Assembly: GCF_036077095.1 (NCBI RefSeq) | Contig: NZ_CP107960.1 | Location: 4,154,001-4,218,000, forward strand | From: Streptomyces sp. NBC_00376 | Lineage (GTDB): Bacteria; Actinomycetota; Actinomycetes; Streptomycetales; Streptomycetaceae | DNA length: 64,000 bases | Direction: 5' to 3' | In this document: piece by piece, positions 1 to 64,000 of the stretch | How the letters are laid out: the number at the start of each line of letters is the position of its first letter | Position numbering within the stretch: position 1 is the first letter of the stretch | Made by a program: the position numbers and the translations under genes | Notes under the pieces: model-generated | What the model was told of the DNA's origin: nothing | Database searches by the model: none | The model's input: only the letters and a program-made list of their open reading frames with translations

Positions 1-1
1 C

Positions 2-1438
2 GCGGCGGTGTTCACGGTGCTCGCGCTCTGCGGTCTGGCGATCCTGGCCCTGGTCCGCGATCAGACGGGCACTCAGGGTTTCCTCGTCGGCCTCGGCCTC
101 GCCGTGCTGCCCGTGCCGCTCCTGCTGGCGGCGTTCCGCTGGCTCGACCGGGTCGATCCGGGCCCCTGGCGGAATGTGCTGTTCGCCTTCGCCTGGGGTG
201 CGTTCGCCGCCGCCCTGGTGGCGATCCTGGCGAATTCCTTCGCGACCCGCTGGATAGCCACGACCACCGCAGACCCGTCGAACGCCGACACCCTCGGCGC
301 CACGGTCATAGCCCCGGTCGTCGAGGAGAGCGCCAAGGCCGCCGCGGTCCTGCTGATCTTCCTGTTCCGAAGACGGGAGTTCAACGGAATCGTCGACGGC
401 GTCGTGATCGCCGGCATCACCGCGAGCGGCTTCGCCTTCACGGAGAACATCCTCTACCTCGGCAACGCCTTCGGGCAGGACCAGCAGATCGGCACCTCGG
501 GCGTCGTATCGGTGACGGCCGCGACGTTCTTCGTACGGGCGGTGATGTCGCCGTTCGCACACCCGCTCTTCACGGTGCTGACCGGCATAGGTTTCGGCCT
601 CGCCGCGGCGAGCGCCCGGCGCCGGCGGGTCCGCCGCGTCCTGCTGCCGCTGCTGGGGCTCGTCCTCGCCATGGGCATGCACTCGCTGTGGAACGGGTCG
701 GCGGTCTTCAGCCCGTACGGTTTCTACGCCGTGTACGCGGTGTTCATGGTCCCGGTATTCGGCCTGGTGACCTGGCTGGCGATCTGGTCGCGGCGGCGGG
801 AGCTGCGCACGCTCGCCGCCGAGCTGCCCGCCTACGCCGCGGCGGGCTGGCTGAGCCCGGCGGAGCCGCTCGCCCTCTCCTCGATGCGGGCCCGCGGCCT
901 GGCCCGCGACGCGGCACGCCGCCAGTACGCCGTCGCCGCCCGGGGGAGCCGGGCGATCCCGTACGGGCCCGGATGGTCCACCGGAGCCGCGCCCGGACCC
1001 GTGCCCGGACCCGCCCCCTGGCCCTCTGCGCAGACGGCGCCCCAGGCAGTGGCGCTGACAGCGGCGCAGGTGGAAGCCACGGCGAAGGCCCACGGGAAGG
1101 CGGCCGCCCAGGCCGTCGCCGAGTACGAATCGTTCGCGACCTCACTGGCCTCGCTCCGTCTTCAGGCCCGCCGCGGGGCGGCCGGCCCGGACTTCACCGA
1201 TCGCGAGCTGGAGCTGCTGCACCACCTCTGGCAGCGCAGGGAGGTGGCCGCCCCCGCCCTGGCGTACGCGGCACAGGCGGCGGGGCTCCTGCGCCCCCAC
1301 CGTCTGCCGTCACCCCCGTACGCCCGGCCGTTCCCTCCGCACGCGCAGTACGGCGCCTACCGCAACGCCCCCGCGCCCGGCCCCGGCCCCGGCCCCGGCT
1401 ACAACCCCTACCTGTTGCCGCAGCAGCCACCGCACTAG
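2..1438 (+). CDS. PrsW-family intramembrane metalloprotease (5' end outside window)
   Basis: A polytopic membrane protein of the PrsW/CPBP-like glutamic metalloprotease family, which cleaves membrane-bound substrates such as anti-sigma factors. The reading frame is open to the left edge, so the true start is outside; a GTG at position 8 is probably internal. Counting from that GTG, I see an EExxxK motif (E106, E107, K110), a second conserved segment FTEN near residue 144, and histidines at about 185 and 225 in membrane segments. These are the hallmark metal-site positions of the family. The last 200 residues are a cytoplasmic Ala/Pro/Arg-rich tail ending in Pro-Gly repeats. The family call is strong; the substrate is unknown. 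No neighbouring sigma/anti-sigma pair is visible. Confidence 0.85.
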   Translation, partial: AAVFTVLALCGLAILALVRDQTGTQGFLVGLGLAVLPVPLLLAAFRWLDRVDPGPWRNVLFAFAWGAFAAALVAILANSFATRWIATTTADPSNADTLGATVIAPVVEESAKAAAVLLIFLFRRREFNGIVDGVVIAGITASGFAFTENILYLGNAFGQDQQIGTSGVVSVTAATFFVRAVMSPFAHPLFTVLTGIGFGLAAASARRRRVRRVLLPLLGLVLAMGMHSLWNGSAVFSPYGFYAVYAVFMVPVFGLVTWLAIWSRRRELRTLAAELPAYAAAGWLSPAEPLALSSMRARGLARDAARRQYAVAARGSRAIPYGPGWSTGAAPGPVPGPAPWPSAQTAPQAVALTAAQVEATAKAHGKAAAQAVAEYESFATSLASLRLQARRGAAGPDFTDRELELLHHLWQRREVAAPALAYAAQAAGLLRPHRLPSPPYARPFPPHAQYGAYRNAPAPGPGPGPGYNPYLLPQQPPH

Positions 1439-1636
1439 GGTCTTTCGTTTGGCTCAGGCCGGATCAGGGAGCGGGGTCCGGTGCCGTGCATCGCAAGGCG
1501 GAGGAGCGAGTCGACGCGGGGCGCCGGCGACCGACGACAACGCGGCGAGGCGCGGTGCCGGGGGCACACGAGCCCGGCATGATCCAAACGAGAGGCCCTG
1601 GGACAGCAGCGGCCGGACGCGGTCAAGCGGGCACAA

Positions 1637-2581
1637 TCAGGCGGATGCCTCGGTGAGTTCGGCCAGTTCCTGCTCGGTCAGGGTGAGGTCCGCGACGGCC
1701 AGCAGCGCGGGCAGCTGCTCGACCGTACGGGCCGAGGCGATCGGCGCGGCCACGGTCGGCCGGGAGGCGAGCCAGGCCAGAGCGACGGTCGCGATCTCCG
1801 CGCCGCGCTCCTGGGCGACCTTGTCCAGCGCGGCCAGGACCTTCTGCCCGCGCTCCGACTCCAGGTGCCGGCGGGCGCCCTCCGCCCGCGCGCTCTCCAC
1901 CGACGTGCCCGGACGGTACTTACCCGTGAGGAAACCGGAGGCCAGCGCGAAGTACGGCACAGCGCCGAGCCCGGCCCGGGCCACCGTGTCCTGGAGCTCG
2001 CCCTCGTACGTGTCGCGGGAGACCAGGTTGTAGTGCGGCTGAAGGGCGACGTAACGGGCCAGCCCCTCGCGCTCCGAGAAGTCCAGGGACGCCCGGAGCC
2101 GCGCGGGGCCGATGTTGGAGGCGGCGATCTCCCGGACCTTGCCCTCCTTCACCAGCTGGTCCAGGGCGGTGATGATGTCCTCGACCGGCACGGTCTCGTC
2201 GTCGAAGTGCGTGTAATAGAGGTCGATGTACTCGGTGCCGAGCCGGCGCAGGGATTCCTCGGCCGCGGCCTTGATGTTGGCGGGCGCGAGCCCCTGGTAC
2301 CGGGGGTGGGTACTGACCTTCGTGGCGACGACGATGTCGGAGCGGTTGCCGCGCGCGGCAAGCCACTTACCGATGACGGTCTCGGACTCGCCGCCCTCGT
2401 TGCCCGGGACCCAGGCGGAGTACCCGTCGGCGGTGTCGACGAAGTTGCCGCCGGCCGCGGCGTACGCGTCCAGCACCGCGAACGACTGCGCCTCGTCGGC
2501 GGTCCAGCCGAAGACGTTGCCGCCGAGAGCGAGCGGGAAGACCTGGAGGTCGGAAGGGCCCAGCTTACGAAGAGAAGTCAT
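1637..2581 (-). CDS. Aldo/keto reductase
   Basis: A NADPH-dependent aldo/keto reductase with a TIM-barrel fold, cytosolic, 314 residues, the usual family length. The catalytic tetrad is visible as D49, Y54 (VDTADGYS), K88 (ATKVS) and H125 (YYTHFDD). I chose the ATG giving MTSLRKLGPS because family alignments begin there; an upstream in-frame ATG would add 25 unrelated residues. It stands alone between convergent and same-strand genes with no operon partner. Substrate cannot be assigned from sequence; it resembles the YajO/Tas-like oxidoreductases. Confidence 0.9.
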   Translation of the reverse strand: MTSLRKLGPSDLQVFPLALGGNVFGWTADEAQSFAVLDAYAAAGGNFVDTADGYSAWVPGNEGGESETVIGKWLAARGNRSDIVVATKVSTHPRYQGLAPANIKAAAEESLRRLGTEYIDLYYTHFDDETVPVEDIITALDQLVKEGKVREIAASNIGPARLRASLDFSEREGLARYVALQPHYNLVSRDTYEGELQDTVARAGLGAVPYFALASGFLTGKYRPGTSVESARAEGARRHLESERGQKVLAALDKVAQERGAEIATVALAWLASRPTVAAPIASARTVEQLPALLAVADLTLTEQELAELTEASA

Positions 2582-2709
2582 AAGTGAATCAACGGATTCC
2601 GGATGGCTCGCTATTCCGAATCGCTCATGACAGGCCGCCCGCAACCGACCGCCCACAACAGACCGGCAGCCCTGACGTCGGGGGGTGAGCGTCAGGACTG
2701 CCGGGGTTC

Positions 2710-3804
2710 TCAGGGGTTGAGGCCCTTGCCGCGGAGCCAGGCCATCGGGTCGATGCCCGTACCGTCGGCGGTGTGGACCTCCAGGTGGAGGTGGGGTCCC
2801 GTCACGTTGCCGGTCGCGCCGACCCGGCCGATGGTGTCACCTGTGCTGACCTTCTGGCCGACGCCGACGCCGATCGAGGACTGGTGGCAGTACCAGATCT
2901 CCGTACCGTCCTCCAGCTCCAGCACGGTGCGGTAGCCGTACGAGCCGGCCAGGCCCGCCGACTTGATCGTGCCGCCGTGGACGGCCTTGATCGGGGTGCC
3001 GGTCGGAGCGGCGAAGTCGAGGCCGGTGTGGTAGCCGGAGGACCACATCGAACCGGCCTGGCCGTAGGTCGAGGTGATCGTGTACGAGAAGGTCGGGATG
3101 GCGTAGCTGGCGGCGAGCTTGGCCAGCCGCAGCGCCTCCGCCTTCTTCTTGGCCTCCTCCTCCGCCTTCTTCTTCTCGGCGGCGGCCTTGGCCTTGGCCT
3201 CGTCCTGCTGCTTCTGGGCCTCGGCGGCCGCCTTCTCCGCGGCCTTCTTCTCCTCGGCCGCCTTGGCCTCGGCGTCGGCGGCGTCCTGCTGCTGCTCGGC
3301 CTGCTGGAGGATGCGGGCGCGGAGCGCCTCGCCCGCGTCCGTCGCGCCCTGCTCGGCCTCGGCGGTGGTGATGCCGGCGGTGGTGAGCGGGGCGGTGGCG
3401 GCCGCGGCCTCGGTCCTGTCCGCCTCGGAATCGTCGGAGAACAGGGCGCCCACGCCGGGAAGGGACTTGGCGTCGGGGAGGTTGTCCGTGATGGCGTCGG
3501 GCATGGAGATGGAGACCGGCGGCTTGCTCTGCGCGGAGGCCATGCCGCCCGCGCCGACCGCCGCTATGACACCGACACCCAGCACCGTGGAGCTGCGGGC
3601 GAGACCGTTGCGCTGCTTGGCGACGCGGTGCCTGCCGCGCACGGGGCGGACGGACTCCTCGGTGGGGTTCCACTCGTCCCAGCCGCGGTCGGGCTCACTG
3701 GTGAACTCACCCGTGAAATTGCCGGTGAAGTCGCCTTCGGGCCCGGTGCCATAGTCGTGATCGAACCGGGACGGGGCCTCGGGGGCAGGCTTGTTGGACG
3801 CCAC
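2710..3804 (-). CDS. M23-family cell-wall metallopeptidase
   Basis: A membrane-anchored or secreted zinc endopeptidase that should cut peptidoglycan cross-bridges or stem peptides. The 364-residue protein has a hydrophilic N-terminal part, one membrane-spanning segment at about 74-92, a long Ala/Lys/Glu-rich coiled coil at about 160-230, and a C-terminal LytM/M23 domain. Zinc and catalytic residues are present: H259 and D263 (HTGLDFAAP) and H338xH340 (GPHLHLEVH). The domain is complete, so activity is expected. The gene is preceded by a c-di-AMP riboswitch, linking its expression to turgor and cell-wall signalling as known for resuscitation-promoting factors of Streptomyces. Confidence 0.93.
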   Translation of the reverse strand: MASNKPAPEAPSRFDHDYGTGPEGDFTGNFTGEFTSEPDRGWDEWNPTEESVRPVRGRHRVAKQRNGLARSSTVLGVGVIAAVGAGGMASAQSKPPVSISMPDAITDNLPDAKSLPGVGALFSDDSEADRTEAAAATAPLTTAGITTAEAEQGATDAGEALRARILQQAEQQQDAADAEAKAAEEKKAAEKAAAEAQKQQDEAKAKAAAEKKKAEEEAKKKAEALRLAKLAASYAIPTFSYTITSTYGQAGSMWSSGYHTGLDFAAPTGTPIKAVHGGTIKSAGLAGSYGYRTVLELEDGTEIWYCHQSSIGVGVGQKVSTGDTIGRVGATGNVTGPHLHLEVHTADGTGIDPMAWLRGKGLNP

Positions 3805-3827
3805 GGGGGCGCACTCCTTTCCTTCCT

Positions 3828-3963
3828 TCTCGCCTACCGGGTTAGCTGACGGGTTCGGAGCAGGAAGGTCTCCTACGGGCCCCTCTGTCTCTCACGAGAC
3901 ACAGGTGTCCGATTCACCCCATGTAGGTGGTTCCCCGGTTCCCTTGCGGAATTCGGCGCTCGC
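3828..3963 (-). promoter_or_regulatory. c-di-AMP riboswitch (ydaO-yuaA class)
   Basis: The leader of the M23 peptidase gene contains the conserved blocks of the ydaO motif, read on the minus strand: CGCCGAATTCCGC, GGGAACCGGGGAACCA, GGGGTGAATC, GTAGG, then CCGAACCCGTCAGCTAACCC and GGTAGGCGAG. The CGCC near the start and GGCG near the end can form the closing stem. The element ends about 25 nt before the start codon. Riboswitches of this class are OFF switches on high c-di-AMP, and in Streptomyces they precede cell-wall hydrolase genes. Boundaries are approximate. Confidence 0.9.
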
Positions 3964-4211
3964 GCACGGCGCCGCCACTGATGACGGCTGGGACGACCGC
4001 GCTGCGTTATCGAACGTTAATAGACACCGGGGCCGTATTCCAAGCTGTTCCCACTGATCGTTCACTTCTTTGGCCTGGACTTTACGGGACACAAGTGGGT
4101 GAAATCGGGCGAGTTGACCGACCCTCAGTCACTACCCCGTTTCTGACGTTGCGTCAAACGTTATGCGGAGTGGTGCCTTTCGATCACACACGGTGGCATC
4201 GCCCCTCCACG
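3964..4211. other. Intergenic leader/promoter region upstream of the riboswitch
   Basis: This stretch lies between the phosphatase stop and the riboswitch. I see no credible coding sequence. It should contain the promoter of the M23 peptidase transcript; an AT-richer patch around 4010-4030 (minus-strand CTATTAACG) is a candidate, but no clear -35/-10 pair can be fixed. Confidence 0.4.
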
Positions 4212-5402
4212 TCACCGTCCCCGCCCATCCCTTACGTCTTTTCGCGTCTCCTCAGCACCGACGATCCGCACGGTCCTTCGCCGGTCCGGCTGCCCCTCGG
4301 CCGGGCGTGCGACCGCGAGCAACGCCATGTCGTCGGTCGTCTCGCCGCCCGTGTGCAGGCGCACGTCATCGGTCAGGGCGGACAGCAGCTCCTCGGGCCC
4401 CGGGAAGATCCGCCCGCGCAGCCGGGCCGCCGGATCGTAGAAGACCCCCTCGGCATCCCGCGCCTCGGAGAGGCCGTCCGTGTAGAGGAGCAGGGTCGTC
4501 CCGGCCGGCAGATCCCACTCGTCCGTGCACTCCGGCCACGTCCCCAGCCCCATCCCGATCGGCAGCGCGGGCACGGAGGGCTTCAGCACCTCCAGCGCCC
4601 CGTCCGGATGCAGCAGGATCGGCTCGGGGTGCCCGCGGTTGACGATCCGCACCAGGGGCAACCCGTACGGGATCTCGGCCAGCACGGCGGTGATGAAGCC
4701 CTCCAGCACATCGAGCCCGCCCCGCCGCGCCTCCTCCCGCGCCAGCGCCCGCTCCAGCCGCCCCGCCACCGCCTCCAGCGAGGATTCCTGCTCGGCCGCC
4801 TCGCGGAACGCCCCGATGACCACCGCCACCGTCTCGACGGCGTCGAGCCCCTTCCCCCGTACGTCACCGACCACCAGCCGCACCCCCTGCGGGGTGTCCG
4901 CCACGGCGAACAGGTCACCGCCGACGAACTCGTCCGCCTGCGCCGCCTCGTACCGCGCCGCGACATGCAGTCCGCCGATCCGGTCGGACGGCTGCGGCAG
5001 TACCGCGCGCATGGCCGTCTCCGCGATGTACCGAGCGGAGGCCAGCTGCTCGTTGCCGCGCCGCACGACCCCGTTGATCACCACCGCGAGGACCGAGACG
5101 GTGGCCAGGGTGAGCAGCTCGATCAACGGCACGGCCTCCGGCAACGAGCTGGTGTACAGCCGCAGCGCGATGACGGCGAGCATCGAGGCGACAGCGATGC
5201 GGATGGTGCTGGCCAGCGAGAAGAACGGGGCGGCGATCAGCGGAGCGGCCACGAACAGCGGGATGGCGGTGAAGGCCGGCGGGGTGAGGGCGTCGAACAC
5301 CAGCCCGCCGAGAATCATCAGGGCGGGCAGCATCCGTACGAACCGCCGGGTGCGGGCACCACCCCCGACAGGCTTGCCGCGCCGCCTCTCCCGCTTCCAC
5401 AC
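4212..5402 (-). CDS. Membrane SpoIIE-type PP2C serine/threonine phosphatase
   Basis: A phosphatase of the SpoIIE/RsbU class, which dephosphorylates anti-sigma-factor antagonists. Of its 396 residues, 22-115 form about four membrane segments and the remainder is the PP2C-like catalytic domain. Metal-binding signatures are visible: GGD at 161-163, GDVRGKG at 179-185, YTDG at 307-310 and TTDDMALL near 356-362. There is no PAS, GAF or HATPase domain, so the input is probably sensed through the membrane part. Streptomyces genomes encode dozens of such proteins; the cognate antagonist is not in this window. Confidence 0.9.
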   Translation of the reverse strand: MWKRERRRGKPVGGGARTRRFVRMLPALMILGGLVFDALTPPAFTAIPLFVAAPLIAAPFFSLASTIRIAVASMLAVIALRLYTSSLPEAVPLIELLTLATVSVLAVVINGVVRRGNEQLASARYIAETAMRAVLPQPSDRIGGLHVAARYEAAQADEFVGGDLFAVADTPQGVRLVVGDVRGKGLDAVETVAVVIGAFREAAEQESSLEAVAGRLERALAREEARRGGLDVLEGFITAVLAEIPYGLPLVRIVNRGHPEPILLHPDGALEVLKPSVPALPIGMGLGTWPECTDEWDLPAGTTLLLYTDGLSEARDAEGVFYDPAARLRGRIFPGPEELLSALTDDVRLHTGGETTDDMALLAVARPAEGQPDRRRTVRIVGAEETRKDVRDGRGR

Positions 5403-5527
5403 CTGTGGTCTCCTGCCCGGTACGCGCGCGGCTGCGGACGGTACCGCGCCCCACCCCCAGGCTCGCCGGACCGGAACGGAGCGGCGACTCCTCTTCGGCC
5501 GATGGGGGGAATGTGCACGGCGAAACG

Positions 5528-5566
5528 AATCAGGCCCGGCACGCTGTATGCGTGCCGGGCCTGATT
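5528..5566 (-). terminator. Hairpin terminator downstream of tRNA-Met
   Basis: Perfect 17-bp inverted repeat (arms 5528-5544 and 5550-5566) with a 5-nt loop, just past the 3' end of the minus-strand tRNA-Met gene. The AT-containing base of the stem gives a short T-rich end on the tRNA strand. Confidence 0.75.
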
Positions 5567-5573
5567 CCTTCAG

Positions 5574-5647
5574 TAGCGGGGACAGGATTTGAACCTGCGA
5601 CCTCTGGGTTATGAGCCCAGCGAGCTACCGAGCTGCTCCACCCCGCG
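5574..5647 (-). tRNA. Initiator tRNA-fMet (CAT)
   Basis: A 74-nt cloverleaf with anticodon CAT in loop CTCATAA. The anticodon stem carries three consecutive G-C pairs (GGG/CCC), and the first base pair of the acceptor is mismatched (C1 opposite T72). Both are initiator tRNA hallmarks. CCA is not encoded. Confidence 0.95.
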
Positions 5648-5662
5648 TCGATGAACACAACT

Positions 5663-6880
5663 CTACGGCATCTCCGGCGCCCTTTTGACCACTCGGGTCC
5701 GCCCGCCCTTCATTCCGTCCTCCTGCCGCTTCACCGGGTCCACGCCCCGTTGCAGCGAGTGGAGGATCGCCAGCCCCTGGCCGACGACGCCCGCCGCCAA
5801 CTCGTTGACGCCATTGGTGCCGTTGAGAACGGTGAGGTCGGCGCCGGACATGCCCCGGGCGGCGGCGTCGGCCAGGGCGGGCAGGTTCTCCACGATGCGG
5901 TTGGCGGCGATGAGCTCCTGGTTGCCGTCACGCAGCGACGCCGCGCGCACACTGTTGGCGTCGGCCTGCGCCTGAGCGAGGGCCCGCTCGGTGTACGCGT
6001 TGCCGTCCGCCTCGAACTTCACCCGGTCCCGGGCCGCCTCCGCCAGGGTGCGCTGCCGGTACGCCTCGGCGTCCGCCGGGCGCCGGACCTCCGCCTCCAG
6101 CCGTTGGGCGGCGAGCGCGGCCTGCCGCTCGGCGAGTGCGGTCTGCTCCTCGATGACCTCGTGTGAGGCCCTTGCCTGGGCGAGCGGCCCGGCCTGGGCG
6201 GCGCGGGCGTTGTACTGCTCGGTCTCGGCGAGGAAGCCGGCCCGCTTGATCGCGGTGTCACGTTCGTACTCCGCCTTGAGCGCGGCGGCCTGCTGCTCGC
6301 GCTGGCTGGCCTCCTGGTCGGCCTTGGCCTCGGCGATCCGGGCCTGACTGGCGACCGCGGCGGCGTGCGGGGCCGCGAGGTTCTTGATGTAGCCGGTGGC
6401 GTCGTCGATCTCCTGGATCTGGAGGGCGTCCACGACGATGCCGAGCTTCTCCATCTCGCCGTGGCTGCCCGCGATGACCTCCTGGGAGACCCGGTTGCGT
6501 TCACGGATGATCTGCTCCACGGTCAGTCCGCCGACGATGGAACGCAGATGCCCGGCGAAGATCCGCCCGACGAGCTCCTCCATCTGCTCCTGCTCGGTCA
6601 GGAAGCGGCGGGCCGCGTTGGCGATGGACACGGAGTCGTCGCCGACCTTGAAGACGGCCACGGCCCGGACGTTGAGGCGGATGCCCTGCTGCGTCACGCA
6701 GTCCTCGGTGATCTCCGCCTCACGCAGCGCCAGCGAGAGCATGCGCGCCTTCTGCTTCACCGGGAGCACGAAACTGCCGTGCCCGGTGACGATCCGGAAC
6801 TGGGTGTCCAGCGTCTGCCTGCCCTTGGAACCGGAGATGAGCATCGCCTCGTTGGGGGCGGGAACGTGCCAGAAGAACAT
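5663..6880 (-). CDS. SPFH/flotillin-like protein
   Basis: A 405-residue protein of the SPFH (stomatin/prohibitin/flotillin/HflK) superfamily, thought to scaffold membrane microdomains. The N-terminal part (about 1-170) is the SPFH beta-rich domain, followed by a long Ala/Glu/Arg-rich coiled coil (about 170-330) and a C-terminal flotillin-like tail. There is only a short hydrophobic N-terminus (MFFWHVPAPNEAMLISG), as in many flotillins that attach monotopically. A GGAG ribosome site precedes the ATG. The small upstream gene encodes an NfeD-like domain, the classic partner of this superfamily. Confidence 0.88.
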   Translation of the reverse strand: MFFWHVPAPNEAMLISGSKGRQTLDTQFRIVTGHGSFVLPVKQKARMLSLALREAEITEDCVTQQGIRLNVRAVAVFKVGDDSVSIANAARRFLTEQEQMEELVGRIFAGHLRSIVGGLTVEQIIRERNRVSQEVIAGSHGEMEKLGIVVDALQIQEIDDATGYIKNLAAPHAAAVASQARIAEAKADQEASQREQQAAALKAEYERDTAIKRAGFLAETEQYNARAAQAGPLAQARASHEVIEEQTALAERQAALAAQRLEAEVRRPADAEAYRQRTLAEAARDRVKFEADGNAYTERALAQAQADANSVRAASLRDGNQELIAANRIVENLPALADAAARGMSGADLTVLNGTNGVNELAAGVVGQGLAILHSLQRGVDPVKRQEDGMKGGRTRVVKRAPEMP

Positions 6881-6944
6881 GTGAAGACTCCTGTCCGTAC
6901 GTCACTGCGTCGATGGTGTCCGCAACGGTTTCGGCTGTTCCGGC

Positions 6945-7166
6945 TCAGGGCGGCAGACGTTCCACGATCACGCCGCGCGCCGAGACCGTGTCGACGACCA
7001 CCACGCGCGCGTCCCTGTCGATCGACGTCGCCGACCATGCGGTGTAGGCCTCGGACCCACCCCGTACGGCCACCAGTACTTCGCCCGGCCCATCGGGCGG
7101 AATCGGCACGGTCACACGGCCGACCGCCCCGACCGGGCTCCGGGCGGACTCATCTGCCCTGTGCAT
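6945..7166 (-). CDS. Small NfeD-like OB-fold protein, partner of the SPFH gene
   Basis: A 73-residue protein with no membrane segment. Its second half follows the pattern of the NfeD C-terminal OB-fold: GAVGRVTVPIP at the start, an internal hydrophobic strand, then DRDARVVVVDTVSARGVIVE. NfeD proteins pair with flotillin/stomatin proteins and influence their assembly. The start ATG (MHRADES) has a GAGGG ribosome site; an upstream start would add 13 Arg-rich residues. The gap to the SPFH gene is 64 nt, so co-transcription is likely. The assignment rests on pattern and context only. Confidence 0.65.
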   Translation of the reverse strand: MHRADESARSPVGAVGRVTVPIPPDGPGEVLVAVRGGSEAYTAWSATSIDRDARVVVVDTVSARGVIVERLPP

Positions 7167-7431
7167 GCGTCGCCCTCGCGAGCATCCCCGCGTACGCCCG
7201 CTCACGCCGCTTCTCGTGCGGTGTCCCGCACCGCTTCATGGACACGAGGCGACCCCGCCTCCTGGAGGCCCGAGCCTCCCTCGACATCTCCACGGTACTC
7301 CGCGCCCACCCCGGTGGAACGGTGCCCGCGAGCGTCCGGCGACCGGCGAGCGGAGTGAAGTATGCGGTGGTATGACTGTTTTATCTTTTGATCTCCGACG
7401 CGACGAACTCGCGCTGATCTGGGAGCGACCC

Positions 7432-7851
7432 ATGGACGACTACTCCTTGCTCGACCTCTTCTGGACCATGCTCTGGTTCTTCCTCTGGGTCATGTGGCTG
7501 TTCCTGCTGTTCAAGGTCATCACGGACATCTTCCGCAGCCACGACCTCGGCGGCTGGGGCAAGGCAGGCTGGCTGGTCCTCACGCTGCTGCTGCCGTTCA
7601 TCGGCGTGCTGATCTACGTGATCGTGCGCGGCAAGTCCATGAGCAAGCGGGAAATCAAGGAAGCCCAGGAACGTGACGCGGCCTTCAAGGCGTACGTACG
7701 GGAGGCCGCCGGCACCTCCGAAACGGGCGGTGCCGACGCCGCGAAACAGAAGACCCACGTCGACGACCTGGCGAAGCTCGCCGAGCTGAGGGACCGGGGC
7801 GCCATCACGGACGAGGAGTACCAGCGGGCGAAGACGAAGCTCCTGGTCTGA
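7432..7851 (+). CDS. Membrane protein with PLDc_N-like and SHOCT domains
   Basis: A 139-residue protein with two membrane segments (about 8-30 and 42-64) resembling the phospholipase-D-nuclease N-terminal domain, then a polar linker. It ends in a SHOCT motif (DLAKLAELRDRGAITDEEY), a short helical hairpin usually found at the C-terminus of membrane proteins. The ATG has a GGGAG site 8 nt upstream; an upstream in-frame ATG would add 18 residues with no ribosome site. Function unknown in the family. It is a monocistronic unit. Confidence 0.85.
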   Translation: MDDYSLLDLFWTMLWFFLWVMWLFLLFKVITDIFRSHDLGGWGKAGWLVLTLLLPFIGVLIYVIVRGKSMSKREIKEAQERDAAFKAYVREAAGTSETGGADAAKQKTHVDDLAKLAELRDRGAITDEEYQRAKTKLLV

Positions 7852-8008
7852 CGCCCGCTCCGCCCGCGCCCCGGCGCGTATGTCTCCCTCCACGCGGTCC
7901 GGCGGACTGGCAACGCGCCAGGACCGCGGGGAGGCTTGAGACATCAGCGACGGCGGGAGGCCGAGCGGGGACGGTCCCCATCTCGATGTAAGAGGAGATG
8001 GCCCGGCC

Positions 8009-9403
8009 ATGAACGGCGTCACGCTCGAAACCCTGGACGCGATGCGGACGGCGCTGCGCGGTCCCGTCGTCGGCCCGCGGGACCCGGAGTACCGCGAGGC
8101 CCGCACCGTCCACAACGCCATGATCGACAAACGGCCGGCGGCGGTGGTGCGGTGCGCCGACGCGGCGGACGTCATGGCCGCCGTCGGCTTCGTACGGGAC
8201 GCGGGCCTCACGCTCGCGGTCCGCGGCGGCGGCCACAGCGGTGCGGGCCTGTGCCTGGTGGACGACGGCGTCACCGTCGACCTCTCGCCCATGCGCTGGA
8301 CGCACGTCGACCCCGCCGCGCGGACGGCCACGGTCGGCGGCGGCACCACGCTCGGCGACCTCGACCACGCCACCCACGCGTTCGGGCTGGCCACCCCCTC
8401 CGGAATCCTGTCGTCCACCGGCATCGGCGGCCTCGCCCTCGGCGGCGGCCACGGCTACCTCACCCGCAAGTACGGCCTGACGATCGACAATCTGCTGGCC
8501 GCGGACGTGGTCCTGGCGGACGGCACGTCGGTGCGGGCGGACAGCATCACCCACCCCGACCTGTTCTGGGCGCTGCGCGGCGGTGGCGGGAACTTCGGCG
8601 TCGTCACCTCCTTCACCTTCCGGCTGCATCCGGTGGACACGGTGGGCGTCGCCATCACGCTCTGGCCGGTCGACCGGATCCATGACGTACTGCGCTGGTA
8701 CCGCGACTTCCTGCCGCAGGCCCCCGAGGACCTCAACGGCTTCTTCGCCGCGCTCACCGTGCCGCCGGGGCCCCCGTTCCCGGAGGAGATCCACGGTCAG
8801 AAGATGTGCGGCGTGGTGTGGTGCTGGACCGGCGACCCCGAACTCCTCGAAACCGTCCTCGAGCCCGTCGAGGACCCCGGCCGGCCCGCGTTCCACTTCA
8901 TGGCCCCGATGCCGTACACCGTCCTGCAGGCCATGTTCGACGAACTGTTTCCCCCGGGTCTGCAGTGGTACTGGCGCGGCAACTTCTTCGACCGGATCAC
9001 CGACGACGCCGTCGACGTACACGCCAAGTACGCCGAGAACCTCCCCACCGCCCTGTCGACCACACACCTGTACCCGGTCGACGCGGCCGCCCACCGGCTC
9101 GGCCCCGACGACACGGCCTGGGCCTACCGGGACGCGGTCTGGTCCGGTGTGATCGCGGGCATCGACCCGGATCCGGACAACGCCGAGCAGCTCAGGCAGT
9201 GGTGCGTCGACTACTGGGAGGAGCTGCACCCGCACTCCATGGGCGGTACGTACGTGAACTTCATCGGCGCGGGCGAGACCCCGGACCGGATACGGGCCAC
9301 CTACCGCGACCACTACGACCGCCTGGCCGCGATCAAGCGCACCTACGACCCGCACAACTTCTTCCACGCCAACCAGAACATCCGACCGGCAGCGGCGGCC
9401 TGA
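8009..9403 (+). CDS. FAD-binding oxidoreductase, berberine-bridge-enzyme-like
   Basis: A 464-residue flavoprotein of the PCMH/VAO fold with a C-terminal BBE domain (about 415-455, ending YDPHNFFHANQNI). H76 in RGGGHSGAG is the expected site of covalent 8-alpha-histidyl FAD attachment. The second covalent position, a cysteine in bicovalent members, is not seen: the segment is GILSSTGIGGLALGGG. The flavin is therefore probably monocovalent. Such enzymes oxidise sugars, alkaloids or polyketide alcohols; the substrate here is unknown. Start ATG at MNGVTLETL follows an AGGAGATGG site. Confidence 0.9.
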   Translation: MNGVTLETLDAMRTALRGPVVGPRDPEYREARTVHNAMIDKRPAAVVRCADAADVMAAVGFVRDAGLTLAVRGGGHSGAGLCLVDDGVTVDLSPMRWTHVDPAARTATVGGGTTLGDLDHATHAFGLATPSGILSSTGIGGLALGGGHGYLTRKYGLTIDNLLAADVVLADGTSVRADSITHPDLFWALRGGGGNFGVVTSFTFRLHPVDTVGVAITLWPVDRIHDVLRWYRDFLPQAPEDLNGFFAALTVPPGPPFPEEIHGQKMCGVVWCWTGDPELLETVLEPVEDPGRPAFHFMAPMPYTVLQAMFDELFPPGLQWYWRGNFFDRITDDAVDVHAKYAENLPTALSTTHLYPVDAAAHRLGPDDTAWAYRDAVWSGVIAGIDPDPDNAEQLRQWCVDYWEELHPHSMGGTYVNFIGAGETPDRIRATYRDHYDRLAAIKRTYDPHNFFHANQNIRPAAAA

Positions 9404-9418
9404 CGCATTTCATCCCGA

Positions 9419-9640
9419 TCAGACCGGCTCGTGGGCACTCGCCCGGGAGCGGCATGCTCCTCGGTCGTTCCGGTCGTCCCGGTCGTCCCGGTCGTCGCGG
9501 CCCGGCTGCCGGAAGCCGATGACGACGCCTGCTGCGACCAGCAGGGCACCGATGACACCGGCGGGGCCCGCCCGGCCGAAACCGAGTGCGACGGTGGTGA
9601 GCAGTGCGCCCACGGGGACGAGACCGGCGAAGAGGCCCGC
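9419..9640 (-). pseudogene. Possible remnant of a small membrane protein
   Basis: On the minus strand a frame gives two hydrophobic stretches (VGALLTTVALGFG and VIGALLVAAGVVIGF) followed by an Arg/Asp tail encoded by a tandem repeat of a 9-bp unit at about 9462-9500. A GTG near 9606 could start a 64-residue peptide, but no ribosome site is convincing, and the longer frame runs back into the tRNA-Lys terminator. It may be a decayed gene or chance. The rest of the 9404-9745 interval shows no other feature. Confidence 0.25.
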
Positions 9641-9745
9641 GCGGTCGGCGCCGACCCCGACACCCTCGCCGCCCGCATCATCGACACCTTGCCGCGCGGC
9701 GACGGCCCATGCACCTGAACCGGCCGCACCCGCGCGAGAACGACG

Positions 9746-9780
9746 CAGCGCCCCGACCGCAAGGAGCGGTCGGGGCGCTG
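9746..9780 (-). terminator. Hairpin terminator downstream of tRNA-Lys
   Basis: Perfect 15-bp inverted repeat (arms 9746-9760 and 9766-9780) with a 5-nt loop, 13 nt past the 3' end of the minus-strand tRNA-Lys gene. Confidence 0.7.
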
Positions 9781-9793
9781 TCGTGATGACGCG

Positions 9794-9866
9794 TAGGCCG
9801 TGTGGGACTCGAACCCACAACCAACGGATTAAAAGTCCGCTGCTCTGCCAATTGAGCTAACGGCCC
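9794..9866 (-). tRNA. tRNA-Lys (TTT)
   Basis: A 73-nt cloverleaf with anticodon TTT in loop CTTTTAA, canonical D loop (AATTGGCA) and T loop (TTCGAGT), and a fully paired acceptor stem. CCA is not encoded. Confidence 0.95.
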
Positions 9867-9957
9867 TCGGCGAATCACCCCTGAGCATAGCCCGCCGGGG
9901 CCCGGCCGCCGATCGGGTATCGGTTACCGGGCCCCGTCACAGTGGATTCCCGGTCCG

Positions 9958-11481
9958 TCAGACGGGGTCGTCCGGGGTGATCGTGCCCTTGTGATCCGGT
10001 TTGAGGAACCAGTGCCTCGCCGATGCCAGCCACCAGGTCGCCGCGAAGCCCAGGACCACCAGCACCGCGACGGGCGCGTAGTTGAACGTCTCCCAAGTGA
10101 CCGGCGAGAGCTGCGGCAGCATGAAGAGCACCGTGATGATCAGGACCCAGACCACCGCCACGATGCCGATCGGGCGGGACCAGCGGCCCAGGTGCCAGGG
10201 GCCCGGGGTGAAGTCGCCGCCCCGGAGCAGGCGGAGCAACGTGGGGATGACGTAGGCGATGTAGAGGCCGATCACCGCGATCGAGGTCACCGCCGCGTAC
10301 GCCGTGACGTTGATCAGGTACGGAAGTCCCAGCGCGAGCGCGCCGGCCGCGGCGAGCCAGACCGCGGCGACGGGGGTGCGGGTGCGGGGGCTGACCGTGT
10401 GCCAGACGCGGGAGAAGGGCAGGGCCCCGTCGCGCGAGAAGGCGTAGATCATGCGGCTGTTGGCGGTCACGGACGCCATGCCGCAGAAGAGCTGGGCGCC
10501 GATCACGATCAGCAGCAGGAGCTTGCCGGTGGTGGCGCCGAGGGCGTCCAGGAGGATCTGGGCGGGCGGGGCACCGGTCGGCGAGTTCAGCGCCCCGTCG
10601 TACGACTGGATGGCGAAGGTGAAGCCGAGGAGCAGGACGAAGCCCGCGATCCAGGAGGTCCAGATCGACTGGACGATGCCCTTCGGGCCGGCCGTCGCCG
10701 CGTCGTGGGTCTCCTCCGTCATATGGGCGGAGGCGTCGTAGCCGGTGAAGGTGTACTGCGCCATCAGCAGCCCGATCATCACGACGTAGAAGCCGCTGCC
10801 CCAGCCGGTGTTGTTGACGAACTCGGTGAAGACGAAGGACGCCGACTGGTGCGAGTCCGGTACGAAGGTCAGGGCGCCGACGATGACGGCGACGCCGATG
10901 ACGTGCCACCAGACGCTCACACTGTTCAGGATCGCGACGATCCGCACCCCGAAGGTGTTGAGCAGGCCGTGCAGCAGCAGGATCGCGGCGAAGAGCAGGA
11001 TCGTACGGGTGGGGGTGACGCCGAAACCGAACTGGAGGTTCAGGTACGCGCCCAGGAAGGACGCCGCCCCGAAGTCGATCCCGGCGGTGACGGCGACCTG
11101 GCCCAGGACGTTGAACCAGCCCGTGAACCAGGCCCAGGCCGCGGCCGAGCGCGGCGGGGCCAGCCGGTGGGCCCAGAAGTAGAGGCCGGCGGAGGTCGGG
11201 TACGCCGAACAGATCTCGGCCATCGCCAGGCCGACGAACAGCGTCATCAGGCCGACTCCGACCCAGCCCCAGGTGATGACGGCGGGGCCGCCGGTGTTCA
11301 TGCCGAAGAGGTAGAGCGTGAGGCAGCCGGAGAGCACCGAGATGATCGTGAACGAGACGGCGTAGTTGGAGAATGCCGACATGCGCCGGGCCAGCGTCTG
11401 CGTGTACCCGAGCTGTGCGAGGCGCTCCTCGTCGGAGACGCCCGGTGGTGGTGGCCGGTCCTCGCCTGTGTCGATTGTCAT
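9958..11481 (-). CDS. APC-superfamily amino acid permease
   Basis: A 507-residue, roughly 12-helix integral membrane transporter of the amino acid-polyamine-organocation superfamily. The N-terminal segment DEERLAQLGY followed by RRMSAFSNYAVSFTIIS is typical of the ACT/GABA-permease-like branch, which imports amino acids such as GABA, choline-like compounds or branched amino acids. I chose the ATG giving MTIDTGEDR; a start 17 codons upstream lacks family similarity. The gene follows tRNA-Lys on the same strand and has no obvious operon partner. Substrate unassigned. Confidence 0.9.
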   Translation of the reverse strand: MTIDTGEDRPPPPGVSDEERLAQLGYTQTLARRMSAFSNYAVSFTIISVLSGCLTLYLFGMNTGGPAVITWGWVGVGLMTLFVGLAMAEICSAYPTSAGLYFWAHRLAPPRSAAAWAWFTGWFNVLGQVAVTAGIDFGAASFLGAYLNLQFGFGVTPTRTILLFAAILLLHGLLNTFGVRIVAILNSVSVWWHVIGVAVIVGALTFVPDSHQSASFVFTEFVNNTGWGSGFYVVMIGLLMAQYTFTGYDASAHMTEETHDAATAGPKGIVQSIWTSWIAGFVLLLGFTFAIQSYDGALNSPTGAPPAQILLDALGATTGKLLLLIVIGAQLFCGMASVTANSRMIYAFSRDGALPFSRVWHTVSPRTRTPVAAVWLAAAGALALGLPYLINVTAYAAVTSIAVIGLYIAYVIPTLLRLLRGGDFTPGPWHLGRWSRPIGIVAVVWVLIITVLFMLPQLSPVTWETFNYAPVAVLVVLGFAATWWLASARHWFLKPDHKGTITPDDPV

Positions 11482-11592
11482 GCACCCAGCGATTCCCGTG
11501 TGACGGGGCACACATGCGGCCGCCGGGGTCACGACTGGGAAAACGTGCCGGGGTACGGGGGTGGGACGCAGCCCCCCGTACCCCGGCGTCGC

Positions 11593-13170
11593 TCAGCTGA
11601 TCTTCGTGTACTTCTTCCAGCGCGTGTCGGCCAGCTTCCTCGGCGCCGAGAAACCCCCGGTGTGGTTCGCGTTGTAGAGGTACACCGCACCCGCCGGCGT
11701 CCGCGCGAGGATGTCCTGCCGCCCGTTGTGGTCCATGTCCCCGCTGCCGACGATCACGTTGTACTTGCCCCAGCCCGAGCCGATCTTCGTACGTGGCGCG
11801 AAGCCGCCCTTGCCGTTGCCCCGGTAGAGCCAGAGCACCCCGGCACTGTCCCGCGCCACGACGTCCGCACGCCCGTCGCCCGACAGGTCGCCGCGTCCGG
11901 CGATGGCGGTGTAGCTCTTCCAGGTGGTGACCTTCGTACGGCCCGCCAGGGAGCCGTCGCTCTTGCCGCGGTAGAGCCAGATCACGCCCGAGGCGTCCCG
12001 GGCGAGGATGTCGGGGAGGCCGTCCCCGCTGAGGTCCCGGGTGGCCACGATCCGGTTGTACTTGGACCAGCCGGTGCCCAGTTTCACCTTCCCGGCCTTG
12101 CCGAGATCGCTGTGGCTCAGGGCGCTGGGAATGCGATAGAGCGTGCCGCCCGGCGTACGGGCGAGCAGGTCGCCCTTGCCGTCGCCTCCCAGGTCGCCCA
12201 GCTCGGTCATGAAGTCGAACTGGTCGCGCCAGTCGATCATCGAGCCGATGCTGTCGACGTAGCAGTCGCTGAGCCTGCCCTGCTGGTCCGTCGTGCAGAG
12301 GTCGATGAGGTCGCCGGGCTCCCGCGCCAGGACCGAGCCGCTGATCCGCTCGTCGAGGTCGACGTCGCGGGTCCAGTCGATGACCGTGGACCGGTAGGAG
12401 GAGATCCGGGTGTAGAGCCGTACCCCGCCCGTCACACAACCGGTGGCCCTGGTGGCCGAAATGGCGATGAGCTTGCCGCCGCCGACGAGCGCCCCGCCCG
12501 CGTCGCCGAAGCACTGGTCCTCGTCCGCGACGGGCGGCGCGCCCGGGGCCGGAACGGTGCAGAGCGTGCCGCTCGGCAGCGTACGGCCGAGCAGTGCGGC
12601 GCAGGACGCCGCCGACTTGAGCACCGCCTGCTCGCTGTGGCGGACCCGCGGGGCGTCCGTCAGATCCAGCCCCGCCCACGAGTAGAACGTCGCCTTGGCG
12701 CCCGCCGCGTACAGCGCCGTGTCGGCCGACGAAGCGAGCACCGGCTTGCCGTACGAGGCCGGCGTCGCCCGGATCGCCACCGAGACGGCCCCCCGGCGGG
12801 TGGCCGCGTCGTACGTGGGGTGGCTGCGATAGCGCGGATCGCTGCCGCCGCTCGACAGCTGACCGCTCGACAGGTCGTACTCCCACTCCATGTCGGCGTG
12901 GCTGCGGCCGGTGAAACAGTCGGGCGTGGCCAGGGTCCGGGTCCTGGACAGCGTGATGCCGGTGCAGGCCCGGTGGGAGCCGTCCGCGTCGTCGGCGTAG
13001 TGGAGCGGGATGAGCCACGACGGGACCGTCGTGGCCGCCCGTGCCTGCGGCGCGGAACCCAGCAGCCCGGCGAGCACGGCTCCGGCCGCGGCCAGGGTGG
13101 TGAGCGCCCTGCCCGCCCCCGGCACCGCGAACCGGCCCCGCACCGAACGTCCTTCGGTCATCAGAGTCAT
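11593..13170 (-). CDS. Secreted trypsin-fold pseudoprotease with FG-GAP/VCBS repeats
   Basis: A 525-residue exported protein with a signal peptide at about 12-45 (Ala/Leu core, cleavage near PQARAATT). Residues 48-268 have the layout of an S1 trypsin-like domain, but the catalytic residues are missing. The His motif (TAAHC) reads ATPDC at 81-85, and the GDSGG motif reads GDAGG at 222-226. No acidic residue stands at the expected Asp position near 129. Residues about 285-525 contain four FG-GAP/VCBS blades such as GDLSGDGRADVVARDSAG, probably a beta-propeller binding calcium through DxDxDG. It overlaps the upstream VCBS gene in a TGATG junction, so the two are probably translated together. Proteolysis is unlikely; a binding role is inferred. 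Confidence 0.85.
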   Translation of the reverse strand: MTLMTEGRSVRGRFAVPGAGRALTTLAAAGAVLAGLLGSAPQARAATTVPSWLIPLHYADDADGSHRACTGITLSRTRTLATPDCFTGRSHADMEWEYDLSSGQLSSGGSDPRYRSHPTYDAATRRGAVSVAIRATPASYGKPVLASSADTALYAAGAKATFYSWAGLDLTDAPRVRHSEQAVLKSAASCAALLGRTLPSGTLCTVPAPGAPPVADEDQCFGDAGGALVGGGKLIAISATRATGCVTGGVRLYTRISSYRSTVIDWTRDVDLDERISGSVLAREPGDLIDLCTTDQQGRLSDCYVDSIGSMIDWRDQFDFMTELGDLGGDGKGDLLARTPGGTLYRIPSALSHSDLGKAGKVKLGTGWSKYNRIVATRDLSGDGLPDILARDASGVIWLYRGKSDGSLAGRTKVTTWKSYTAIAGRGDLSGDGRADVVARDSAGVLWLYRGNGKGGFAPRTKIGSGWGKYNVIVGSGDMDHNGRQDILARTPAGAVYLYNANHTGGFSAPRKLADTRWKKYTKIS

Positions 13171-15308
13171 CAGAAGACCCCCTTGTAGCCCTGCCAGCCG
13201 GTGGCGATCTTCGTGCGCGAGCCGAACGATCCCTTGCCGTCGCCGTTGTTGCGGAAGAGGTTGCCCGAGCGGTCCCGCTCGACGATGTCGGCCTTCCCGT
13301 CGCCGGTGATGTCGCCCACCCCGACGATGGTGTCGTACGAGGTCCCCCACGCGCCGAAGACCTTCACGCGCTCCTTCAGCTTCCCGGTGGCGGTGCCGTC
13401 GTAGCGGTAGAGCGTGCCGTCCTTGTGGTGGGCCAGCACATCGCCGTACCCGTCGCCGTTGAGATCACCGGCGCCCACGACCTTCGAGTAGCCGGTCCAG
13501 GACGAGCGGATCTTCACCCCGGCCTTCAGCTTGCCGTGACCGTCATCGGCGAAGAGGTGGACGTCGCTGGTCGACGCCTTGCGCGCGAGCAGGTCGGGCC
13601 GGCCGTCACCGGTCAGATCACCGGGCACGGTCAGCACGTTGTACGCGTTCCACCCCGTGCCCAGGGAGGTGTGGCTGCTGCTCGGCGTGTACGGGGAGCC
13701 GCACTTCCCGGCGTACCGGCGCAGCTCCCCGCCCGGCATCCGTACGAGCATCTCGGCGCACCGGTCGCTGCCCATGTCCCCGAACGGCACCGCCACCGTG
13801 CCCTTGGGCCAGCCGGCGCCGGAGCGCTTCCAGTCGAACTTCCCCCTGCCCTCGGTGTAGTGCAGGGTCAGCTCGCCGACCGAGTTGAGCGTGACCAGCT
13901 CGCCGAAGTCGAGGCCGCCCTGGTCGTGGTGGCCCTGGAGGCCGCCGCCGACCGAGATCTTTCCGCCGGTGGTGTAGGTGTCTTCGCCCTCGGTCGCCCT
14001 GGCGGTCAGCGTCCAGGTGTGGTTCTCGTTGGACGGATAGCCGCCCGCGTCGGTCCTGCCGTCCCAGGCGACGTCGACCTCGGCACCCGGCCCCCCGGTC
14101 AAGGTGCGCACCGTACGACCGTGCGCGTCCTTCACCACGAAGGTCCAGGTCACGGGCCTGTTCAGCTGCCAGGTGCTCTCCCACCTCTGGCCGCCGCTGG
14201 TGTTCTTGAGATCGATGTACCCGGCGTTGAGATCCGACTCGATCTTCGCCAGGGGCTGCGCGGGCACCTCGCTCGGCACGATCCGGATCGCCTTGTCCGG
14301 GCCGACGTACGCGATGTCGCCGCCGAACTTGTCCACGGCCCAGGTCAGTCGGCGCTGGTCGGTGGTGGTGCCCGCGGGCAGGTCCGCGATCTCCCGGGGC
14401 GGTGCGGCCGTCCCGTTGTGGAAGTCGGTGAGCACCAGCTTCCCGGCGGTGCGGTCGTGCCGGACGAGATAGCCGTCGCCGACGAGCGCGTCGCCGGACG
14501 GCACGGTGAAGCTCTTCTTCGCCGTACGGTCGTAGACCCCGGCGACGCCGTTCGTGCCGCAGTTCCAGTAGATCCAGCGGCCGACGGTCTGGAGTTCCTT
14601 GATCACGCACGGGGCACCGGTGGCGGCGGTGGCGACGACCTTCTTCTGTTCGAGGTCGGTGGCGGTGATCGCTCCGGCGGTGGAACTCGCCGTCCACAGC
14701 GCCGATCCCCATACCGAGGCGGCGGTGGCGGAACGGGTCATCCGGACATCCGCGCCGCGGTATTCGCCGACGGCGTCGACGTACTGCTTGCCCGTCGACG
14801 CCGCGTTGTAGACGAAATAGCGTCCGGTCGCGTCCACGAACCGGCCGCCGGTCACAGCGGGTTCGCCGAAGCTGTGGAGAGTGCCCGCCGTCAGCCAGAT
14901 CTGGGCACGCTCCTGGCCGTTCTCGACGAAGAAGCGGCCCACATGGCCGTTGCCGGTGGCGCGCAGCGGTACGCAGGAACCGGCGTCGCACGGCACACGC
15001 TGGGCATGCGCACCGTCCGCGTAGGTGTCGGCGTATCCCATCGAGGTGGGAGCGCTCACTGTCGACCCGTCCGCGGCGACCCGCCGGGCGAACACGAACT
15101 GCGGTCCGCTCGGGGCGATTTCCACGGTGTTCAGCACTCCACCGGCGAAGTCGATGCCCCAGACCCCACCGGTCTGCACCGGGGTCGGCGTATCCGCCGC
15201 GACAGCGCTCTGCACCGAACCGAGACCGGTGGCGGCCACGGTGAGAGCGGCCAGTGCGGCGACACGGCGCCGGGCGCCACGACCGCGTGGAGAAGCAAGG
15301 CGAGCCAA
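13170..15308 (-). CDS. Secreted FG-GAP/VCBS repeat protein
   Basis: A 712-residue exported protein. I place the start at a TTG with a strong GGGAGG ribosome site 9 nt upstream; it gives a textbook signal peptide (Arg-rich n-region RGRGARRR, hydrophobic core, cleavage after QSAVA). No ATG or GTG lies in a better position. The middle (about 60-440) looks like a surface beta-propeller or WD-like module with a FlgD-type Ig-like stretch (RTVRTLTGG, WDGRTDAGG). The last 230 residues are FG-GAP/VCBS repeats with GDLTGDGRPDLLARK-type calcium loops, closely similar to the downstream gene. Likely an extracellular adhesin or carbohydrate-binding protein; ligand unknown. Confidence 0.83.
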   Translation of the reverse strand: MARLASPRGRGARRRVAALAALTVAATGLGSVQSAVAADTPTPVQTGGVWGIDFAGGVLNTVEIAPSGPQFVFARRVAADGSTVSAPTSMGYADTYADGAHAQRVPCDAGSCVPLRATGNGHVGRFFVENGQERAQIWLTAGTLHSFGEPAVTGGRFVDATGRYFVYNAASTGKQYVDAVGEYRGADVRMTRSATAASVWGSALWTASSTAGAITATDLEQKKVVATAATGAPCVIKELQTVGRWIYWNCGTNGVAGVYDRTAKKSFTVPSGDALVGDGYLVRHDRTAGKLVLTDFHNGTAAPPREIADLPAGTTTDQRRLTWAVDKFGGDIAYVGPDKAIRIVPSEVPAQPLAKIESDLNAGYIDLKNTSGGQRWESTWQLNRPVTWTFVVKDAHGRTVRTLTGGPGAEVDVAWDGRTDAGGYPSNENHTWTLTARATEGEDTYTTGGKISVGGGLQGHHDQGGLDFGELVTLNSVGELTLHYTEGRGKFDWKRSGAGWPKGTVAVPFGDMGSDRCAEMLVRMPGGELRRYAGKCGSPYTPSSSHTSLGTGWNAYNVLTVPGDLTGDGRPDLLARKASTSDVHLFADDGHGKLKAGVKIRSSWTGYSKVVGAGDLNGDGYGDVLAHHKDGTLYRYDGTATGKLKERVKVFGAWGTSYDTIVGVGDITGDGKADIVERDRSGNLFRNNGDGKGSFGSRTKIATGWQGYKGVF

Positions 15309-15471
15309 AAGGGTCAGTCCTCCCCGAAATACCCGAAGGCATGAAGGGCACAGGTCATCAACGGCGGCCCGCCGCAAAGGAATCACGTAAAGCTCGCAAA
15401 GCCCCCCGGCCCCGCCCCTGTGCAAGTGGCCGGATGCTAGCAGCGGTCACCCATGTGAGGGAAGTGAAAAG

Positions 15472-15508
15472 AAAAGCGGGCCCGCTCGTGAAGAGCGGGC
15501 CCGCTTTC
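15472..15508 (-). terminator. Terminator of the DEAD-box helicase gene
   Basis: A 12-bp GC-rich stem (arms 15476-15487 and 15493-15504) with a 5-nt loop, followed on the minus strand by a T-rich run (TTTTCTTTTC). It lies 50 nt past the helicase stop codon and is a good intrinsic terminator. Confidence 0.85.
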
Positions 15509-15557
15509 CGCAGACCTTTCAGCGGACCTTCAGCAGGTCCTCACCGCGTTACCGCGT

Positions 15558-17771
15558 TCAGCCGTTGCGCTTCCAGCGCGGCTTGTCGTCGCGGCGGCCG
15601 AAGGAACCGGTGTTGGTGCCGGTGCCCCGGTGGTCGTCGCGGCGGCCGGTCGGACGGTCGCCGCCACCGGAGCGGAAGCCACCGGAGGGACGGTCGTCAC
15701 GACGGTCACGGTTGAACGGACGGTCGCTGCCGCCGGAGCGGAAGCCACCGGAGGGGCGGTCGTCACGACGGTCGCGGTTGAACGACGGACGGTCGTTGTC
15801 GCGGCGGTCGAAGGAGCGGCCACCACGGTCGTCACGACGGTCGTTGGAGCGGAAGCCACCCGACGGACGGTCGTCACGACGGTCGCGGTTGAACGACGGA
15901 CGGTCGTTGTCGCGGCGGTCGAAGGAGCGGCCACCACGGTCGTCACGACGGTCGTTGGAGCGGAAGCCACCCGACGGACGGTCGTCACGACGGTCCCGGT
16001 TGAACGACGGACGGTCGTTGTCGCGGCGGAAGCCACCGGACGAACGGTCGTCACGACGCTGGAAGCCACCACGGTCGCCACCGCGGTCGTCCCGGCGGTC
16101 GTTGGAGCGGTAGCCACCGCGGTCGCCGCCACGGCTGTCCCGGCGGTCGAAGTTGCCCCGGTCGTCGCGACGGTCGTCACGGGCGGCGGGCTGCTCCGGC
16201 ACGGAGACGGCGGCCTCGATCGCGGCCTCCGCCTCGGCGGCGACCTCGGCCACGGCGGCCTCGGGGTCGTCGCCCCGCTCGCGGGCGGCACGGGCGACGA
16301 GGCGGTCGGCCTCCTCGCGCAGCTCACCGGCGCGGCGCTGGACGCGCTCCAGCTGCTTGGTCAGGTCGGCGACCTCGCGCTCGGCCTGCTTGGCGGCGTT
16401 GTTCGCGGAGTCGGCCTGGACCTCGGTCAGCGAACGGGCACCGGTGATCTCGGCGACCTCCGGGTCGAAGGCGCCCGCGCCGCCGACGATGTGGCGCGAG
16501 GCGTCGACGCCCGCGTCCTCCATCAGGCGGAAGATCTGACGGCGCTGGTGCGGCAGCGCCAGCGAGACGACGACACCGGACTTGCCGGCGCGGGCGGTAC
16601 GGCCCGAGCGGTGCAGGTAGTCCTTGTGGTCACCGGCCGGGTCCACGTTCAGCACCAGGTCGATGCCGTCCACGTGGATGCCGCGGGCGGCGACGTCGGT
16701 CGCGACGAGCGCGTTGACGTAGCCGTCCTTGAAGTCCGCGAGCACCCGGGTACGGGCGCCCTGCGTCATGCCGCCGTGCAGCGCATCCGCCTTGACGCCC
16801 GCCTCGACGAGCTGCTCGGCGATGCGGTCGGCGCCCAGCTGGGTCCGGACGAAGATGATGGTGCGGCCCTTGCGGGCGGCGATGGCGGAGGTGACCGGCG
16901 CCTTGTCCTTCGGCTTCACGACGAGGACGTGGTGCGTCATGGTCGTGACGTTGCCCTGGGCGCTGTCGACCTCGTGGCTCACCGGGTTGTCCAGGTAGCG
17001 CTTGACCAGCGTGCCGATCTCGTTCTCCATCGTGGCGGAGAAGAGCATGCGCTGACCGCCGACCGGAACCTGGTCGAGCAGCTCGGTGACCTCGGGCAGG
17101 AAGCCCAGGTCGGACATCTGGTCGGCCTCGTCGAGGACGGCGACCTGGACGTTCTCCAGGGAGCAGGCGCCCCGGTTGATGATGTCGCGCAGCCGGCCCG
17201 GGGTGGCGACGAGGATGTCGACACCGCGCTCCAGCGCGTAGATCTGGTTGCCCATCGACGTACCGCCGCAGACGACCTTCATCTTCAGGCCGAGCACGTC
17301 GCCGTACGGCTGAAGCGCGTCCGCGACCTGCATCGCGAGCTCACGGGTCGGGGTGAGGATGACCGCGCGGGGCTTCTTCTTCTCGGTGTGACCGCCGGCC
17401 AGCGTGGCCAGGGTCGGCAGACCGAAGGAGAGGGTCTTGCCGGAGCCGGTACGGCCGCGGCCCAGGATGTCCTTGCCGGCCAGGGCGTCCGGGATGGTCG
17501 CGGCCTGGATCGGGAAGGGCGCCGTCACACCGTTCTGCGCGAGCTTGCGGACGATGCCCTCGGGCAGGCCCAGGTCGGCGAAGGTGATGGTCGGCTCGGC
17601 GTCCGCGTCGGCCTCGGCCTCGGCGGAGTCGATGTCGGCCTGCTCGGCCTGGGGGACGTCGGCCTCGATGGAACCGGCGGACTCGGCGACCACGGCCTCT
17701 GCGGCCTCGACGAGCTCGTCGTTCTCGATGTTCTCGGGCATGACGGTGTGGTCAGAACTGGAAATTGACAT
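15558..17771 (-). CDS. DEAD-box ATP-dependent RNA helicase with RGG-like tail
   Basis: A 737-residue RNA helicase of the RhlE/CsdA type, acting in ribosome assembly or mRNA remodelling, especially in the cold. After an acidic N-terminal extension the core shows the Q motif (FADLGLPEGI), Walker A (GRGRTGSGKT), LDEADQMSDLGF, LFSATM and HRSGRTARAG. Past the core there is a short coiled coil and about 170 residues of Arg/Asp/Gly/Phe-rich low complexity, partly made of 37-residue repeats. Such tails bind RNA and promote condensates. The ATG for MSISSSDHTV has a GGAAGG site about 13 nt away; a later ATG at MPENI has none. Confidence 0.95.
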   Translation of the reverse strand: MSISSSDHTVMPENIENDELVEAAEAVVAESAGSIEADVPQAEQADIDSAEAEADADAEPTITFADLGLPEGIVRKLAQNGVTAPFPIQAATIPDALAGKDILGRGRTGSGKTLSFGLPTLATLAGGHTEKKKPRAVILTPTRELAMQVADALQPYGDVLGLKMKVVCGGTSMGNQIYALERGVDILVATPGRLRDIINRGACSLENVQVAVLDEADQMSDLGFLPEVTELLDQVPVGGQRMLFSATMENEIGTLVKRYLDNPVSHEVDSAQGNVTTMTHHVLVVKPKDKAPVTSAIAARKGRTIIFVRTQLGADRIAEQLVEAGVKADALHGGMTQGARTRVLADFKDGYVNALVATDVAARGIHVDGIDLVLNVDPAGDHKDYLHRSGRTARAGKSGVVVSLALPHQRRQIFRLMEDAGVDASRHIVGGAGAFDPEVAEITGARSLTEVQADSANNAAKQAEREVADLTKQLERVQRRAGELREEADRLVARAARERGDDPEAAVAEVAAEAEAAIEAAVSVPEQPAARDDRRDDRGNFDRRDSRGGDRGGYRSNDRRDDRGGDRGGFQRRDDRSSGGFRRDNDRPSFNRDRRDDRPSGGFRSNDRRDDRGGRSFDRRDNDRPSFNRDRRDDRPSGGFRSNDRRDDRGGRSFDRRDNDRPSFNRDRRDDRPSGGFRSGGSDRPFNRDRRDDRPSGGFRSGGGDRPTGRRDDHRGTGTNTGSFGRRDDKPRWKRNG
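15775..16035 (-). repeat. 111-bp tandem repeat coding the helicase tail
   Basis: Within the helicase gene a 111-bp unit (37 codons) recurs with spacing 15781, 15892 and 16003, almost identical in sequence, and shorter related units flank it up to about 16150. The copies encode NRDRRDDRPSGGF and DRRDDRGGRSFDRRDN segments. Near-identity at the DNA level points to recent duplication or gene conversion, so copy number may vary between strains. Confidence 0.85.
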
Positions 17772-17980
17772 GCGAAATGCGAAACCTTCCGGAGTCTCGG
17801 CACGCGCCCGTAACTCCGTGATTCGCAATTTCGACCGCCTCAATGCGGTCCAGCCACGGCAAGGGAGAGTACGCGCCACACGGCGCGCTTCTGTTTCGGC
17901 GCCGGGCAATGGGATCAAACGATCTACTACCATACGCACTCCACCCCACATCGCGCAAACCGGCCCTCTCCCGCCCCCCG

Positions 17981-18559
17981 CTAGACCGGCCCCACCTGCG
18001 GCGATACCTCGGGAGTCCGCAGCGGACGCGACACCCCCGACGCCCCCATCACCTCGTTGCGGAGCTGCGCGGCCGGCGAGGCGGAGGGCTGCGGCGACGC
18101 CTCGGAGGGCTCCGGCTCGGGCGGGTCCGGCGGCTCGGGGGTCGCCGGCCCGGACGGCGCGGGCGGATCGGGCTGCTCCGGCACCCCGGGGCCGGACTGC
18201 GAGGCGGAGGGCGTCGGCACCGGACCGCCCCGGCCCGGCTCGGCGTCCCCGCCCTGCTCCCCGCCTGGCCGCACGTCACCGGGGGTGGCCGGGGCCCCGG
18301 CCGAGCCGCTCGGCTCCGGCGACTCGGCGGCCTCCCGCTCGGAGTGCGCCTCGGCCCGGCCGCCACCGCCACGGACCCTGCCGGTACCCGCCACGGTGCC
18401 GCCGTCCGGCCGGGCGGCGCTCCCTGCGTGCTCGGGCGACGGAGAGGGCGACGGTGCCGGTTTCCCCCCGTCGTCGCCGACGCTCATGCAGCCGGTGGAC
18501 GCGGCGACCGTCGCGGCGACGACGGCCGCCCATCGGACGGGGACGGGCAACTGGCGCAC
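17981..18559 (-). CDS. Putative proline-rich lipoprotein
   Basis: A 192-residue exported protein of unknown function. I use the GTG with a strong GGAGGTG ribosome site; it gives a short signal peptide ending in a lipobox-like ASTGC, so the mature protein would be anchored by a lipidated Cys25. The rest is low-complexity Pro/Ser/Gly/Glu, with no recognisable domain. Composition suggests a wall-spanning or disordered surface protein. An upstream ATG would add 45 residues before the signal and is less plausible. High GC at third positions supports coding. Confidence 0.6.
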   Translation of the reverse strand: MRQLPVPVRWAAVVAATVAASTGCMSVGDDGGKPAPSPSPSPEHAGSAARPDGGTVAGTGRVRGGGGRAEAHSEREAAESPEPSGSAGAPATPGDVRPGGEQGGDAEPGRGGPVPTPSASQSGPGVPEQPDPPAPSGPATPEPPDPPEPEPSEASPQPSASPAAQLRNEVMGASGVSRPLRTPEVSPQVGPV

Positions 18560-18751
18560 GAGAGGCACCTCCGGGGGGGTACGAAGAGGGGGCGGAGCGG
18601 TACGGGAGAAGAGGGGGGCTCCGTGCCCAACTCCCTTTGCCCCACCGGGGACACGCCCCACTCCCGTCCCGCACACCACCCGCACGCCTCCCACGGCGTT
18701 TCCGCACGCACACCACCGAGCGGGCTGCGGCTCCGGCGGGGAGCGGTCCGC

Positions 18752-19102
18752 TCACCCGTAGCCGAGCGCGTGCAGCCTCGCGTCGTCGATACCGAAGTGG
18801 TGGGCGATCTCGTGGACGACCGTGATCTCGGTCTCGGCGACGACGTCCTCGCGGGACTCGCACATCCGGAGGGTCGGCCCGCGGTAGATGGTGATCCGGT
18901 CCGGCAGCACCCCCGCGTACCACTCGCCGCGATCGGTCAGCGGCGTCCCCTCGTACAGGCCGAGCAGCTCGGGATCCCCCGGGTCGGGCTCGTCCTCGAC
19001 GAACACCGCGACGTTGTCCATCAGCCGCGTCAGCTCCGGCGGGATCCGGTCCAGCGCCTCGGCGACCAGTTCTTCGAACTCTTCGCGCGTCATCTCCAGC
19101 AC
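18752..19102 (-). CDS. Small zincin-like metallopeptidase family protein
   Basis: A compact 116-residue protein of the minimal zincin family (formerly DUF1025), which keeps only the core with an HExxH motif: VVHEIAHHFGIDD near the C-terminus. The family is widespread in actinobacteria and often monocistronic; substrates are unknown. I favour the GTG giving VLEMTREEFEEL because homologues start so; an ATG three codons downstream is possible. The frame stays open upstream for about 60 unrelated codons. Confidence 0.87.
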   Translation of the reverse strand: MLEMTREEFEELVAEALDRIPPELTRLMDNVAVFVEDEPDPGDPELLGLYEGTPLTDRGEWYAGVLPDRITIYRGPTLRMCESREDVVAETEITVVHEIAHHFGIDDARLHALGYG

Positions 19103-19283
19103 CCCGCCATTGTCCCGTACCGACGGTCCCGGCGCCCTGGTCCGGACGGCCCGTACGAACGTCTCCGCGACGGAGCGAGCGCCCCTGCCGGGTGCTCGCG
19201 TAAACCGTTTTGGCGATAGCCGCCGCCATCCCATATGCTTCTCACGTCCCCGACGCGCTGGAAAGCGCGCAGGTGGGCCCTTA

Positions 19284-19356
19284 GCCCTCATCGTCTAGTG
19301 GCCCAGGACGCCGCCCTTTCAAGGCGGTAGCACGGGTTCGAATCCCGTTGGGGGCA
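19284..19356 (+). tRNA. tRNA-Glu (TTC)
   Basis: A 73-nt cloverleaf with anticodon TTC in loop CTTTCAA, paired acceptor (GCCCTCA/TGGGGGC) and T loop TTCGAAT. First of a Glu-Asp-Phe cluster. Confidence 0.96.
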
Positions 19357-19395
19357 CGCTTAACCGTGTGCGAGACTTGTCTCGCACATTAGCTT

Positions 19396-19470
19396 GGTCC
19401 TGTGGAGCAGTTTGGAGTGCTCGCCACCCTGTCAAGGTGGAGGCCGCGGGTTCAAATCCCGTCAGGACCG
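19396..19470 (+). tRNA. tRNA-Asp (GTC), copy 1
   Basis: A 75-nt cloverleaf, acceptor GGTCCTG/CAGGACC, anticodon GTC in loop CTGTCAA. The whole gene is identical to the copy at 25954. Confidence 0.96.
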
Positions 19471-19492
19471 CTGCAGCCCTTATGAGCTGCGT

Positions 19493-19566
19493 GGCTGGGT
19501 AGCTCAGTTGGTACGAGCGATCGCCTGAAAAGCGATAGGTCGCCGGTTCGATCCCGGCCCCAGCCA
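19493..19566 (+). tRNA. tRNA-Phe (GAA)
   Basis: A 74-nt cloverleaf, acceptor GGCTGGG/CCCAGCC, anticodon GAA in loop CTGAAAA, T loop TTCGATC. Last tRNA of the cluster, followed at once by a terminator. Confidence 0.96.
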
Positions 19567-19572
19567 CCACCC

Positions 19573-19601
19573 GAAGGCCCCGTCCACCGGACGGGGCCTT
19601 C
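19573..19601. terminator. Bidirectional hairpin terminator after the tRNA cluster
   Basis: Perfect 13-bp inverted repeat (arms 19573-19585 and 19589-19601) with a 3-nt loop. It lies between the plus-strand tRNA cluster and the convergent CcdA-like gene, so it can serve both. Confidence 0.75.
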
Positions 19602-19607
19602 GCCGTG

Positions 19608-20459
19608 TCAGACCTCTTCCCGGTCCGCCGGGTTCACGCTCTCACGGGCGCGCCACGCCCGTACCGCCAGAACCAGCAGCACCACCGCGACCACGGCCAC
19701 CAGCGCCATGGCGTCCGGCACGTGCTCGCCGATGCGCTGGGCCCACTGCTCCACGGCGAACGAATCGTCCACGTCCAGCAGTCCGGGCAGCGCCGTCGTC
19801 CCGTCGTACGCGAGGAACAGCGCGCCGAGCGCGATGAAGAAGAGCCCCGACAGCAGGGTCGTGGTGTGCAGCTCGAAACGGCCCAGCCGGAAGGCGCGGC
19901 CGCGCAGCCAGGCCCGTCGGCCCAGGTCGAAACGTTCCCAGAGCAGTGCGAGCAGGAAGAGCGGGACCGCCATGCCCAGGGCGTAGACCGCGAGCAGCAG
20001 CCCGCCGTAGACCGGGCTGCCGCTGACCGCCGCCACGGTCAGGACGCTGCCGAGGATCGGACCCGCGCAGAAGCCGGCCAGTCCGTAGACGGCGCCCAGC
20101 GCGTAGACCGATACGGCGGTGGTCGGGCGGATCCGGCCGCTGAGGGCGGCGATCCGGCGCGAGGCGAAGCCCAGGCCGATGATCTGCGCGATGCCGAGCG
20201 CGATGATCAGCCAGCCCGCGCCGAGGACCAGCGCGTCGCGGTGGCGGTAGAAGAGCCGTCCGGCGTACGAGCCGGCGGCGCCGAGCGGCACCAGGGTGGT
20301 GGCCAGACCGGCGTAGAAGATGCCGGTACGGGCCAGCAGGCGCGAGGCGGAATCGATGGAGTAGGCGAAGAAGGCGGGCAGCAGCAGCGCGCTGCACGGG
20401 CTGACCAGGGCGAGCAGCCCGCCGAGGAAGGCCGCGAAGTAGCCGATGTCAGCGGTCAC
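19608..20459 (-). CDS. CcdA/DsbD-like thiol-disulfide transporter
   Basis: A 283-residue integral membrane protein of the CcdA/DsbD transmembrane family, which passes reducing equivalents from cytoplasmic thioredoxin to extracytoplasmic thiol proteins. The two redox cysteines are in conserved settings: VSPCSALLLPAF in helix 1 and GFCAGPILGS in the fourth helix region. About seven membrane helices are visible, with an extra C-terminal helix. It overlaps the thioredoxin-like gene by 4 nt (ATGA), so the two are translated together and probably act together. Confidence 0.9.
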   Translation of the reverse strand: MTADIGYFAAFLGGLLALVSPCSALLLPAFFAYSIDSASRLLARTGIFYAGLATTLVPLGAAGSYAGRLFYRHRDALVLGAGWLIIALGIAQIIGLGFASRRIAALSGRIRPTTAVSVYALGAVYGLAGFCAGPILGSVLTVAAVSGSPVYGGLLLAVYALGMAVPLFLLALLWERFDLGRRAWLRGRAFRLGRFELHTTTLLSGLFFIALGALFLAYDGTTALPGLLDVDDSFAVEQWAQRIGEHVPDAMALVAVVAVVLLVLAVRAWRARESVNPADREEV

Positions 20460-21274
20460 TTCGCATCGTCCCCGGAGTGCTGGGAGCCCTTGCCGGTCTC
20501 GGAGTCCTTGCTGCTCTTGGCGTCATCGGTGTTGCGGGCCTGCTCGGCCGCCGCCTCGATGGCCGAGGTGAAGGTCTCCATGGGCTGGGCCCCGGCGATC
20601 GGGCGGCCGTTGATCAGGAACGACGGGGTGGACGTCGCGCCGATTCCGTACCCCTGTTCCTGGTCCTTGCCGACGGCGGCGGAGGCGGCGGCGCTGTCCG
20701 CGTCGCGGGCGAACCGGTCGAGGTCCGCGACTCCGGCCTGCCGGGCGAGCTCCTTCAGGCGGTCCTTGCCGAACCCCTTCTCCTTGGCCCCCTCGGCGTA
20801 CGCAGCAGCGTGGAACTGCCAGAAGCGGTCCTGCTGCCCGGCGGCCCAGGCGGCGCGGGCGGCGGCCTCGGACTCGGCGCCGAAGATCGGGAAGTTGCGC
20901 CATTCGATGCGCAGGGTGCCGTTGTCCACGTACTTCTTGACCAGCGCGGGTTCGGTGTCGCGGGCGAACTTGCCGCAGTAGCCGCACTTGAAGTCGGCGT
21001 ACTCGATGAGGACCACGGGTGCGTCGGCGCGGCCCTGCGCGAGTTTGTCACCGGCGTCGCGGCGGGCGAGCTTCGCCAGCTCCGGGTAGACGCCGGCGTC
21101 CGGGTCGGCGGTGACATCGGCGACCGAGGAGGAACCGGAACCCGAGTGGTCGGGGGCGGTGGCCTTGTAGGAGACGAAGCCGAGCAGCGCGGCGGCGAGG
21201 ACGACTCCGGCGCCGTAGATCACCGGCTTTCTGGAAGCGGGCTTGCGTGCGGACGTGGACGGGGACTTGGGCAT
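20456..21274 (-). CDS. Membrane-anchored DsbA-like thiol-disulfide oxidoreductase
   Basis: A 272-residue extracytoplasmic thioredoxin-fold protein. It has an N-terminal anchor (about 18-35) and a DsbA-like domain with active site C97-G-Y-C100 in EYADFKCGYCGKF and a cis-proline loop STPSFLING. The insert between is helical, as in DsbA/BdbD. It should form or isomerise disulfides in secreted proteins. The C-terminal 25 residues are a disordered Lys/Ser/Asp tail. Upstream is a small exported protein, and downstream and overlapping is the CcdA-like partner. Confidence 0.9.
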   Translation of the reverse strand: MPKSPSTSARKPASRKPVIYGAGVVLAAALLGFVSYKATAPDHSGSGSSSVADVTADPDAGVYPELAKLARRDAGDKLAQGRADAPVVLIEYADFKCGYCGKFARDTEPALVKKYVDNGTLRIEWRNFPIFGAESEAAARAAWAAGQQDRFWQFHAAAYAEGAKEKGFGKDRLKELARQAGVADLDRFARDADSAAASAAVGKDQEQGYGIGATSTPSFLINGRPIAGAQPMETFTSAIEAAAEQARNTDDAKSSKDSETGKGSQHSGDDAK

Positions 21275-21332
21275 GCGGAACTCCGTGCTGGTGAGGCGGA
21301 AGGGAAGAGGGTTGCCGGGCCGGGCGGGCCGG

Positions 21333-21737
21333 CTACACCCTCAGCACGGAGAGTTCGACGGGAGTGGGGGCGGCGGGCGGGGGGGTGCGCAGCTTCAGCC
21401 GCACGGGTGGGTGGACCGGTCCGTGCCCGGTGGCGGCGGGCAGGCCCCACTCGGCGAGGCCGGGGGCCTGGTCGTACGCGGCACGGGCCCGGCCCGGGAG
21501 CGCAGGTGCGTCGTCGGGCTTCCTGGTCCTGCCGCATCCCGGCGTCGGGTGCTGGTCGGAGTCCGTCGCCACCACCGGGGCGTCCGTGTCCGCAGGGCCG
21601 TCCGGGCCGACCGTGGTGGCGGTCACGACCATGGCAGCGGGTGAGGCGCCGCCGGTCACCGCAGTCGCCGGTCCGCAGAACAGCCCCAGCATCACCGCGA
21701 GCACCGCCGTCAGGCAGCACCACTGCGTACGGGACAC
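21333..21737 (-). CDS. Small putative secreted protein of the redox operon
   Basis: A 134-residue hypothetical protein. The GTG (VSRTQWCC) has a GGAAAGG site and gives a signal peptide (LTAVLAVMLGLFCGPATA). The remainder is a polar Pro/Ala/Asp-rich region ending in an Arg/Pro stretch, with no known domain. A single cysteine lies at about residue 74 of the precursor, with two more inside the signal. It is 58 nt upstream of the DsbA-like gene on the same strand, so it is probably the first gene of that operon. Function unknown. Confidence 0.6.
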   Translation of the reverse strand: MSRTQWCCLTAVLAVMLGLFCGPATAVTGGASPAAMVVTATTVGPDGPADTDAPVVATDSDQHPTPGCGRTRKPDDAPALPGRARAAYDQAPGLAEWGLPAATGHGPVHPPVRLKLRTPPPAAPTPVELSVLRV

Positions 21738-21893
21738 GGCGACCGGCCTTTCCGGACAGGGGCAACGGGTGGTCAGCTGCCCGAAATGGTACGTGCTGTG
21801 ATCCCGCGGCTCCGCGCGGTGCCCGGGTGGTGACCCGGACCGCACGAAATATGTTCGCCGTTCGTCGGGCCCGGGTGAGATCCTGGGCTCCGT

Positions 21894-24800
21894 ATGTCTA
21901 CTTCCTTCGCTGATCTCCAGACCCGGCTCGGAGAGATCTCGCTCCGCGATGCGCACCGGCTCGGCCGCCGTCTCGAAGGGGCGCGCCGCATCCGTAAGCC
22001 CGAGGCCAGGCAGTCCGTGCTCGACGAGATCGCCGCCGAGGCCGCAAAGGCGGCCGAGCGGCTCTCGCTGCGTGCCGCGCGGATGCCCGCCCTGTCGTAC
22101 CCGGAACAGCTCCCGGTCAGTCAGAAGAAGGACGAGATCCTGGAGGCGATACGCGACCACCAGGTCGTGATCGTCGCCGGGGAGACCGGCTCCGGCAAGA
22201 CCACGCAGATCCCGAAGATCTGTATGGAGCTGGGGCGCGGTGTCCGGGGCATGATCGGACACACCCAGCCGCGCCGGATCGCGGCCCGTACGGTCGCCGA
22301 GCGTGTCGCCGACGAGCTGAAGACCCCGCTGGGCGAGGCGGTCGGCTGGAAGGTCCGCTTCACCGACCAGGTGAACCCCGACGCGACGTTCGTCAAGCTG
22401 ATGACCGACGGCATCCTGCTCGCCGAGATCCAGACGGACCGCGAACTGCGCGCGTACGACACGATCATCATCGACGAGGCCCACGAGCGGTCGCTGAACA
22501 TCGACTTCCTGCTCGGCTACCTGGCCAGGCTGCTGCCCAAGCGCCCGGACCTGAAGGTCGTCATCACCTCGGCGACGATCGACCCCGAGCGGTTCGCGCG
22601 CCACTTCGGCGAGGCGCCGATCGTCGAGGTCAGCGGGCGTACGTACCCGGTCGAGGTGCGTTATCGGCCCCTCCTGGAGGAGGAGGGCGACGACGCCGAC
22701 CGCGACCAGATCACCGCGATCTGCGACGCCGTCGACGAGCTCCAGTCGGAGGGCCCCGGCGATGTCCTGGTCTTCCTCTCCGGCGAGCGCGAGATCCGCG
22801 ACACCGCGGACGCGCTGAACAAGAAGAACCTCCGCCACACCGAGGTGCTCCCCCTCTACGCCCGCCTCTCGCACGCCGAGCAGCACCGCGTCTTCCAGCG
22901 CCACACGGGGCGCCGGATCGTCCTGGCGACCAACGTCGCCGAGACCTCGCTGACCGTCCCCGGCATCAAGTACGTGATCGACCCGGGCAACGCCCGGATC
23001 TCCCGCTACAGCCACCGCACCAAGGTCCAGCGGCTGCCGATCGAGCGGATCTCGCAGGCCAGCGCCAATCAGCGCAAGGGCCGCTGCGGGCGTACGTCGG
23101 ACGGCATCTGTATCCGGCTGTACTCCGAGGACGACTTCCTGACCCGTCCGGAGTTCACCGACCCGGAGATCCTGCGTACGAACCTGGCCTCCGTCATCCT
23201 CCAGATGACCGCGGCCGGTCTCGGCGACATCGAGAAGTTCCCCTTCATCGACCCGCCGGACCACCGCAACATCCGTGACGGCGTGCAGCTCCTCCAGGAG
23301 CTGGGCGCACTGGATCCGGAGGAGAAGGATCCGAAGAAGCGGCTCACCCCGCTGGGGCGCAAGCTCTCCCAGCTGCCCGTCGACCCGCGCCTGGCCCGCA
23401 TGGTCATCGAGGCCGACCGCAACGGCTGCGTCCGCGAGGTCATGGTCATCGCCTCCGCGCTCTCCATCCAGGACCCGCGCGAGCGGCCCTCGGAGAAGCA
23501 GACCCAGGCCGATCAGCAGCACGCCCGCTTCAAGGACGAGACGTCCGACTTCCTGGCGTTCCTGAACCTGTGGCGGTACATCCGCGAGCAGCAGAAGGAA
23601 CGCGGCTCGTCCAGCTTCCGCCGGATGTGCAAGCAGGAGTACCTGAACTTCCTGCGCATCCGCGAATGGCAGGACATCTACGCGCAGCTGCGTACGGTCG
23701 CCAAGCAGATGGGCATGCAGATCGAGGAGCCCTCGGCGGGCACAGACGCCCCCGAGCAGTCGGTGCACACCTCGCTGCTGGCCGGGCTGCTCTCGCACAT
23801 CGGGCTGAAGGACACCGAGAAGAACGAGTACCTGGGCGCCCGCAGCGCCAAGTTCGCGATCTTCCCCGGTTCGGCGCTCTTCAAGAAGCAGCCTCGGTTC
23901 GTGATGTCGGCCGAGCTGGTCGAGACGTCCCGGCTGTGGGCGCGGGTCAACGCCAAGGTCGAGCCGGAGTGGATCGAACCGCTGGCCCAGCACCTGCTGA
24001 AGCGCACCTACAGCGAGCCGCACTGGGAGAAGGACCAGGCGGCGGTGATGGCGTACGAGCGGGTCACGCTCTACGGGGTGCCGATCGTCGCCCAGCGCAA
24101 GATCAATTTCGGCCGGATCGACGCCGAGACCTCCCGTGATCTGTTCATCCGCAACGCCCTGGTCGAGGGCGACTGGCGGACCCACCACCAGTTCTTCCAC
24201 GATAACCGCAAGCTCCTCGGCGAGGTCGAGGAGCTGGAGCACCGCGCCCGGCGCCGCGACATCCTCGTGGACGACGAGACGCTCTTCGACTTCTACGACC
24301 AGCGGATCCCCGAGCACGTGGTCTCCGGGGCGCACTTCGACTCCTGGTGGAAGCACAAGCGCCGGGACGAGCCGGACGCGCTGGACTTCGAGCGCTCGAT
24401 GCTCATCAACGAGAAGGCCGGGGCCGTCACCAAGGACGACTACCCGGACTCCTGGCGCCAGGGGAAGCTGAAGTTCAAGGTCACGTACCAGTTCGAGCCC
24501 GGCGCGGACGCCGACGGTGTGACCGTCCACATCCCGCTCCAGGTGCTCAACCAGGTCACCGCCGAGGGCTTCGACTGGCAGATCCCCGGCCTGCGGGAGG
24601 AAGTGGTCACCGAGCTGATCCGCTCGCTGCCCAAGCCGATCCGCCGGCACTACGTCCCCGCGCCGAACTACGCGGACAAGTTCCTGGACAGGGCGGTACC
24701 GCTGCAGGAGCCGCTGCCGGTCACGCTGGCCCGGGAGCTCCAGCGGATGGTCGGCGTCCCGGTCTCGGCCGACGACTTCGACCTGAGCCGCGTCCCGGAC

Positions 24801-25826
24801 CACCTGAAGATCACGTTCCGGATCGTCGACGAGCGGCGCCGCAAGGTGTCCGAGGACAAGGACCTGGAGGCCCTGAAGCTCCAGCTGCGCCCGAAGGCCC
24901 GTCAGGCGCTCTCCAAGGCCGCCGCGGCGACCGCGGGGCCCTCGGGCGAGTCCATCGAGCGTTCGGGCCTCACGGACTGGACGATCGGCACGCTGAACCG
25001 CGTCTTCGAGACCCGGCGGGCCGGTCAGCCGGTGAAGGCGTATCCGGCGCTGGTGGACCAGGGCGAAACCGTCGCCGTACGGCTCTTCGACACCGAGGCC
25101 GAGCAGTTGCAGGCGATGTGGCTGGGCACCCGGAAGCTGATCATGCTGAACGTCCCGGTGAACCCGGCGAAGTTCGCCTCCGACAAGCTGACGAACCAGC
25201 AGAAGCTGGCCCTGTCCCGCAATCCGCACGGCTCCATCCAGGCCCTCTTCGAGGACTGCGCGACGGCGGCCGCCGACCGGCTGATCGGCGCGCACGGCGG
25301 GCCGGCCTGGGACGAGGAGTCGTTCCGGAAGCTGTACGACAAGGTGCGCACCGACCTCGTCGCCCTGACCGAGCACACGGTCAAGCAGGTCCAGCAGGTG
25401 CTGGCCGCCTGGCAGGCCTGCGAGCGGCGCCTGAAGGCCACCAGCAGCCTGGTCCTGGTCAACAACGTCACCGACGCCCGGGACCAGCTCGCGGCCCTGA
25501 TGCCACCGGGGTTCGTCACGAAGACCGGGCTGCGCAGGCTGCCCGACCTGATGCGCTATCTGGTCGCCGTGGACCGCCGGCTCCAGCAGATGCCGACGGC
25601 CGTCCAGCGCGACACCACGCGCATGGAGAAGGTCCACGAGATGCAGGACGAGTACGCCTGGCTGCTCGAACAGATGCCGCAGGGCAGGCCCGTACCGCAG
25701 GAGGTCCTGGACATCCGCTGGATGATCGAGGAGCTCCGGGTCAGCTATTTCGCCCACGCGCTGGGGACGGCCTACCCCGTCTCCGACAAGCGGATCGTGA
25801 AGGCGATCGACGCGGCGGCGCCGTGA
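21894..25826 (+). CDS. hrpA: ATP-dependent RNA helicase HrpA
   Basis: A 1310-residue DEAH-box RNA helicase of the HrpA family, about the usual length. Motifs: Walker A GETGSGKTT at 96-104, DEAH at 194-197, SATID near 229, and QRKGRCGRT in motif VI. These are followed by the HA2, OB-fold and the C-terminal DUF3418 region that defines HrpA. HrpA acts on RNA and, in E. coli, rescues stalled or collided ribosomes. It is transcribed alone, divergent from the redox operon, and followed by tRNA-Asp. The long open frame on the opposite strand is a codon-bias shadow. Confidence 0.95.
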   Translation: MSTSFADLQTRLGEISLRDAHRLGRRLEGARRIRKPEARQSVLDEIAAEAAKAAERLSLRAARMPALSYPEQLPVSQKKDEILEAIRDHQVVIVAGETGSGKTTQIPKICMELGRGVRGMIGHTQPRRIAARTVAERVADELKTPLGEAVGWKVRFTDQVNPDATFVKLMTDGILLAEIQTDRELRAYDTIIIDEAHERSLNIDFLLGYLARLLPKRPDLKVVITSATIDPERFARHFGEAPIVEVSGRTYPVEVRYRPLLEEEGDDADRDQITAICDAVDELQSEGPGDVLVFLSGEREIRDTADALNKKNLRHTEVLPLYARLSHAEQHRVFQRHTGRRIVLATNVAETSLTVPGIKYVIDPGNARISRYSHRTKVQRLPIERISQASANQRKGRCGRTSDGICIRLYSEDDFLTRPEFTDPEILRTNLASVILQMTAAGLGDIEKFPFIDPPDHRNIRDGVQLLQELGALDPEEKDPKKRLTPLGRKLSQLPVDPRLARMVIEADRNGCVREVMVIASALSIQDPRERPSEKQTQADQQHARFKDETSDFLAFLNLWRYIREQQKERGSSSFRRMCKQEYLNFLRIREWQDIYAQLRTVAKQMGMQIEEPSAGTDAPEQSVHTSLLAGLLSHIGLKDTEKNEYLGARSAKFAIFPGSALFKKQPRFVMSAELVETSRLWARVNAKVEPEWIEPLAQHLLKRTYSEPHWEKDQAAVMAYERVTLYGVPIVAQRKINFGRIDAETSRDLFIRNALVEGDWRTHHQFFHDNRKLLGEVEELEHRARRRDILVDDETLFDFYDQRIPEHVVSGAHFDSWWKHKRRDEPDALDFERSMLINEKAGAVTKDDYPDSWRQGKLKFKVTYQFEPGADADGVTVHIPLQVLNQVTAEGFDWQIPGLREEVVTELIRSLPKPIRRHYVPAPNYADKFLDRAVPLQEPLPVTLARELQRMVGVPVSADDFDLSRVPDHLKITFRIVDERRRKVSEDKDLEALKLQLRPKARQALSKAAAATAGPSGESIERSGLTDWTIGTLNRVFETRRAGQPVKAYPALVDQGETVAVRLFDTEAEQLQAMWLGTRKLIMLNVPVNPAKFASDKLTNQQKLALSRNPHGSIQALFEDCATAAADRLIGAHGGPAWDEESFRKLYDKVRTDLVALTEHTVKQVQQVLAAWQACERRLKATSSLVLVNNVTDARDQLAALMPPGFVTKTGLRRLPDLMRYLVAVDRRLQQMPTAVQRDTTRMEKVHEMQDEYAWLLEQMPQGRPVPQEVLDIRWMIEELRVSYFAHALGTAYPVSDKRIVKAIDAAAP

Positions 25827-25953
25827 GACGGCCCCGGACGGGCGGCTTCCACAACCGTGACGGAGCCGCCACCCACAGTGAGTTCGACCGCACCCTCTGA
25901 CCTGCTGTACAGTCTGGTTTCGCAGCCAGCCGCAAGGAAGGCAGCGAAAACCT

Positions 25954-26028
25954 GGTCCTGTGGAGCAGTTTGGAGTGCTCGCCACCCTGTCAAGGTGGAG
26001 GCCGCGGGTTCAAATCCCGTCAGGACCG
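25954..26028 (+). tRNA. tRNA-Asp (GTC), copy 2
   Basis: Identical over all 75 nt to the copy at 19396, same orientation, about 6.6 kb apart. Anticodon GTC; canonical T loop TTCAAAT. Confidence 0.96.
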
Positions 26029-26039
26029 CAGTAACGAAA

Positions 26040-26066
26040 GCCCGGATCCTTCTGGATCCGGGCTTT
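26040..26066 (+). terminator. Terminator of tRNA-Asp copy 2
   Basis: A 10-bp perfect stem (26040-26049 with 26054-26063) with a TTCT loop and a short T run, 12 nt past the tRNA. Confidence 0.8.
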
Positions 26067-26166
26067 CGCGCGTCTTGACTCGGGCAACCGTCGACGAGTA
26101 CTCAAACAGCAGAGGCCGCCCCTGATTTCCCGGCGCGGGGCGGCGGTCCACCGGGAGGTGGCGCGC

Positions 26167-26400
26167 ATGACGACGTCCGCCACGCACGAGACCCGCGCGC
26201 TCCTGCGCGCCCATCTGGCCGCCTCTTCCGGCCGCCCCCACCTCACCCGCCACTGCGCGGTCTGCCATCGGCTCCTGCGGCTCGCCATGGAGCCCGCGAC
26301 GGCCCGCCGGACCTATTCCGCCCCCGAACCGCCGGCCCCGCGCACAGAGCGCCTGGAGGGCGCCCCCGGGGCCGAGGACGAAAGTCCCTCGGGCGAGTGA
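26167..26400 (+). CDS. Small DUF6274-type protein with a CxxC motif
   Basis: A 77-residue protein resembling the Streptomyces family I know as DUF6274: ETRALLRAHLAASSG, then HLTRHCAVCHRLLRLAME. The CxxCH could bind zinc. The C-terminal third is Pro/Glu-rich and disordered. The ATG follows GGGAGGTG; a GTG nine bases upstream is less likely because it overlaps that site. Function unknown; it lies between tRNA-Asp and bldC. Confidence 0.7.
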   Translation: MTTSATHETRALLRAHLAASSGRPHLTRHCAVCHRLLRLAMEPATARRTYSAPEPPAPRTERLEGAPGAEDESPSGE

Positions 26401-26735
26401 CCAATGGCGGGGCTTTTCGCTTCCCGACGGTGGCAGGCTCGTACTTGGCAAGACTCTCGCAGTGTGACGGGAGTCACCGAAAGAGTTTTGAGAAGGGGTG
26501 ACTTTACACCCTTCCTACAACTGGCGAATTTAATATGTGCAATTGCACCACCCGGACGGGAGTGCCGCGGGACCATGCGAACCGGGCCCGCCCGGCCTCC
26601 CCGGGCAGTCCGGAACAGTCCCGCACAGACCCGCTCAAGCCCGCACGGCACCCCGGCCGGACCCGACCGGACGCGCGGTTTCCGGCGCCCCCGAACAAGG
26701 GCCCCGCGCGGCCCCGGGGCGGGGTCGCGCGGGCA
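26401..26735. other. Non-coding interval between the DUF6274-type gene and the bldC terminator
   Basis: No convincing gene. An unusually AT-rich pocket at about 26475-26550 could hold a promoter (TTGAGA, TTTACA and TAATAT hexamers occur but with poor spacing). The rest is GC-rich without clear codon bias. Confidence 0.35.
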
Positions 26736-26776
26736 CAAAAAAGATCGCGCTGGACCCGGCGGAGTCCAGCGCGATC
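26736..26776 (-). terminator. Intrinsic terminator of bldC
   Basis: Perfect 13-bp inverted repeat (26743-26755 with 26764-26776), 8-nt loop, followed on the minus strand by six T residues. It is the strongest intrinsic terminator in the window and sits about 130 nt past the bldC stop, defining a long 3' untranslated region. Confidence 0.88.
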
Positions 26777-26905
26777 GAACGACGCACCCGTATTGCACAG
26801 GTATGGCGCCCGTTGGGGCGGGCGCCCGTCATTTGGAGCTATGGGTGGGCCTGTACGGGTTGGGGGACCCGGAAGCCCGGTTGTTCTGCGGCGACAGGGG
26901 GTGTG

Positions 26906-27112
26906 TCAGGCCTCGCTGCGCTGCTGCGGAATACCCGCAAGCAGTGCGCGGACCTCTGCCTCGCGGTACCGGCGATGTCCACCGAGCGTGCGGATGGACG
27001 TGAGCTTGCCGGCCTTGGCCCAGCGGGTAACCGTCTTCGGGTCCACGCGGAACATCGTGGCAACCTCAGCCGGGGTCAGCAGCGGCTCGGCATCAGGGGT
27101 GCGAGCGGTCAT
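26906..27112 (-). CDS. bldC: Developmental regulator BldC
   Basis: A 68-residue MerR-like winged helix-turn-helix DNA-binding protein. The core (LTPAEVATMFRVDPKTVTRW, then LTSIRTLGGHRRYREAEV) matches BldC as I remember it from S. coelicolor SCO4091. BldC lacks the MerR dimerisation helix and binds direct repeats cooperatively to control entry into development and antibiotic production. The start has a GAGGAGG ribosome site. It has no partner gene; its leader is long and its terminator is distinct. Confidence 0.97.
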   Translation of the reverse strand: MTARTPDAEPLLTPAEVATMFRVDPKTVTRWAKAGKLTSIRTLGGHRRYREAEVRALLAGIPQQRSEA

Positions 27113-27635
27113 GAGCGGCCTCCTCGGGAGAACCGAACCATCTCGGTTCTTTCCTCTAAATTCTGCACCTTGACCCGCGTTGCCCGAAATGGCGGACGCG
27201 GGCCGAGTCGGTTATAGGACGAACGGCTTGTCCTCGGCACTACAACTACACCATCCGTCCAGCCACGTCGGCCAAACCGATGGAATTGCCCTCCCAGGTG
27301 TTCATCAGCGACGGAAGCCGATGGACCATGCCATAGCGGACAGTCACTCCGCCGTGACGATCAGTCACAGAGCGATCAGGAGCCATCAGACCCCCCATAG
27401 AGTGCAATGCAGAGCATTCCGCCCTTAGTTGGACGGACGGAGCCCTCCCCGGGCTCCTTGTCCTATTTTGGCATGAGGAGTAGGGAAGGGCGCAAGAGCC
27501 CAGTTAGTGCTATCCATCACGCTTGAGGCAAAGGCCCGGTTCGGGACGTAGGTCCTAGGACCACAGAAGTACCGTTCCGCCTCTTTGCTCCCACGCGTCA
27601 CACAGCACACAGGGACAGACGCAGAAACCGCCCGG
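27113..27635 (-). promoter_or_regulatory. bldC upstream region
   Basis: A 520-bp interval without a credible gene. On the minus strand I see an 8-bp inverted repeat (AGAACCGA/TCGGTTCT, 27130-27152) just before the ribosome site, a TATAAC -10-like hexamer near 27215, and two GTGACTG direct repeats near 27350-27370. These probably belong to the bldC promoter and leader. No terminator for the upstream minus-strand gene is evident, so read-through is possible. Confidence 0.4.
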
Positions 27636-28481
27636 TCAGTTCGCGAACTGACGATCTCTCACGGCCCGCCAGCGCTCCGCCAGCCGGCCGTACGCCTCGC
27701 TCGCCCCCTCCGGGTCACCGGCCTGCAGCGCCGCGATGCCCTCGGCCACGTCGGCGGCCGACCGGTCCCCGGCGAGCTCCTTCGCCGGCAGCGCGTGCAC
27801 CAGGCCCGCGTAGTCCAGCTCGACCAGCGCCCGGGGATGGAACTCCTCCAGCCAGCGGCCCACGTCCACGAGCCCCTCGGTCAGCGGCCCCTCGTCCACC
27901 GAGTCCCGCAGCGCCCTCAGCGCGCGGGCCAGCCGGCGACGGGCCTGCACCATCGGCGTCCGGTAGCGCAGCACGGGCCCCGCACCGTCCTCGCCCGCCG
28001 CCGCGTACTCCCGCTCCTCGTCGGAGAAGAGCACGAACCACCGCACCGGCACCTGCCACACCGAAGTACGGATCCACGGCCTGGCGTCCGGATTCCGCTC
28101 CGCCCACCGCTCGTGGTCCGCGACCGCCTGCCCCCGCACCACCGGCGGCAGCACCGCGTCGAGCACCGGCCCGGGGAACATCTCCGCCAGCTCCTCCAGC
28201 GCCAGCCAGCCGCGCAGCCTGGTCCGCCACGGACAGACGCACACCACCCCGTCGACCTCGGCGACGAAGGCGTCCGCGCTCTCGTGCACAGGCACGGCGA
28301 CCGGCGGCGTGGCGGCCAAGTCGGCGAGCGAGCGGCGCAGTTCGTCCTGGGCCGTGGGGGTCCGGGTCCGCCCGGCGTACCGGGCCCAGTGGGCACGTTC
28401 GGGCTCCGGGAAGGCGGCCAGGGGCTCGTACACCCGGAGGTAGGACGCATAAGGGACGAGCACCGAAGACACCACCGACAT
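27636..28481 (-). CDS. Conserved hypothetical protein (SCO4090-like position)
   Basis: A 281-residue soluble protein without a domain I can name. It begins MSVVSSVLVPYASYLRVYEP, is rich in Trp, Arg and Glu, and shows no signal or membrane segment. It sits between bldC and vdh, divergent from vdh, as in my memory of S. coelicolor. Codon bias is strong over the full length. The central GVVCVCPWRTRLRG and RWFVLFSDEE are the most distinctive stretches. Function unknown. Confidence 0.8.
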   Translation of the reverse strand: MSVVSSVLVPYASYLRVYEPLAAFPEPERAHWARYAGRTRTPTAQDELRRSLADLAATPPVAVPVHESADAFVAEVDGVVCVCPWRTRLRGWLALEELAEMFPGPVLDAVLPPVVRGQAVADHERWAERNPDARPWIRTSVWQVPVRWFVLFSDEEREYAAAGEDGAGPVLRYRTPMVQARRRLARALRALRDSVDEGPLTEGLVDVGRWLEEFHPRALVELDYAGLVHALPAKELAGDRSAADVAEGIAALQAGDPEGASEAYGRLAERWRAVRDRQFAN

Positions 28482-28656
28482 GCAGCAGATCGTGTCACGC
28501 CCGTACTCCGCAGGGGGGTGATCCTGGGCACGGAAACAGATCTACGTCCAGGTAGGACTTACGCTCTTGCCCAGTCGGACCAGCCATGTCGGCCGGTCCG
28601 CGGCCCTCCCCACCTTCAGGAGGGTCTTCGCCGCTTCGTACTTGGGAGTCACCACA

Positions 28657-29739
28657 GTGACCGATCTGACCGACGGCGTCCTGCACACCCTGTTCCAGTC
28701 CGAACAGGGTGGCCACGAGCAAGTCGTGCTCTGCCAGGACCGTGCCAGCGGCCTCAAGGCCGTCATCGCCATCCACTCCACCGCTCTGGGCCCGGCCCTC
28801 GGCGGCACCCGCTTCTATCCGTACGCCTCCGAGGAGGAGGCCGTCGCGGACGCACTGAACCTCGCGCGCGGCATGTCCTACAAGAACGCCATGGCCGGTC
28901 TCGACCTCGGCGGCGGCAAGGCCGTCATCATCGGCGACCCCGAGCAGATCAAGTCGGAGGAACTGCTGCTGGCCTACGGCCGGTTCGTGGCCTCGCTCGG
29001 CGGGCGCTACGTGACCGCCTGCGACGTCGGCACCTACGTCACCGACATGGACGTCATCGCCCGCGAGTGCCGCTGGACCACCGGCCGCTCCCCGGAGAAC
29101 GGCGGCGCCGGCGACTCCTCCGTCCTCACCGCGTTCGGTGTCTTCCAGGGCATGCGGGCCTCGGCACAGCACCTCTGGGGCGACCCGACGCTGCGTGGCC
29201 GAAAAGTGGGGGTCGCCGGCGTCGGCAAGGTCGGGCACCACCTGGTCGAGCATCTGCTCTCGGACGGCGCGGAGGTCGTGATCACGGATGTGCGGGAGGA
29301 ATCCGTACGCCGGATCACCGAGAAGCACCCCGGCGTCGCCGTCGCCGCGGACACCGAGGCGCTGATCCGTACCGAGGGCCTCGACATCTACGCCCCGTGC
29401 GCGCTCGGCGGTGCGCTGAACGACGACAGCGTCGCGGTGCTCACGGCCAAGGTGGTGTGCGGCGCGGCCAACAACCAGCTCGCGCACCCCGGCGTCGAGA
29501 AGGACCTCCTGGACCGCGCGATCCTGTACGCACCCGACTACGTGGTGAACGCGGGCGGGGTCATCCAGGTCGCCGACGAGCTGCACGGCTTCGACTTCGA
29601 CCGGTGCAAGGCCAAGGCGTCGAAGATCTTCGACACCACGCTGGCCATATTCGCACGTGCGAAGGCTGACGGCATTCCGCCGGCCGCCGCGGCCGACCGG
29701 ATCGCCGAGCAGCGGATGGCCGAAGCGCGCCGCCGCTGA
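28657..29739 (+). CDS. vdh: Valine (branched-chain) dehydrogenase
   Basis: NAD-dependent oxidative deamination of valine, leucine and isoleucine to 2-oxo acids, feeding branched-chain acyl-CoA for fatty acids and polyketides. 360 residues. The Glu/Leu/Phe/Val dehydrogenase signature is present: substrate lysine K76 (MSYKNAMAG) and catalytic lysine K88 (DLGGGKAVI), with a Rossmann loop [11 protein letters not shown] near 185. The GTG start (VTDLTDGVL) has a GGGAG site and matches the described S. coelicolor Vdh; an ATG 30 codons upstream is unlikely. Monocistronic. Confidence 0.95.
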
Positions 29740-29787
29740 CGGTGACGGACGCGTCACCACGCGTCCGTACCGCCCTGTGGTCCCCCC

Positions 29788-29831
29788 GACCCGTCGACCG
29801 GCGAGACAAGACTCACGCCGGTCGGCGGGTC
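29788..29831 (+). terminator. Terminator of vdh
   Basis: A 15-bp stem with one G-T wobble (29788-29802 with 29817-29831) and a 14-nt loop, 48 nt after the stop. No U-run, as is common in Streptomyces. Confidence 0.6.
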
Positions 29832-30053
29832 GCGTGCCAAGAAGAGGTTAAAATCGCAGTTGACCAGCGAGGACGGGGCTTCTCGCCGGTCTCCTTCCGG
29901 GGCGCGTGATGCGGGCGGCGTACCGTATGGCCGCGGAAGCAGGTACCGTTAAAGCCCTACGGGCACGGTCTCTCATCCGAGGGTCCGTCCTGAAACATGA
30001 ACGCGTGTCAAGACTCTGGGGCCGTCGAGCCCCGTCACCGAGGGGGTCGAGCC
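29832..30053 (+). promoter_or_regulatory. Promoter/leader of the DUF3073 gene
   Basis: A 220-bp gap with no gene. A TTAAAAT stretch at about 29848 and a GTTAAAG at 29947 are AT-rich islands that could be -10 regions. No confident -35 is seen. Confidence 0.3.
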
Positions 30054-30311
30054 ATGGGGCGCGGCCGGGCAAAGGCCAAGCAGACAAAGGTCGCCCGCCA
30101 GCTGAAGTACAGCAGCGGCGGGACTGACCTGTCGCGTCTGGCCAATGAGCTGGGCGCATCGCCTTCGAGTCAACCACCGAACGCAGAGCCGTTCGAGGAC
30201 GACGACGAGGAAGATGACCCGTACGCACAGTACGCGGATCTGTACAACGACGACGAGGACGAGGACGAGGACGACAAGTCCGGTCCGTCGTCACAGCGCC
30301 GCGGCGCTTGA
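30054..30311 (+). CDS. DUF3073 domain protein
   Basis: An 85-residue actinobacterial protein. The basic N-terminus (MGRGRAKAKQTKVARQLKYS) and following SGGTDLSRLANELG define DUF3073; the C-terminal half is strongly acidic (runs of Asp/Glu) and probably disordered. Charge polarity suggests nucleic-acid or ribosome contact, but function is not established. The ATG has an AGGGGG site; the in-frame ATG 19 codons upstream lacks conservation. Confidence 0.88.
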   Translation: MGRGRAKAKQTKVARQLKYSSGGTDLSRLANELGASPSSQPPNAEPFEDDDEEDDPYAQYADLYNDDEDEDEDDKSGPSSQRRGA

Positions 30312-30328
30312 CCTCGCGCTGACACATC

Positions 30329-30359
30329 AACCCGGTCCGGGCCCGCCCCGGACCGGGTT
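30329..30359 (+). terminator. Terminator after the DUF3073 gene
   Basis: Perfect 13-bp stem (30329-30341 with 30347-30359) with a 5-nt loop, 17 nt after the stop. Confidence 0.75.
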
Positions 30360-30498
30360 CTGTGCTGTCCCGGCCCGGTCCGGCCGCTCACGCGGAATCC
30401 GGTTCCCCGAGTCTTCTCCCCGGCCGCCGGAACTGCTGGAGCCCCGGCGACCAGGGAGGTAGCGGCCATCGGGTCGCCCCGGTGTGCCCGCTCCGTGT

Positions 30499-31572
30499 CT
30501 ATCGCGCGTATCCGCCGACGAGCTCCGCGCCCGAGGTGTGTGCCCCGCGCTCGGTGATCTCGCCCGCGACCCAGGACTCGATCCCGCGGTCGGCGAGGGT
30601 CGTCAGTGCCGCGTCCACGGACTCGGCCGGGACGATCGCGATCATGCCGACGCCCATGTTCAGCGTCTTCTCCAGCTCCAGCTGCTCGACCTGTCCGGCC
30701 TTGCCGACCAGGTCGAAGACCGCGCCGGGGGTCCAGGTGGAGCGGTCGACCGTGGCGTGCAGTCCGTCCGGGATGACCCGGGCCAGGTTGTTGGCCAGGC
30801 CGCCGCCGGTGACGTGGCTGAAGCCGTGCACCTCGGTGGTACGGGTGAGCGCCAGGCAGTCCAGCGAGTAGATCTTGGTGGGCTCCAGGAGCTCCTCGCC
30901 GAGCGTGCGGCCGAACTCCTCGACCTGGCGGTCCAGCGACCAGCCGGCCCGGTCGAAGAACACGTGCCGGACGAGCGAGTACCCGTTGGAGTGAAGACCG
31001 GACGACGCCATGGCGATCACGGCGTCCCCCTTACGGATACGGTCCGGGCCCAGCAGCCGGTCGGCCTCGACCACGCCCGTTCCGGCGCCGGCGACGTCGA
31101 AGTCGTCCGGGCCGAGGAGCCCGGGGTGCTCGGCCGTCTCGCCGCCGACCAGGGCGCAGCCCGCGAGGACGCAGCCCTCGGCGATGCCCTTCACGATGGC
31201 CGCGACACGCTCGGGGTGCACCTTGCCGACGCAGATGTAGTCGGTCATGAAGAGCGGCTCGGCGCCGCAGACGACCAGGTCGTCGACGACCATGCCGACG
31301 AGGTCGTGGCCGATGGTGTCGTACACGCCCATCTTGCGGGCGAGGTCGACCTTGGTGCCGACGCCGTCGGTGGCGGAGGCGAGCAGCGGACGCTCGTAGC
31401 GCTTGAGGGCCGAGGCGTCGAAGAGTCCGGCGAAGCCGCCGAGGCCGCCGAGGCCCGCGACCTCGGGGCGCTGCGTCTTCTTCACCCACTCCTTCATCAG
31501 CTCGACGGCACGGTCGCCGGCCTCGATGTCGACGCCCGCTGCCGCGTAGGAAGCACCTGTTGTCTCAGACAT
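30499..31572 (-). CDS. purM: Phosphoribosylformylglycinamidine cyclo-ligase (AIR synthetase)
   Basis: Step 5 of de novo purine synthesis: ATP-dependent ring closure of FGAM to AIR. 357 residues, normal length. The N-terminus SYAAAGVDIEAGDRAVELMK, the GTKVDLARKM nucleotide motif, and GGETAEHPG are typical of PurM. It lies 60 nt downstream of purF on the same strand, so the two are probably co-transcribed. Confidence 0.97.
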   Translation of the reverse strand: MSETTGASYAAAGVDIEAGDRAVELMKEWVKKTQRPEVAGLGGLGGFAGLFDASALKRYERPLLASATDGVGTKVDLARKMGVYDTIGHDLVGMVVDDLVVCGAEPLFMTDYICVGKVHPERVAAIVKGIAEGCVLAGCALVGGETAEHPGLLGPDDFDVAGAGTGVVEADRLLGPDRIRKGDAVIAMASSGLHSNGYSLVRHVFFDRAGWSLDRQVEEFGRTLGEELLEPTKIYSLDCLALTRTTEVHGFSHVTGGGLANNLARVIPDGLHATVDRSTWTPGAVFDLVGKAGQVEQLELEKTLNMGVGMIAIVPAESVDAALTTLADRGIESWVAGEITERGAHTSGAELVGGYAR

Positions 31573-31632
31573 TGCCTGGGATCTTTCGTGTGGAAATACG
31601 GGGCTGGTGGCCGGAGGTGTGCGGCTGGGCCG

Positions 31633-33159
31633 TCACGGACGACGCAGTGCGTCGGCCGCGGCGGTCGCCGCAGGGCCTGCTGCCAGCTCGGTCTCCAGCA
31701 GCTGCTTGCCGAGCAGCTCCGGGTCCGGGAGCTCCATGGGGTACTCACCGTCGAAGCAGGCGCGGCACAGGTTGGGCTTGGCGATCGTCGTCGCCTCGAC
31801 CATGGCGTCGAGCGAGATGTACGCGAGCGAGTCCGCGCCCATCGACGTGGAGATCTCGTCGACCGTCATGCCGTTGGCGATCAGCTCGGCGCGGGTCGCG
31901 AAGTCGATGCCGAAGAAGCAGGGCCATTTCACCGGCGGGGACGAGATCCGGATGTGGATCTCGGCGGCACCGGCCTCGCGGAGCATCCGGACCAGTGCGC
32001 GCTGGGTGTTGCCGCGGACGATCGAGTCGTCGACGACCACCAGGCGCTTGCCCTTGATGACTTCCTTGAGCGGGTTCAGCTTGAGGCGGATGCCCAGCTG
32101 CCGGATGGTCTGGGAGGGCTGGATGAAGGTCCGGCCGACGTAGGCGTTCTTCACCAGTCCGGCGCCGAACGGGATGCCGCTGGCCTCCGCGTAACCGATG
32201 GCGGCGGGGGTTCCGGACTCCGGCGTCGCTATGACCAGATCGGCCTCGACCGGGGCCTCGGCGGCCAGCTTGCGGCCCATCTCCACCCGGGAGAGGTAGA
32301 CGTTGCGCCCCGCGATGTCGGTATCGGGGCGGGCCAGGTAGACGTACTCGAAGACGCAGCCCTTGGGCTTCGCTTCCGCGAACCGCGAGGTGCGCAGGCC
32401 GTTCTCGTCGATGGCGACGAGCTCGCCCGGCTCGATCTCGCGTACGAAGCTGGCACCGCAGATGTCGAGGGCGGCGGACTCGGAGGCCACCACCCAGCCG
32501 CGCTCCAGCCGGCCGAGGACCAGCGGGCGGATGCCCTGCGGGTCGCGGGCGGCGTAGAGGGTGTGCTCGTCCATGAAGACCAGCGAGAAGGCGCCCTTCA
32601 CCTCGGGAAGCACCTTGGCGGCGGCCTCCTCGATGGTGAGCGGCTTGCCGTCCTCGTCGGTCTGGCCGGCGAGCAGCGCGGTCACCAGATCGGTGTCGTT
32701 CGTCGCGGCGACCTGGGTGGCGCGGCCGTCCTTGCGGGGAAGGGCGGCGACCATCTCGGCGAGCTTGGCCGTATTGACCAGGTTGCCGTTGTGACCCAGG
32801 GCGATCGAGCCGTGCGCGGTCGCACGGAACGTCGGCTGCGCGTTCTCCCACACCGAGGCACCGGTGGTGGAGTAGCGGGCATGGCCGACCGCGATATGGC
32901 CCTGGAGAGATCCCAGAGACGTTTCGTCGAAGACCTGCGAGACCAGTCCCATGTCCTTGAAGACCAGGATCTGGGACCCGTTGCTCACTGCGATGCCCGC
33001 GGACTCCTGTCCACGGTGCTGCAGGGCATACAGTCCGAAATAGGTGAGCTTGGCGACCTCTTCGCCCGGAGCCCAGACACCGAAGACGCCGCAAGCGTCC
33101 TGGGGGCCTTTCTCTCCGGGGAGCAGGTCGTGGTTGAGTCGTCCATCACCACGAGGCAC
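31633..33159 (-). CDS. purF: Amidophosphoribosyltransferase
   Basis: First committed step of purine synthesis: PRPP plus glutamine to phosphoribosylamine. The N-terminal glutaminase starts at C23 (QDACGVFGVW) after a propeptide, as in the Bacillus-type enzyme, which matures by self-cleavage. PRPP motif VVVDDSIVRGNT is present, and the C-terminal CRACFDG plus other cysteines fit a [4Fe-4S] cluster. 509 residues. I chose the GTG giving VPRGDGRLNHD, the start of homologues; an ATG 36 codons upstream is less likely. Confidence 0.96.
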   Translation of the reverse strand: MPRGDGRLNHDLLPGEKGPQDACGVFGVWAPGEEVAKLTYFGLYALQHRGQESAGIAVSNGSQILVFKDMGLVSQVFDETSLGSLQGHIAVGHARYSTTGASVWENAQPTFRATAHGSIALGHNGNLVNTAKLAEMVAALPRKDGRATQVAATNDTDLVTALLAGQTDEDGKPLTIEEAAAKVLPEVKGAFSLVFMDEHTLYAARDPQGIRPLVLGRLERGWVVASESAALDICGASFVREIEPGELVAIDENGLRTSRFAEAKPKGCVFEYVYLARPDTDIAGRNVYLSRVEMGRKLAAEAPVEADLVIATPESGTPAAIGYAEASGIPFGAGLVKNAYVGRTFIQPSQTIRQLGIRLKLNPLKEVIKGKRLVVVDDSIVRGNTQRALVRMLREAGAAEIHIRISSPPVKWPCFFGIDFATRAELIANGMTVDEISTSMGADSLAYISLDAMVEATTIAKPNLCRACFDGEYPMELPDPELLGKQLLETELAAGPAATAAADALRRP

Positions 33160-33276
33160 ACCACCGAGTGTAGGCGAGATCGACCACTGGTCCGAATTCG
33201 AGATACCGGGCCGGACCACCGGGGAAGCGTTCCCGGGAACGGTCCGAGGGGGGTTCCGGCCGGTCACGCGGAGTGA

Positions 33277-33465
33277 TCATCCGCGGGGTTCGGTTGAGTA
33301 CGGATCGGGCCACGGCGCGGCGGTCGCCCGGATCAGCGCCCGGTTACCGTCGAGTTCCGGCCACTCGGGCCACGGGGTCCACCGGGCCGGATGGTGGCGC
33401 TCGGTGAGGTGGTCGGCGGTCCGGCGGGAAGCCCGACCGAACGCGCGTTTCGTGGCGAGCCTCAC
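33277..33465 (-). CDS. Small hypothetical protein, coupled pair (second)
   Basis: A 62-codon frame starting at a GTG that overlaps the stop of the next small gene by 4 nt (GTGA). Third codon positions are almost all G/C from this GTG to the stop (VRLATKRAFGRASRR at the start, RATAAPWPDPYSTEPRG at the end). The same frame extends upstream, but codon bias is lost there. Function unknown. It lies directly upstream of purF and could share its transcript. Confidence 0.5.
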   Translation of the reverse strand: MRLATKRAFGRASRRTADHLTERHHPARWTPWPEWPELDGNRALIRATAAPWPDPYSTEPRG

Positions 33466-33638
33466 ACCGCGATGCCCGGGATGCGGTCTTCTATGCCCAC
33501 TATGCGACCCTCCGGGCCCACGGGTACGGTCTGCCGGTCCACGAGGTCCGCAGTGCGAGACCGCCGTTGACAGGCGCATGCCCGGTTGGCAGGCTCCAGC
33601 ACCATGCAGACCCGGCCCCCCGGTGACCGCTCGGTCAC
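33462..33638 (-). CDS. Small hypothetical protein, coupled pair (first)
   Basis: A 58-codon frame from a GTG (VTERSPGGRV) to a stop overlapping the next gene. It has three cysteines (VCMVL, ACAC) and a C-terminal stretch VGPEGRIVGIEDRIPGIAV that looks like a conserved strand-turn unit. Codon bias supports coding. An ATG 16 codons earlier is possible. I do not recognise a family. Confidence 0.45.
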   Translation of the reverse strand: MTERSPGGRVCMVLEPANRACACQRRSRTADLVDRQTVPVGPEGRIVGIEDRIPGIAV

Positions 33639-33854
33639 ACTCGTGGAGCGCCGCCACGTCGATCTGGGACGTGTCGCGAGCGCCATCTGTCGCTGCGCCT
33701 GACTCCGCCGGCGCGCTCTCGGCTGCCTCTGGCCTCCGTGTTTCCCCGCTTTCGCGGTGGTTCGACACGGCTTTCACGGCTTTCACCTCTCCGCCGCGCG
33801 CCGCCCTGCCCACCTTCGCCGCCGCGCGCGGCCGAGTCCTGCACCGGAGCAGTC

Positions 33855-35312
33855 ATGCCTTCTCGCCATGCGAACAACCAGCCCAGCGGTTCCGATCGTT
33901 CTCTGACCAGGCGGGCCTTCGGGACCGCTGTCGGCGCGACCGCCGCCACCGCCGCCGTCGGCCTCCCGGCAGCCGCCCCCGCAGCAGCAGCCGAATCCGT
34001 GGCCGGCCGGATACCGGAGCGGCCCTTCCGGGCGGCCCGCGGCAAGCACGCCCGGCGGCCCAACATCCTGTTCATCCTCGGCGACGACCTCGGCTGGGCC
34101 GATCTGTCCTCGTACGGGTCGCCGAACATCCACACCCCCGACCTGGACCGGCTCGGGCGCCAGGGCGTGCGGTTCACCGACGCCTACTCCGGGTCCGCCA
34201 CCTGCTCCCCCACCCGGTTCAGCCTCTACACCGGGCGCTATCCGGGCCGTACGAAGGGCGGGCTCGCCGAGCCCATCGCGGACCGGTCGGTGGGGCTCGA
34301 ACCCACCCATCCCACGCTCGCCTCGCTGCTGCGCGGCGCCGGGTACGCCACCGCGCTGGTCGGCAAGTGGCACTGCGGCCATCTGCCCGACTACAGCCCC
34401 ACCAGGTCGGGCTGGGACGAGTTCTTCGGGAACTTCGGCGGGGCGCTGGAGTACTACTCCAAGCTCGGCCTCGGCGGCGAGTACGACCTGTACGAGGGCG
34501 ACGCCGAATACAAGGACCTGCGCTACTACACCCGGATCCTGACCGAGCGGGCGAGCGAGTACGTACAGCGCGACCACGAGCGGCCGTGGCTGCTCAACCT
34601 GAACTTCACCACCCCGCACTGGCCGTGGATCGCGGAGGGCGACACGGCCGAGAGCGCGGAGATCGTCCGCAGGATCAAGGAGGGCGGGCTCGGGGGGCTC
34701 TTCCACGCCGACGGCGGCTCGATCGAGAAGTACAAGCAGATGGTGGAGGACCTGGACCGTTCGGTCGGCGAGGTGCTGAAGGCGCTGAAGAGGTCCGGGC
34801 AGGAGGAGGACACGCTCGTCTTCTTCGCCAGCGACAACGGCGGCGAGCGCTTCTCGTACCAGTGGCCGCTCTCCGGCAACAAGAGCTCGCTCCAGGAGGG
34901 CGGCATCCGGGTTCCGGCGGTGCTGCGCTGGCCCGCCAGGATCGATCCGCACCAGGTGAGCGATCTGCCGGTGTTCTCGCCCGACTGGACGGCGACGCTG
35001 CTGGAGCTCGGCGGCGCCCGGCCGGACCCGGCCTATCCGCTGGACGGCGTCAGCCTCGCCGGATATCTGCTGCGGGGCGAGCAGCCCCGGGAGCGCGATC
35101 TGTTCTGGCGGGTGCGCGGGGAGCGGGCGCTGCGGCGGGGCGACTGGAAGTACTACCGGGGCAGGAGCGGGAAGGACCAGTTGTTCCACCTCGCCCACGA
35201 CCAGCGCGAACAGGCCGACCGGGCGGCCGCGGAGCCGGAGTTGCTGGCCGAGCTGCGGGCGTCCTGGGAGCGGACCGACGCCGGACTGCTGCCGTATCCG
35301 ACGGGGTCCTGA
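33855..35312 (+). CDS. Tat-exported type I sulfatase
   Basis: A 485-residue arylsulfatase-family hydrolase. The N-terminus has a twin-arginine signal (SLTRRAFGTAVG, R19-R20), so the folded enzyme is exported. The sulfatase signature C117-S-P-T-R121 (TCSPTRFSLYTGR) means Cys117 should be converted to formylglycine. Metal ligands D77-D78 (GDDLGW) and a later DNGG are present. Substrate unknown (sulfated sugars or aryl sulfates). A formylglycine-generating enzyme is needed but is not in the window. Start ATG with a GGAGC site. Confidence 0.92.
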   Translation: MPSRHANNQPSGSDRSLTRRAFGTAVGATAATAAVGLPAAAPAAAAESVAGRIPERPFRAARGKHARRPNILFILGDDLGWADLSSYGSPNIHTPDLDRLGRQGVRFTDAYSGSATCSPTRFSLYTGRYPGRTKGGLAEPIADRSVGLEPTHPTLASLLRGAGYATALVGKWHCGHLPDYSPTRSGWDEFFGNFGGALEYYSKLGLGGEYDLYEGDAEYKDLRYYTRILTERASEYVQRDHERPWLLNLNFTTPHWPWIAEGDTAESAEIVRRIKEGGLGGLFHADGGSIEKYKQMVEDLDRSVGEVLKALKRSGQEEDTLVFFASDNGGERFSYQWPLSGNKSSLQEGGIRVPAVLRWPARIDPHQVSDLPVFSPDWTATLLELGGARPDPAYPLDGVSLAGYLLRGEQPRERDLFWRVRGERALRRGDWKYYRGRSGKDQLFHLAHDQREQADRAAAEPELLAELRASWERTDAGLLPYPTGS

Positions 35313-35347
35313 GAGAGACAGCGTGCGGTGGCCGATCCCGTACGCCC

Positions 35348-36148
35348 TCACCCCATCAGGGGCAGCAGGGCGGCGAGGTCGGCCCGCTCCCCGCTGGCGC
35401 CGACCTTCGCCTCGTCGAGCGCCCGCGCCCACTCCGTACGCCCGGTGGCGAGCCGGATCCAGGTGAGCGGATCGGTCTCGACGACGTTGGGCGGCGTACC
35501 CCGGGTGTGTTTGGGGCCCGGCACGCACTGGACGACGGCGAACGGCGGGACCCGCACCTCGACCGAGCCGCCCGGCGCCTTCTCCGCGAGGGCGTCGGCG
35601 AGCAGCCGGGTGCAGGCGGCGAGTGCCTGCCGGTCGTACGGGATGTCGAGGCCGGCCGCCTCGTTCAGGTCGTCGGTGTGCACGACGAGTTCGACGGTAC
35701 GGGTGACGAGGAAGTCGGCCAGCCGCATCACCCCGACCCGCGTCGCCACCAGCCGCTCGTCGTCGGCCCCGGGCACCAGCTCCTCGAACCGCCCCGCGAC
35801 CTCCTCGTACAGCGCCTCCAGGTCGGGGCTGTCCACGGCGAGCGTCCTGGTGTCGTCGGCGATGCCGGCCGCCCGGTCCGCGGTCGCGAGCGGCCACTGG
35901 ACGAGCGTGAGGCCGGCTTTCGCCGCGGCGGGTTCCGGCAGCTCCAGATGCCGGGTGAGGCCGGAGAGCGCCATGGTCAGGTGTACGGCCAGTTCGCGCA
36001 CGGTCCAGTCGCCGAGCCGGGTCGGCCGCGCGAGCTGTTCGGGCGTCAGGGTGCGGACGGCTTCCCGGACATGGGCGAACTGGGCGAGCACCGCGGCACG
36101 GGTCTTGACCGGGTCGTAGCGGCGGGCACGTTTCTGGGACGGCGGCAT
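35348..36148 (-). CDS. Maleylpyruvate isomerase-like (DinB-fold) protein, sterol-carrier family
   Basis: A 266-residue protein with an N-terminal MDMPI/DinB-like four-helix bundle (LTPEQLARPTRLGDWTVREL and VVHTDDLNEAAG supplying candidate metal-binding histidines and acids) and a C-terminal sterol-carrier-like domain (WIRLATGRTEWARAL). Members are thought to be mycothiol-dependent metalloenzymes; reactions are mostly unknown. Conserved in Streptomyces near purF. Convergent with the sulfatase. Confidence 0.85.
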   Translation of the reverse strand: MPPSQKRARRYDPVKTRAAVLAQFAHVREAVRTLTPEQLARPTRLGDWTVRELAVHLTMALSGLTRHLELPEPAAAKAGLTLVQWPLATADRAAGIADDTRTLAVDSPDLEALYEEVAGRFEELVPGADDERLVATRVGVMRLADFLVTRTVELVVHTDDLNEAAGLDIPYDRQALAACTRLLADALAEKAPGGSVEVRVPPFAVVQCVPGPKHTRGTPPNVVETDPLTWIRLATGRTEWARALDEAKVGASGERADLAALLPLMG

Positions 36149-36187
36149 GTCCGCGAGCCTAAGGGCTGCCGAGCCGGGCGGGCGGCC

Positions 36188-36826
36188 TCAGCGCCGGATC
36201 GCGAAGTCGCCCAGGCCGCCGGCGAGCAGGGCGAAACCGCGCTCGGCGAGCGCGGCGGCGTCCGCGGCGATCGCGTCCGCCGATTCCCCTGCCAGCAGCC
36301 GCTGCTGGTTCGCGTGGATGAGGGCGTTGCGGGTGCCGATCAGCTGGGCGCCCGCGACCCGCGCGATGGCCGGCTCCTCCCCCTCCTCGACCAGCACTTC
36401 GGCGAGCAGGTCGAAGGAGCGCATGGAGAACGCGTGGGCCCGGGTGAGCAGCGCCGGGGTCTCCTGGATCAGCCGGCGCACTCCGAGTACCACCGGCAGG
36501 TCGCTCATCCCGACCGAGGGATCGCGCCGCTCGACGGCGGCCAGGAACTGTCCGCGCACGGCGGCCAGGGCGGATTCGCCGGGGGCCCGGTCCCGTACCG
36601 TGCGCGCGACATCGCCGACGTGCTCCTCCATGGGAGCGAGGACCAAGTCCTCCTTGCCGGCGAAGTAGTTGAAGACGGTCATCTTCGACACCTCGGCCGC
36701 CTCCGCGATCTCGGCGACCGAGACCCTGTCGAAGCCGCGCTCGGCGAAGAGTTCGGTGGCCGCGGCCAGCAAGCGGTGCCGCGTCTGGAGCTTCTTGCGC
36801 TCGCGCAGGCTCATCCCCTCGGTCAT
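36188..36826 (-). CDS. TetR-family transcriptional regulator
   Basis: A 212-residue repressor with a clear TetR helix-turn-helix (RHRLLAAATELFAERGF, then VSVAEIAEAAEVSKMTVFNYF). The C-terminal ligand domain is of the TetR_C actinobacterial type. It is divergent from an MFS exporter 120 bp away, the usual local-repressor arrangement. The ATG (MTEGMSLRER) is chosen by homology; upstream in-frame codons run through the promoter region. Confidence 0.92.
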   Translation of the reverse strand: MTEGMSLRERKKLQTRHRLLAAATELFAERGFDRVSVAEIAEAAEVSKMTVFNYFAGKEDLVLAPMEEHVGDVARTVRDRAPGESALAAVRGQFLAAVERRDPSVGMSDLPVVLGVRRLIQETPALLTRAHAFSMRSFDLLAEVLVEEGEEPAIARVAGAQLIGTRNALIHANQQRLLAGESADAIAADAAALAERGFALLAGGLGDFAIRR

Positions 36827-36850
36827 GGCGTCACTGTACCAGGATGAATG

Positions 36851-36865
36851 TTGATCCCGGATCAA
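36851..36865. promoter_or_regulatory. Candidate operator in the TetR/MFS intergenic region
   Basis: A palindrome with TTGATC and GATCAA half-sites and a 3-bp spacer, inside an AT-rich patch between the divergent start codons. TetR regulators typically bind such sites; the link is inferred from position. Confidence 0.5.
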
Positions 36866-36946
36866 TTTTTGACTGGATACATTTTCATGGGCCATGGTGG
36901 TGCCCGGCCACAGCGGCGTCACGCCGCTCCGGAGGGGGAGCCCGTC

Positions 36947-38506
36947 ATGCCCACAGTCAGATCAGCAGCCATGACCCACCGTCAGCGCGTCATCGGGTTC
37001 GTGCTCTGCGTCGCCACGATCCTGCTGGCCGTGCTCGACACGAACATCGTCTCGGCGGCCACCGTGCCGATCGTCAGCGATCTCGACCCGGTGCACGGCG
37101 TCGACAAGATCCCCTGGCTGATCGCCGCCTATCAGCTCGCCGCGACCGCCGCGCTGCCGCTCTACGGGAAGCTCTGCGACGTGATCGGCGCCAAGAAGGT
37201 CTTCGTCGGGGCCGTCGCCACCTTCCTCGCCGGTTCGGCGCTGTGCGGAATGGCCGGTTCGATGGGCTGGCTGATCGCCGCCCGTGCGCTCCAGGGCGTC
37301 GGCGGCGGCGGACTGATGAGCGTCACCATGGTCGTGCTGCGTGAGCTCAAGGGCCCCGAGGAGAAGGACGGCGGCAAGGGCGGCAGCGTCGGAGGGATCA
37401 TCGCGGGGGCGGGGATGGCGCTCGGGCCGTGGCTCGGCGGAGCACTCGCCGACCATGCCGACTGGCGGTGGATCTTCTACGTCAATCTGCCGATCGGCCT
37501 CGCCGTCCTGGTCGCGGCGGTCAAGGTGCTGAAGCTGCCCGTGCGGACCGCCCGCCGCACGATCGACTTCCTGGGCGCCGGGCTCGCGGCCGCCTTCTCC
37601 ACCATGCTGCTGCTGGTCACCGAGTGGGGAGGCAAGGACCACGCCTGGTCGTCCCCGCTGATCGTCGGCCTCCTCGTGGCGACCGTCGCCGCGCTCGTCC
37701 TCTTCGTACGCCGCCAGGCCACCGCGGCCGAACCTGTCCTGCCGCTCGGCCTGTTCAGGATCCGCGAGCTCCGGTACGGCTTCGCCATCCAGGGCCTGGT
37801 CGGCGCGGCCATGATGGGCTCGATGGTCTATGTGATGATCTATCTCCAGGCCGTGCGGGGGATCGCCGCCTCGTCGGCCGGGCTCTATCTGATCCCGATG
37901 GCGATCGGGATGACGGCTGTCGGACTGCTCTCCGACAGGCTTGCCGCGGCCGGCTGGTCACAGAAGGCCTTCGTCCTCAGCGGCACCGCCTGCGCGTCCG
38001 CCGCCCTGGCACTGCTCGCCACGCTCTCCACCGACACCAGCCTCTGGACGGTCCGCGCCGCCCTGCTGCTGATGGGCATCGGCTTCGGACAGCTCATCGG
38101 CCAGCTGATCCAACTGGTCCAGGACACCGCGCCGGCCGAGCAGTTGGGCGTGGCCACGACGGGCGTCCGGTTCTTCCAGACCCTCGGCGGCGCACTGGGT
38201 GCCGCGCTCTTCGGCACCGTACTCAGCAGGGTCTACGCGGCCCGCGGCCCCGGCGGCACGACCAGCACCATGGGCCGGCTGACCGGCCACGCCCACCAGC
38301 AGGCGCTGGACGCCTTTGTCGCCTCGACGAATGTGGTCTTCTGGGCCGCGACCGGAGTGATGCTCCTGGCGACCGTTCTGGCGACCCGGCTGCCGTCCCG
38401 GCGCGAACCGGAACCGAAACCGGAACCGGAAGCGGCGGACGCCAATACCGCCGAATTCACCACGCCGCAGCAACCGACGGAGCCACTCACGCCGCTCCAC
38501 CGATGA
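36947..38506 (+). CDS. MFS multidrug exporter (DHA2, 14 helices)
   Basis: A 519-residue drug:proton antiporter. The N-terminal helix carries LAVLDTNIVSAATVPIV (motif D-like), the cytoplasmic loop GKLCDVIGAKKVF is motif A, and GPWLGGALADHADWRWIF corresponds to antiporter motif C plus the WRW segment. About 14 helices fit the DHA2/EmrB-QacA group. The ATG (MPTVRSAAM) has a GGAGGGGG site. Probably induced when ligand releases the divergent TetR repressor. Confidence 0.93.
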   Translation: MPTVRSAAMTHRQRVIGFVLCVATILLAVLDTNIVSAATVPIVSDLDPVHGVDKIPWLIAAYQLAATAALPLYGKLCDVIGAKKVFVGAVATFLAGSALCGMAGSMGWLIAARALQGVGGGGLMSVTMVVLRELKGPEEKDGGKGGSVGGIIAGAGMALGPWLGGALADHADWRWIFYVNLPIGLAVLVAAVKVLKLPVRTARRTIDFLGAGLAAAFSTMLLLVTEWGGKDHAWSSPLIVGLLVATVAALVLFVRRQATAAEPVLPLGLFRIRELRYGFAIQGLVGAAMMGSMVYVMIYLQAVRGIAASSAGLYLIPMAIGMTAVGLLSDRLAAAGWSQKAFVLSGTACASAALALLATLSTDTSLWTVRAALLLMGIGFGQLIGQLIQLVQDTAPAEQLGVATTGVRFFQTLGGALGAALFGTVLSRVYAARGPGGTTSTMGRLTGHAHQQALDAFVASTNVVFWAATGVMLLATVLATRLPSRREPEPKPEPEAADANTAEFTTPQQPTEPLTPLHR

Positions 38507-38546
38507 AACGGAATTCCGCCGGAATTTCCGCACCTGACGATACGGG

Positions 38547-38579
38547 GACGGCCCCGCCCATGAACAGGGCGGGGCCGTC
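38547..38579. terminator. Bidirectional terminator between the MFS gene and purL
   Basis: Perfect 13-bp GC-rich stem (38547-38559 with 38567-38579) and a 7-nt loop between convergent genes. Confidence 0.8.
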
Positions 38580-38599
38580 CTCGTCAGGAACGGGGTACG

Positions 38600-40849
38600 T
38601 CAGGCGAGCAGAGCCGGAATGGTCGCCTCGTGTGCCGTGCGCAGCTCGTCCAGCGGAATGCTGAACTCACCCTGGACCTCGATCTCCGCGCCGTCCACGA
38701 CACCGATCCGGGCGACGGGCAGACCCCGCGCACCGCACATGTCGTTGAAGCGGAGCTCCTCGCTCCGCGGCACCGAGACGACCGCGCGCCCCGCCGACTC
38801 GGAGAAGAGGAACGTGAACGCGTCCAGACCGTCCGGCACGACCAGCCGGGCACCCTTCCCGCCGCGCAGGCAGGACTCGGTGACCGCCTGGATCAGACCG
38901 CCGTCGGAGAGGTCGTGCGCCGCGTCGATCATGCCGTCGCGGGAGGCCGAGATCAGGATCTCGCCGAGCAGCTTCTCGCGGCCCAGGTCGACCTCGGGCG
39001 GCATGCCGCCGAGGTGGTTGTGAATGACCTCGGACCAGGCCGAGCCGCCGAACTCCTCACGCGTGTCGCCCAGCAGGTAGAGGAGCTGGCCCTCTTCCGC
39101 GAAGGCGACCGGCGTACGCCGGTTGACGTCGTCGATCACACCGAGCACGGCCACGACCGGCGTCGGGTGGATCGCCGTCTCGCCGGTCTGGTTGTACAGC
39201 GAGACGTTGCCGCCGGTGACCGGGGTGCCCAGCTCCAGGCAGCCGTCCGCGAGACCACGGGTGGCCTCGGCGAACTGCCACATGACGTCCGGGTCCTCGG
39301 GCGAGCCGAAGTTCAGGCAGTCCGAGATGGCCAGCGGCTTGGCGCCGGAGGCGGCGACATTGCGGTACGACTCCGCCAGCGCGAGCTGCGCGCCGGTGTA
39401 GGGGTCGAGCTTGGCGTACCGGCCGTTGCCGTCGGTCGCCATGGCCACGCCCAGGTTCGACTTCTCGTCGATCCGGACCATGCCGGCGTCCTCGGGCATC
39501 GCGAGCACGGTGTTGCCCTGCACGAACCGGTCGTACTGGTCCGTGATCCAGGACTTCGACGCCTGGTTCGGCGAGGCGACCAGCTTGAGGACCTGCTCGC
39601 GCAGCTCCGCGCCGTTCGCCGGCCGGGCCAGCTTGCCCGCGTCGTCGGCCTGGAGCGCGTCCTGCCAGGACGGGCGGGCGAACGGACGGTGGTACGTCGG
39701 GCCCTCGTGGGCGACGGACCGCGGCGGCACGTCGACGATCTGCTCGCCGTGCCAGAAGATCTCCAGCTGGGAGCCCTCGGTCACCTCACCGATGACGGTG
39801 GCGATGACGTCCCACTTCTCGCAGATCTCCAGGAAGCGCTCGACGTGCTGCGGCTCGACGATCGCGCACATGCGCTCCTGCGACTCGCTCATGAGGATTT
39901 CCTCGGGCGAGAGGGAGGAGTCGCGCAGCGGCACGGTGTCCAGCTCGACGCGCATGCCGCCGGATCCGGCGGAGGCCAGCTCGGACGTGGCGCAGGAGAG
40001 CCCGGCGCCGCCGAGGTCCTGGATGCCCGCGACGAGCTTCTCCTTGAAGATCTCCAGGGTGCACTCGATGAGGAGCTTCTCCTGGAACGGGTCGCCGACC
40101 TGGACGGCCGGGCGCTTGGCCGGGCCGGTCGACTCGAAGGTCTCCGAGGCCAGCACGGAGACGCCGCCGATGCCGTCGCCGCCGGTGCGGGCGCCGTAGA
40201 GGATCACCTTGTTGCCGGGGCCCGAGGCCTTCGCCAGGTGGATGTCCTCGTGCTTCATCACGCCGATGCAGCCGGCATTGACGAGCGGGTTGCCCTGGTA
40301 GCAGGCGTCGAAGACGACCTCGCCGCCGATGTTCGGCAGACCCAGGCAGTTGCCGTAGCCGCCGATGCCCGCGACGACGCCCGGCAGGACGCGCTTGGTG
40401 TCGGGGTGGTCGGCCGCGCCGAACCGCAGCGGGTCGACGACGGCCACCGGGCGGGCGCCCATGGCGAGGATGTCGCGGACGATGCCGCCGACACCGGTGG
40501 CCGCGCCCTGGTAGGGCTCGATGTACGAGGGGTGGTTGTGCGACTCGACCTTGAAGGTGACCGCGTACCCCTGACCGACGTCGACCACACCGGCGTTCTC
40601 GCCGATGCCGACGAGCATCGCGTCGTTGACGGGGACCTTCTCGCCGAACTGCTTGAGGTGGACCTTGCTGCTCTTGTACGAGCAGTGCTCGGACCACATC
40701 ACGGAGTACATGGCGAGCTCGGCGCCGGTGGGACGGCGGCCCAGGATCTCGCGGATCCGGGCGTACTCGTCCTCCTTGAGGCCGAGCTCCTTCCAGGGCT
40801 GCGCGGCGTCCGGGGTCTCGGCCGCGTGCTTGACCGTATCCAGGCTCAT
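38600..40849 (-). CDS. purL: FGAM synthase subunit PurL
   Basis: The large synthetase subunit of the three-part formylglycinamidine synthase: FGAR plus ATP plus ammonia to FGAM. 749 residues, the small PurL type that needs PurS and PurQ. Catalytic and nucleotide motifs: [27 protein letters not shown], and [13 protein letters not shown]. The ATG overlaps the purQ stop by 4 nt. The open frame upstream of the ATG is a shadow of purQ. Confidence 0.97.
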
Positions 40850-41526
40850 GCGTTGACCAGCTTCTTGATGATCGAGGTGAAGAAACCGAGACCGTCGGTG
40901 CGGCCGGTTCCGATCAGCGGCTCGACGGCGTGCTCCGGGTGCGGCATCAGGCCGACGACATTGCCCGCGGCGTTGGTGATGCCGGCGATGTCCCGCAGCG
41001 AGCCGTTGGGGTTCATGTCCAGGTAGCGGAAGGCGACCCGGCCCTCCGCCTCCAGCTCGTCGAGCACCCGCTCGTCGGCGACGTAGCGCCCGTCCATGTT
41101 CTTGAGCGGTACGGAGATCTCCTGGCCCGCGGAGTAGTCCGAGGTCCAGGCGGTCTCCGCGTTCTCGACGCGCAGCTTCTGGTCGCGGCAGATGAAGTGC
41201 AGGTGGTTGTTGCGCAGCATCGCGCCGGGCAGCAGATGCGCCTCGGTCAGGATCTGGAATCCGTTGCAGATGCCGAGAACCGGCATCCCCGCCTTCGCCT
41301 GCTCGATGACGGTCTCCATGACCGGCGAGAAGCGGGAGATGGCTCCGGCCCGCAGGTAGTCGCCGTAGGAGAAGCCGCCCGCCAGGATGACCGCGTCGAC
41401 CTGGTGCAGGTCCTTGTCGCGGTGCCACAGCGATACGGGTTCGGCGCCCGCGACCCGCACGGCCCTCAGGCTGTCCTTGTCGTCGAGCGTGCCGGGAAAG
41501 GTGACGACTCCGATACGAGCAGTCAC
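40846..41526 (-). CDS. purQ: FGAM synthase glutaminase subunit PurQ
   Basis: Class I glutamine amidotransferase that feeds ammonia to PurL. 226 residues. Nucleophile C87 in [11 protein letters not shown] and the His/Glu pair in [10 protein letters not shown] are present. GTG start overlapping the purS stop (GTGA) and ATGA overlap with purL show tight coupling. Confidence 0.97.
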
Positions 41527-41789
41527 TTCGACTCCTCGGCCTTCTCCACCTTCACGGTGAAGTCCTCGATGACGGTGTTGGCGAGGAAAGTCTCGGCCAT
41601 CTCGTGAATACGGCCGAGGGCGGCGTCGTCGACCGGCCCCTCTACCTCGAGCTCGAAACGCTTTCCCTGACGTACGTCCGCGATTCCCTCGAAGCCGAGA
41701 CGGGGCAGTGCACGCTGCACCGCCTGTCCCTGCGGGTCGAGGATCTCGGGCTTGAGCATGACGTCGACTACGACGCGTGCCACTGGCAC
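41523..41789 (-). CDS. purS: FGAM synthase structural subunit PurS
   Basis: An 88-residue subunit that bridges PurQ and PurL and helps channel ammonia. The pattern [19 protein letters not shown] and [16 protein letters not shown] is diagnostic. First gene of the purSQL unit. GTG start; a second GTG two codons downstream is possible. Confidence 0.96.
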
Positions 41790-41859
41790 TCCCGGTGGTG
41801 GTGTGGTGCGGCTGTTTCTCCGGGGGGCTCCCCAGACCCCCGCAGGTCCCCTCAGCCTA

Positions 41860-42060
41860 CCTGGCCAGAAATTCTACGCGGGTAGATATCAAGAACCTTG
41901 ATCACGCCCAGATATCGGACGCGACAACACATGGGGAAAGTCCTGCAAAAAAAAATCCTCACCACCAGCACACATAGAAGGCTGACACGCGGAGGTAATT
42001 GCGTGGACTTCACAATGCGGCACCCACCGCTGTACAAATGATTACCGGGGAATGCAGCAT
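41860..42060. promoter_or_regulatory. AT-rich divergent promoter region of purS and lsrL
   Basis: A 380-bp gap separates the divergent purS and lsrL starts. Its centre is markedly AT-rich for this genome (TAGAATTT near 41870 on the purS strand, a run of nine A at 41947-41955, ACAAATGATTA near 42037). No gene is seen. It must hold both promoters. AT-rich DNA is the known binding preference of Lsr2-type proteins. Confidence 0.5.
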
Positions 42061-42167
42061 CGTCCCTAAACAGTCGGCAACCGTCGACGCCGTATCCGCC
42101 TACCAGCCGGAAGGCCGGTATCAGCGCACACCGGACGCGCCGATACCGTAGGAAAGGACCGACATCC

Positions 42168-42503
42168 GTGGCTCAGCGCGTAGTGGTCACGCTCTCCGAC
42201 GACATCGACGGGGGAGCAGCGGCGGAAACGGTCACCTTCGCCCTGGACGGGAAGTCGTACGAGATCGACCTCAATACGTCCAATGCAAAGAAACTGCGCA
42301 AGGCCCTCGCGCCGTACATGGCGGCGGGCCGGAAGCAGACAAACGCCGGCAAGCACGGCAGGACCCCCGTGTCGTACCGGCACACTTCCCTCGCTCCCGA
42401 CCCGGCGGCCGTGCGCGCCTGGGCGCGCTCGCACCAGATGGAAGTACCGGCCCGCGGCCGGATCCCCAAGAAGGTCTACGAGGCGTTCCGCGAAGCGAGT
42501 TGA
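42168..42503 (+). CDS. lsrL: Lsr2-family nucleoid-associated protein
   Basis: A 111-residue xenogeneic-silencer protein. The N-terminal oligomerisation domain (AQRVVVTLSDDIDGGAAAE) and C-terminal DNA-binding domain with an RGR AT-hook-like loop (RGRIPKKVYEAF, 96-98) are complete. Streptomyces have two copies, Lsr2 and LsrL; the position next to purSQL matches lsrL (SCO4076 in S. coelicolor). Lsr2 proteins silence AT-rich and secondary-metabolite genes. Confidence 0.93.
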   Translation: MAQRVVVTLSDDIDGGAAAETVTFALDGKSYEIDLNTSNAKKLRKALAPYMAAGRKQTNAGKHGRTPVSYRHTSLAPDPAAVRAWARSHQMEVPARGRIPKKVYEAFREAS

Positions 42504-42636
42504 CCGGCCGGCAGGGCCCCCGGCACCCCCGTCGGCGACACCCTGCGGGCACCGACTTGCGCTACACCCCCGCAGGTCGGCTAAAGTCTGGAGCACGCCG
42601 AGGGGCAAGGCCGCAAAGCCGAACCTCACGCAGCGT

Positions 42637-42708
42637 GCGGGTGTAGTTCAGTAGCAGAACATCCCCCTTCCAGGGGGAAGGCGCAGTGTGCAATTCCTGT
42701 CACCCGCT
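42637..42708 (+). tRNA. tRNA-Gly (TCC) with atypical D and T loops
   Basis: A 72-nt gene with good acceptor (GCGGGTG/CACCCGC) and anticodon stems (TCCCC/GGGGA) and anticodon TCC in loop CTTCCAG. The D loop reads AGTAGCA with no GG doublet, and the T arm reads GCAGTGTGCAATTCCTGT: the T54-T55-C56 triplet is not in place, and only about four T-stem pairs can form. All other tRNAs in the window have GG and TTC. It is either a specialised or a degenerate tRNA. Confidence 0.85.
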
Positions 42709-42805
42709 CTGCATCGTTCCTATCGACCACTCCGGTGGATCGGGTAGAGTGATGCTCGCACCGCCCGAAGAACTCCTTTCGAGGAGTACAATGAGCGGCA
42801 GCAAT

Positions 42806-42878
42806 GCGGACGTGGCTCAGTTGGTAGAGCATCACCTTGCCAAGGTGAGGGTCGCGAGTTCGAATCTCGTCGTCCGCT
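42806..42878 (+). tRNA. tRNA-Gly (GCC), copy 1
   Basis: A 73-nt canonical cloverleaf: acceptor GCGGACG/CGTCCGC, anticodon GCC in loop TTGCCAA, D loop with GG, T loop TTCGAAT. Confidence 0.96.
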
Positions 42879-42890
42879 CTTGATCGAATT

Positions 42891-42922
42891 GAAGGCCCTG
42901 GTCGATATCGACCAGGGCCTTC
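42891..42922 (+). terminator. Terminator of the tRNA-Gly pair
   Basis: A nearly uninterrupted 32-nt palindrome (GAAGGCCCTGGTC and its complement around a GATATC centre) 12 nt past the tRNA. Confidence 0.75.
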
Positions 42923-43010
42923 GTCGTGTCTGCCCTCACATGACGTTTGTCATGAGCAGTGATGACAGCTCGCACTGATCCCGTCGCCGGTCCCGCGGAA
43001 ATCTGTAGTC

Positions 43011-44057
43011 ATGACCAGCGACGACATCCCAGGCAACCGCGCGGACCGGACTGTGGCACCCACCGCATCCTCATCCGCTTCCGTCTCCGCTTCCGTCTCT
43101 GCATTCGCATCCGCTTCCGCGTCCGCCGCGACCGCCTCCGGTGCGGTGATCGAGGCGGCCGGTGTGCGGCGGCGTTATGCGGGCGGCTTCGAGGCCGTGG
43201 CCGGTGTCTCCTTCTCGGTGGCTCGCGGCGAGCTCTTCGCCCTGCTCGGTACGAACGGCGCCGGGAAGACCTCCACCGTCGAGCTGCTGGAGGGCCTGGC
43301 CGCGCCCGACGCCGGCACGGTCCGGGTGCTCGGACACGACCCGTTCCGCGAGCGCGCCGCCGTCCGGCCGCGGATCGGGGTGATGCTCCAGGAAGGCGGC
43401 TTCCCGTCCGAGCTGACGGTCACCGAGACGGTACGGATGTGGGCGGGGTGCACCAGCGGCGCGCGTCCGACCGGTGAGGCGCTGGAGCTGGTCGGGCTCG
43501 GCCACCGGGCGCGGGTGCGGGTCAAGCAGCTCTCCGGCGGCGAGCGGCGCCGTCTCGACCTGGCGCTGGCCCTGCTGGGCCGGCCCGAGGTGCTGTTCCT
43601 GGACGAGCCGACCACCGGGCTCGACGCCGAAGGGCGGCGGGACACCTGGGAGTTGGTGCGCGAGCTGCGGGACGGCGGCACCACCGTCCTGCTCACCACG
43701 CATTACCTGGAAGAGGCCGAGACGCTCGCCGACCGGCTGGCGATCATGCACCGGGGACGGATAGTGACGGCGGGCACCACCGCCGAGGTGACGGCCGCCC
43801 GCCCCGCCCGCATCCGGTTCGAGCTGCCGGAGGGCGTGCCGGCGGCCCGGCTTCCGCTGGGGCTGCGGGCCGCCGCCGAGGGCCACCGGATCGAGATCCG
43901 TACCCACCGTTTGCAGGAGTCCCTGGACGAACTGCTGACCTGGGCAAGGGAGTCGGACGTCCGGCTGCTCGGCCTCGATGCCCGCTCGGCCTCGCTCGAA
44001 GAGGCGTTCCTCGACATCGCGCAGAGCGCGTCGGAATCCGAAAAGGTGGCTGCCTGA
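43011..44057 (+). CDS. ABC transporter ATP-binding protein
   Basis: A 348-residue nucleotide-binding subunit of a two-gene drug- or lipid-exporter type ABC system. Walker A GTNGAGKTS at 80-88, signature LSGGE at 174-178, Walker B VLFLDEP with E199, and the H-loop TTHYLEE are intact. The first 45 residues are an unusual Ser/Ala/Val low-complexity stretch absent from typical members. Its stop overlaps the permease start (TGATG). Confidence 0.94.
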   Translation: MTSDDIPGNRADRTVAPTASSSASVSASVSAFASASASAATASGAVIEAAGVRRRYAGGFEAVAGVSFSVARGELFALLGTNGAGKTSTVELLEGLAAPDAGTVRVLGHDPFRERAAVRPRIGVMLQEGGFPSELTVTETVRMWAGCTSGARPTGEALELVGLGHRARVRVKQLSGGERRRLDLALALLGRPEVLFLDEPTTGLDAEGRRDTWELVRELRDGGTTVLLTTHYLEEAETLADRLAIMHRGRIVTAGTTAEVTAARPARIRFELPEGVPAARLPLGLRAAAEGHRIEIRTHRLQESLDELLTWARESDVRLLGLDARSASLEEAFLDIAQSASESEKVAA

Positions 44058-44908
44058 TGACGACCACGACGACCGGCACGACGACTGGTACGACCAGCAC
44101 GACCGGTGCGACGACCGGCACGACAGGAACGAGCGCGGCGGCCGGCACGACGCTCCGGGGCCGGCTGACCGCTCTCGGGCGCGCCGAGGTCGCCCTGCTC
44201 GCCCGCAACCGGACGGCGGTGTTCGTCTCGCTGCTGATGCCCGCCGCCATGGTCCTTGCGATGAAGTCGACGCTGAAGTCGTCCGTTCTCGACGGGACCG
44301 GCCTGTCCGTCGCCGCGGCTGCGCTCAGCGGCGGCATCGGCATCGTGCTGATCCAGGCCGTCTACATGAACCTGGTCTCGTCCTATGTGGCGCGGCGCGA
44401 GGACCTCGTCCTGAAGCGGCTGCGTACCGGCGAGGTCACCGACCGGGAGATCCTCATCGGGACCGCCCTGCCGTCGGTCGCGCTGGCCCTGGCCCAGACC
44501 GTGGTGATCGTGGTGGCGGGGACGGCCTTCTTCGGCCTCGCCGCGCCGCAGCGGCCCGAACTGCTCCTGGCAGGCCTGCTGCTGGGCGTGGTGCTGCTGG
44601 CGGCACTGGCCGCGGCCACCTCCGCGGTGACCCGCACCGTGCAGACCTCGCAGCTCACCACCCTCCCGCTGTTCTTCATCTCGATGATGGGCTCGGGGCT
44701 CTTCGTGCCGCTGGAGATCATGCCCGGCCCGATGGCGTCCGTGTGCGAACTGCTGCCGGTCACCGGGGTGATGACGCTCGTGCGGACGGGCTGGCTGGGC
44801 GGGACCGGCGGCTCCGACCTGCTCGTGGCCGCTGTGACCGGGCTGGCCTGGACCGGGTTCGCCGTGTTTGCTGTGCAGCGGTGGTTCCGGTGGGATCCGC
44901 GACGCTGA
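44057..44908 (+). CDS. ABC transporter permease (ABC-2 type)
   Basis: A 283-residue, six-helix ABC-2 membrane subunit partnering the preceding ATPase. It shows the ABC-2 features VARREDLVLKRLRTGEV and MGSGLFVPLEIMPGPM. The N-terminus has about 25 Thr/Gly-rich residues of low complexity. Followed 13 nt later by the sensor kinase, implying a four-gene operon. Confidence 0.92.
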   Translation: MTTTTTGTTTGTTSTTGATTGTTGTSAAAGTTLRGRLTALGRAEVALLARNRTAVFVSLLMPAAMVLAMKSTLKSSVLDGTGLSVAAAALSGGIGIVLIQAVYMNLVSSYVARREDLVLKRLRTGEVTDREILIGTALPSVALALAQTVVIVVAGTAFFGLAAPQRPELLLAGLLLGVVLLAALAAATSAVTRTVQTSQLTTLPLFFISMMGSGLFVPLEIMPGPMASVCELLPVTGVMTLVRTGWLGGTGGSDLLVAAVTGLAWTGFAVFAVQRWFRWDPRR

Positions 44909-44921
44909 GGGGGGACGTGCC

Positions 44922-46322
44922 GTGTCGGTGCTCGTGCGGGGATGGCGCCGCAGGTGGCAGAAGCGCAGCAAGCTGGAGCGGATCGACCTCTACTCACGGG
45001 TGACCCTCTCGGTGATGCCCTGGCTCTTCACCCTTGCGTGGCAGCTGCCCCCCTTCGGGTCGGACATCCGCCATGCGCCGCTGCCGATCGCCCTGGGCGT
45101 GGCACTGCTGCTCGTGAGCCTGGTGCAGTGCCTGCTGAGCAACCGCAACGTCCAGCTGTCGTTCGCGCACTATCTCGGCACCGCCGTCTTTCCCCGGCGC
45201 CGGCAGCTGCCGCCCCTGGTACTGCTGATGGTGAGCCTGGGACTGCTGGCGACGATGGCAAGGGTGGACGGGATCGACGATGCCGGGCTGCTCATCATGA
45301 TCTCGAACGCGCCGGTGGCGTTCGCGATAACGCAGACCCTGCTGGTGCCGGTCCGCACCTTCCTGATCCAGTCGCTCGCCGTCACCGCACTGGGCGTCGG
45401 CGTCCTCGCCGCGGTCGGGGTGCGGGGCGGGACACTGGCCGGGGTGGTGCCGGCCTCGCTCTTCGGCTGCGTGCTCGTCCTGATCTCCGTACGGCCCAGC
45501 GCCTGGAGCCTGAGTGTGATGTGGCAGGCCGAGGAAGCCCGGGATCTTCAGGCCCGGCTCGCGGTCGCCGAGGAGCGGCTGCGGTTCGGGCGGGACCTGC
45601 ACGACGTACTGGGCCGCAATCTCGCCGTGATCGCGCTGAAGAGCGAGCTGGCCGTGGAGCTGGCCCAGCGCGGCAGGCCGGAGGCGGTGGACCAGATGGT
45701 CGAGGTGCAGCGGATAGCCCGCACCTCGCAGCAGGAGGTGCGCGATGTCGTACGGGGCTACCGGGAGGCCGATCTGAGTACGGAACTGGCCGGCGCCCAA
45801 GGGGTGCTGAGTGCGGCCGGGATCGGGTGCGAGGTGACGGGCGACGCCGGCGACCGGCTGCCCGCACCCGTGCAGTCGGCGCTCGGCTGGGTCGTGCGGG
45901 AGGCGGCGACCAATGTGCTGCGGCACGGCGATCCGCGCCACTGCACGATCCGGCTCAGAGCCTCGGCGGACGCGGTCGTGCTGCTGGTGGAGAACGACGG
46001 GGCGGCGGTGGCCGACGCGGGGCAGGGCGGGAGCTCCGTGGCGGGCGACGGCTCCGGACCGGGCGGTTCCGGGCTCGCGGGACTGCGGGAGCGGTTGCGG
46101 GTGGTCGACGGTTCGCTGGACGCGGGCCCGGCGGGGAACGGCCTGTTCCGGCTCACGGCTACGATCCCGCTCGGTCCGGCGGCATCTCCGCTCGGCCCGG
46201 GGGCGGTGTCTCCGCTCGGCGCGGAGGCCGCTCAGCTCGGCCCGGGGACGGCGTCTTCGGCCCGCCTCGACAAGCCGCCTGCCGCCCGGGAGGCACCCGC
46301 CCTTCAGGAGGAACGACGATGA
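44922..46322 (+). CDS. Two-component sensor histidine kinase (NarL/LiaS-type)
   Basis: A 466-residue membrane kinase. Five or six helices span residues about 30-190, then a HisKA_3 dimerisation domain with phospho-acceptor H227 (RFGRDLHDVLGRN) and a HATPase domain (REAATNVLRHG, GSGLAGLRERL). A C-terminal low-complexity tail with repeated LGP units follows. The GTG start (VSVLVRGWRRR) has a GAGGGGGG site. Probably senses envelope stress or a drug and controls the upstream exporter. Confidence 0.93.
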   Translation: MSVLVRGWRRRWQKRSKLERIDLYSRVTLSVMPWLFTLAWQLPPFGSDIRHAPLPIALGVALLLVSLVQCLLSNRNVQLSFAHYLGTAVFPRRRQLPPLVLLMVSLGLLATMARVDGIDDAGLLIMISNAPVAFAITQTLLVPVRTFLIQSLAVTALGVGVLAAVGVRGGTLAGVVPASLFGCVLVLISVRPSAWSLSVMWQAEEARDLQARLAVAEERLRFGRDLHDVLGRNLAVIALKSELAVELAQRGRPEAVDQMVEVQRIARTSQQEVRDVVRGYREADLSTELAGAQGVLSAAGIGCEVTGDAGDRLPAPVQSALGWVVREAATNVLRHGDPRHCTIRLRASADAVVLLVENDGAAVADAGQGGSSVAGDGSGPGGSGLAGLRERLRVVDGSLDAGPAGNGLFRLTATIPLGPAASPLGPGAVSPLGAEAAQLGPGTASSARLDKPPAAREAPALQEERR

Positions 46323-46930
46323 CGACCGTACGGGTGCTGCTCGCCGACGACGAGCACCTGATCCGGGGCGCACTGGCCGCGCTGCTGGCTCTGGAGGACG
46401 ACCTCGTGGTGGTCGCGGAGGCCGCGACCGGCCCGGAGGCGCTGGCCATGGCTCGGGCCCACCGGCCCGATGTGGCGGTCCTCGATCTGGAGATGCCGGG
46501 CGCCGACGGTGTGAGTGTCGCCACATCTCTGCGGGCCGAACTGCCCGGCTGCCGGACGATGATCGTGACCAGTCACGGCCTGCCCGGACACCTCAAGCGG
46601 GCGCTCGCGGCGGGCGTGCGGGCCTTCGTGCCGAAGACCGTCAGCGCCCGGCAGCTGGCCGGGATCATCCGCACCGTGCATGCCGGAAACCGTTACGTGG
46701 ACCCGGAGTTGGCGGCCGACGCGATCTCCGCCGGGGACTCTCCGCTGACCGCGCGGGAGACCGAGGTACTGGAGCTGGCGGCCGACGGGGCGCCCGTCGC
46801 GGAGATCGCGGAGCGGGCTTCGCTGTCGCAGGGAACCGTACGGAATTACCTCTCCGCGGCCGCCTCGAAGCTCGGAGCGGAGAATCGCCATGCCGCGGTG
46901 CGTCTCGCACGGCAGCGCGGATGGGTATAG
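46319..46930 (+). CDS. NarL/FixJ-family response regulator
   Basis: A 203-residue DNA-binding regulator: receiver domain with acidic pair D10-D11 and phospho-acceptor D56 (AVLDLEMPG), switch Lys in FVPKTVS, and a C-terminal LuxR-type HTH (LTARETEVLELAADGAPVAE). Its ATG overlaps the kinase stop by 4 nt. The long same-frame region upstream is a shadow of the kinase gene. Confidence 0.95.
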   Translation: MTTVRVLLADDEHLIRGALAALLALEDDLVVVAEAATGPEALAMARAHRPDVAVLDLEMPGADGVSVATSLRAELPGCRTMIVTSHGLPGHLKRALAAGVRAFVPKTVSARQLAGIIRTVHAGNRYVDPELAADAISAGDSPLTARETEVLELAADGAPVAEIAERASLSQGTVRNYLSAAASKLGAENRHAAVRLARQRGWV

Positions 46931-46952
46931 TGGTTCTCGCGCTTCGGCGCTT

Positions 46953-47025
46953 GCGGACGTAGCTCAGTTGGTAGAGCGCAACCTTGCCAAGGTTGAGGTC
47001 GCCAGTTCGAACCTGGTCGTCCGCT
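46953..47025 (+). tRNA. tRNA-Gly (GCC), copy 2
   Basis: A 73-nt canonical cloverleaf, anticodon GCC, acceptor GCGGACG/CGTCCGC. Differs from copy 1 in the anticodon and T stems. Confidence 0.96.
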
Positions 47026-47036
47026 CGGTTCAGCAA

Positions 47037-47066
47037 GAAGCCCCCGGCCTTCCGGCCGGGGGCTTC
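47037..47066. terminator. Hairpin between tRNA-Gly and purC
   Basis: Perfect 13-bp stem (47037-47049 with 47054-47066), TTCC loop, usable in both directions because purC converges. Confidence 0.78.
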
Positions 47067-47086
47067 TTCGTGTTCGTCGGGCAGTC

Positions 47087-48001
47087 CTACTGCCAGGGCG
47101 TACCGGTGAGGAGTTCGTACGCCTCCAGGTACTTCGCCCGGGTCGCGTCCACGATCTCCGGGGGCAGCGCCGGCGGCGGCTGCTCGCTCCTGCGGTCCCA
47201 GCCGGAGGCCGGCGAGGTCAGCCAGTCGCGTACGAACTGCTTGTCGTAGCTGGGCTGGGCCCGGCCCGGCTGCCAGGTGGCCGCGGGCCAGAAGCGCGAG
47301 GAGTCCGGGGTCAGCACCTCGTCCGCGATGATCAGCTCCTCGCCGCCGTCGGCGGTGGGCGCGAAACCGAACTCGAACTTCGTGTCGGCGAGGATGATGC
47401 CGCGCTCGCGCGCAATGTCGCGTGCCCTGCCGTAGACGTCCAGCGTGGCGCTGCGCAGCCGGTCGGCGGTCTCCTCGCCGATCTGGCGGGCCACTTCCTC
47501 GAAGCTCACGTTCTCGTCGTGGTCACCGACGGCCGCCTTGGTGGCGGGGGTGAAGATCGGTGCCGGGAGCTCTGAGCCGTCGACGAGTCCCTCGGGCAGC
47601 GCGAGACCGCAGACCGTGCGGGACTCGTTGTACTCGACGAGGCCGGAGCCGGTGAGATAGCCGCGGGCGACGCACTCGACCGGGACCATCCGCAGCGACT
47701 TGCAGATCAGGGTGCGACCGGCCCAGTCCGCGGGCGCCCCGGCGGGGAGCTCCGTGGACAGGACGTGGTTCGGTACGAGATCGGCGAGCTGATCGAACCA
47801 CCAGAGCGAGAGCCGGGTGAGCACTCGGCCCTTGTCCGGGATGTCGGTCGGCAGGACCCAGTCGTACGCGGACATGCGGTCGCTGGCGACCATGACGAGG
47901 TCGCCCGCCTCGTTCCGGTACAGGTCGCGCACCTTGCCGGTGTGCAGGTGGGTGAGGCCCGGGACCTGCACCGGCTCGGGCTTTTCTACAAATCCGGACA
48001 C
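47087..48001 (-). CDS. purC: SAICAR synthase
   Basis: Phosphoribosylaminoimidazole-succinocarboxamide synthase: CAIR plus aspartate plus ATP to SAICAR. 304 residues. HTGKVRDLYR, VASDRMSAYDW and ADTKFEFGFA are the family signatures. GTG start (VSGFVEKPEP). Monocistronic, apart from the other pur units. Confidence 0.96.
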   Translation of the reverse strand: MSGFVEKPEPVQVPGLTHLHTGKVRDLYRNEAGDLVMVASDRMSAYDWVLPTDIPDKGRVLTRLSLWWFDQLADLVPNHVLSTELPAGAPADWAGRTLICKSLRMVPVECVARGYLTGSGLVEYNESRTVCGLALPEGLVDGSELPAPIFTPATKAAVGDHDENVSFEEVARQIGEETADRLRSATLDVYGRARDIARERGIILADTKFEFGFAPTADGGEELIIADEVLTPDSSRFWPAATWQPGRAQPSYDKQFVRDWLTSPASGWDRRSEQPPPALPPEIVDATRAKYLEAYELLTGTPWQ

Positions 48002-48127
48002 GCTGCCTCCGCGTAGGTTGATCCAGGAGTCGTTCCGATTCTCCCGTATCGGGGTGCGGTGGGATGGGGCGGGGGCGTCCGTGGCGCCGACTTCCGTGGC
48101 CCCGGCCCGCGTTGTGGCGAGCCGGGT

Positions 48128-49588
48128 TCAGTCGCGCTTGCAGATGCGGTCGAGGAGGTTGGCGGTGGCCCGCTGGATGCGGGCGTCCACATGGCCGGGG
48201 CGGTCCAGCGCCGGGGACCAGGCGAAGGTGCCCGAGGCGAACACGATCGCCCCGGACGGGGCGCGGTACACGGACGTCTCCTGGTGGCGTTTGACGCCTT
48301 CGCTGTCCAGGTACGGGGAGTGGGCGAGCAGGATGCGGTTCTCGTGTTCGGGGAGCGCGGTGCGCGGGAAATAGCGGTCGGCCTCGCCGGCGACCATGCC
48401 GTCGAGCTCGTCGCCCTCGCCCGCGCCCGTCGCCTCCCAGAGCCAGTGCTCGGCGTTCCGTACGACCAGGGGGTGCGGATCGGGTACCCGGCCCGCGTAC
48501 TGGATCCCGAGGAGCTGCTGCTCGGGGCGGTCGATCTCGCGCCACAGGGCGGGTTTCCCGGGGCCGCGGCGCTTGCGGCAGGTGAGCAGGCGGTCCGGGA
48601 CGCCGGAAGGCGACGGGGAGAGGCTGACCTGCCAGTACATGGTGTTGGCGGAGAGGAACACCAGCGAGGTGCCGCCGTCGCGGGCGCTTTCGACCGTACG
48701 GCGCATGGGCACCGACCAGTACTCGTCGTGGCCGGGGAAGACCAGGCCCCGGTAGCGGGCCGGATCGACGCGGCCCGCGTGCAGATCCCGGGTGTCGGCG
48801 TACGCGAGGTCGTAGCCGTACCGCTCGGCCCAGCGGATGAAGTCGTAGGCATGACCGACGTGGAGCGGCAGGCCGGCGCCCGCGTAGGGGCGGTCGAAGG
48901 AGACGGTGACCGCGGCGTCCTCCTCGCCCAGGAGACGGCCCTGCTCGTCCCAGGCGTGGTAGAGGCTGGCGCCGGTGCGGCCGTCCTCCGGATAGAGGTT
49001 GTACGCCTGCCAGGTGATGTCCGGCAGGACCAGCAGCAGATCGGCCGGCTGGTCGTCGCGGACCGTGAACGGGATGTGGGAGCGGTATCCGTCCACGGTG
49101 GTGAGCACGGCGACGTACGCGCCGATCGACCAGTACGTGGGGATCTGGAGCCGCCAGGACTGCCACCAGTGGTGGCAGGAGACCGTGCGGTCGGCGGTGA
49201 GCGGCGCGGGCTGGACGATGCCGGAGAGCCGGGGGCTCGTGGTGATCTGGGCGGCGCCGTCGCCGCCGTAGTGACCGATGCGGTAGATGTCCACGGAGAA
49301 CTGCTGGGGCGGGTCCACGGTGATGTGGAAGTCGATCGCCTCGCCGGGGGCCGCGGCACCCGTGGAGATGAAGCCCTTGATCTGACGGTGCACGTCGTCG
49401 GCCGTGCGCGTGCCGCCGTCGGGCGAGCGGGCCAGGGCGGGGTCGGCGTACCAGGGGACGACGTGCCCGGTGTCGTCGAAGTAGTTCTCGCTGCCGCGCA
49501 GCCAGGGCAGGGGGCCCTGGCCGAAGGGGTCGGAGACGGCATGCGCGAGGGCACCCGACTCCCATCGTCGAATCTGCTCCGTCCCCAT
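48128..49588 (-). CDS. N,N-dimethylformamidase beta-subunit-like protein
   Basis: A 486-residue protein resembling the large (beta) subunit of N,N-dimethylformamidase, as found across actinobacteria without the small subunit. The N-terminal part is beta-rich and Ig/lectin-like (IDFHITVDPPQQFSVDIYRIG), then a class I GAT-like fold (RGLVFPGHDEYWSVPMR, FLSANTMYWQV). The start ATG (MGTEQIRRWE) has a GGAGGG site. There is no signal peptide. Catalysis on DMF is not implied; most relatives are uncharacterised. Confidence 0.78.
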   Translation of the reverse strand: MGTEQIRRWESGALAHAVSDPFGQGPLPWLRGSENYFDDTGHVVPWYADPALARSPDGGTRTADDVHRQIKGFISTGAAAPGEAIDFHITVDPPQQFSVDIYRIGHYGGDGAAQITTSPRLSGIVQPAPLTADRTVSCHHWWQSWRLQIPTYWSIGAYVAVLTTVDGYRSHIPFTVRDDQPADLLLVLPDITWQAYNLYPEDGRTGASLYHAWDEQGRLLGEEDAAVTVSFDRPYAGAGLPLHVGHAYDFIRWAERYGYDLAYADTRDLHAGRVDPARYRGLVFPGHDEYWSVPMRRTVESARDGGTSLVFLSANTMYWQVSLSPSPSGVPDRLLTCRKRRGPGKPALWREIDRPEQQLLGIQYAGRVPDPHPLVVRNAEHWLWEATGAGEGDELDGMVAGEADRYFPRTALPEHENRILLAHSPYLDSEGVKRHQETSVYRAPSGAIVFASGTFAWSPALDRPGHVDARIQRATANLLDRICKRD

Positions 49589-49847
49589 ACCGTTTCCCTC
49601 CCTCAAGTCCCCCGAGACAACAGTGGATGGTCGGTGGCCGACGGGCGGTCTCCGGCGGTCGATCGCCCGTGGTCATGCGTCATCAGTGCGCCAACAGCGA
49701 TGCGCCGACCGTCAGCGTCGATCCCCAGCACATCACATAACGCACGCACTCCGTCACCGTTCGTCGCGAATTGACGTGAACGGAACGTTCTATTCCGGAC
49801 GTTGGGGTGTCTGTGGTGCTTGTGGTGTGACAGCCGGGGCCTGTGGT

Positions 49848-51851
49848 TCAGACGAGGCGGACGGGCTTGTCGGTGCGTACACCGATGGAAGCGAGCCAGG
49901 ACCGCAGCGGTTCCGCGTCCCCGTCCTCGACCAGGCTCAGGACCGGACTGCCCAGGTCCGCCCGGCGCTCGCCGTCGATCAGCAGTGCGGGGCCGTCGAG
50001 CCAGTCGAGACCGGGCGCCGCGCCCGCCGTGTCCACCGCGGCGCAGCAGACCATGGCCGCGACGTGGTCGGCGAGCAGCTCCGTACCCGTGCGGGGCGGC
50101 TGGAGCGGGAAGAGCGGGAGGGGGTCGGGGCCCCAGAGGTCCAGGGCGTCCCCGTCGGGACCGGCGGCGGCCGGGGCGCCTGCCCGGCCGGAGGCGGCAG
50201 CGGCCCGGTGCCGCTGGGCCGCTGCCTCCTCACGGGCCACCGCGGCGCTGATCCCCGCGGCAAGCTCCTCGCCGCTTCCGGCCCGGCCTGCCAGATGCTC
50301 GACGACGCGGGCCAGCGTGGGCATCCCGGCGTCGATGGAGCAGGTGACGGGGCGGGAGGGGTCGTCGGGGGCGGCGGGGGTGCCGGGGGTGTTGGTGGAG
50401 GGGTGACGGTCGTCACGCGGGGCGTTGGAGCCATGGAAGCTGCCGGGGCCGTCGGGTCGGCCGGGGAGCTCGGGGGTGCCAGGGCGCTCAGGGGTGCCAG
50501 GGCGCTCGGGGGTGGGACCTGTCGTGGGCGCGGTGGGTGCGCCGGGCGGGGTGGGGGTGTCGGCCGGGGTGGGAGTGTCGGCCGGGGTAGGTGCGCCGGG
50601 CGGGGTAGGTGCGCCGGGCGGGGTGGGTGCGGAAGTCATCGCGTCGAGGACGCGGTGCAGGCGGGCGGCCTCTGTACGCCACTTACGGTCGACGACCTCT
50701 TCCGGGTACTGCTGCCAGTCGACCGGCGACCAGTCCGGCCCCGTACAGGCCGGACCGCCGTGGAACAGGCGGGCCGCCAGCAGCGATGCCGCCTCGTCGG
50801 CCGCGCCCGGCTCCTCTAGAAGGTCGCAGGCGGGGCGCTCGCCGAGCCGTGAGGCGAATCCGTCGGCAAGCCGGTCGCGCCGGGACAGCTCGGTGAGGGC
50901 GGACACCACGCCCGCGTCCAGCCGGGACGGCCAGCGGCCCATCCGCCAGGCGGGCAGGGCGACCCGGGTGAGCAGCCGGTCCCAGCCCGCGTAGGCGAGG
51001 CCGACCTGCTCCTGGGCGACGATCCGCAGACCGTAATCCACACCCTGTGCACGGACCGACGCCGCGACGGCGACGCTCCGCTCCATCTCGGCGGCGTGGT
51101 CTCGGCAGCTGCGCAGCAGCAGCCTGGCGATCCGGCCGACGAAGGCGCGGGGCACTCTGCGCAGCCCGGCCAGCGGACCCGGCACGGGCGCGGCCGCGTC
51201 GGCGACCGCGCCGTCGAGTCCCCGTAGGAAACGGCGGGCGGCGGCTATGTCGGGATGCGCGGACGGGCCGGTGCCCGCGACGACCGGGGCGAGCACCGCC
51301 CGTAGCTCGGCGACCCGCATCCACCACAGGAACGGCGAACCGATGACCAGCACCGGAGCCGCCTGGACCCGGCGTCGGGACCGGGCCGCGGAATGCGCGG
51401 CCGGATCGGGGCCGGTGCCCGCCAGAAGCTGCGCCGAGGGGTGGGTGCGGTCCTCCAGCCAGCTGTCGCAGTCGGGCGTCAGGGCTATCGCCGAGGGCGC
51501 GGGAACCCCGAGCCGGTCGGCCAGGTCCCTGACCAGGCGGTAGAGATCGGGGGCGGCCTTCTCCGGGAGCGGGACGGTCGGGCTGACCGCCGGCCTCGCC
51601 CGTACGATCGCGACCGCGACCGCTGCGGCGATGAGCAGCACGGCGACCGCGAAGGCCGTCACGGCCCAGCGCGCCGTGTCCCAGCCGCTGCCCACGGCGA
51701 GGCCCTGGGCACCCGCCACGAGCAGCACGACGGCCACCGCCGCCGGCAGGATCGCCACGGCTGCTGCCCTGCCGCGGATGCGCAGCACGGCGTGAGCTCG
51801 GGCACGCGCACTCAGCGCACCCAGCTCCTCACTTGTACCGGTACCGGACAC
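49848..51851 (-). CDS. Membrane protein with a degenerate M48-peptidase-like domain
   Basis: A 667-residue protein with two N-terminal membrane helices (about 29-50 and 62-83). What follows is laid out like an M48/HtpX peptidase (LYRLVRDLADRLGVPAPSAI, then VIGSPFLWWMRVAELRAVLA), but where HExxH should follow the EL segment it reads APVVAGTG. The expected later E/D ligand segment is HAAEMERSV. The zinc site therefore appears lost. The middle holds Pro-Gly-Ala-Thr tandem repeats. The C-terminal third has no known domain. GTG start. Function unknown; the M48 relation is inferred. Confidence 0.7.
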   Translation of the reverse strand: MSGTGTSEELGALSARARAHAVLRIRGRAAAVAILPAAVAVVLLVAGAQGLAVGSGWDTARWAVTAFAVAVLLIAAAVAVAIVRARPAVSPTVPLPEKAAPDLYRLVRDLADRLGVPAPSAIALTPDCDSWLEDRTHPSAQLLAGTGPDPAAHSAARSRRRVQAAPVLVIGSPFLWWMRVAELRAVLAPVVAGTGPSAHPDIAAARRFLRGLDGAVADAAAPVPGPLAGLRRVPRAFVGRIARLLLRSCRDHAAEMERSVAVAASVRAQGVDYGLRIVAQEQVGLAYAGWDRLLTRVALPAWRMGRWPSRLDAGVVSALTELSRRDRLADGFASRLGERPACDLLEEPGAADEAASLLAARLFHGGPACTGPDWSPVDWQQYPEEVVDRKWRTEAARLHRVLDAMTSAPTPPGAPTPPGAPTPADTPTPADTPTPPGAPTAPTTGPTPERPGTPERPGTPELPGRPDGPGSFHGSNAPRDDRHPSTNTPGTPAAPDDPSRPVTCSIDAGMPTLARVVEHLAGRAGSGEELAAGISAAVAREEAAAQRHRAAAASGRAGAPAAAGPDGDALDLWGPDPLPLFPLQPPRTGTELLADHVAAMVCCAAVDTAGAAPGLDWLDGPALLIDGERRADLGSPVLSLVEDGDAEPLRSWLASIGVRTDKPVRLV
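50473..50631 (-). repeat. 18-bp tandem repeats coding Pro-rich hexapeptides
   Basis: Two repeat families inside the preceding gene: an 18-bp unit encoding PPGAPT/PADTPT (about 50536-50631) and another encoding ERPGTP/ELPGRP (about 50473-50510). Copies are nearly identical, so length variation between strains is likely. Confidence 0.8.
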
Positions 51852-52143
51852 GTCCGGACGTCACCCCCTCTGCCCCCGCGGCGGTGTTGTTCACTCCCCC
51901 ACTGTGGCACCCGTCACTGACATCGCAATGCCAGTGGGCCAAGTGCCGGAATGCTTGCGCCGCACCCTAGTTGGGGCCTCGGCGGGCGTCATCCGGATGG
52001 CGCAGCCGTCACTCGATGGAATGGCTTTGGGTAAAGGTGCTGACGCGCCGCTGTCCATGGGGCAGCGGCGCGTCGGTGCTTGTCAGCGCGTCGCAGGCAC
52101 GTCGGTGCGTGCGACGCGGAGAGGCGTACGGTCGGCTCCCGGT
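51852..52143. other. Intergenic region between purD and the M48-like gene
   Basis: No credible gene. It contains a 12-bp inverted repeat (about 52041-52073, arms GACGCGCCGCTG and its complement) that may be an additional terminator or regulatory hairpin, and the presumed promoter of the M48-like gene. Confidence 0.4.
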
Positions 52144-52163
52144 CCCTCCGGAGCACCGGAGGG
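52144..52163 (-). terminator. Terminator-like hairpin after purD
   Basis: Perfect 8-bp stem CCCTCCGG/CCGGAGGG with a 4-nt loop, just past the purD stop. No T run. Confidence 0.5.
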
Positions 52164-52168
52164 CGGGC

Positions 52169-53419
52169 TCAGCCCTCTGCGGCCTTCCGGGCAATGTCCG
52201 TACGGAGGTGCGAGCCGTCGAGACGGATGCGGGCCGCCGCCGTGTAGGCGCGCTCCCGGGCGCCCGCGAGGTCCTTGCCGGTCGCGGTCACGGACAGCAC
52301 CCGGCCGCCCGCGCTGACGATCGTGTCGCCCTCCCGCCTGGTGCCCGCGTGCAGGACGTACGCGTGCGGGGCGTCCTGCGCCACCACGTCGTCGAGCCCC
52401 TCGATCGGGTCGCCCGTGCGCGGCGTGCCCGGGTAGTTGTGCGAGGCGATGACCACGGTGACGGCGGCGTCGTCGCGCCACTTGAGCGGGGGCAGCTCGT
52501 CGAGCGTGCCGTTGGCGGAGCCGAGCAGGACACCGGCCAGCGGGGTCTTCAGGCGGGCCAGGACCACCTGGGTCTCGGGGTCGCCGAAGCGGGCGTTGAA
52601 CTCGATCACCCGGACGCCGCGCGAGGTGATCGCGAGGCCCGCGTACAGCAGCCCGGAGAACGGGGTGCCGCGGCGGCGGAGTTCGTCGACGGTCGGCTGG
52701 AGCACCGACTCCATGACCTCGTCGACCAGCTTGGGGTCGGCCCACGGGAGCGGGGAGTACGCGCCCATTCCGCCGGTGTTCGGGCCCTCGTCGCCGTCCA
52801 GGGCGCGCTTGAAGTCCTGCGCGGGCTGGAGCGGCAGCACGGTGGTGCCGTCCGTGATCGCGAAGAGGCTCACCTCGGGGCCGTCGAGGAACTCCTCGAT
52901 GACCACGCGGTCGCAGGCCAGGGCGTGGGCGCGGGCTGCCTCGACGTCGTCGGTGACGACGACGCCCTTGCCGGCGGCGAGACCGTCGTCCTTGACGACG
53001 TACGGGGCGCCGAAGGCGTCGAGGGCGGCGTCGATCTCGGCGGGGGTGGTGCAGACGTAGCTACGGGCGGTCGGGACGCCTGCCCCGGCCATCACGTCCT
53101 TGGCGAACGCCTTGGAGCCCTCCAGCCGGGCCGCCTCGCCGGAGGGACCGAAGCAGGGGATGCCCGCGGCGCGCACGGCGTCGGCGACCCCGGCGACGAG
53201 CGGCGCCTCCGGGCCGACGACCACCAGCTCGGCGCCCAGGTCGGTGGCGAGGCGCGCGACGGCGTCGCCGTCGAGGGCGTCGACCGGGTGCAGTTCGGCC
53301 ACCTCCGCGATACCGGCGTTGCCGGGAGCGCAGTACAGAGCGGTGACGTCGGGGTCGAGGGACAGAGAGCGGCACAGGGCGTGTTCGCGGGCGCCGCCGC
53401 CGATGACGAGGACCTTCAC
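52169..53419 (-). CDS. purD: Phosphoribosylamine-glycine ligase (GARS)
   Basis: Step 2 of purine synthesis: PRA plus glycine plus ATP to GAR. 416 residues, ATP-grasp fold. [15 protein letters not shown] at the N-terminus, [10 protein letters not shown], the ATP-grasp loop [14 protein letters not shown] and [12 protein letters not shown] are diagnostic. GTG start. It sits about 115 nt downstream of dnaX on the same strand. Confidence 0.97.
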
Positions 53420-53534
53420 GGGGTGCAGCCTAGCCGCCGGGGCGCGGCGCCCTTGACGGACGCCGCTACGTGGACACCCCGGGCCGCCGTCGCGGGAGCC
53501 ACGGCCCGCCGGAGCGCGCCCCCGCCGTTCGCCG

Positions 53535-55769
53535 CTATTCGTTGGTGAACTCCTCGACGACCGTGGCGCCCAGCTCGCGGACGATCAGGTCGTGCCCGGA
53601 GAGCGCCGAGTCGACGAGGTCCGGGTCGTCGGCCTCGGGGGTGTCGTCCTCGGGGGCGACCGCACGCGGGGGCTCGGGCGCGGAGTACTGCTGCTGCGGT
53701 GGTGCGGAGTACGACTGCGGTGCGGGCTCCGCGGCAGGCGCGGAACCCGGCTGCTGCGGGTGGCCCTGCTGAGGCTGGTGCTGCTGGTGCGGAGACGCGG
53801 CCGACCGGGACTCGTGACTCTGCTGGGGCGCAGGGGCCTGGTACTGCTGCGCGGGCGGGGCGGCGGGGCGGCCCCCGCCCGCCTGCACAGGTGCGCCGGC
53901 GCCGCCCGACGGGTCGACGACGGCCTCGATCTTCCACTGCGCGTTGAACCGCTCGGCGAGTGCCTGCCTCAGCACTTCCTCGCTGCCGCTGCTGGCGAAG
54001 TTGTCACGCGCGCCCGCGTTGAGGAAGCCGATCTGGAGGGTGGTGCCGTCGAAGCCGGTGACCTGGGCGTTCTGACTGAGCAGGATCCAGGTGAAGCGGC
54101 GGCGGTTCTTCACCGCCTCCAGGATGTCCGGCCACATGTTCCGCACCTGGCCGGCGCCCTGGGTCATTCCCGGGCCCGGCTCGGCGGCGGGCACCGGCGC
54201 CGAGGGCGCGGCCTGGGCCGGCGCGGCGGCCGGGGTGGACTGCGGGACGGGCGACTGGCCCGGGGCGGAAGCGGTCGGCCAGCCGCCGGGGCGCCGTCCC
54301 GATTCCGGGGCGGCGGCGGTGGGCCAGGCACCGGGGCGCTGACCGCCCGCGGCAGCCGGGGCCGCCTCGGCGGGCGGCTGCGGTGCCACGGAGGCCGCCT
54401 GCGGTGCCGGGGCGGGGGCGGGCGGCGCCGCCTGGACCGGCGCGGGAGCCGGGGCCGGGGCTTCGCCCCGTACCGCCGCACGCGCGACGGCCGGGCCCGT
54501 GCCGGGCTGCACGACGGGGGCCGCGGGCGCCGTGGGCACGGGTGCGTGGGCCAGCGCCTCCGGACCGGGTACGTATCCCATGGCGGGCCCCGGGCCCGTG
54601 GTCGCGAAGGAGGCGCCCCGCTCCAGCCGGTCGAGCCGGGCCTGCAGCGAACGTTCGTCGTCGAAGGCGGCGGGCAGCAGCACCCGGGCACAGATCAGCT
54701 CGACCTGGAGCCGCGGCGAACTCGCCCCGCGCATCTCCGTGAGCCCCTCGTTGACCAGGTCGGCGGCGCGGCTCAGCTCGGCGGCGCCGAAGACGGATGC
54801 CTGGGCCTGCATCCGCTCGACGACATCGGCGGGGGCGTCGATCAGCCCCTTCTCCCCGGCGTCCGGCACGGCGGCCAGGATCACCAGGTCGCGCAGCCTC
54901 TCCAGGAGGTCCGCGACGAAACGGCGCGGGTCGTTGCCGCCCTCGATCACCCGGTCCACGACCTCGAACGCCGCGGCCCCGTCGCCCGCCGCGAAGGCGT
55001 CCACGATCGAGTCGAGCAGCGAGCCGTCCGTATAGCCGAGCAGCGAGGTCGCCATGGCGTATGTCACACCGTCGTCGCCCGCGCCGGCCAGGAGCTGGTC
55101 CATCACCGACATCGAGTCACGCACGGATCCGGCCCCGGCCCGCACGACGAGCGGCAGCACACCGTCCTCGACAGGGCTGTTCTCCCTGCCGCAGACCTCG
55201 GCGAGGTAATCGCGCAGCGTCCCCGGCGGCACGAGACGGAACGGGTAGTGGTGCGTACGCGACCGGATCGTGCCGATGACCTTCTCGGGCTCGGTGGTCG
55301 CGAAGATGAACTTGAGGTGCTCCGGCGGCTCCTCGACCACCTTCAGCAGGGCGTTGAACCCCGCCGGGGTGACCATGTGCGCCTCGTCGATGATGTAGAT
55401 CTTGTAACGACTCGACGCGGGCCCGAAGAACGCCTTCTCCCGCAGATCACGGGCGTCGTCCACGCCACCGTGCGATGCGGCGTCGATCTCGATCACGTCG
55501 ATCGAACCCGGTCCGTTGCGCGCGAGGTCCCGGCAGGACTGGCACTCCCCGCACGGCGTGGGCGTCGGCCCCTGCTCGCAGTTCAGACAGCGGGCCAGGA
55601 TGCGCGCGCTGGTCGTCTTGCCACAACCACGCGGACCGCTGAACAGGTACGCGTGATTGACCCGGTTGTTCCGCAGCGCCTGCTGCAGCGGGTCAGTGAC
55701 ATGCTCCTGCCCGATGACCTCGGCGAACGACTCGGGGCGGTAGCGGCGGTACAGCGCAAGGGACGACAC
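53535..55769 (-). CDS. dnaX: DNA polymerase III subunit gamma/tau
   Basis: Clamp-loader ATPase, 744 residues. N-terminal AAA+ domain: Walker [10 protein letters not shown] at 45-53, zinc cysteines C64, C73, C76 and C79, and IIDEAHMV. The C-terminal half has long Pro/Ala/Gln-rich linkers flanking a conserved tau domain ([20 protein letters not shown]), which contacts the polymerase. GTG start ([13 protein letters not shown]). I see no A/T-rich slippery heptamer, so a frameshifted gamma form is not evident. Confidence 0.95.
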
Positions 55770-55904
55770 ACATACGAGGTTATCCGGGCGGACCGACAAC
55801 CGGCCCCGGACCGGTCGAAGCCCCCGCCCCGCACGCTCGGGAATCGCAGGGCCCGGGAATCGCGAGGCCGGACCGCAGGCCCCGGACCCCCCCGGAAACA
55901 CAAG

Positions 55905-55992
55905 GGCCCCCCACGCACCCGCCAGAGCCGACCTACCCTTGCTGCCTTCCGGCCCTGGGGGAGTTCAGTCAGATAGCGCCACGTGAGGGGCT
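55905..55992 (-). ncRNA. ffs: Signal recognition particle RNA (4.5S-like)
   Basis: On the minus strand the SRP apical core is clear: CCCAGGGCCGGAAGGCAGCA with the GGAA tetraloop and AGCA asymmetric loop. It is flanked by TGGCGCTATCTGACTGAACT on the 5' side and GGGTAGGTCGGCTCTGGCGG on the 3' side, and arms GCCCCTCACG and CGTGGGGGGC close the helix. Ends are approximate. Position next to dnaX and tRNA-Ser is conserved in Streptomyces. Confidence 0.92.
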
Positions 55993-56137
55993 GACGCCCA
56001 CCTTAGCCGATCCCCACCCCTGCCGGTCCACTCCCCCCACCTCAGGAACCACCCAGGACGACCGCGGAGCGAGCCCGAACCGATCTCAGGGGGAACGGGT
56101 TCGCGAGCACTCCTCAACGTCTTGTATTGTTTGCCGC

Positions 56138-56222
56138 GGAGGATTCGCCTAGTGGCCTAGGGCGCACGCTTGGAAAGCGTGTTGGGGGCAACCCCTCACG
56201 AGTTCGAATCTCGTATCCTCCG
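56138..56222 (+). tRNA. tRNA-Ser (GGA)
   Basis: An 85-nt class II tRNA with a long variable arm; anticodon GGA in loop TTGGAAA; acceptor GGAGGAT/ATCCTCC. It is intact. Its 3' part, from the anticodon loop on, is repeated at 63272, so it is the attachment site of the island that follows. Confidence 0.96.
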
Positions 56223-56258
56223 CCATTGCTCTCACCGGGCAATACGTCGAAGGGCCCC
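56169..56258 (+). repeat. Left attachment-site repeat (attL)
   Basis: A 90-bp segment running from the tRNA-Ser anticodon loop through its 3' end and into the first arm of the downstream terminator. It recurs without a mismatch at 63272-63361. Confidence 0.9.
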
Positions 56259-56284
56259 ACCGCTTGCGGTGGGGCCCTTCGACG
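56245..56284 (+). terminator. Terminator of tRNA-Ser
   Basis: Perfect 19-bp inverted repeat (56245-56263 with 56266-56284). Related hairpins recur at 62740-62790 and 63348-63386. Confidence 0.8.
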
Positions 56285-56332
56285 TTCGTAGTCGTGGGTG
56301 ATGGGTTCGAACCGTCTCCGGCCCGGACGGCG

Positions 56333-56479
56333 TTAGGCCGCTGTCAGCACCCCGAGGCACAGGACCATGCAGCCGGCGAACGCCGTGCCGGCTATGAAGA
56401 CAGCCTCGGGTTGTCCTGTCCCTGAGCCCCTTTTCACGTGGCTCCGCCGCCCTCGCGTCAGGTGCGGGCGTCCGTTCAT
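56333..56479 (-). CDS. Possible 48-residue membrane peptide
   Basis: From an ATG the frame reads MNGRPHLTRG and ends in a single hydrophobic helix (AVFIAGTAFAGCMVLCLGV). It resembles small one-helix peptides of actinobacterial mobile elements in size only. No good ribosome site, and it overlaps the decayed hsdS frame. Low confidence. Confidence 0.3.
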   Translation of the reverse strand: MNGRPHLTRGRRSHVKRGSGTGQPEAVFIAGTAFAGCMVLCLGVLTAA

Positions 56480-56820
56480 CGGACAAGAGAGCACTCCCCA
56501 TCAGCAGGGTCGCGAGTTCGCCGTGCGCGCGTTCCGCCGCCCGCCACTACCTGGTGGTGGGCCTCGATCTGGCTGTCGAGTGCGCACAGGAGATCACCCA
56601 TGCGGCGCTGCTCCTCGATGGATGGCAGCGGTACGGGAAGCTGCTGCATCGCCTTTGTCTTGATCGAGGCGACGATGGTCATCTCTGCTCGGTCTTTGAT
56701 CCATGCCTGTACTCCCGGAAGGGACAGGAAGGCAGGGGCGTTGATCCGGCGCGCCGAACGCTCCATCACGGAGATCCCGCTCATCCCACCGGCCCGGTCG
56801 CGCCGAGCGTCGGCGAACAC
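56430..56820 (-). pseudogene. Remnant of a type I restriction specificity subunit (hsdS), frameshifted
   Basis: The 3' part of an HsdS-like gene. One frame gives the C-terminal conserved region (MTIVASIKTKAMQQLPVPLP, then SIEEQRRMGDLLCALDSQIE). Near 56540 the homologous reading moves to another frame (AAERAHGELATLLMGSALLS). The DNA-recognition domains are missing, and no hsdM or hsdR is present. Recognised from the IPLPPLxEQRRI-like motif and helical spacer of HsdS. Non-functional. Confidence 0.7.
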
Positions 56821-57081
56821 AGGGCGCCGGGCCCCGATCGCCGCACGGACATCGGACCGCCGCTCCGGGTCAGGATCCTTCGGTCAGCGACCGGCCCCAT
56901 GACTCCCGTCCGGCTCCTCTTTGGCGCTCCTGTTCGGCTCCTGTTCGACTCCTGTCAGATTCCTGTCAGGTTCCCCGAGGTGGGACAACCGGTGATGACA
57001 CGTCACCCTCTCCCCGGTGCGGGGGGTGCTCCTGGGATTCCTGGGGCGCTGAAGCACAACCAACAACGAGGAGACACCATC
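56821..57081. other. Spacer between the hsdS remnant and the esterase gene
   Basis: No gene seen. Around 56915-56975 there are short direct repeats (CTCCTGTTCG- and CCTGTCAG-like). The esterase promoter must lie here. Confidence 0.35.
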
Positions 57082-59853
57082 GTGAGACAGGTCTCACGCG
57101 CGCTGACGGCTGCCTTGGCGGCCGTGACGCTGGCGGCGGGTGTGCCAGGGCCGGCGCATGCACAACCGGCCGCCGAGTCCATACCCGGCGCGCCGCCGGG
57201 CGCCGCCGGGGAGCGGCTGCCGGAGGGCTGGCGTATCGAGGGCGGGGAGCTGATCTGGAGCTCGCCCGAGCCCGTGGGCATGGGCGGCGCCCTGGTCGAG
57301 TTCCGCTCTGGGGAGCGGACCCTCGGCGTCCCGGAGCCCTCCCCCGACCAACGCACCTTCCGGCTCCGCCTCGACGGGGCCAGGGTCGGACCGGTGAGCG
57401 AACTCCAGGTGGTCGCCGGTTCGCGGCGGCTGGACGCCGCAAAGGCCGACCAGGCACCCCGTCAGCGGCGCTCGTCGGCTGCGGAGGCACCCCAGGAGCC
57501 GTTCCCCGCCAACCCGGTCGACCCCGGTGTCGCCGGTAAGTACCACACCATCAGTGGTGAGTACTCCCTGAAGTCGGTGAGGTTGCCGGGCTACGCCGAG
57601 CCCGTGGAGATGCGCGCCACGGTCGTCGGCCCGACGGACGCGCCGGGGAAGCGGCCGCTGGCGCTCTTCGTCCACGGCCGCGGCGCCACCTGCTACGAGC
57701 CCGGCAAGAACAGCGCGGGCATGGAGTGGCCGTGCAAGCCGGGCAACAAGGAGATCCCGAGCTACCGCGGCTTTCTGCACGACCAGAAGCTCCTGGCATC
57801 CCAGGGCTATGTGACGGTCTCCATCTCCGCGAACGGTGTCAACGCGCAGGACGGCCGCGCGGCCGACTTCGGGGCGCAGGCCCGTTCGTCCCTGGTGCGC
57901 CAGCACCTCGCCCGCTGGGCGGAGTGGGGTGCGAGCCCCGCGAAGGCCCCCGAGGCCGTGCGCGCGACAAAGCCCGCGGACCTCTCGAAGGTGCTCCTGG
58001 TCGGCCACTCCCGAGGCGGCGAGGGCGTCAACCGGGCGGCACTCGACAGCGTCTCCCCGCCGCCGCCCGCCGAGGACGGCTACCGGGGGCCGGTGGGCTG
58101 GCGGATCCGCGGCACCGTCCTGATCGGCCCCACCAACTTCGGCCAGAACCCCACGCCCGACGTGCCCTCCATGACCCTCCTGCCGGGCTGTGACGGCGAT
58201 GTGAGCAACCTCCAGGGCCAGATCTACCTCGACGGCACACGGGGCATCGGCCAGGGCACGGCGCTGCACAGCGCGGTGTACATGGTCGGCGCCAACCACA
58301 ACTTCTTCAACACGGAGTGGACGCCCGGCCAGGCCGAGGCCCCGGCCGCCGACGACTTCTGGGACGACAAGAACAACCCGGACCCGGTCTGCTCGGCACG
58401 GGCCGAGACCCGGCTGAGCGCCAAGCAGCAGCAGACGGCGGGCGCCACCTATATCGCCGCCGCCGCGCGGCTCTTCCTCGCAGGCGACGACCGGGTCCGC
58501 CCGCTGCTCGACGGCTCAGACCGGCGCGCGCCCTCGGCCGACCCCGCCCGGGTGCTGACCCACGCCGTCGGCGGCAACCGCACCCCGGCGATCCGGCCCG
58601 ACGACCCGCTCTCGGTGACGAACGGGCGCGTGTGCCAGCAGGTCACGACGAGCGCCACCCGGGCCTGCCGGCCGGACTCCGCCCCCGGTGCGTCGCCGCA
58701 CTTCGCGTCCTGGGCGGACACCACCAATGAACCGGGCCGCAACGCGGTCACGGCCCGCTGGACCACGCCGGGCACCCCGGTCCGGCTGACGCCGGAGCGC
58801 GCCTTCTCGCTGGCGGGCTCCGACGCGCTCGCCCTGCGGGTGATGGTGCCGCCGAACACCCGGGGCACCCGGCTCGACGTCGCCCTCACCGACACCTCCG
58901 GCAAGCGGGTGGGGCTCGGTCAGGTCACCGTCGACGGCCTCCCCGGCTCCGACTCGACGGCCGCGTACTGGGCGCGTGAGGTCCGCGTCCCGCTGAAGGC
59001 CGCCGTCAGCGCCGGAGTCGACCTGAAGCGGACGCAGTCGCTGGAGCTCACCCCGCGCAGCGGCTCCGGCGAGCTCTGGCTCATGGACGCCTGGGGCTGG
59101 CGCCCCGGCACCCTGGCGGTACGCCCCGTCGCACTCTCGCGTGTCGACATCGGCAGGCTGACGGTCAAGGAGGGCGACTCCGGCACCCGCACCTACAACG
59201 TGCCCGTCCAGGTCACCGGCAAGGGCACCGGCGTGATCAAGCTCGCCGTCCGCGACCCGGAGACCCACGAGTCCACCGTCCGCACCGTGACGGTGAAGGC
59301 CGGTGGCTCCGTGGACGTGCCGATCACGGTCAAGGGCAATTCCCGCTTCAACTACGACCTCAGCCACGAGGTCGCGGCCAAGGCCGTGCGCGGCACAGCG
59401 GTCGGCGGCGCCTTCGGGGGCGTGCTCGTCGAGAACGACGACCCCATGCCCACGGTCAGCGTGACCCCGGTCGCCGACTCGGTCACCGAGGGCCAGAAGC
59501 TCACCTGGAAGGTGGAGCTCTCCCAGCCCGCCGACATCAGCATCGAGACGAGGTTCGACCTCCTGCCGGTGCGCGAGGGCACGGAGCTGTCCACGAAGGA
59601 CGTCGACGAGGAGTGGCTCTCCAGCCTCGGCGAGGACGCCGACCCGGAGCGGCCCCTGTCCACGAACAGCCCCTCCCTCTGGGTGTCCGTCCCCAAGGGC
59701 GAGACGAGCACCGAAGTGTCCGTGCCCACGGTCACCGACGCGCTGACCGAGTCGGAGGAGTCCCTGCGGATGCAGGTGAACATCCTCAAGGAGAACGAGT
59801 GGTTGGAGGGCCCTCTCCTCACGGGGAAGGTCACGGACGCGCGCCAGGGCTGA
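57082..59853 (+). CDS. Large secreted alpha/beta-hydrolase with C-terminal Calx-beta-like domains
   Basis: A 923-residue exported protein. GTG start with a GAGGAG site and a clear signal peptide (RALTAALAAVTLAAGVPGPAHA). Residues about 150-500 form an alpha/beta-hydrolase: oxyanion loop LFVHGRGATCY, nucleophile elbow VGHSRGGEG and a late histidine in GANHNFFNTEW. The C-terminal 250 residues contain Calx-beta/immunoglobulin-like strands (VADSVTEGQKLTWKVELSQP). Probably an extracellular esterase or lipase; substrate unknown. It is the only large intact plus-strand gene of the island. Confidence 0.85.
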   Translation: MRQVSRALTAALAAVTLAAGVPGPAHAQPAAESIPGAPPGAAGERLPEGWRIEGGELIWSSPEPVGMGGALVEFRSGERTLGVPEPSPDQRTFRLRLDGARVGPVSELQVVAGSRRLDAAKADQAPRQRRSSAAEAPQEPFPANPVDPGVAGKYHTISGEYSLKSVRLPGYAEPVEMRATVVGPTDAPGKRPLALFVHGRGATCYEPGKNSAGMEWPCKPGNKEIPSYRGFLHDQKLLASQGYVTVSISANGVNAQDGRAADFGAQARSSLVRQHLARWAEWGASPAKAPEAVRATKPADLSKVLLVGHSRGGEGVNRAALDSVSPPPPAEDGYRGPVGWRIRGTVLIGPTNFGQNPTPDVPSMTLLPGCDGDVSNLQGQIYLDGTRGIGQGTALHSAVYMVGANHNFFNTEWTPGQAEAPAADDFWDDKNNPDPVCSARAETRLSAKQQQTAGATYIAAAARLFLAGDDRVRPLLDGSDRRAPSADPARVLTHAVGGNRTPAIRPDDPLSVTNGRVCQQVTTSATRACRPDSAPGASPHFASWADTTNEPGRNAVTARWTTPGTPVRLTPERAFSLAGSDALALRVMVPPNTRGTRLDVALTDTSGKRVGLGQVTVDGLPGSDSTAAYWAREVRVPLKAAVSAGVDLKRTQSLELTPRSGSGELWLMDAWGWRPGTLAVRPVALSRVDIGRLTVKEGDSGTRTYNVPVQVTGKGTGVIKLAVRDPETHESTVRTVTVKAGGSVDVPITVKGNSRFNYDLSHEVAAKAVRGTAVGGAFGGVLVENDDPMPTVSVTPVADSVTEGQKLTWKVELSQPADISIETRFDLLPVREGTELSTKDVDEEWLSSLGEDADPERPLSTNSPSLWVSVPKGETSTEVSVPTVTDALTESEESLRMQVNILKENEWLEGPLLTGKVTDARQG

Positions 59854-59904
59854 CGCCCGGGGGCCACGTCCCGCGCTGACGGTGCCTGAGCGCACCACCT
59901 GAAC

Positions 59905-59941
59905 GATGGCACCGGCCCCCGCCACGGGGACCGGTGCCATC
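59905..59941 (+). terminator. Terminator of the esterase gene
   Basis: A stem of about 15 bp (GATGGCACCGG and its complement extended by G/C pairs, with a bulge), 50 nt past the stop; also convergent with the DUF2236 gene. Confidence 0.65.
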
Positions 59942-60041
59942 GGCGTGAGGGGGACACGCGGGGACTGCCGAACCGGATCGGGGTGGTGAAGCTCCTCCCG
60001 TCATCCTGTTCTCCCGGCGGCCCCTGTCGTGTCCGGGGGTC

Positions 60042-61553
60042 CTACGCGTCGGCGAGCAGTGGGTCATAGGCGGTCGAGCGCCGGCGGCCCGACATGAAGG
60101 AGAGGAAGTCCTTCACGAACGCGCTGCGTGAGTACCTTGCGTCGGCGTCGGCCACCGTGCGCCGGAACCCGGTCCGGAACAGGGCCCGGTACTCGTCCGC
60201 GTCGATGAACTGGTTGCCGTCCGCGTCGGTGACGTCGAAGAGCACTTCGGCGACCCTGATCAGCGCGGGCCCGGCGAGGGAGGGGACAGCGGCGGCGTAC
60301 TCCTCCTTGCTGATCCGGCCGTCGCCGTCGATGTCGAGGGCCGCCTGGAGTTCCCTCCACCACTCGGCATACGCGTGGTAGAGCCTGGTCTCCTCCGGTT
60401 CGTCCAGATCGAGGCGGGAGGACAGCTCCCGGGCCATGGCGGCGAGATCGGGCCAGTCCAGGTAGCCGTCGCCGGTCTGGTCCAGCACCGCGGTGAAGAA
60501 TTCGTCGGCGCTCCGCTGCGATCCGGTTCCCTCGGCGGGACCGTGCTGCACGCCAAACGGCGTCACCAGCCGGAACAGGGCGCCGGCCTGTTTCATCCGG
60601 CCGCGCAGCGCGGTGAGCGTCGCGGCTTGAGGGACGTCGCTGTCCGAGGACAGGTAGAGCAGGCTGGTGAGGCCCTCGGCCCGGAGCCAGTTGTCGGGCA
60701 GGAAGCGCGCCAGGCCGACGGCCACGTAGACGCTTTGCATCAGCGTCTGGGCGCCAGGGATTTCGGGCAGACCCGCCCGTCGGCGGAAAGGCTCGGGGAG
60801 GGACGCCACCGTGATCGTGCCGATCACCGGGCCTGCGAGCGCGCGGCCCGCCGCCCATACGGTGGGCAGGCCGTCCAGCAGGGGCGGTGCCGGGAGATGG
60901 TCGAAGAGCTTGTAGAGAATGATGCGCAGCGCCTCCGTGTCCTCCAGTTCCTCCTGGACCATGTGGTCGTAGTACTGCCAGAACTCCTGCAACGTGGGCG
61001 GCAGATGGCCGACCCCGTCCCCCAAGGCCGCGAGGAATGCCTGGTATTCGGCGTAGAGCCGTTCCATGGAGGTCTGGTCGAGCGGCTGCCCGCTCAGTCG
61101 GCACATGGTGACGGAGCTCTCGAAGAGGGTCGCGACCACCCAGGCGCGGACCTGGGGGTCCATCGCGTCGTAGGGCCGGTCCTGTGTGTCGGTGCCGCTC
61201 AGCCGCGCGTGCAGGCGGTTGAGCCGCGCCGCCTCCCTTTGCCGCTCGTTGTCGTCGGTGCCGAACATGCGCTGCAGGCTCACGAGGGTGTTGCGCAGCC
61301 GTCGCCACGGGTGGGCGACGAACGTCGAGTTGTCGATCAGGGCCGCGCCGATCTGCGGGTGGGCGGCCTCCAGTACCGTGGCTCTGACCATGGCCAGTGC
61401 CCAGCGCGGATCGTTGAAGAACCGGTGGAACTGCGAGTCGGGACCGAACGGAGATCCGGACTGTGCTTCGGGGGTCGGCCGCGCGCGGTCACCGTGGTGA
61501 CCGGTGGCTCCGGGACGCGTACCCCTGGGGCGGCTGCTGCCTGTGTCCGTCAC
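60042..61553 (-). CDS. MpaB/Lcp-type (DUF2236) oxygenase fused to an EF-hand domain
   Basis: A 503-residue protein. Residues about 40-310 follow the DUF2236 pattern: FFNDPRWALAMVRATVLEAA, then AHPQIGAA with H65, a WRRLRNTL segment and H115 in RLHARLSG. This family includes latex-clearing protein and fungal MpaB, haem oxygenases that cleave isoprenoid chains. The C-terminal part has three EF-hand loops: 358-369 (DQTGDGYLDWPD), 407-418 (DIDGDGRISKEE) and 443-454 (DADGNQFIDADE). GTG start overlaps the stop of the cis-prenyltransferase by 4 nt (GTGA). There is no export signal. Confidence 0.8.
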   Translation of the reverse strand: MTDTGSSRPRGTRPGATGHHGDRARPTPEAQSGSPFGPDSQFHRFFNDPRWALAMVRATVLEAAHPQIGAALIDNSTFVAHPWRRLRNTLVSLQRMFGTDDNERQREAARLNRLHARLSGTDTQDRPYDAMDPQVRAWVVATLFESSVTMCRLSGQPLDQTSMERLYAEYQAFLAALGDGVGHLPPTLQEFWQYYDHMVQEELEDTEALRIILYKLFDHLPAPPLLDGLPTVWAAGRALAGPVIGTITVASLPEPFRRRAGLPEIPGAQTLMQSVYVAVGLARFLPDNWLRAEGLTSLLYLSSDSDVPQAATLTALRGRMKQAGALFRLVTPFGVQHGPAEGTGSQRSADEFFTAVLDQTGDGYLDWPDLAAMARELSSRLDLDEPEETRLYHAYAEWWRELQAALDIDGDGRISKEEYAAAVPSLAGPALIRVAEVLFDVTDADGNQFIDADEYRALFRTGFRRTVADADARYSRSAFVKDFLSFMSGRRRSTAYDPLLADA

Positions 61554-62353
61554 GGGTGAGGTTCTCCGTTCGAGTGCGGCGTCACACCGCCGAAGCGGCG
61601 ATTGCGTTGCTGGTAGGCCTGCAGGCACTCCAAGAAGTGCGGCGCACGGAAGTCGGGCCAGAGCACCGGCGGGAAGGTCCACTCGGCGTAGGCCACCTGC
61701 CAGAGCATGAAGTTGGAGATCCGCTGTTCGCCGGACGTCCGGATGACGAGGTCCACATCGGGCGTGTCGGAAAAGGGCAGGTGAGCGGCGAAATGCTGCT
61801 CGTCGACGGCATCGGCCGGTACCCCGCTGCGGATGAGGGACCGTGCCGCCTCGACGATGTCCCTGCGTCCGCCGTGGTCGAACGCCACGGTCAGCGTCAT
61901 GCCTCGGTTCGTGTTGGTCAGCGTCATCAGGTCGGCGAAGTCCCGGGCCAGTGGCCCGGGGATCCTCGGGTCCGCCACTCCGAGGAACCGGCAGCGGATG
62001 CCGCGCGCGTGCAGCAACGGGGCGTGTTTGCGCACTACGCGGCGCACCAGTTGCATCAGGAAGTCGATCTCGCTGCTCGGGCGTCGCCAGTTCTCGGTGG
62101 AGAACGCGTACAGGCTCAGCCACTCCACTCCCGACGTCCGCGCCGCCTCGATGACGTCGATCACCGTTGTTTCCGCTGCCCGGTGACCCGATGTGCGGGG
62201 TAAGGAGCGCCGTGCCGCCCACCGGCCGTTCCCGTCCATCACGCACGCGACATGGCGCGGCACCCCCCTGTGCCGGTCCTCACCGGTCGGGCGTCGCGGA
62301 GGTGTATGGGCCGACGACGAGGCAGAAGTGCCGCCCACTCGTTCAACCGTCAT
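61550..62353 (-). CDS. cis-Prenyltransferase (UPP synthase family), probably specialised
   Basis: A 267-residue isoprenyl diphosphate synthase of the UppS fold. HVACVMDGNGRWAARRS carries catalytic D40; the second half has the signature RTSGEQRISNFMLWQ with downstream YAEWTFPPVLWP. It lacks the usual housekeeping context and lies in the tRNA-Ser island, so it is probably an accessory enzyme making a short-chain cis-prenyl or lavandulyl-type diphosphate, not the essential UppS. The ATG (MTVERVGGTS) has a GGGGGAG site. It is coupled to the downstream oxygenase. Confidence 0.88.
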   Translation of the reverse strand: MTVERVGGTSASSSAHTPPRRPTGEDRHRGVPRHVACVMDGNGRWAARRSLPRTSGHRAAETTVIDVIEAARTSGVEWLSLYAFSTENWRRPSSEIDFLMQLVRRVVRKHAPLLHARGIRCRFLGVADPRIPGPLARDFADLMTLTNTNRGMTLTVAFDHGGRRDIVEAARSLIRSGVPADAVDEQHFAAHLPFSDTPDVDLVIRTSGEQRISNFMLWQVAYAEWTFPPVLWPDFRAPHFLECLQAYQQRNRRFGGVTPHSNGEPHP

Positions 62354-62737
62354 CCGTGCTCCCCCGGCTGCCGCAACATAGTCCCCCTCCGCCTCGCACC
62401 CACCCGCTGGTCGCAGCGCCTCCTGGCCGCAAGGCCCTGCCGCGGTGCGCCCGGACAGCGCCCCGTTGTGTCCGGACTCCGCTGAGCGCGTTGCGCATCC
62501 GCCGGAAGCCCGTCGAGGCTGCCGGACGGGTTTCGCTCCCGCAGACGGCGGACCGGCCTGCTCCACCGGACGGTCCCGGGGGATCCTCCGCCGCAGCGCC
62601 ACTCGGATCGACACTCAGCAGAGTGCCGGTGCCCGGCCCCGGACACATCGCAATCTCCACATATTCACCTGTAGTACGTCAGTCCGCTTTAACGACCTCG
62701 TGGTCGCGCCTTGACCGGAATCGGGTGCCCGGGCAAG
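62354..62737. other. Non-coding spacer of the island
   Basis: No gene supported. The minus-strand frame upstream of the prenyltransferase ATG has no conserved content. An AT-richer patch at about 62650-62700 may be the promoter of the prenyltransferase operon. Confidence 0.35.
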
Positions 62738-62790
62738 CCGGGCAATGCGTCGAAGGCCGTTACCGCGAGCGGTAGGGGCCTTCGACGTTC
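62738..62790. repeat. Diverged third copy of the tRNA-Ser terminator region
   Basis: CCGGGCAATGCGTCGAAGG at 62738 and GGGGCCTTCGACGTTC at 62775 match the sequence following tRNA-Ser (CCGGGCAATACGTCGAAGG, then GGGGCCCTTCGACGTTC) with few changes and an altered hairpin tip. It lacks the tRNA part. Confidence 0.7.
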
Positions 62791-62985
62791 TCCGGGCCGG
62801 TTTCCGTCCCGGTCGAGTTCCGCGGAACTGCCGACGGCTTCTGCCGATGCGGGTCCTGATACCCGGCCGACACAAATCCGCGCGGCGCTGGATGCACGGT
62901 CCTGATCAGCTGGATGCGGTCTTCTCGCGGGCTGGGACACGTACGCGGTTCCTCGTGCAGTCGGGCTGTGAGAGGTGGTTGTCGG

Positions 62986-63271
62986 TGGATGCTCGTCGGA
63001 TGCGTGCTGCTGCGCCGGGCGGGGAGGAACTGGCCGGGCGGGCCCGTCGTGGCGCGGTGTGGGCTTCGGCCGCGGTGCTTGCCGTGGTCGGTGCCGGCGG
63101 CTGGCTGGGGCTCACCGATGGAGGCCGGGGCAACGGCTCCGCGCCGGTCTCCGAGGCGGCGACAACGTCGCCCGGCTGCTGGCCCGTTGGGACGCGGGAA
63201 GCCAGGAGGCATTCGTGGCGAAGATGAGCCGCGCCTGCGCGGTGAGCGCGCTGGAGTCGGCCGGACGAACC
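62986..63271 (+). pseudogene. Truncated, frameshifted membrane-protein ORF
   Basis: Starts at a GTG with a strong GAGAGGTGG site: VDARRMRAAAPGGEELAGRA, then one hydrophobic segment (VWASAAVLAVVGAGGWLGL). Around 63150 codon bias shifts to another frame (VARLLARWDAGSQEAFVAKM), which runs into the right attachment repeat and ends there. Probably a small anchored protein truncated by the integration event. Family not recognised. Confidence 0.4.
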
Positions 63272-63361
63272 CTTGGAAAGCGTGTTGGGGGCAACCCCTC
63301 ACGAGTTCGAATCTCGTATCCTCCGCCATTGCTCTCACCGGGCAATACGTCGAAGGGCCCC
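63272..63361 (+). repeat. Right attachment-site repeat (attR), partial tRNA-Ser
   Basis: Exact copy of 56169-56258: tRNA-Ser from the anticodon loop to the 3' end plus 36 bp downstream. It lacks the acceptor 5' strand and D arm and cannot form a tRNA. Beyond it the hairpin continues with a different tip (GCAGCTCGCTGC). Confidence 0.9.
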
Positions 63362-63408
63362 GCAGCTCGCTGCGGGGCCCTTCGACGTTCGTGCTCCGCG
63401 CGGCGGGT

Positions 63409-64000
63409 TCAGCGGCACAGGGCGGTGTCCACGACGCGTTCGAGGGTTCGCCGGCCCGGCTCGTCGGTGAGCTGCGTGGTGACGGTGACATTGGCGGCTC
63501 GGCCGTCGTCGGTGGCGCCGCCCCGGGTCTCGTAGCCCGGGAAGCTGCCGCCGTGGCCCCAGGAGAGGCCGCCGCACGGCAGCGGCCTGCTGACCAGGCC
63601 GAGTCCGTAGCGGGCGCCGGGGCCGAAGGTCGCTTCGGCGGGGACGGTGGAGCGCATCCGGGCGAGCTGGGCCGGGGGCAGGAGGCGGCCGGCCAGGAGT
63701 GCGCTGAAGAAGCGGTTGAGGTCGGAGCCGGTGGAGATCATCTGGCCTGCGGCCCAGCCCCAGGAGGGGTCGATCTCCGTGATGTCGCGCAGCGGTCCGT
63801 CCGCCGATTCCCGGTAGTAACCGTGGGGGTGCGGCTCCCGGATGGTCACGTCGCCGGGGGCGGGGAAGTACGTGTGGCGCAGCCCGATGCGCTTGATGAC
63901 GCGCCGGTCGATCTCCTCGGCCAGGGGGCGGCCGGTGACCTTCTGGACGATCAGGCCGGCGAGCACGTAATTGGTGTTGCTGTACTTCCAACTCGTCCCG
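63409..64000 (-). CDS. Beta-lactamase-fold serine hydrolase (5' end outside window)
   Basis: The C-terminal part of a class C beta-lactamase/D-alanyl-D-alanine carboxypeptidase-like serine hydrolase. Visible are the Tyr motif YSN (WKYSNTNYVLAG) near the window edge and the third motif HGG (LSWGHGGSFPGYE). The SxxK motif lies outside. It is the first gene past the island and is probably the original chromosomal neighbour of tRNA-Ser. Secreted family members act on peptidoglycan or esters. Confidence 0.88.
   Translation of the reverse strand, partial: GTSWKYSNTNYVLAGLIVQKVTGRPLAEEIDRRVIKRIGLRHTYFPAPGDVTIREPHPHGYYRESADGPLRDITEIDPSWGWAAGQMISTGSDLNRFFSALLAGRLLPPAQLARMRSTVPAEATFGPGARYGLGLVSRPLPCGGLSWGHGGSFPGYETRGGATDDGRAANVTVTTQLTDEPGRRTLERVVDTALCR

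Follow-up and report, generated by a model that had tools for sequence, protein, structure and literature searches.

An overlapping, mobile gene pair in Streptomyces: a cis-prenyltransferase and a putative haem oxygenase with EF-hands

The window, the whole stretch of 64,000 nt that was analyzed, covers positions 4154001-4218000 of a 10.04-Mb Streptomyces genome. Two of its genes, encoding a UppS-type cis-prenyltransferase (UppS) and an MpaB/Lcp-type oxygenase with an EF-hand module (MpaB-EF), overlap by 4 nt (Table 1). The original prediction of a UppS-fold gene overlapping a DUF2236/EF-hand gene by GTGA was exact in coordinates and overlap, and Pfam agrees with it. The start codon of UppS is uncertain: the conserved core begins at approximately residue 29, and an in-frame GTG also lies at 62614. 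An in-frame start giving a 4-nt overlap with the UppS stop was available in 55 of the 57 Streptomyces pairs for which DNA was examined, and in 77 of 81 loci once three duplicates and other sources were counted; the test takes the start codon nearest to the UppS stop, so both counts refer to starts available rather than to starts used. Database names for pair-type proteins are generic (oxygenase MpaB family, DUF2236, calcium-binding or EF-hand domain-containing protein). No published description of the pair was found in the open literature, subscription papers being mostly outside the scope of the search.

Table 1 Features of the gene pair and its island (positions refer to the window)
Feature	Position	Strand	Remarks
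UppS-type cis-prenyltransferase gene	61550..62353	-	267 aa, ending CCG TGA
MpaB/Lcp-type oxygenase gene with C-terminal EF-hand module (MpaB-EF)	60042..61553	-	503 aa, GTG start at 61553
GTGA stop/start overlap, UppS to MpaB-EF	61550..61553	-	Read directly from the sequence
MPAB_Lcp_cat catalytic domain	60729..61424	-	Residues 44-275 (R85, T89, H115); PF09995, residue conservation
EF-hand loop 1	60447..60482	-	Residues 358-369; D358 and D369 in 91/91, T360 in 90, D362 in 85, D366 in 71
EF-hand loop 2	60300..60335	-	Residues 407-418; D407, D409, D411 and E418 each in 90/91
EF-hand loop 3	60192..60227	-	Residues 443-454; D443 and E454 in 90/91, D445 in 85, D451 in 81
Degenerate fourth EF-hand	60114..60149	-	Approximately residues 469-480; loop acids not conserved in pair family
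Conserved upstream element	62664..62685	-	Consensus TCGGAC-N6-GC-CAAGGGTGAA; approximately 310 nt 5′ of annotated UppS ATG
tRNA-Ser(gga), integration site	56138..56225	+	
130-nt direct repeat, left copy	56160..56289	+	3′ part of tRNA and terminator
130-nt direct repeat, right copy	63263..63392	+	94% identical; outer end of 7.1-kb island
Type I restriction specificity subunit fragment	56476..56820	-	In island; PADLOC Specificity_I E 7e-10; PF01420 E 2e-4
Island neighbor convergent with the pair	56554..59853	+	Read by eye as secreted alpha/beta hydrolase (GHSRGG); start given here is too early

The linkage of UppS and MpaB-EF as a real unit is firm. Among 295 Streptomyces genomes, 69 had MpaB-EF matches at E ≤ 1e-60, consisting of 59 orthologues (some of them split or truncated) and 10 members of a distant family. 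The UppS clade (E ≤ 1e-85) was present in 58 of the 295, and every one of these 58 also held an MpaB-EF orthologue (Fisher P = 3e-61, a statistic that ignores relatedness). The two genes were adjacent in 58/58, in 57 by tblastn on genomic DNA and in G208 by match coordinates. In the 59th genome (G075), the MpaB gene was reduced to its C-terminal part and the UppS clade was absent. Two of the 58 genomes (G203 and G178) contained, in addition to the pair, a degraded MpaB copy with no adjacent UppS (L075 and L077). When 23 loci from named genomes were compared, both genes were found in 21 and only part of the MpaB gene in the other two. In a class-wide sample of 197 genomes, an MpaB-EF orthologue (57-58%) with UppS adjacent occurred in two genomes of another family, one of these proteins showing no difference from a Microbispora bryophytorum record across the 95% that matched. 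Within the order of Microbispora, MpaB-EF (E ≤ 1e-90) was found in 16 of 121 genomes and adjoined a UppS sequence in all 16, one of these pairs being decayed in both genes; the joint occurrence elsewhere on which the original prediction depended was therefore found in both groups. Named MpaB-EF records also came from Microtetraspora, Streptosporangium, Nonomuraea, Actinomadura and others. A phylum sample (396 genomes) had the UppS clade in three genomes, all of the window's genus, and a fourth match, a 55%-identical UppS in another family (L164), was rejected as a housekeeping-type copy, its neighbors being, by eye, recO-like and era-like.

A second family of EF-hand MpaB proteins in Streptomyces and Kitasatospora (L062-L071; solo family hereafter) has the two-domain architecture of the pair MpaB-EF at 33-38% identity (36-38% in the Streptomyces sample), but no UppS was found nearby in 10/10 loci of 8.5-13.5 kb. 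Matches of solo-like identity were also seen on five S. goshikiensis plasmids.

UppS and MpaB-EF move as a unit, because the distances of the two proteins track each other (r = 0.79, 78 loci) and hardly follow those of housekeeping UppS (0.24 for UppS and 0.19 for MpaB-EF, 30 of the 58 genomes). Thus, G179, the nearest genome by housekeeping UppS (1.6% different), differed by 17% and 24% in the pair. UppS was more conserved than MpaB-EF (median distance 0.18 vs. 0.28). The surroundings of the pair differ from locus to locus, and matches occurred in 18 plasmid records; seven of these are at 60-80% identity, and in one of the seven the matched stretch carries a uppS annotation. The island that contains the pair in the window is 7.1 kb long, is bounded by tRNA-Ser(gga) and the repeat of its 3′ part, and lies beside dnaX. 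The same site was used by 6 of the 23 other loci, with the pair in four and an eroded MpaB gene in two, which makes the tRNA-Ser(gga) gene beside dnaX a hot spot of integration. The tRNA-Ser duplication and the co-transfer of the pair bear out the mobile island that had been proposed from the sequence. Among the island genes called by a simple script, none was integrase-like. The convergent island neighbor is not part of the conserved unit; it had no Pfam or NCBIfam match, and a gene related to it was present in 3/23 loci.

Neighbor clustering of the 23 loci and the window gave no third conserved gene, as no family beyond the pair was found in more than 7 of the 24 loci; genes were called by a simple script, by which short ones may be missed. 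The most frequent neighbor family (7/24) was dnaX at the tRNA-Ser site. A separate gene for a small EF-hand protein (177 aa) lies near the pair in L015 (9550-10083) and has a relative in L027, that is, in two of the 23 loci. Eroded copies of the pair were seen at L028 (the same place as L079), L031, L075, L077 and L214; at two eroded places at the tRNA-Ser site, part of the MpaB gene is left without UppS. Just outside the island, a fragment of a PF00144 serine-hydrolase gene (63409-63999) runs off the window, and relatives of this gene lie near the same tRNA-Ser in L025. The window also contains a G-rich tandem repeat (50508-50645) with an 18-nt period and six overlapping 48-nt copies. An anti-phage defense role was considered and rejected, neither UppS nor MpaB-EF having a match in PADLOC-DB.

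The conserved element upstream of UppS may be a dedicated promoter or operator. It emerged from a simple motif search that covered 66 out of 73 upstream stretches, with 24.7 bits per sequence vs. 10.1 in the control, which consisted of plainly base-shuffled sequences and was given fewer starts; the score is inflated by relatedness. At least six of 45 printed sites were unconvincing. With as many as 3 mismatches allowed, the window's variant has a single occurrence in the genome. A scan of six other genomes with the consensus, allowing 2 mismatches at most, yielded 23 sites vs. 8 for a backward control; four of the 23 were within approximately 1.2 kb upstream of the pair, with none so placed in G069 and G105.

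Residue conservation was assessed in 91 UppS and 91 MpaB sequences, with 90 loci in common. An earlier set, which gave the tree, was without L033, L041 and L103 (duplicates of L011, L024 and L083), without UppS shorter than 200 aa and without MpaB shorter than 420 aa. The MpaB set of 91 combined 78 earlier proteins with 13 loci of the Microbispora order, two duplicates (L199 and L201, of L105 and L106) and the decayed L214 being left out; it also excluded the truncated L028, L031, L075, L077 and L079 and the split L074, and the frame-shifted L073 was kept.

UppS matched PF01255 over residues 38-255 (E 5e-73) and TIGR00055 at 231 bits (NCBIfam cut-off 109.55). The catalytic Asp, FSTENW, RTSGEQR and the Glu ligand (D40, F84-W89, R205-R211 and E224) were invariant in 91/91 sequences. 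The residue preceding FSTEN, a position that we take to set chain length and define the short-chain type, was Ala (A83) in every one of the 91 sequences and is Ala in the decaprenyl type too, whereas it is Leu in the short-chain Z-isoprenyl synthase 2vg1 and in another UppS of the same genome (L002), the best PDB match of which is 2vg1. The best PDB sequence matches of the pair UppS were long-chain enzymes, among them the decaprenyl and trans,polycis-polyprenyl diphosphate synthases 2vg2 and 7cpm/7cpn (E 6e-67 to 8e-60), with which it shares the catalytic residues and the Ala. Enzymes of that type have a housekeeping role. Similarity to cyclolavandulyl diphosphate synthases was far weaker (E 1e-14).

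The pair UppS is one of three UppS genes in its genome; the original prediction had named a sole UppS as a result that would count against it, and this is not the case. Of 14 relatives, 11 have exactly two UppS genes, and the other three have three or four. Identity of the window UppS to the two housekeeping types was 42% and 37%. When 79 pair-type sequences were placed in a tree with 30 others, they formed one clade (support 0.89) on a stem of 0.54. Changes fixed in this clade near the conserved motifs were chiefly DH for NY/GY at 159-160 and A60 for G; the genome's own decaprenyl-type UppS lacks the A60, W78, L102 and D159-H160 of the pair clade. Given the conserved catalytic residues, A83 and the clade-fixed changes, the pair UppS is probably active as an enzyme, probably not a short-chain enzyme and probably more than a spare copy.

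MpaB-EF matched PF09995 at E 1e-48 (166.7 bits, curated cut-off 23) and is one of five PF09995 oxygenases in the genome. Its predicted fold is a globin-like catalytic fold that matches trans-anethole oxygenase and latex clearing protein (Lcp). The active-site residues given for LcpK30 are Arg164, Thr168 and His198 (PMC5522427). R85-xxx-T89 and H115, the motif counterparts of these residues, were invariant in 91/91 pair proteins and 10/10 solo proteins, and the absence of haem-ligand residues that would have refuted the original prediction was not seen; the counterparts were assigned by motif spacing, because no residue-level structural alignment to Lcp could be made across the active site. In sequence searches with the catalytic domain, query A2 had no PDB match, and the one match of query A3 (5o1m, E 0.38) did not cover the haem motif. 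Position 62 is an invariant Glu in the pair family and Gln in the solo family, which has D at position 65 in 8/10; no equivalence of E62 with Glu148, the catalytic channel residue of Lcp, is claimed. The His of HAT is lost in pair proteins. MpaB-EF probably binds haem and oxidizes a prenyl or alkene substrate.

Known members of the fold differ from MpaB-EF in several ways. Trans-anethole oxygenase of Stenotrophomonas maltophilia (PDB 8s1j) is 13% identical, has an aromatic substrate by its name and lacks the EF-hand module. MpaB of the mycophenolic acid pathway, which gives PF09995 its name, acts on a prenyl chain; it is fungal and ER-bound, with a trans-farnesyl substrate. Lcp (LcpK30, PDB 5o1l/5o1m) is 12% identical, with another T-to-H spacing and no EF-hands, and we know of no UppS partner of it. 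Lcp is described as extracellular in PMC5522427.

EF-hand Pfam models matched MpaB-EF at approximately 357-461. The three EF-hands of the original prediction were all recovered as canonical loops, with a degenerate fourth in addition. The sole exception in loops 2 and 3 was L073, which is frame-shifted there. Middle ligands were more variable, position 447 being divided among N, D and S. Since each loop retains its first and last ligands in at least 90 of the 91 proteins, calcium binding by the three loops is very likely. In solo proteins the fourth EF-hand is of the canonical kind (D471 and E478 in 10/10). Calerythrin (1nya) and the S. coelicolor calcium-binding protein (3aka/3akb) are stand-alone proteins, whereas the module is here fused to an oxygenase and has a degenerate fourth EF-hand. 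NCBIfam matches to XopAW and lanmodulin were far below cut-off and within the EF-hand part, and were discarded.

Our preferred account, to which as a whole we give even chances, is that of a mobile two-gene module for cis-polyprenyl synthesis followed by calcium-linked oxidation or cleavage. UppS would extend an allylic diphosphate, probably FPP, by cis-condensation with IPP into a (Z,E)-polyprenyl diphosphate of medium or long chain length. MpaB-EF, made in step with UppS through translational coupling and presumably located in the cytosol, would act next as a haem oxygenase of the MpaB/Lcp/trans-anethole-oxygenase fold; it would oxidize, and most likely cleave, C=C bonds of the polyprenyl chain, its alcohol or its phosphate, with keto/aldehyde apo-isoprenoids as products. 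The fused calerythrin-like EF-hand module would make this step calcium-responsive. In its fullest form, the account is a make-and-cut apo-isoprenoid route in Streptomycetales and Streptosporangiales, encoded by a mobile coupled unit, gated by calcium and yielding a diffusible keto/aldehyde signal, which may be likened to the apocarotenoid hormones that arise from carotenoid cleavage; we put this form forward only tentatively.

Turnover of lipid carriers is a less probable explanation, and on balance we doubt it. The pair would then be a module for envelope stress or antibiotic tolerance: UppS would make extra C50/C55 carrier and, at rising calcium, MpaB-EF would degrade or edit polyprenyl lipids. 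UppS has the catalytic residues and the A83 of the carrier-making type, its best PDB matches are long-chain enzymes, and the pair is accessory and mobile, all of which would suit such a role; however, the long stem of the clade and its fixed changes (DH at 159-160) are unexpected for a spare copy, and the genome still has its two other UppS genes.

We consider it unlikely that the pair produces a short cis-prenyl signal or volatile by oxidation of Z-FPP or of an irregular C10/C15 product. A two-gene unit suits a small pathway and MpaB acts on a farnesyl chain, but A83 is present in 91/91 sequences, whereas the short-chain-type L002 has Leu, and the match to cyclolavandulyl synthases is weak (E 1e-14). 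The cis-farnesyl or lavandulyl-type product of the original prediction is not favored for these two reasons; the co-occurrence of the two genes, the conserved motif and the mobile island were supported, with oxidative cleavage and calcium control as presumed steps.

A regulatory pair, in which MpaB-EF no longer oxidizes and instead regulates UppS, or acts as its partner, depending on haem and calcium, seems rather improbable. Translational coupling, 1:1 occurrence, the lost HAT His and the stronger conservation of UppS are consistent with it. In contrast, two orders share an invariant haem motif and many invariant residues of the catalytic domain, and the solo family keeps R/T/H in 10/10 without a neighboring UppS. 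Finally, chance neighbors carried on islands, as the unrelated cargo around the pair might suggest, are refuted by the co-occurrence data (adjacency in every Streptomyces and Microbispora-order case despite differing surroundings, a common overlap and co-transfer), and we give this reading practically no credence.

PF09995 oxygenases are common in actinobacteria and, to our knowledge, few have a known substrate. The strictly linked prenyltransferase points to the substrate class of this branch of the family. The EF-hands provide a ready on/off variable, and the chemistry is testable with two proteins, IPP/FPP and calcium. If the account of synthesis followed by calcium-linked oxidation is true, we would know of no calcium-switched member of the MpaB/Lcp fold before MpaB-EF, and the pair would add a new class of isoprenoids, together with an example of bacterial oxygenase chemistry under calcium control.
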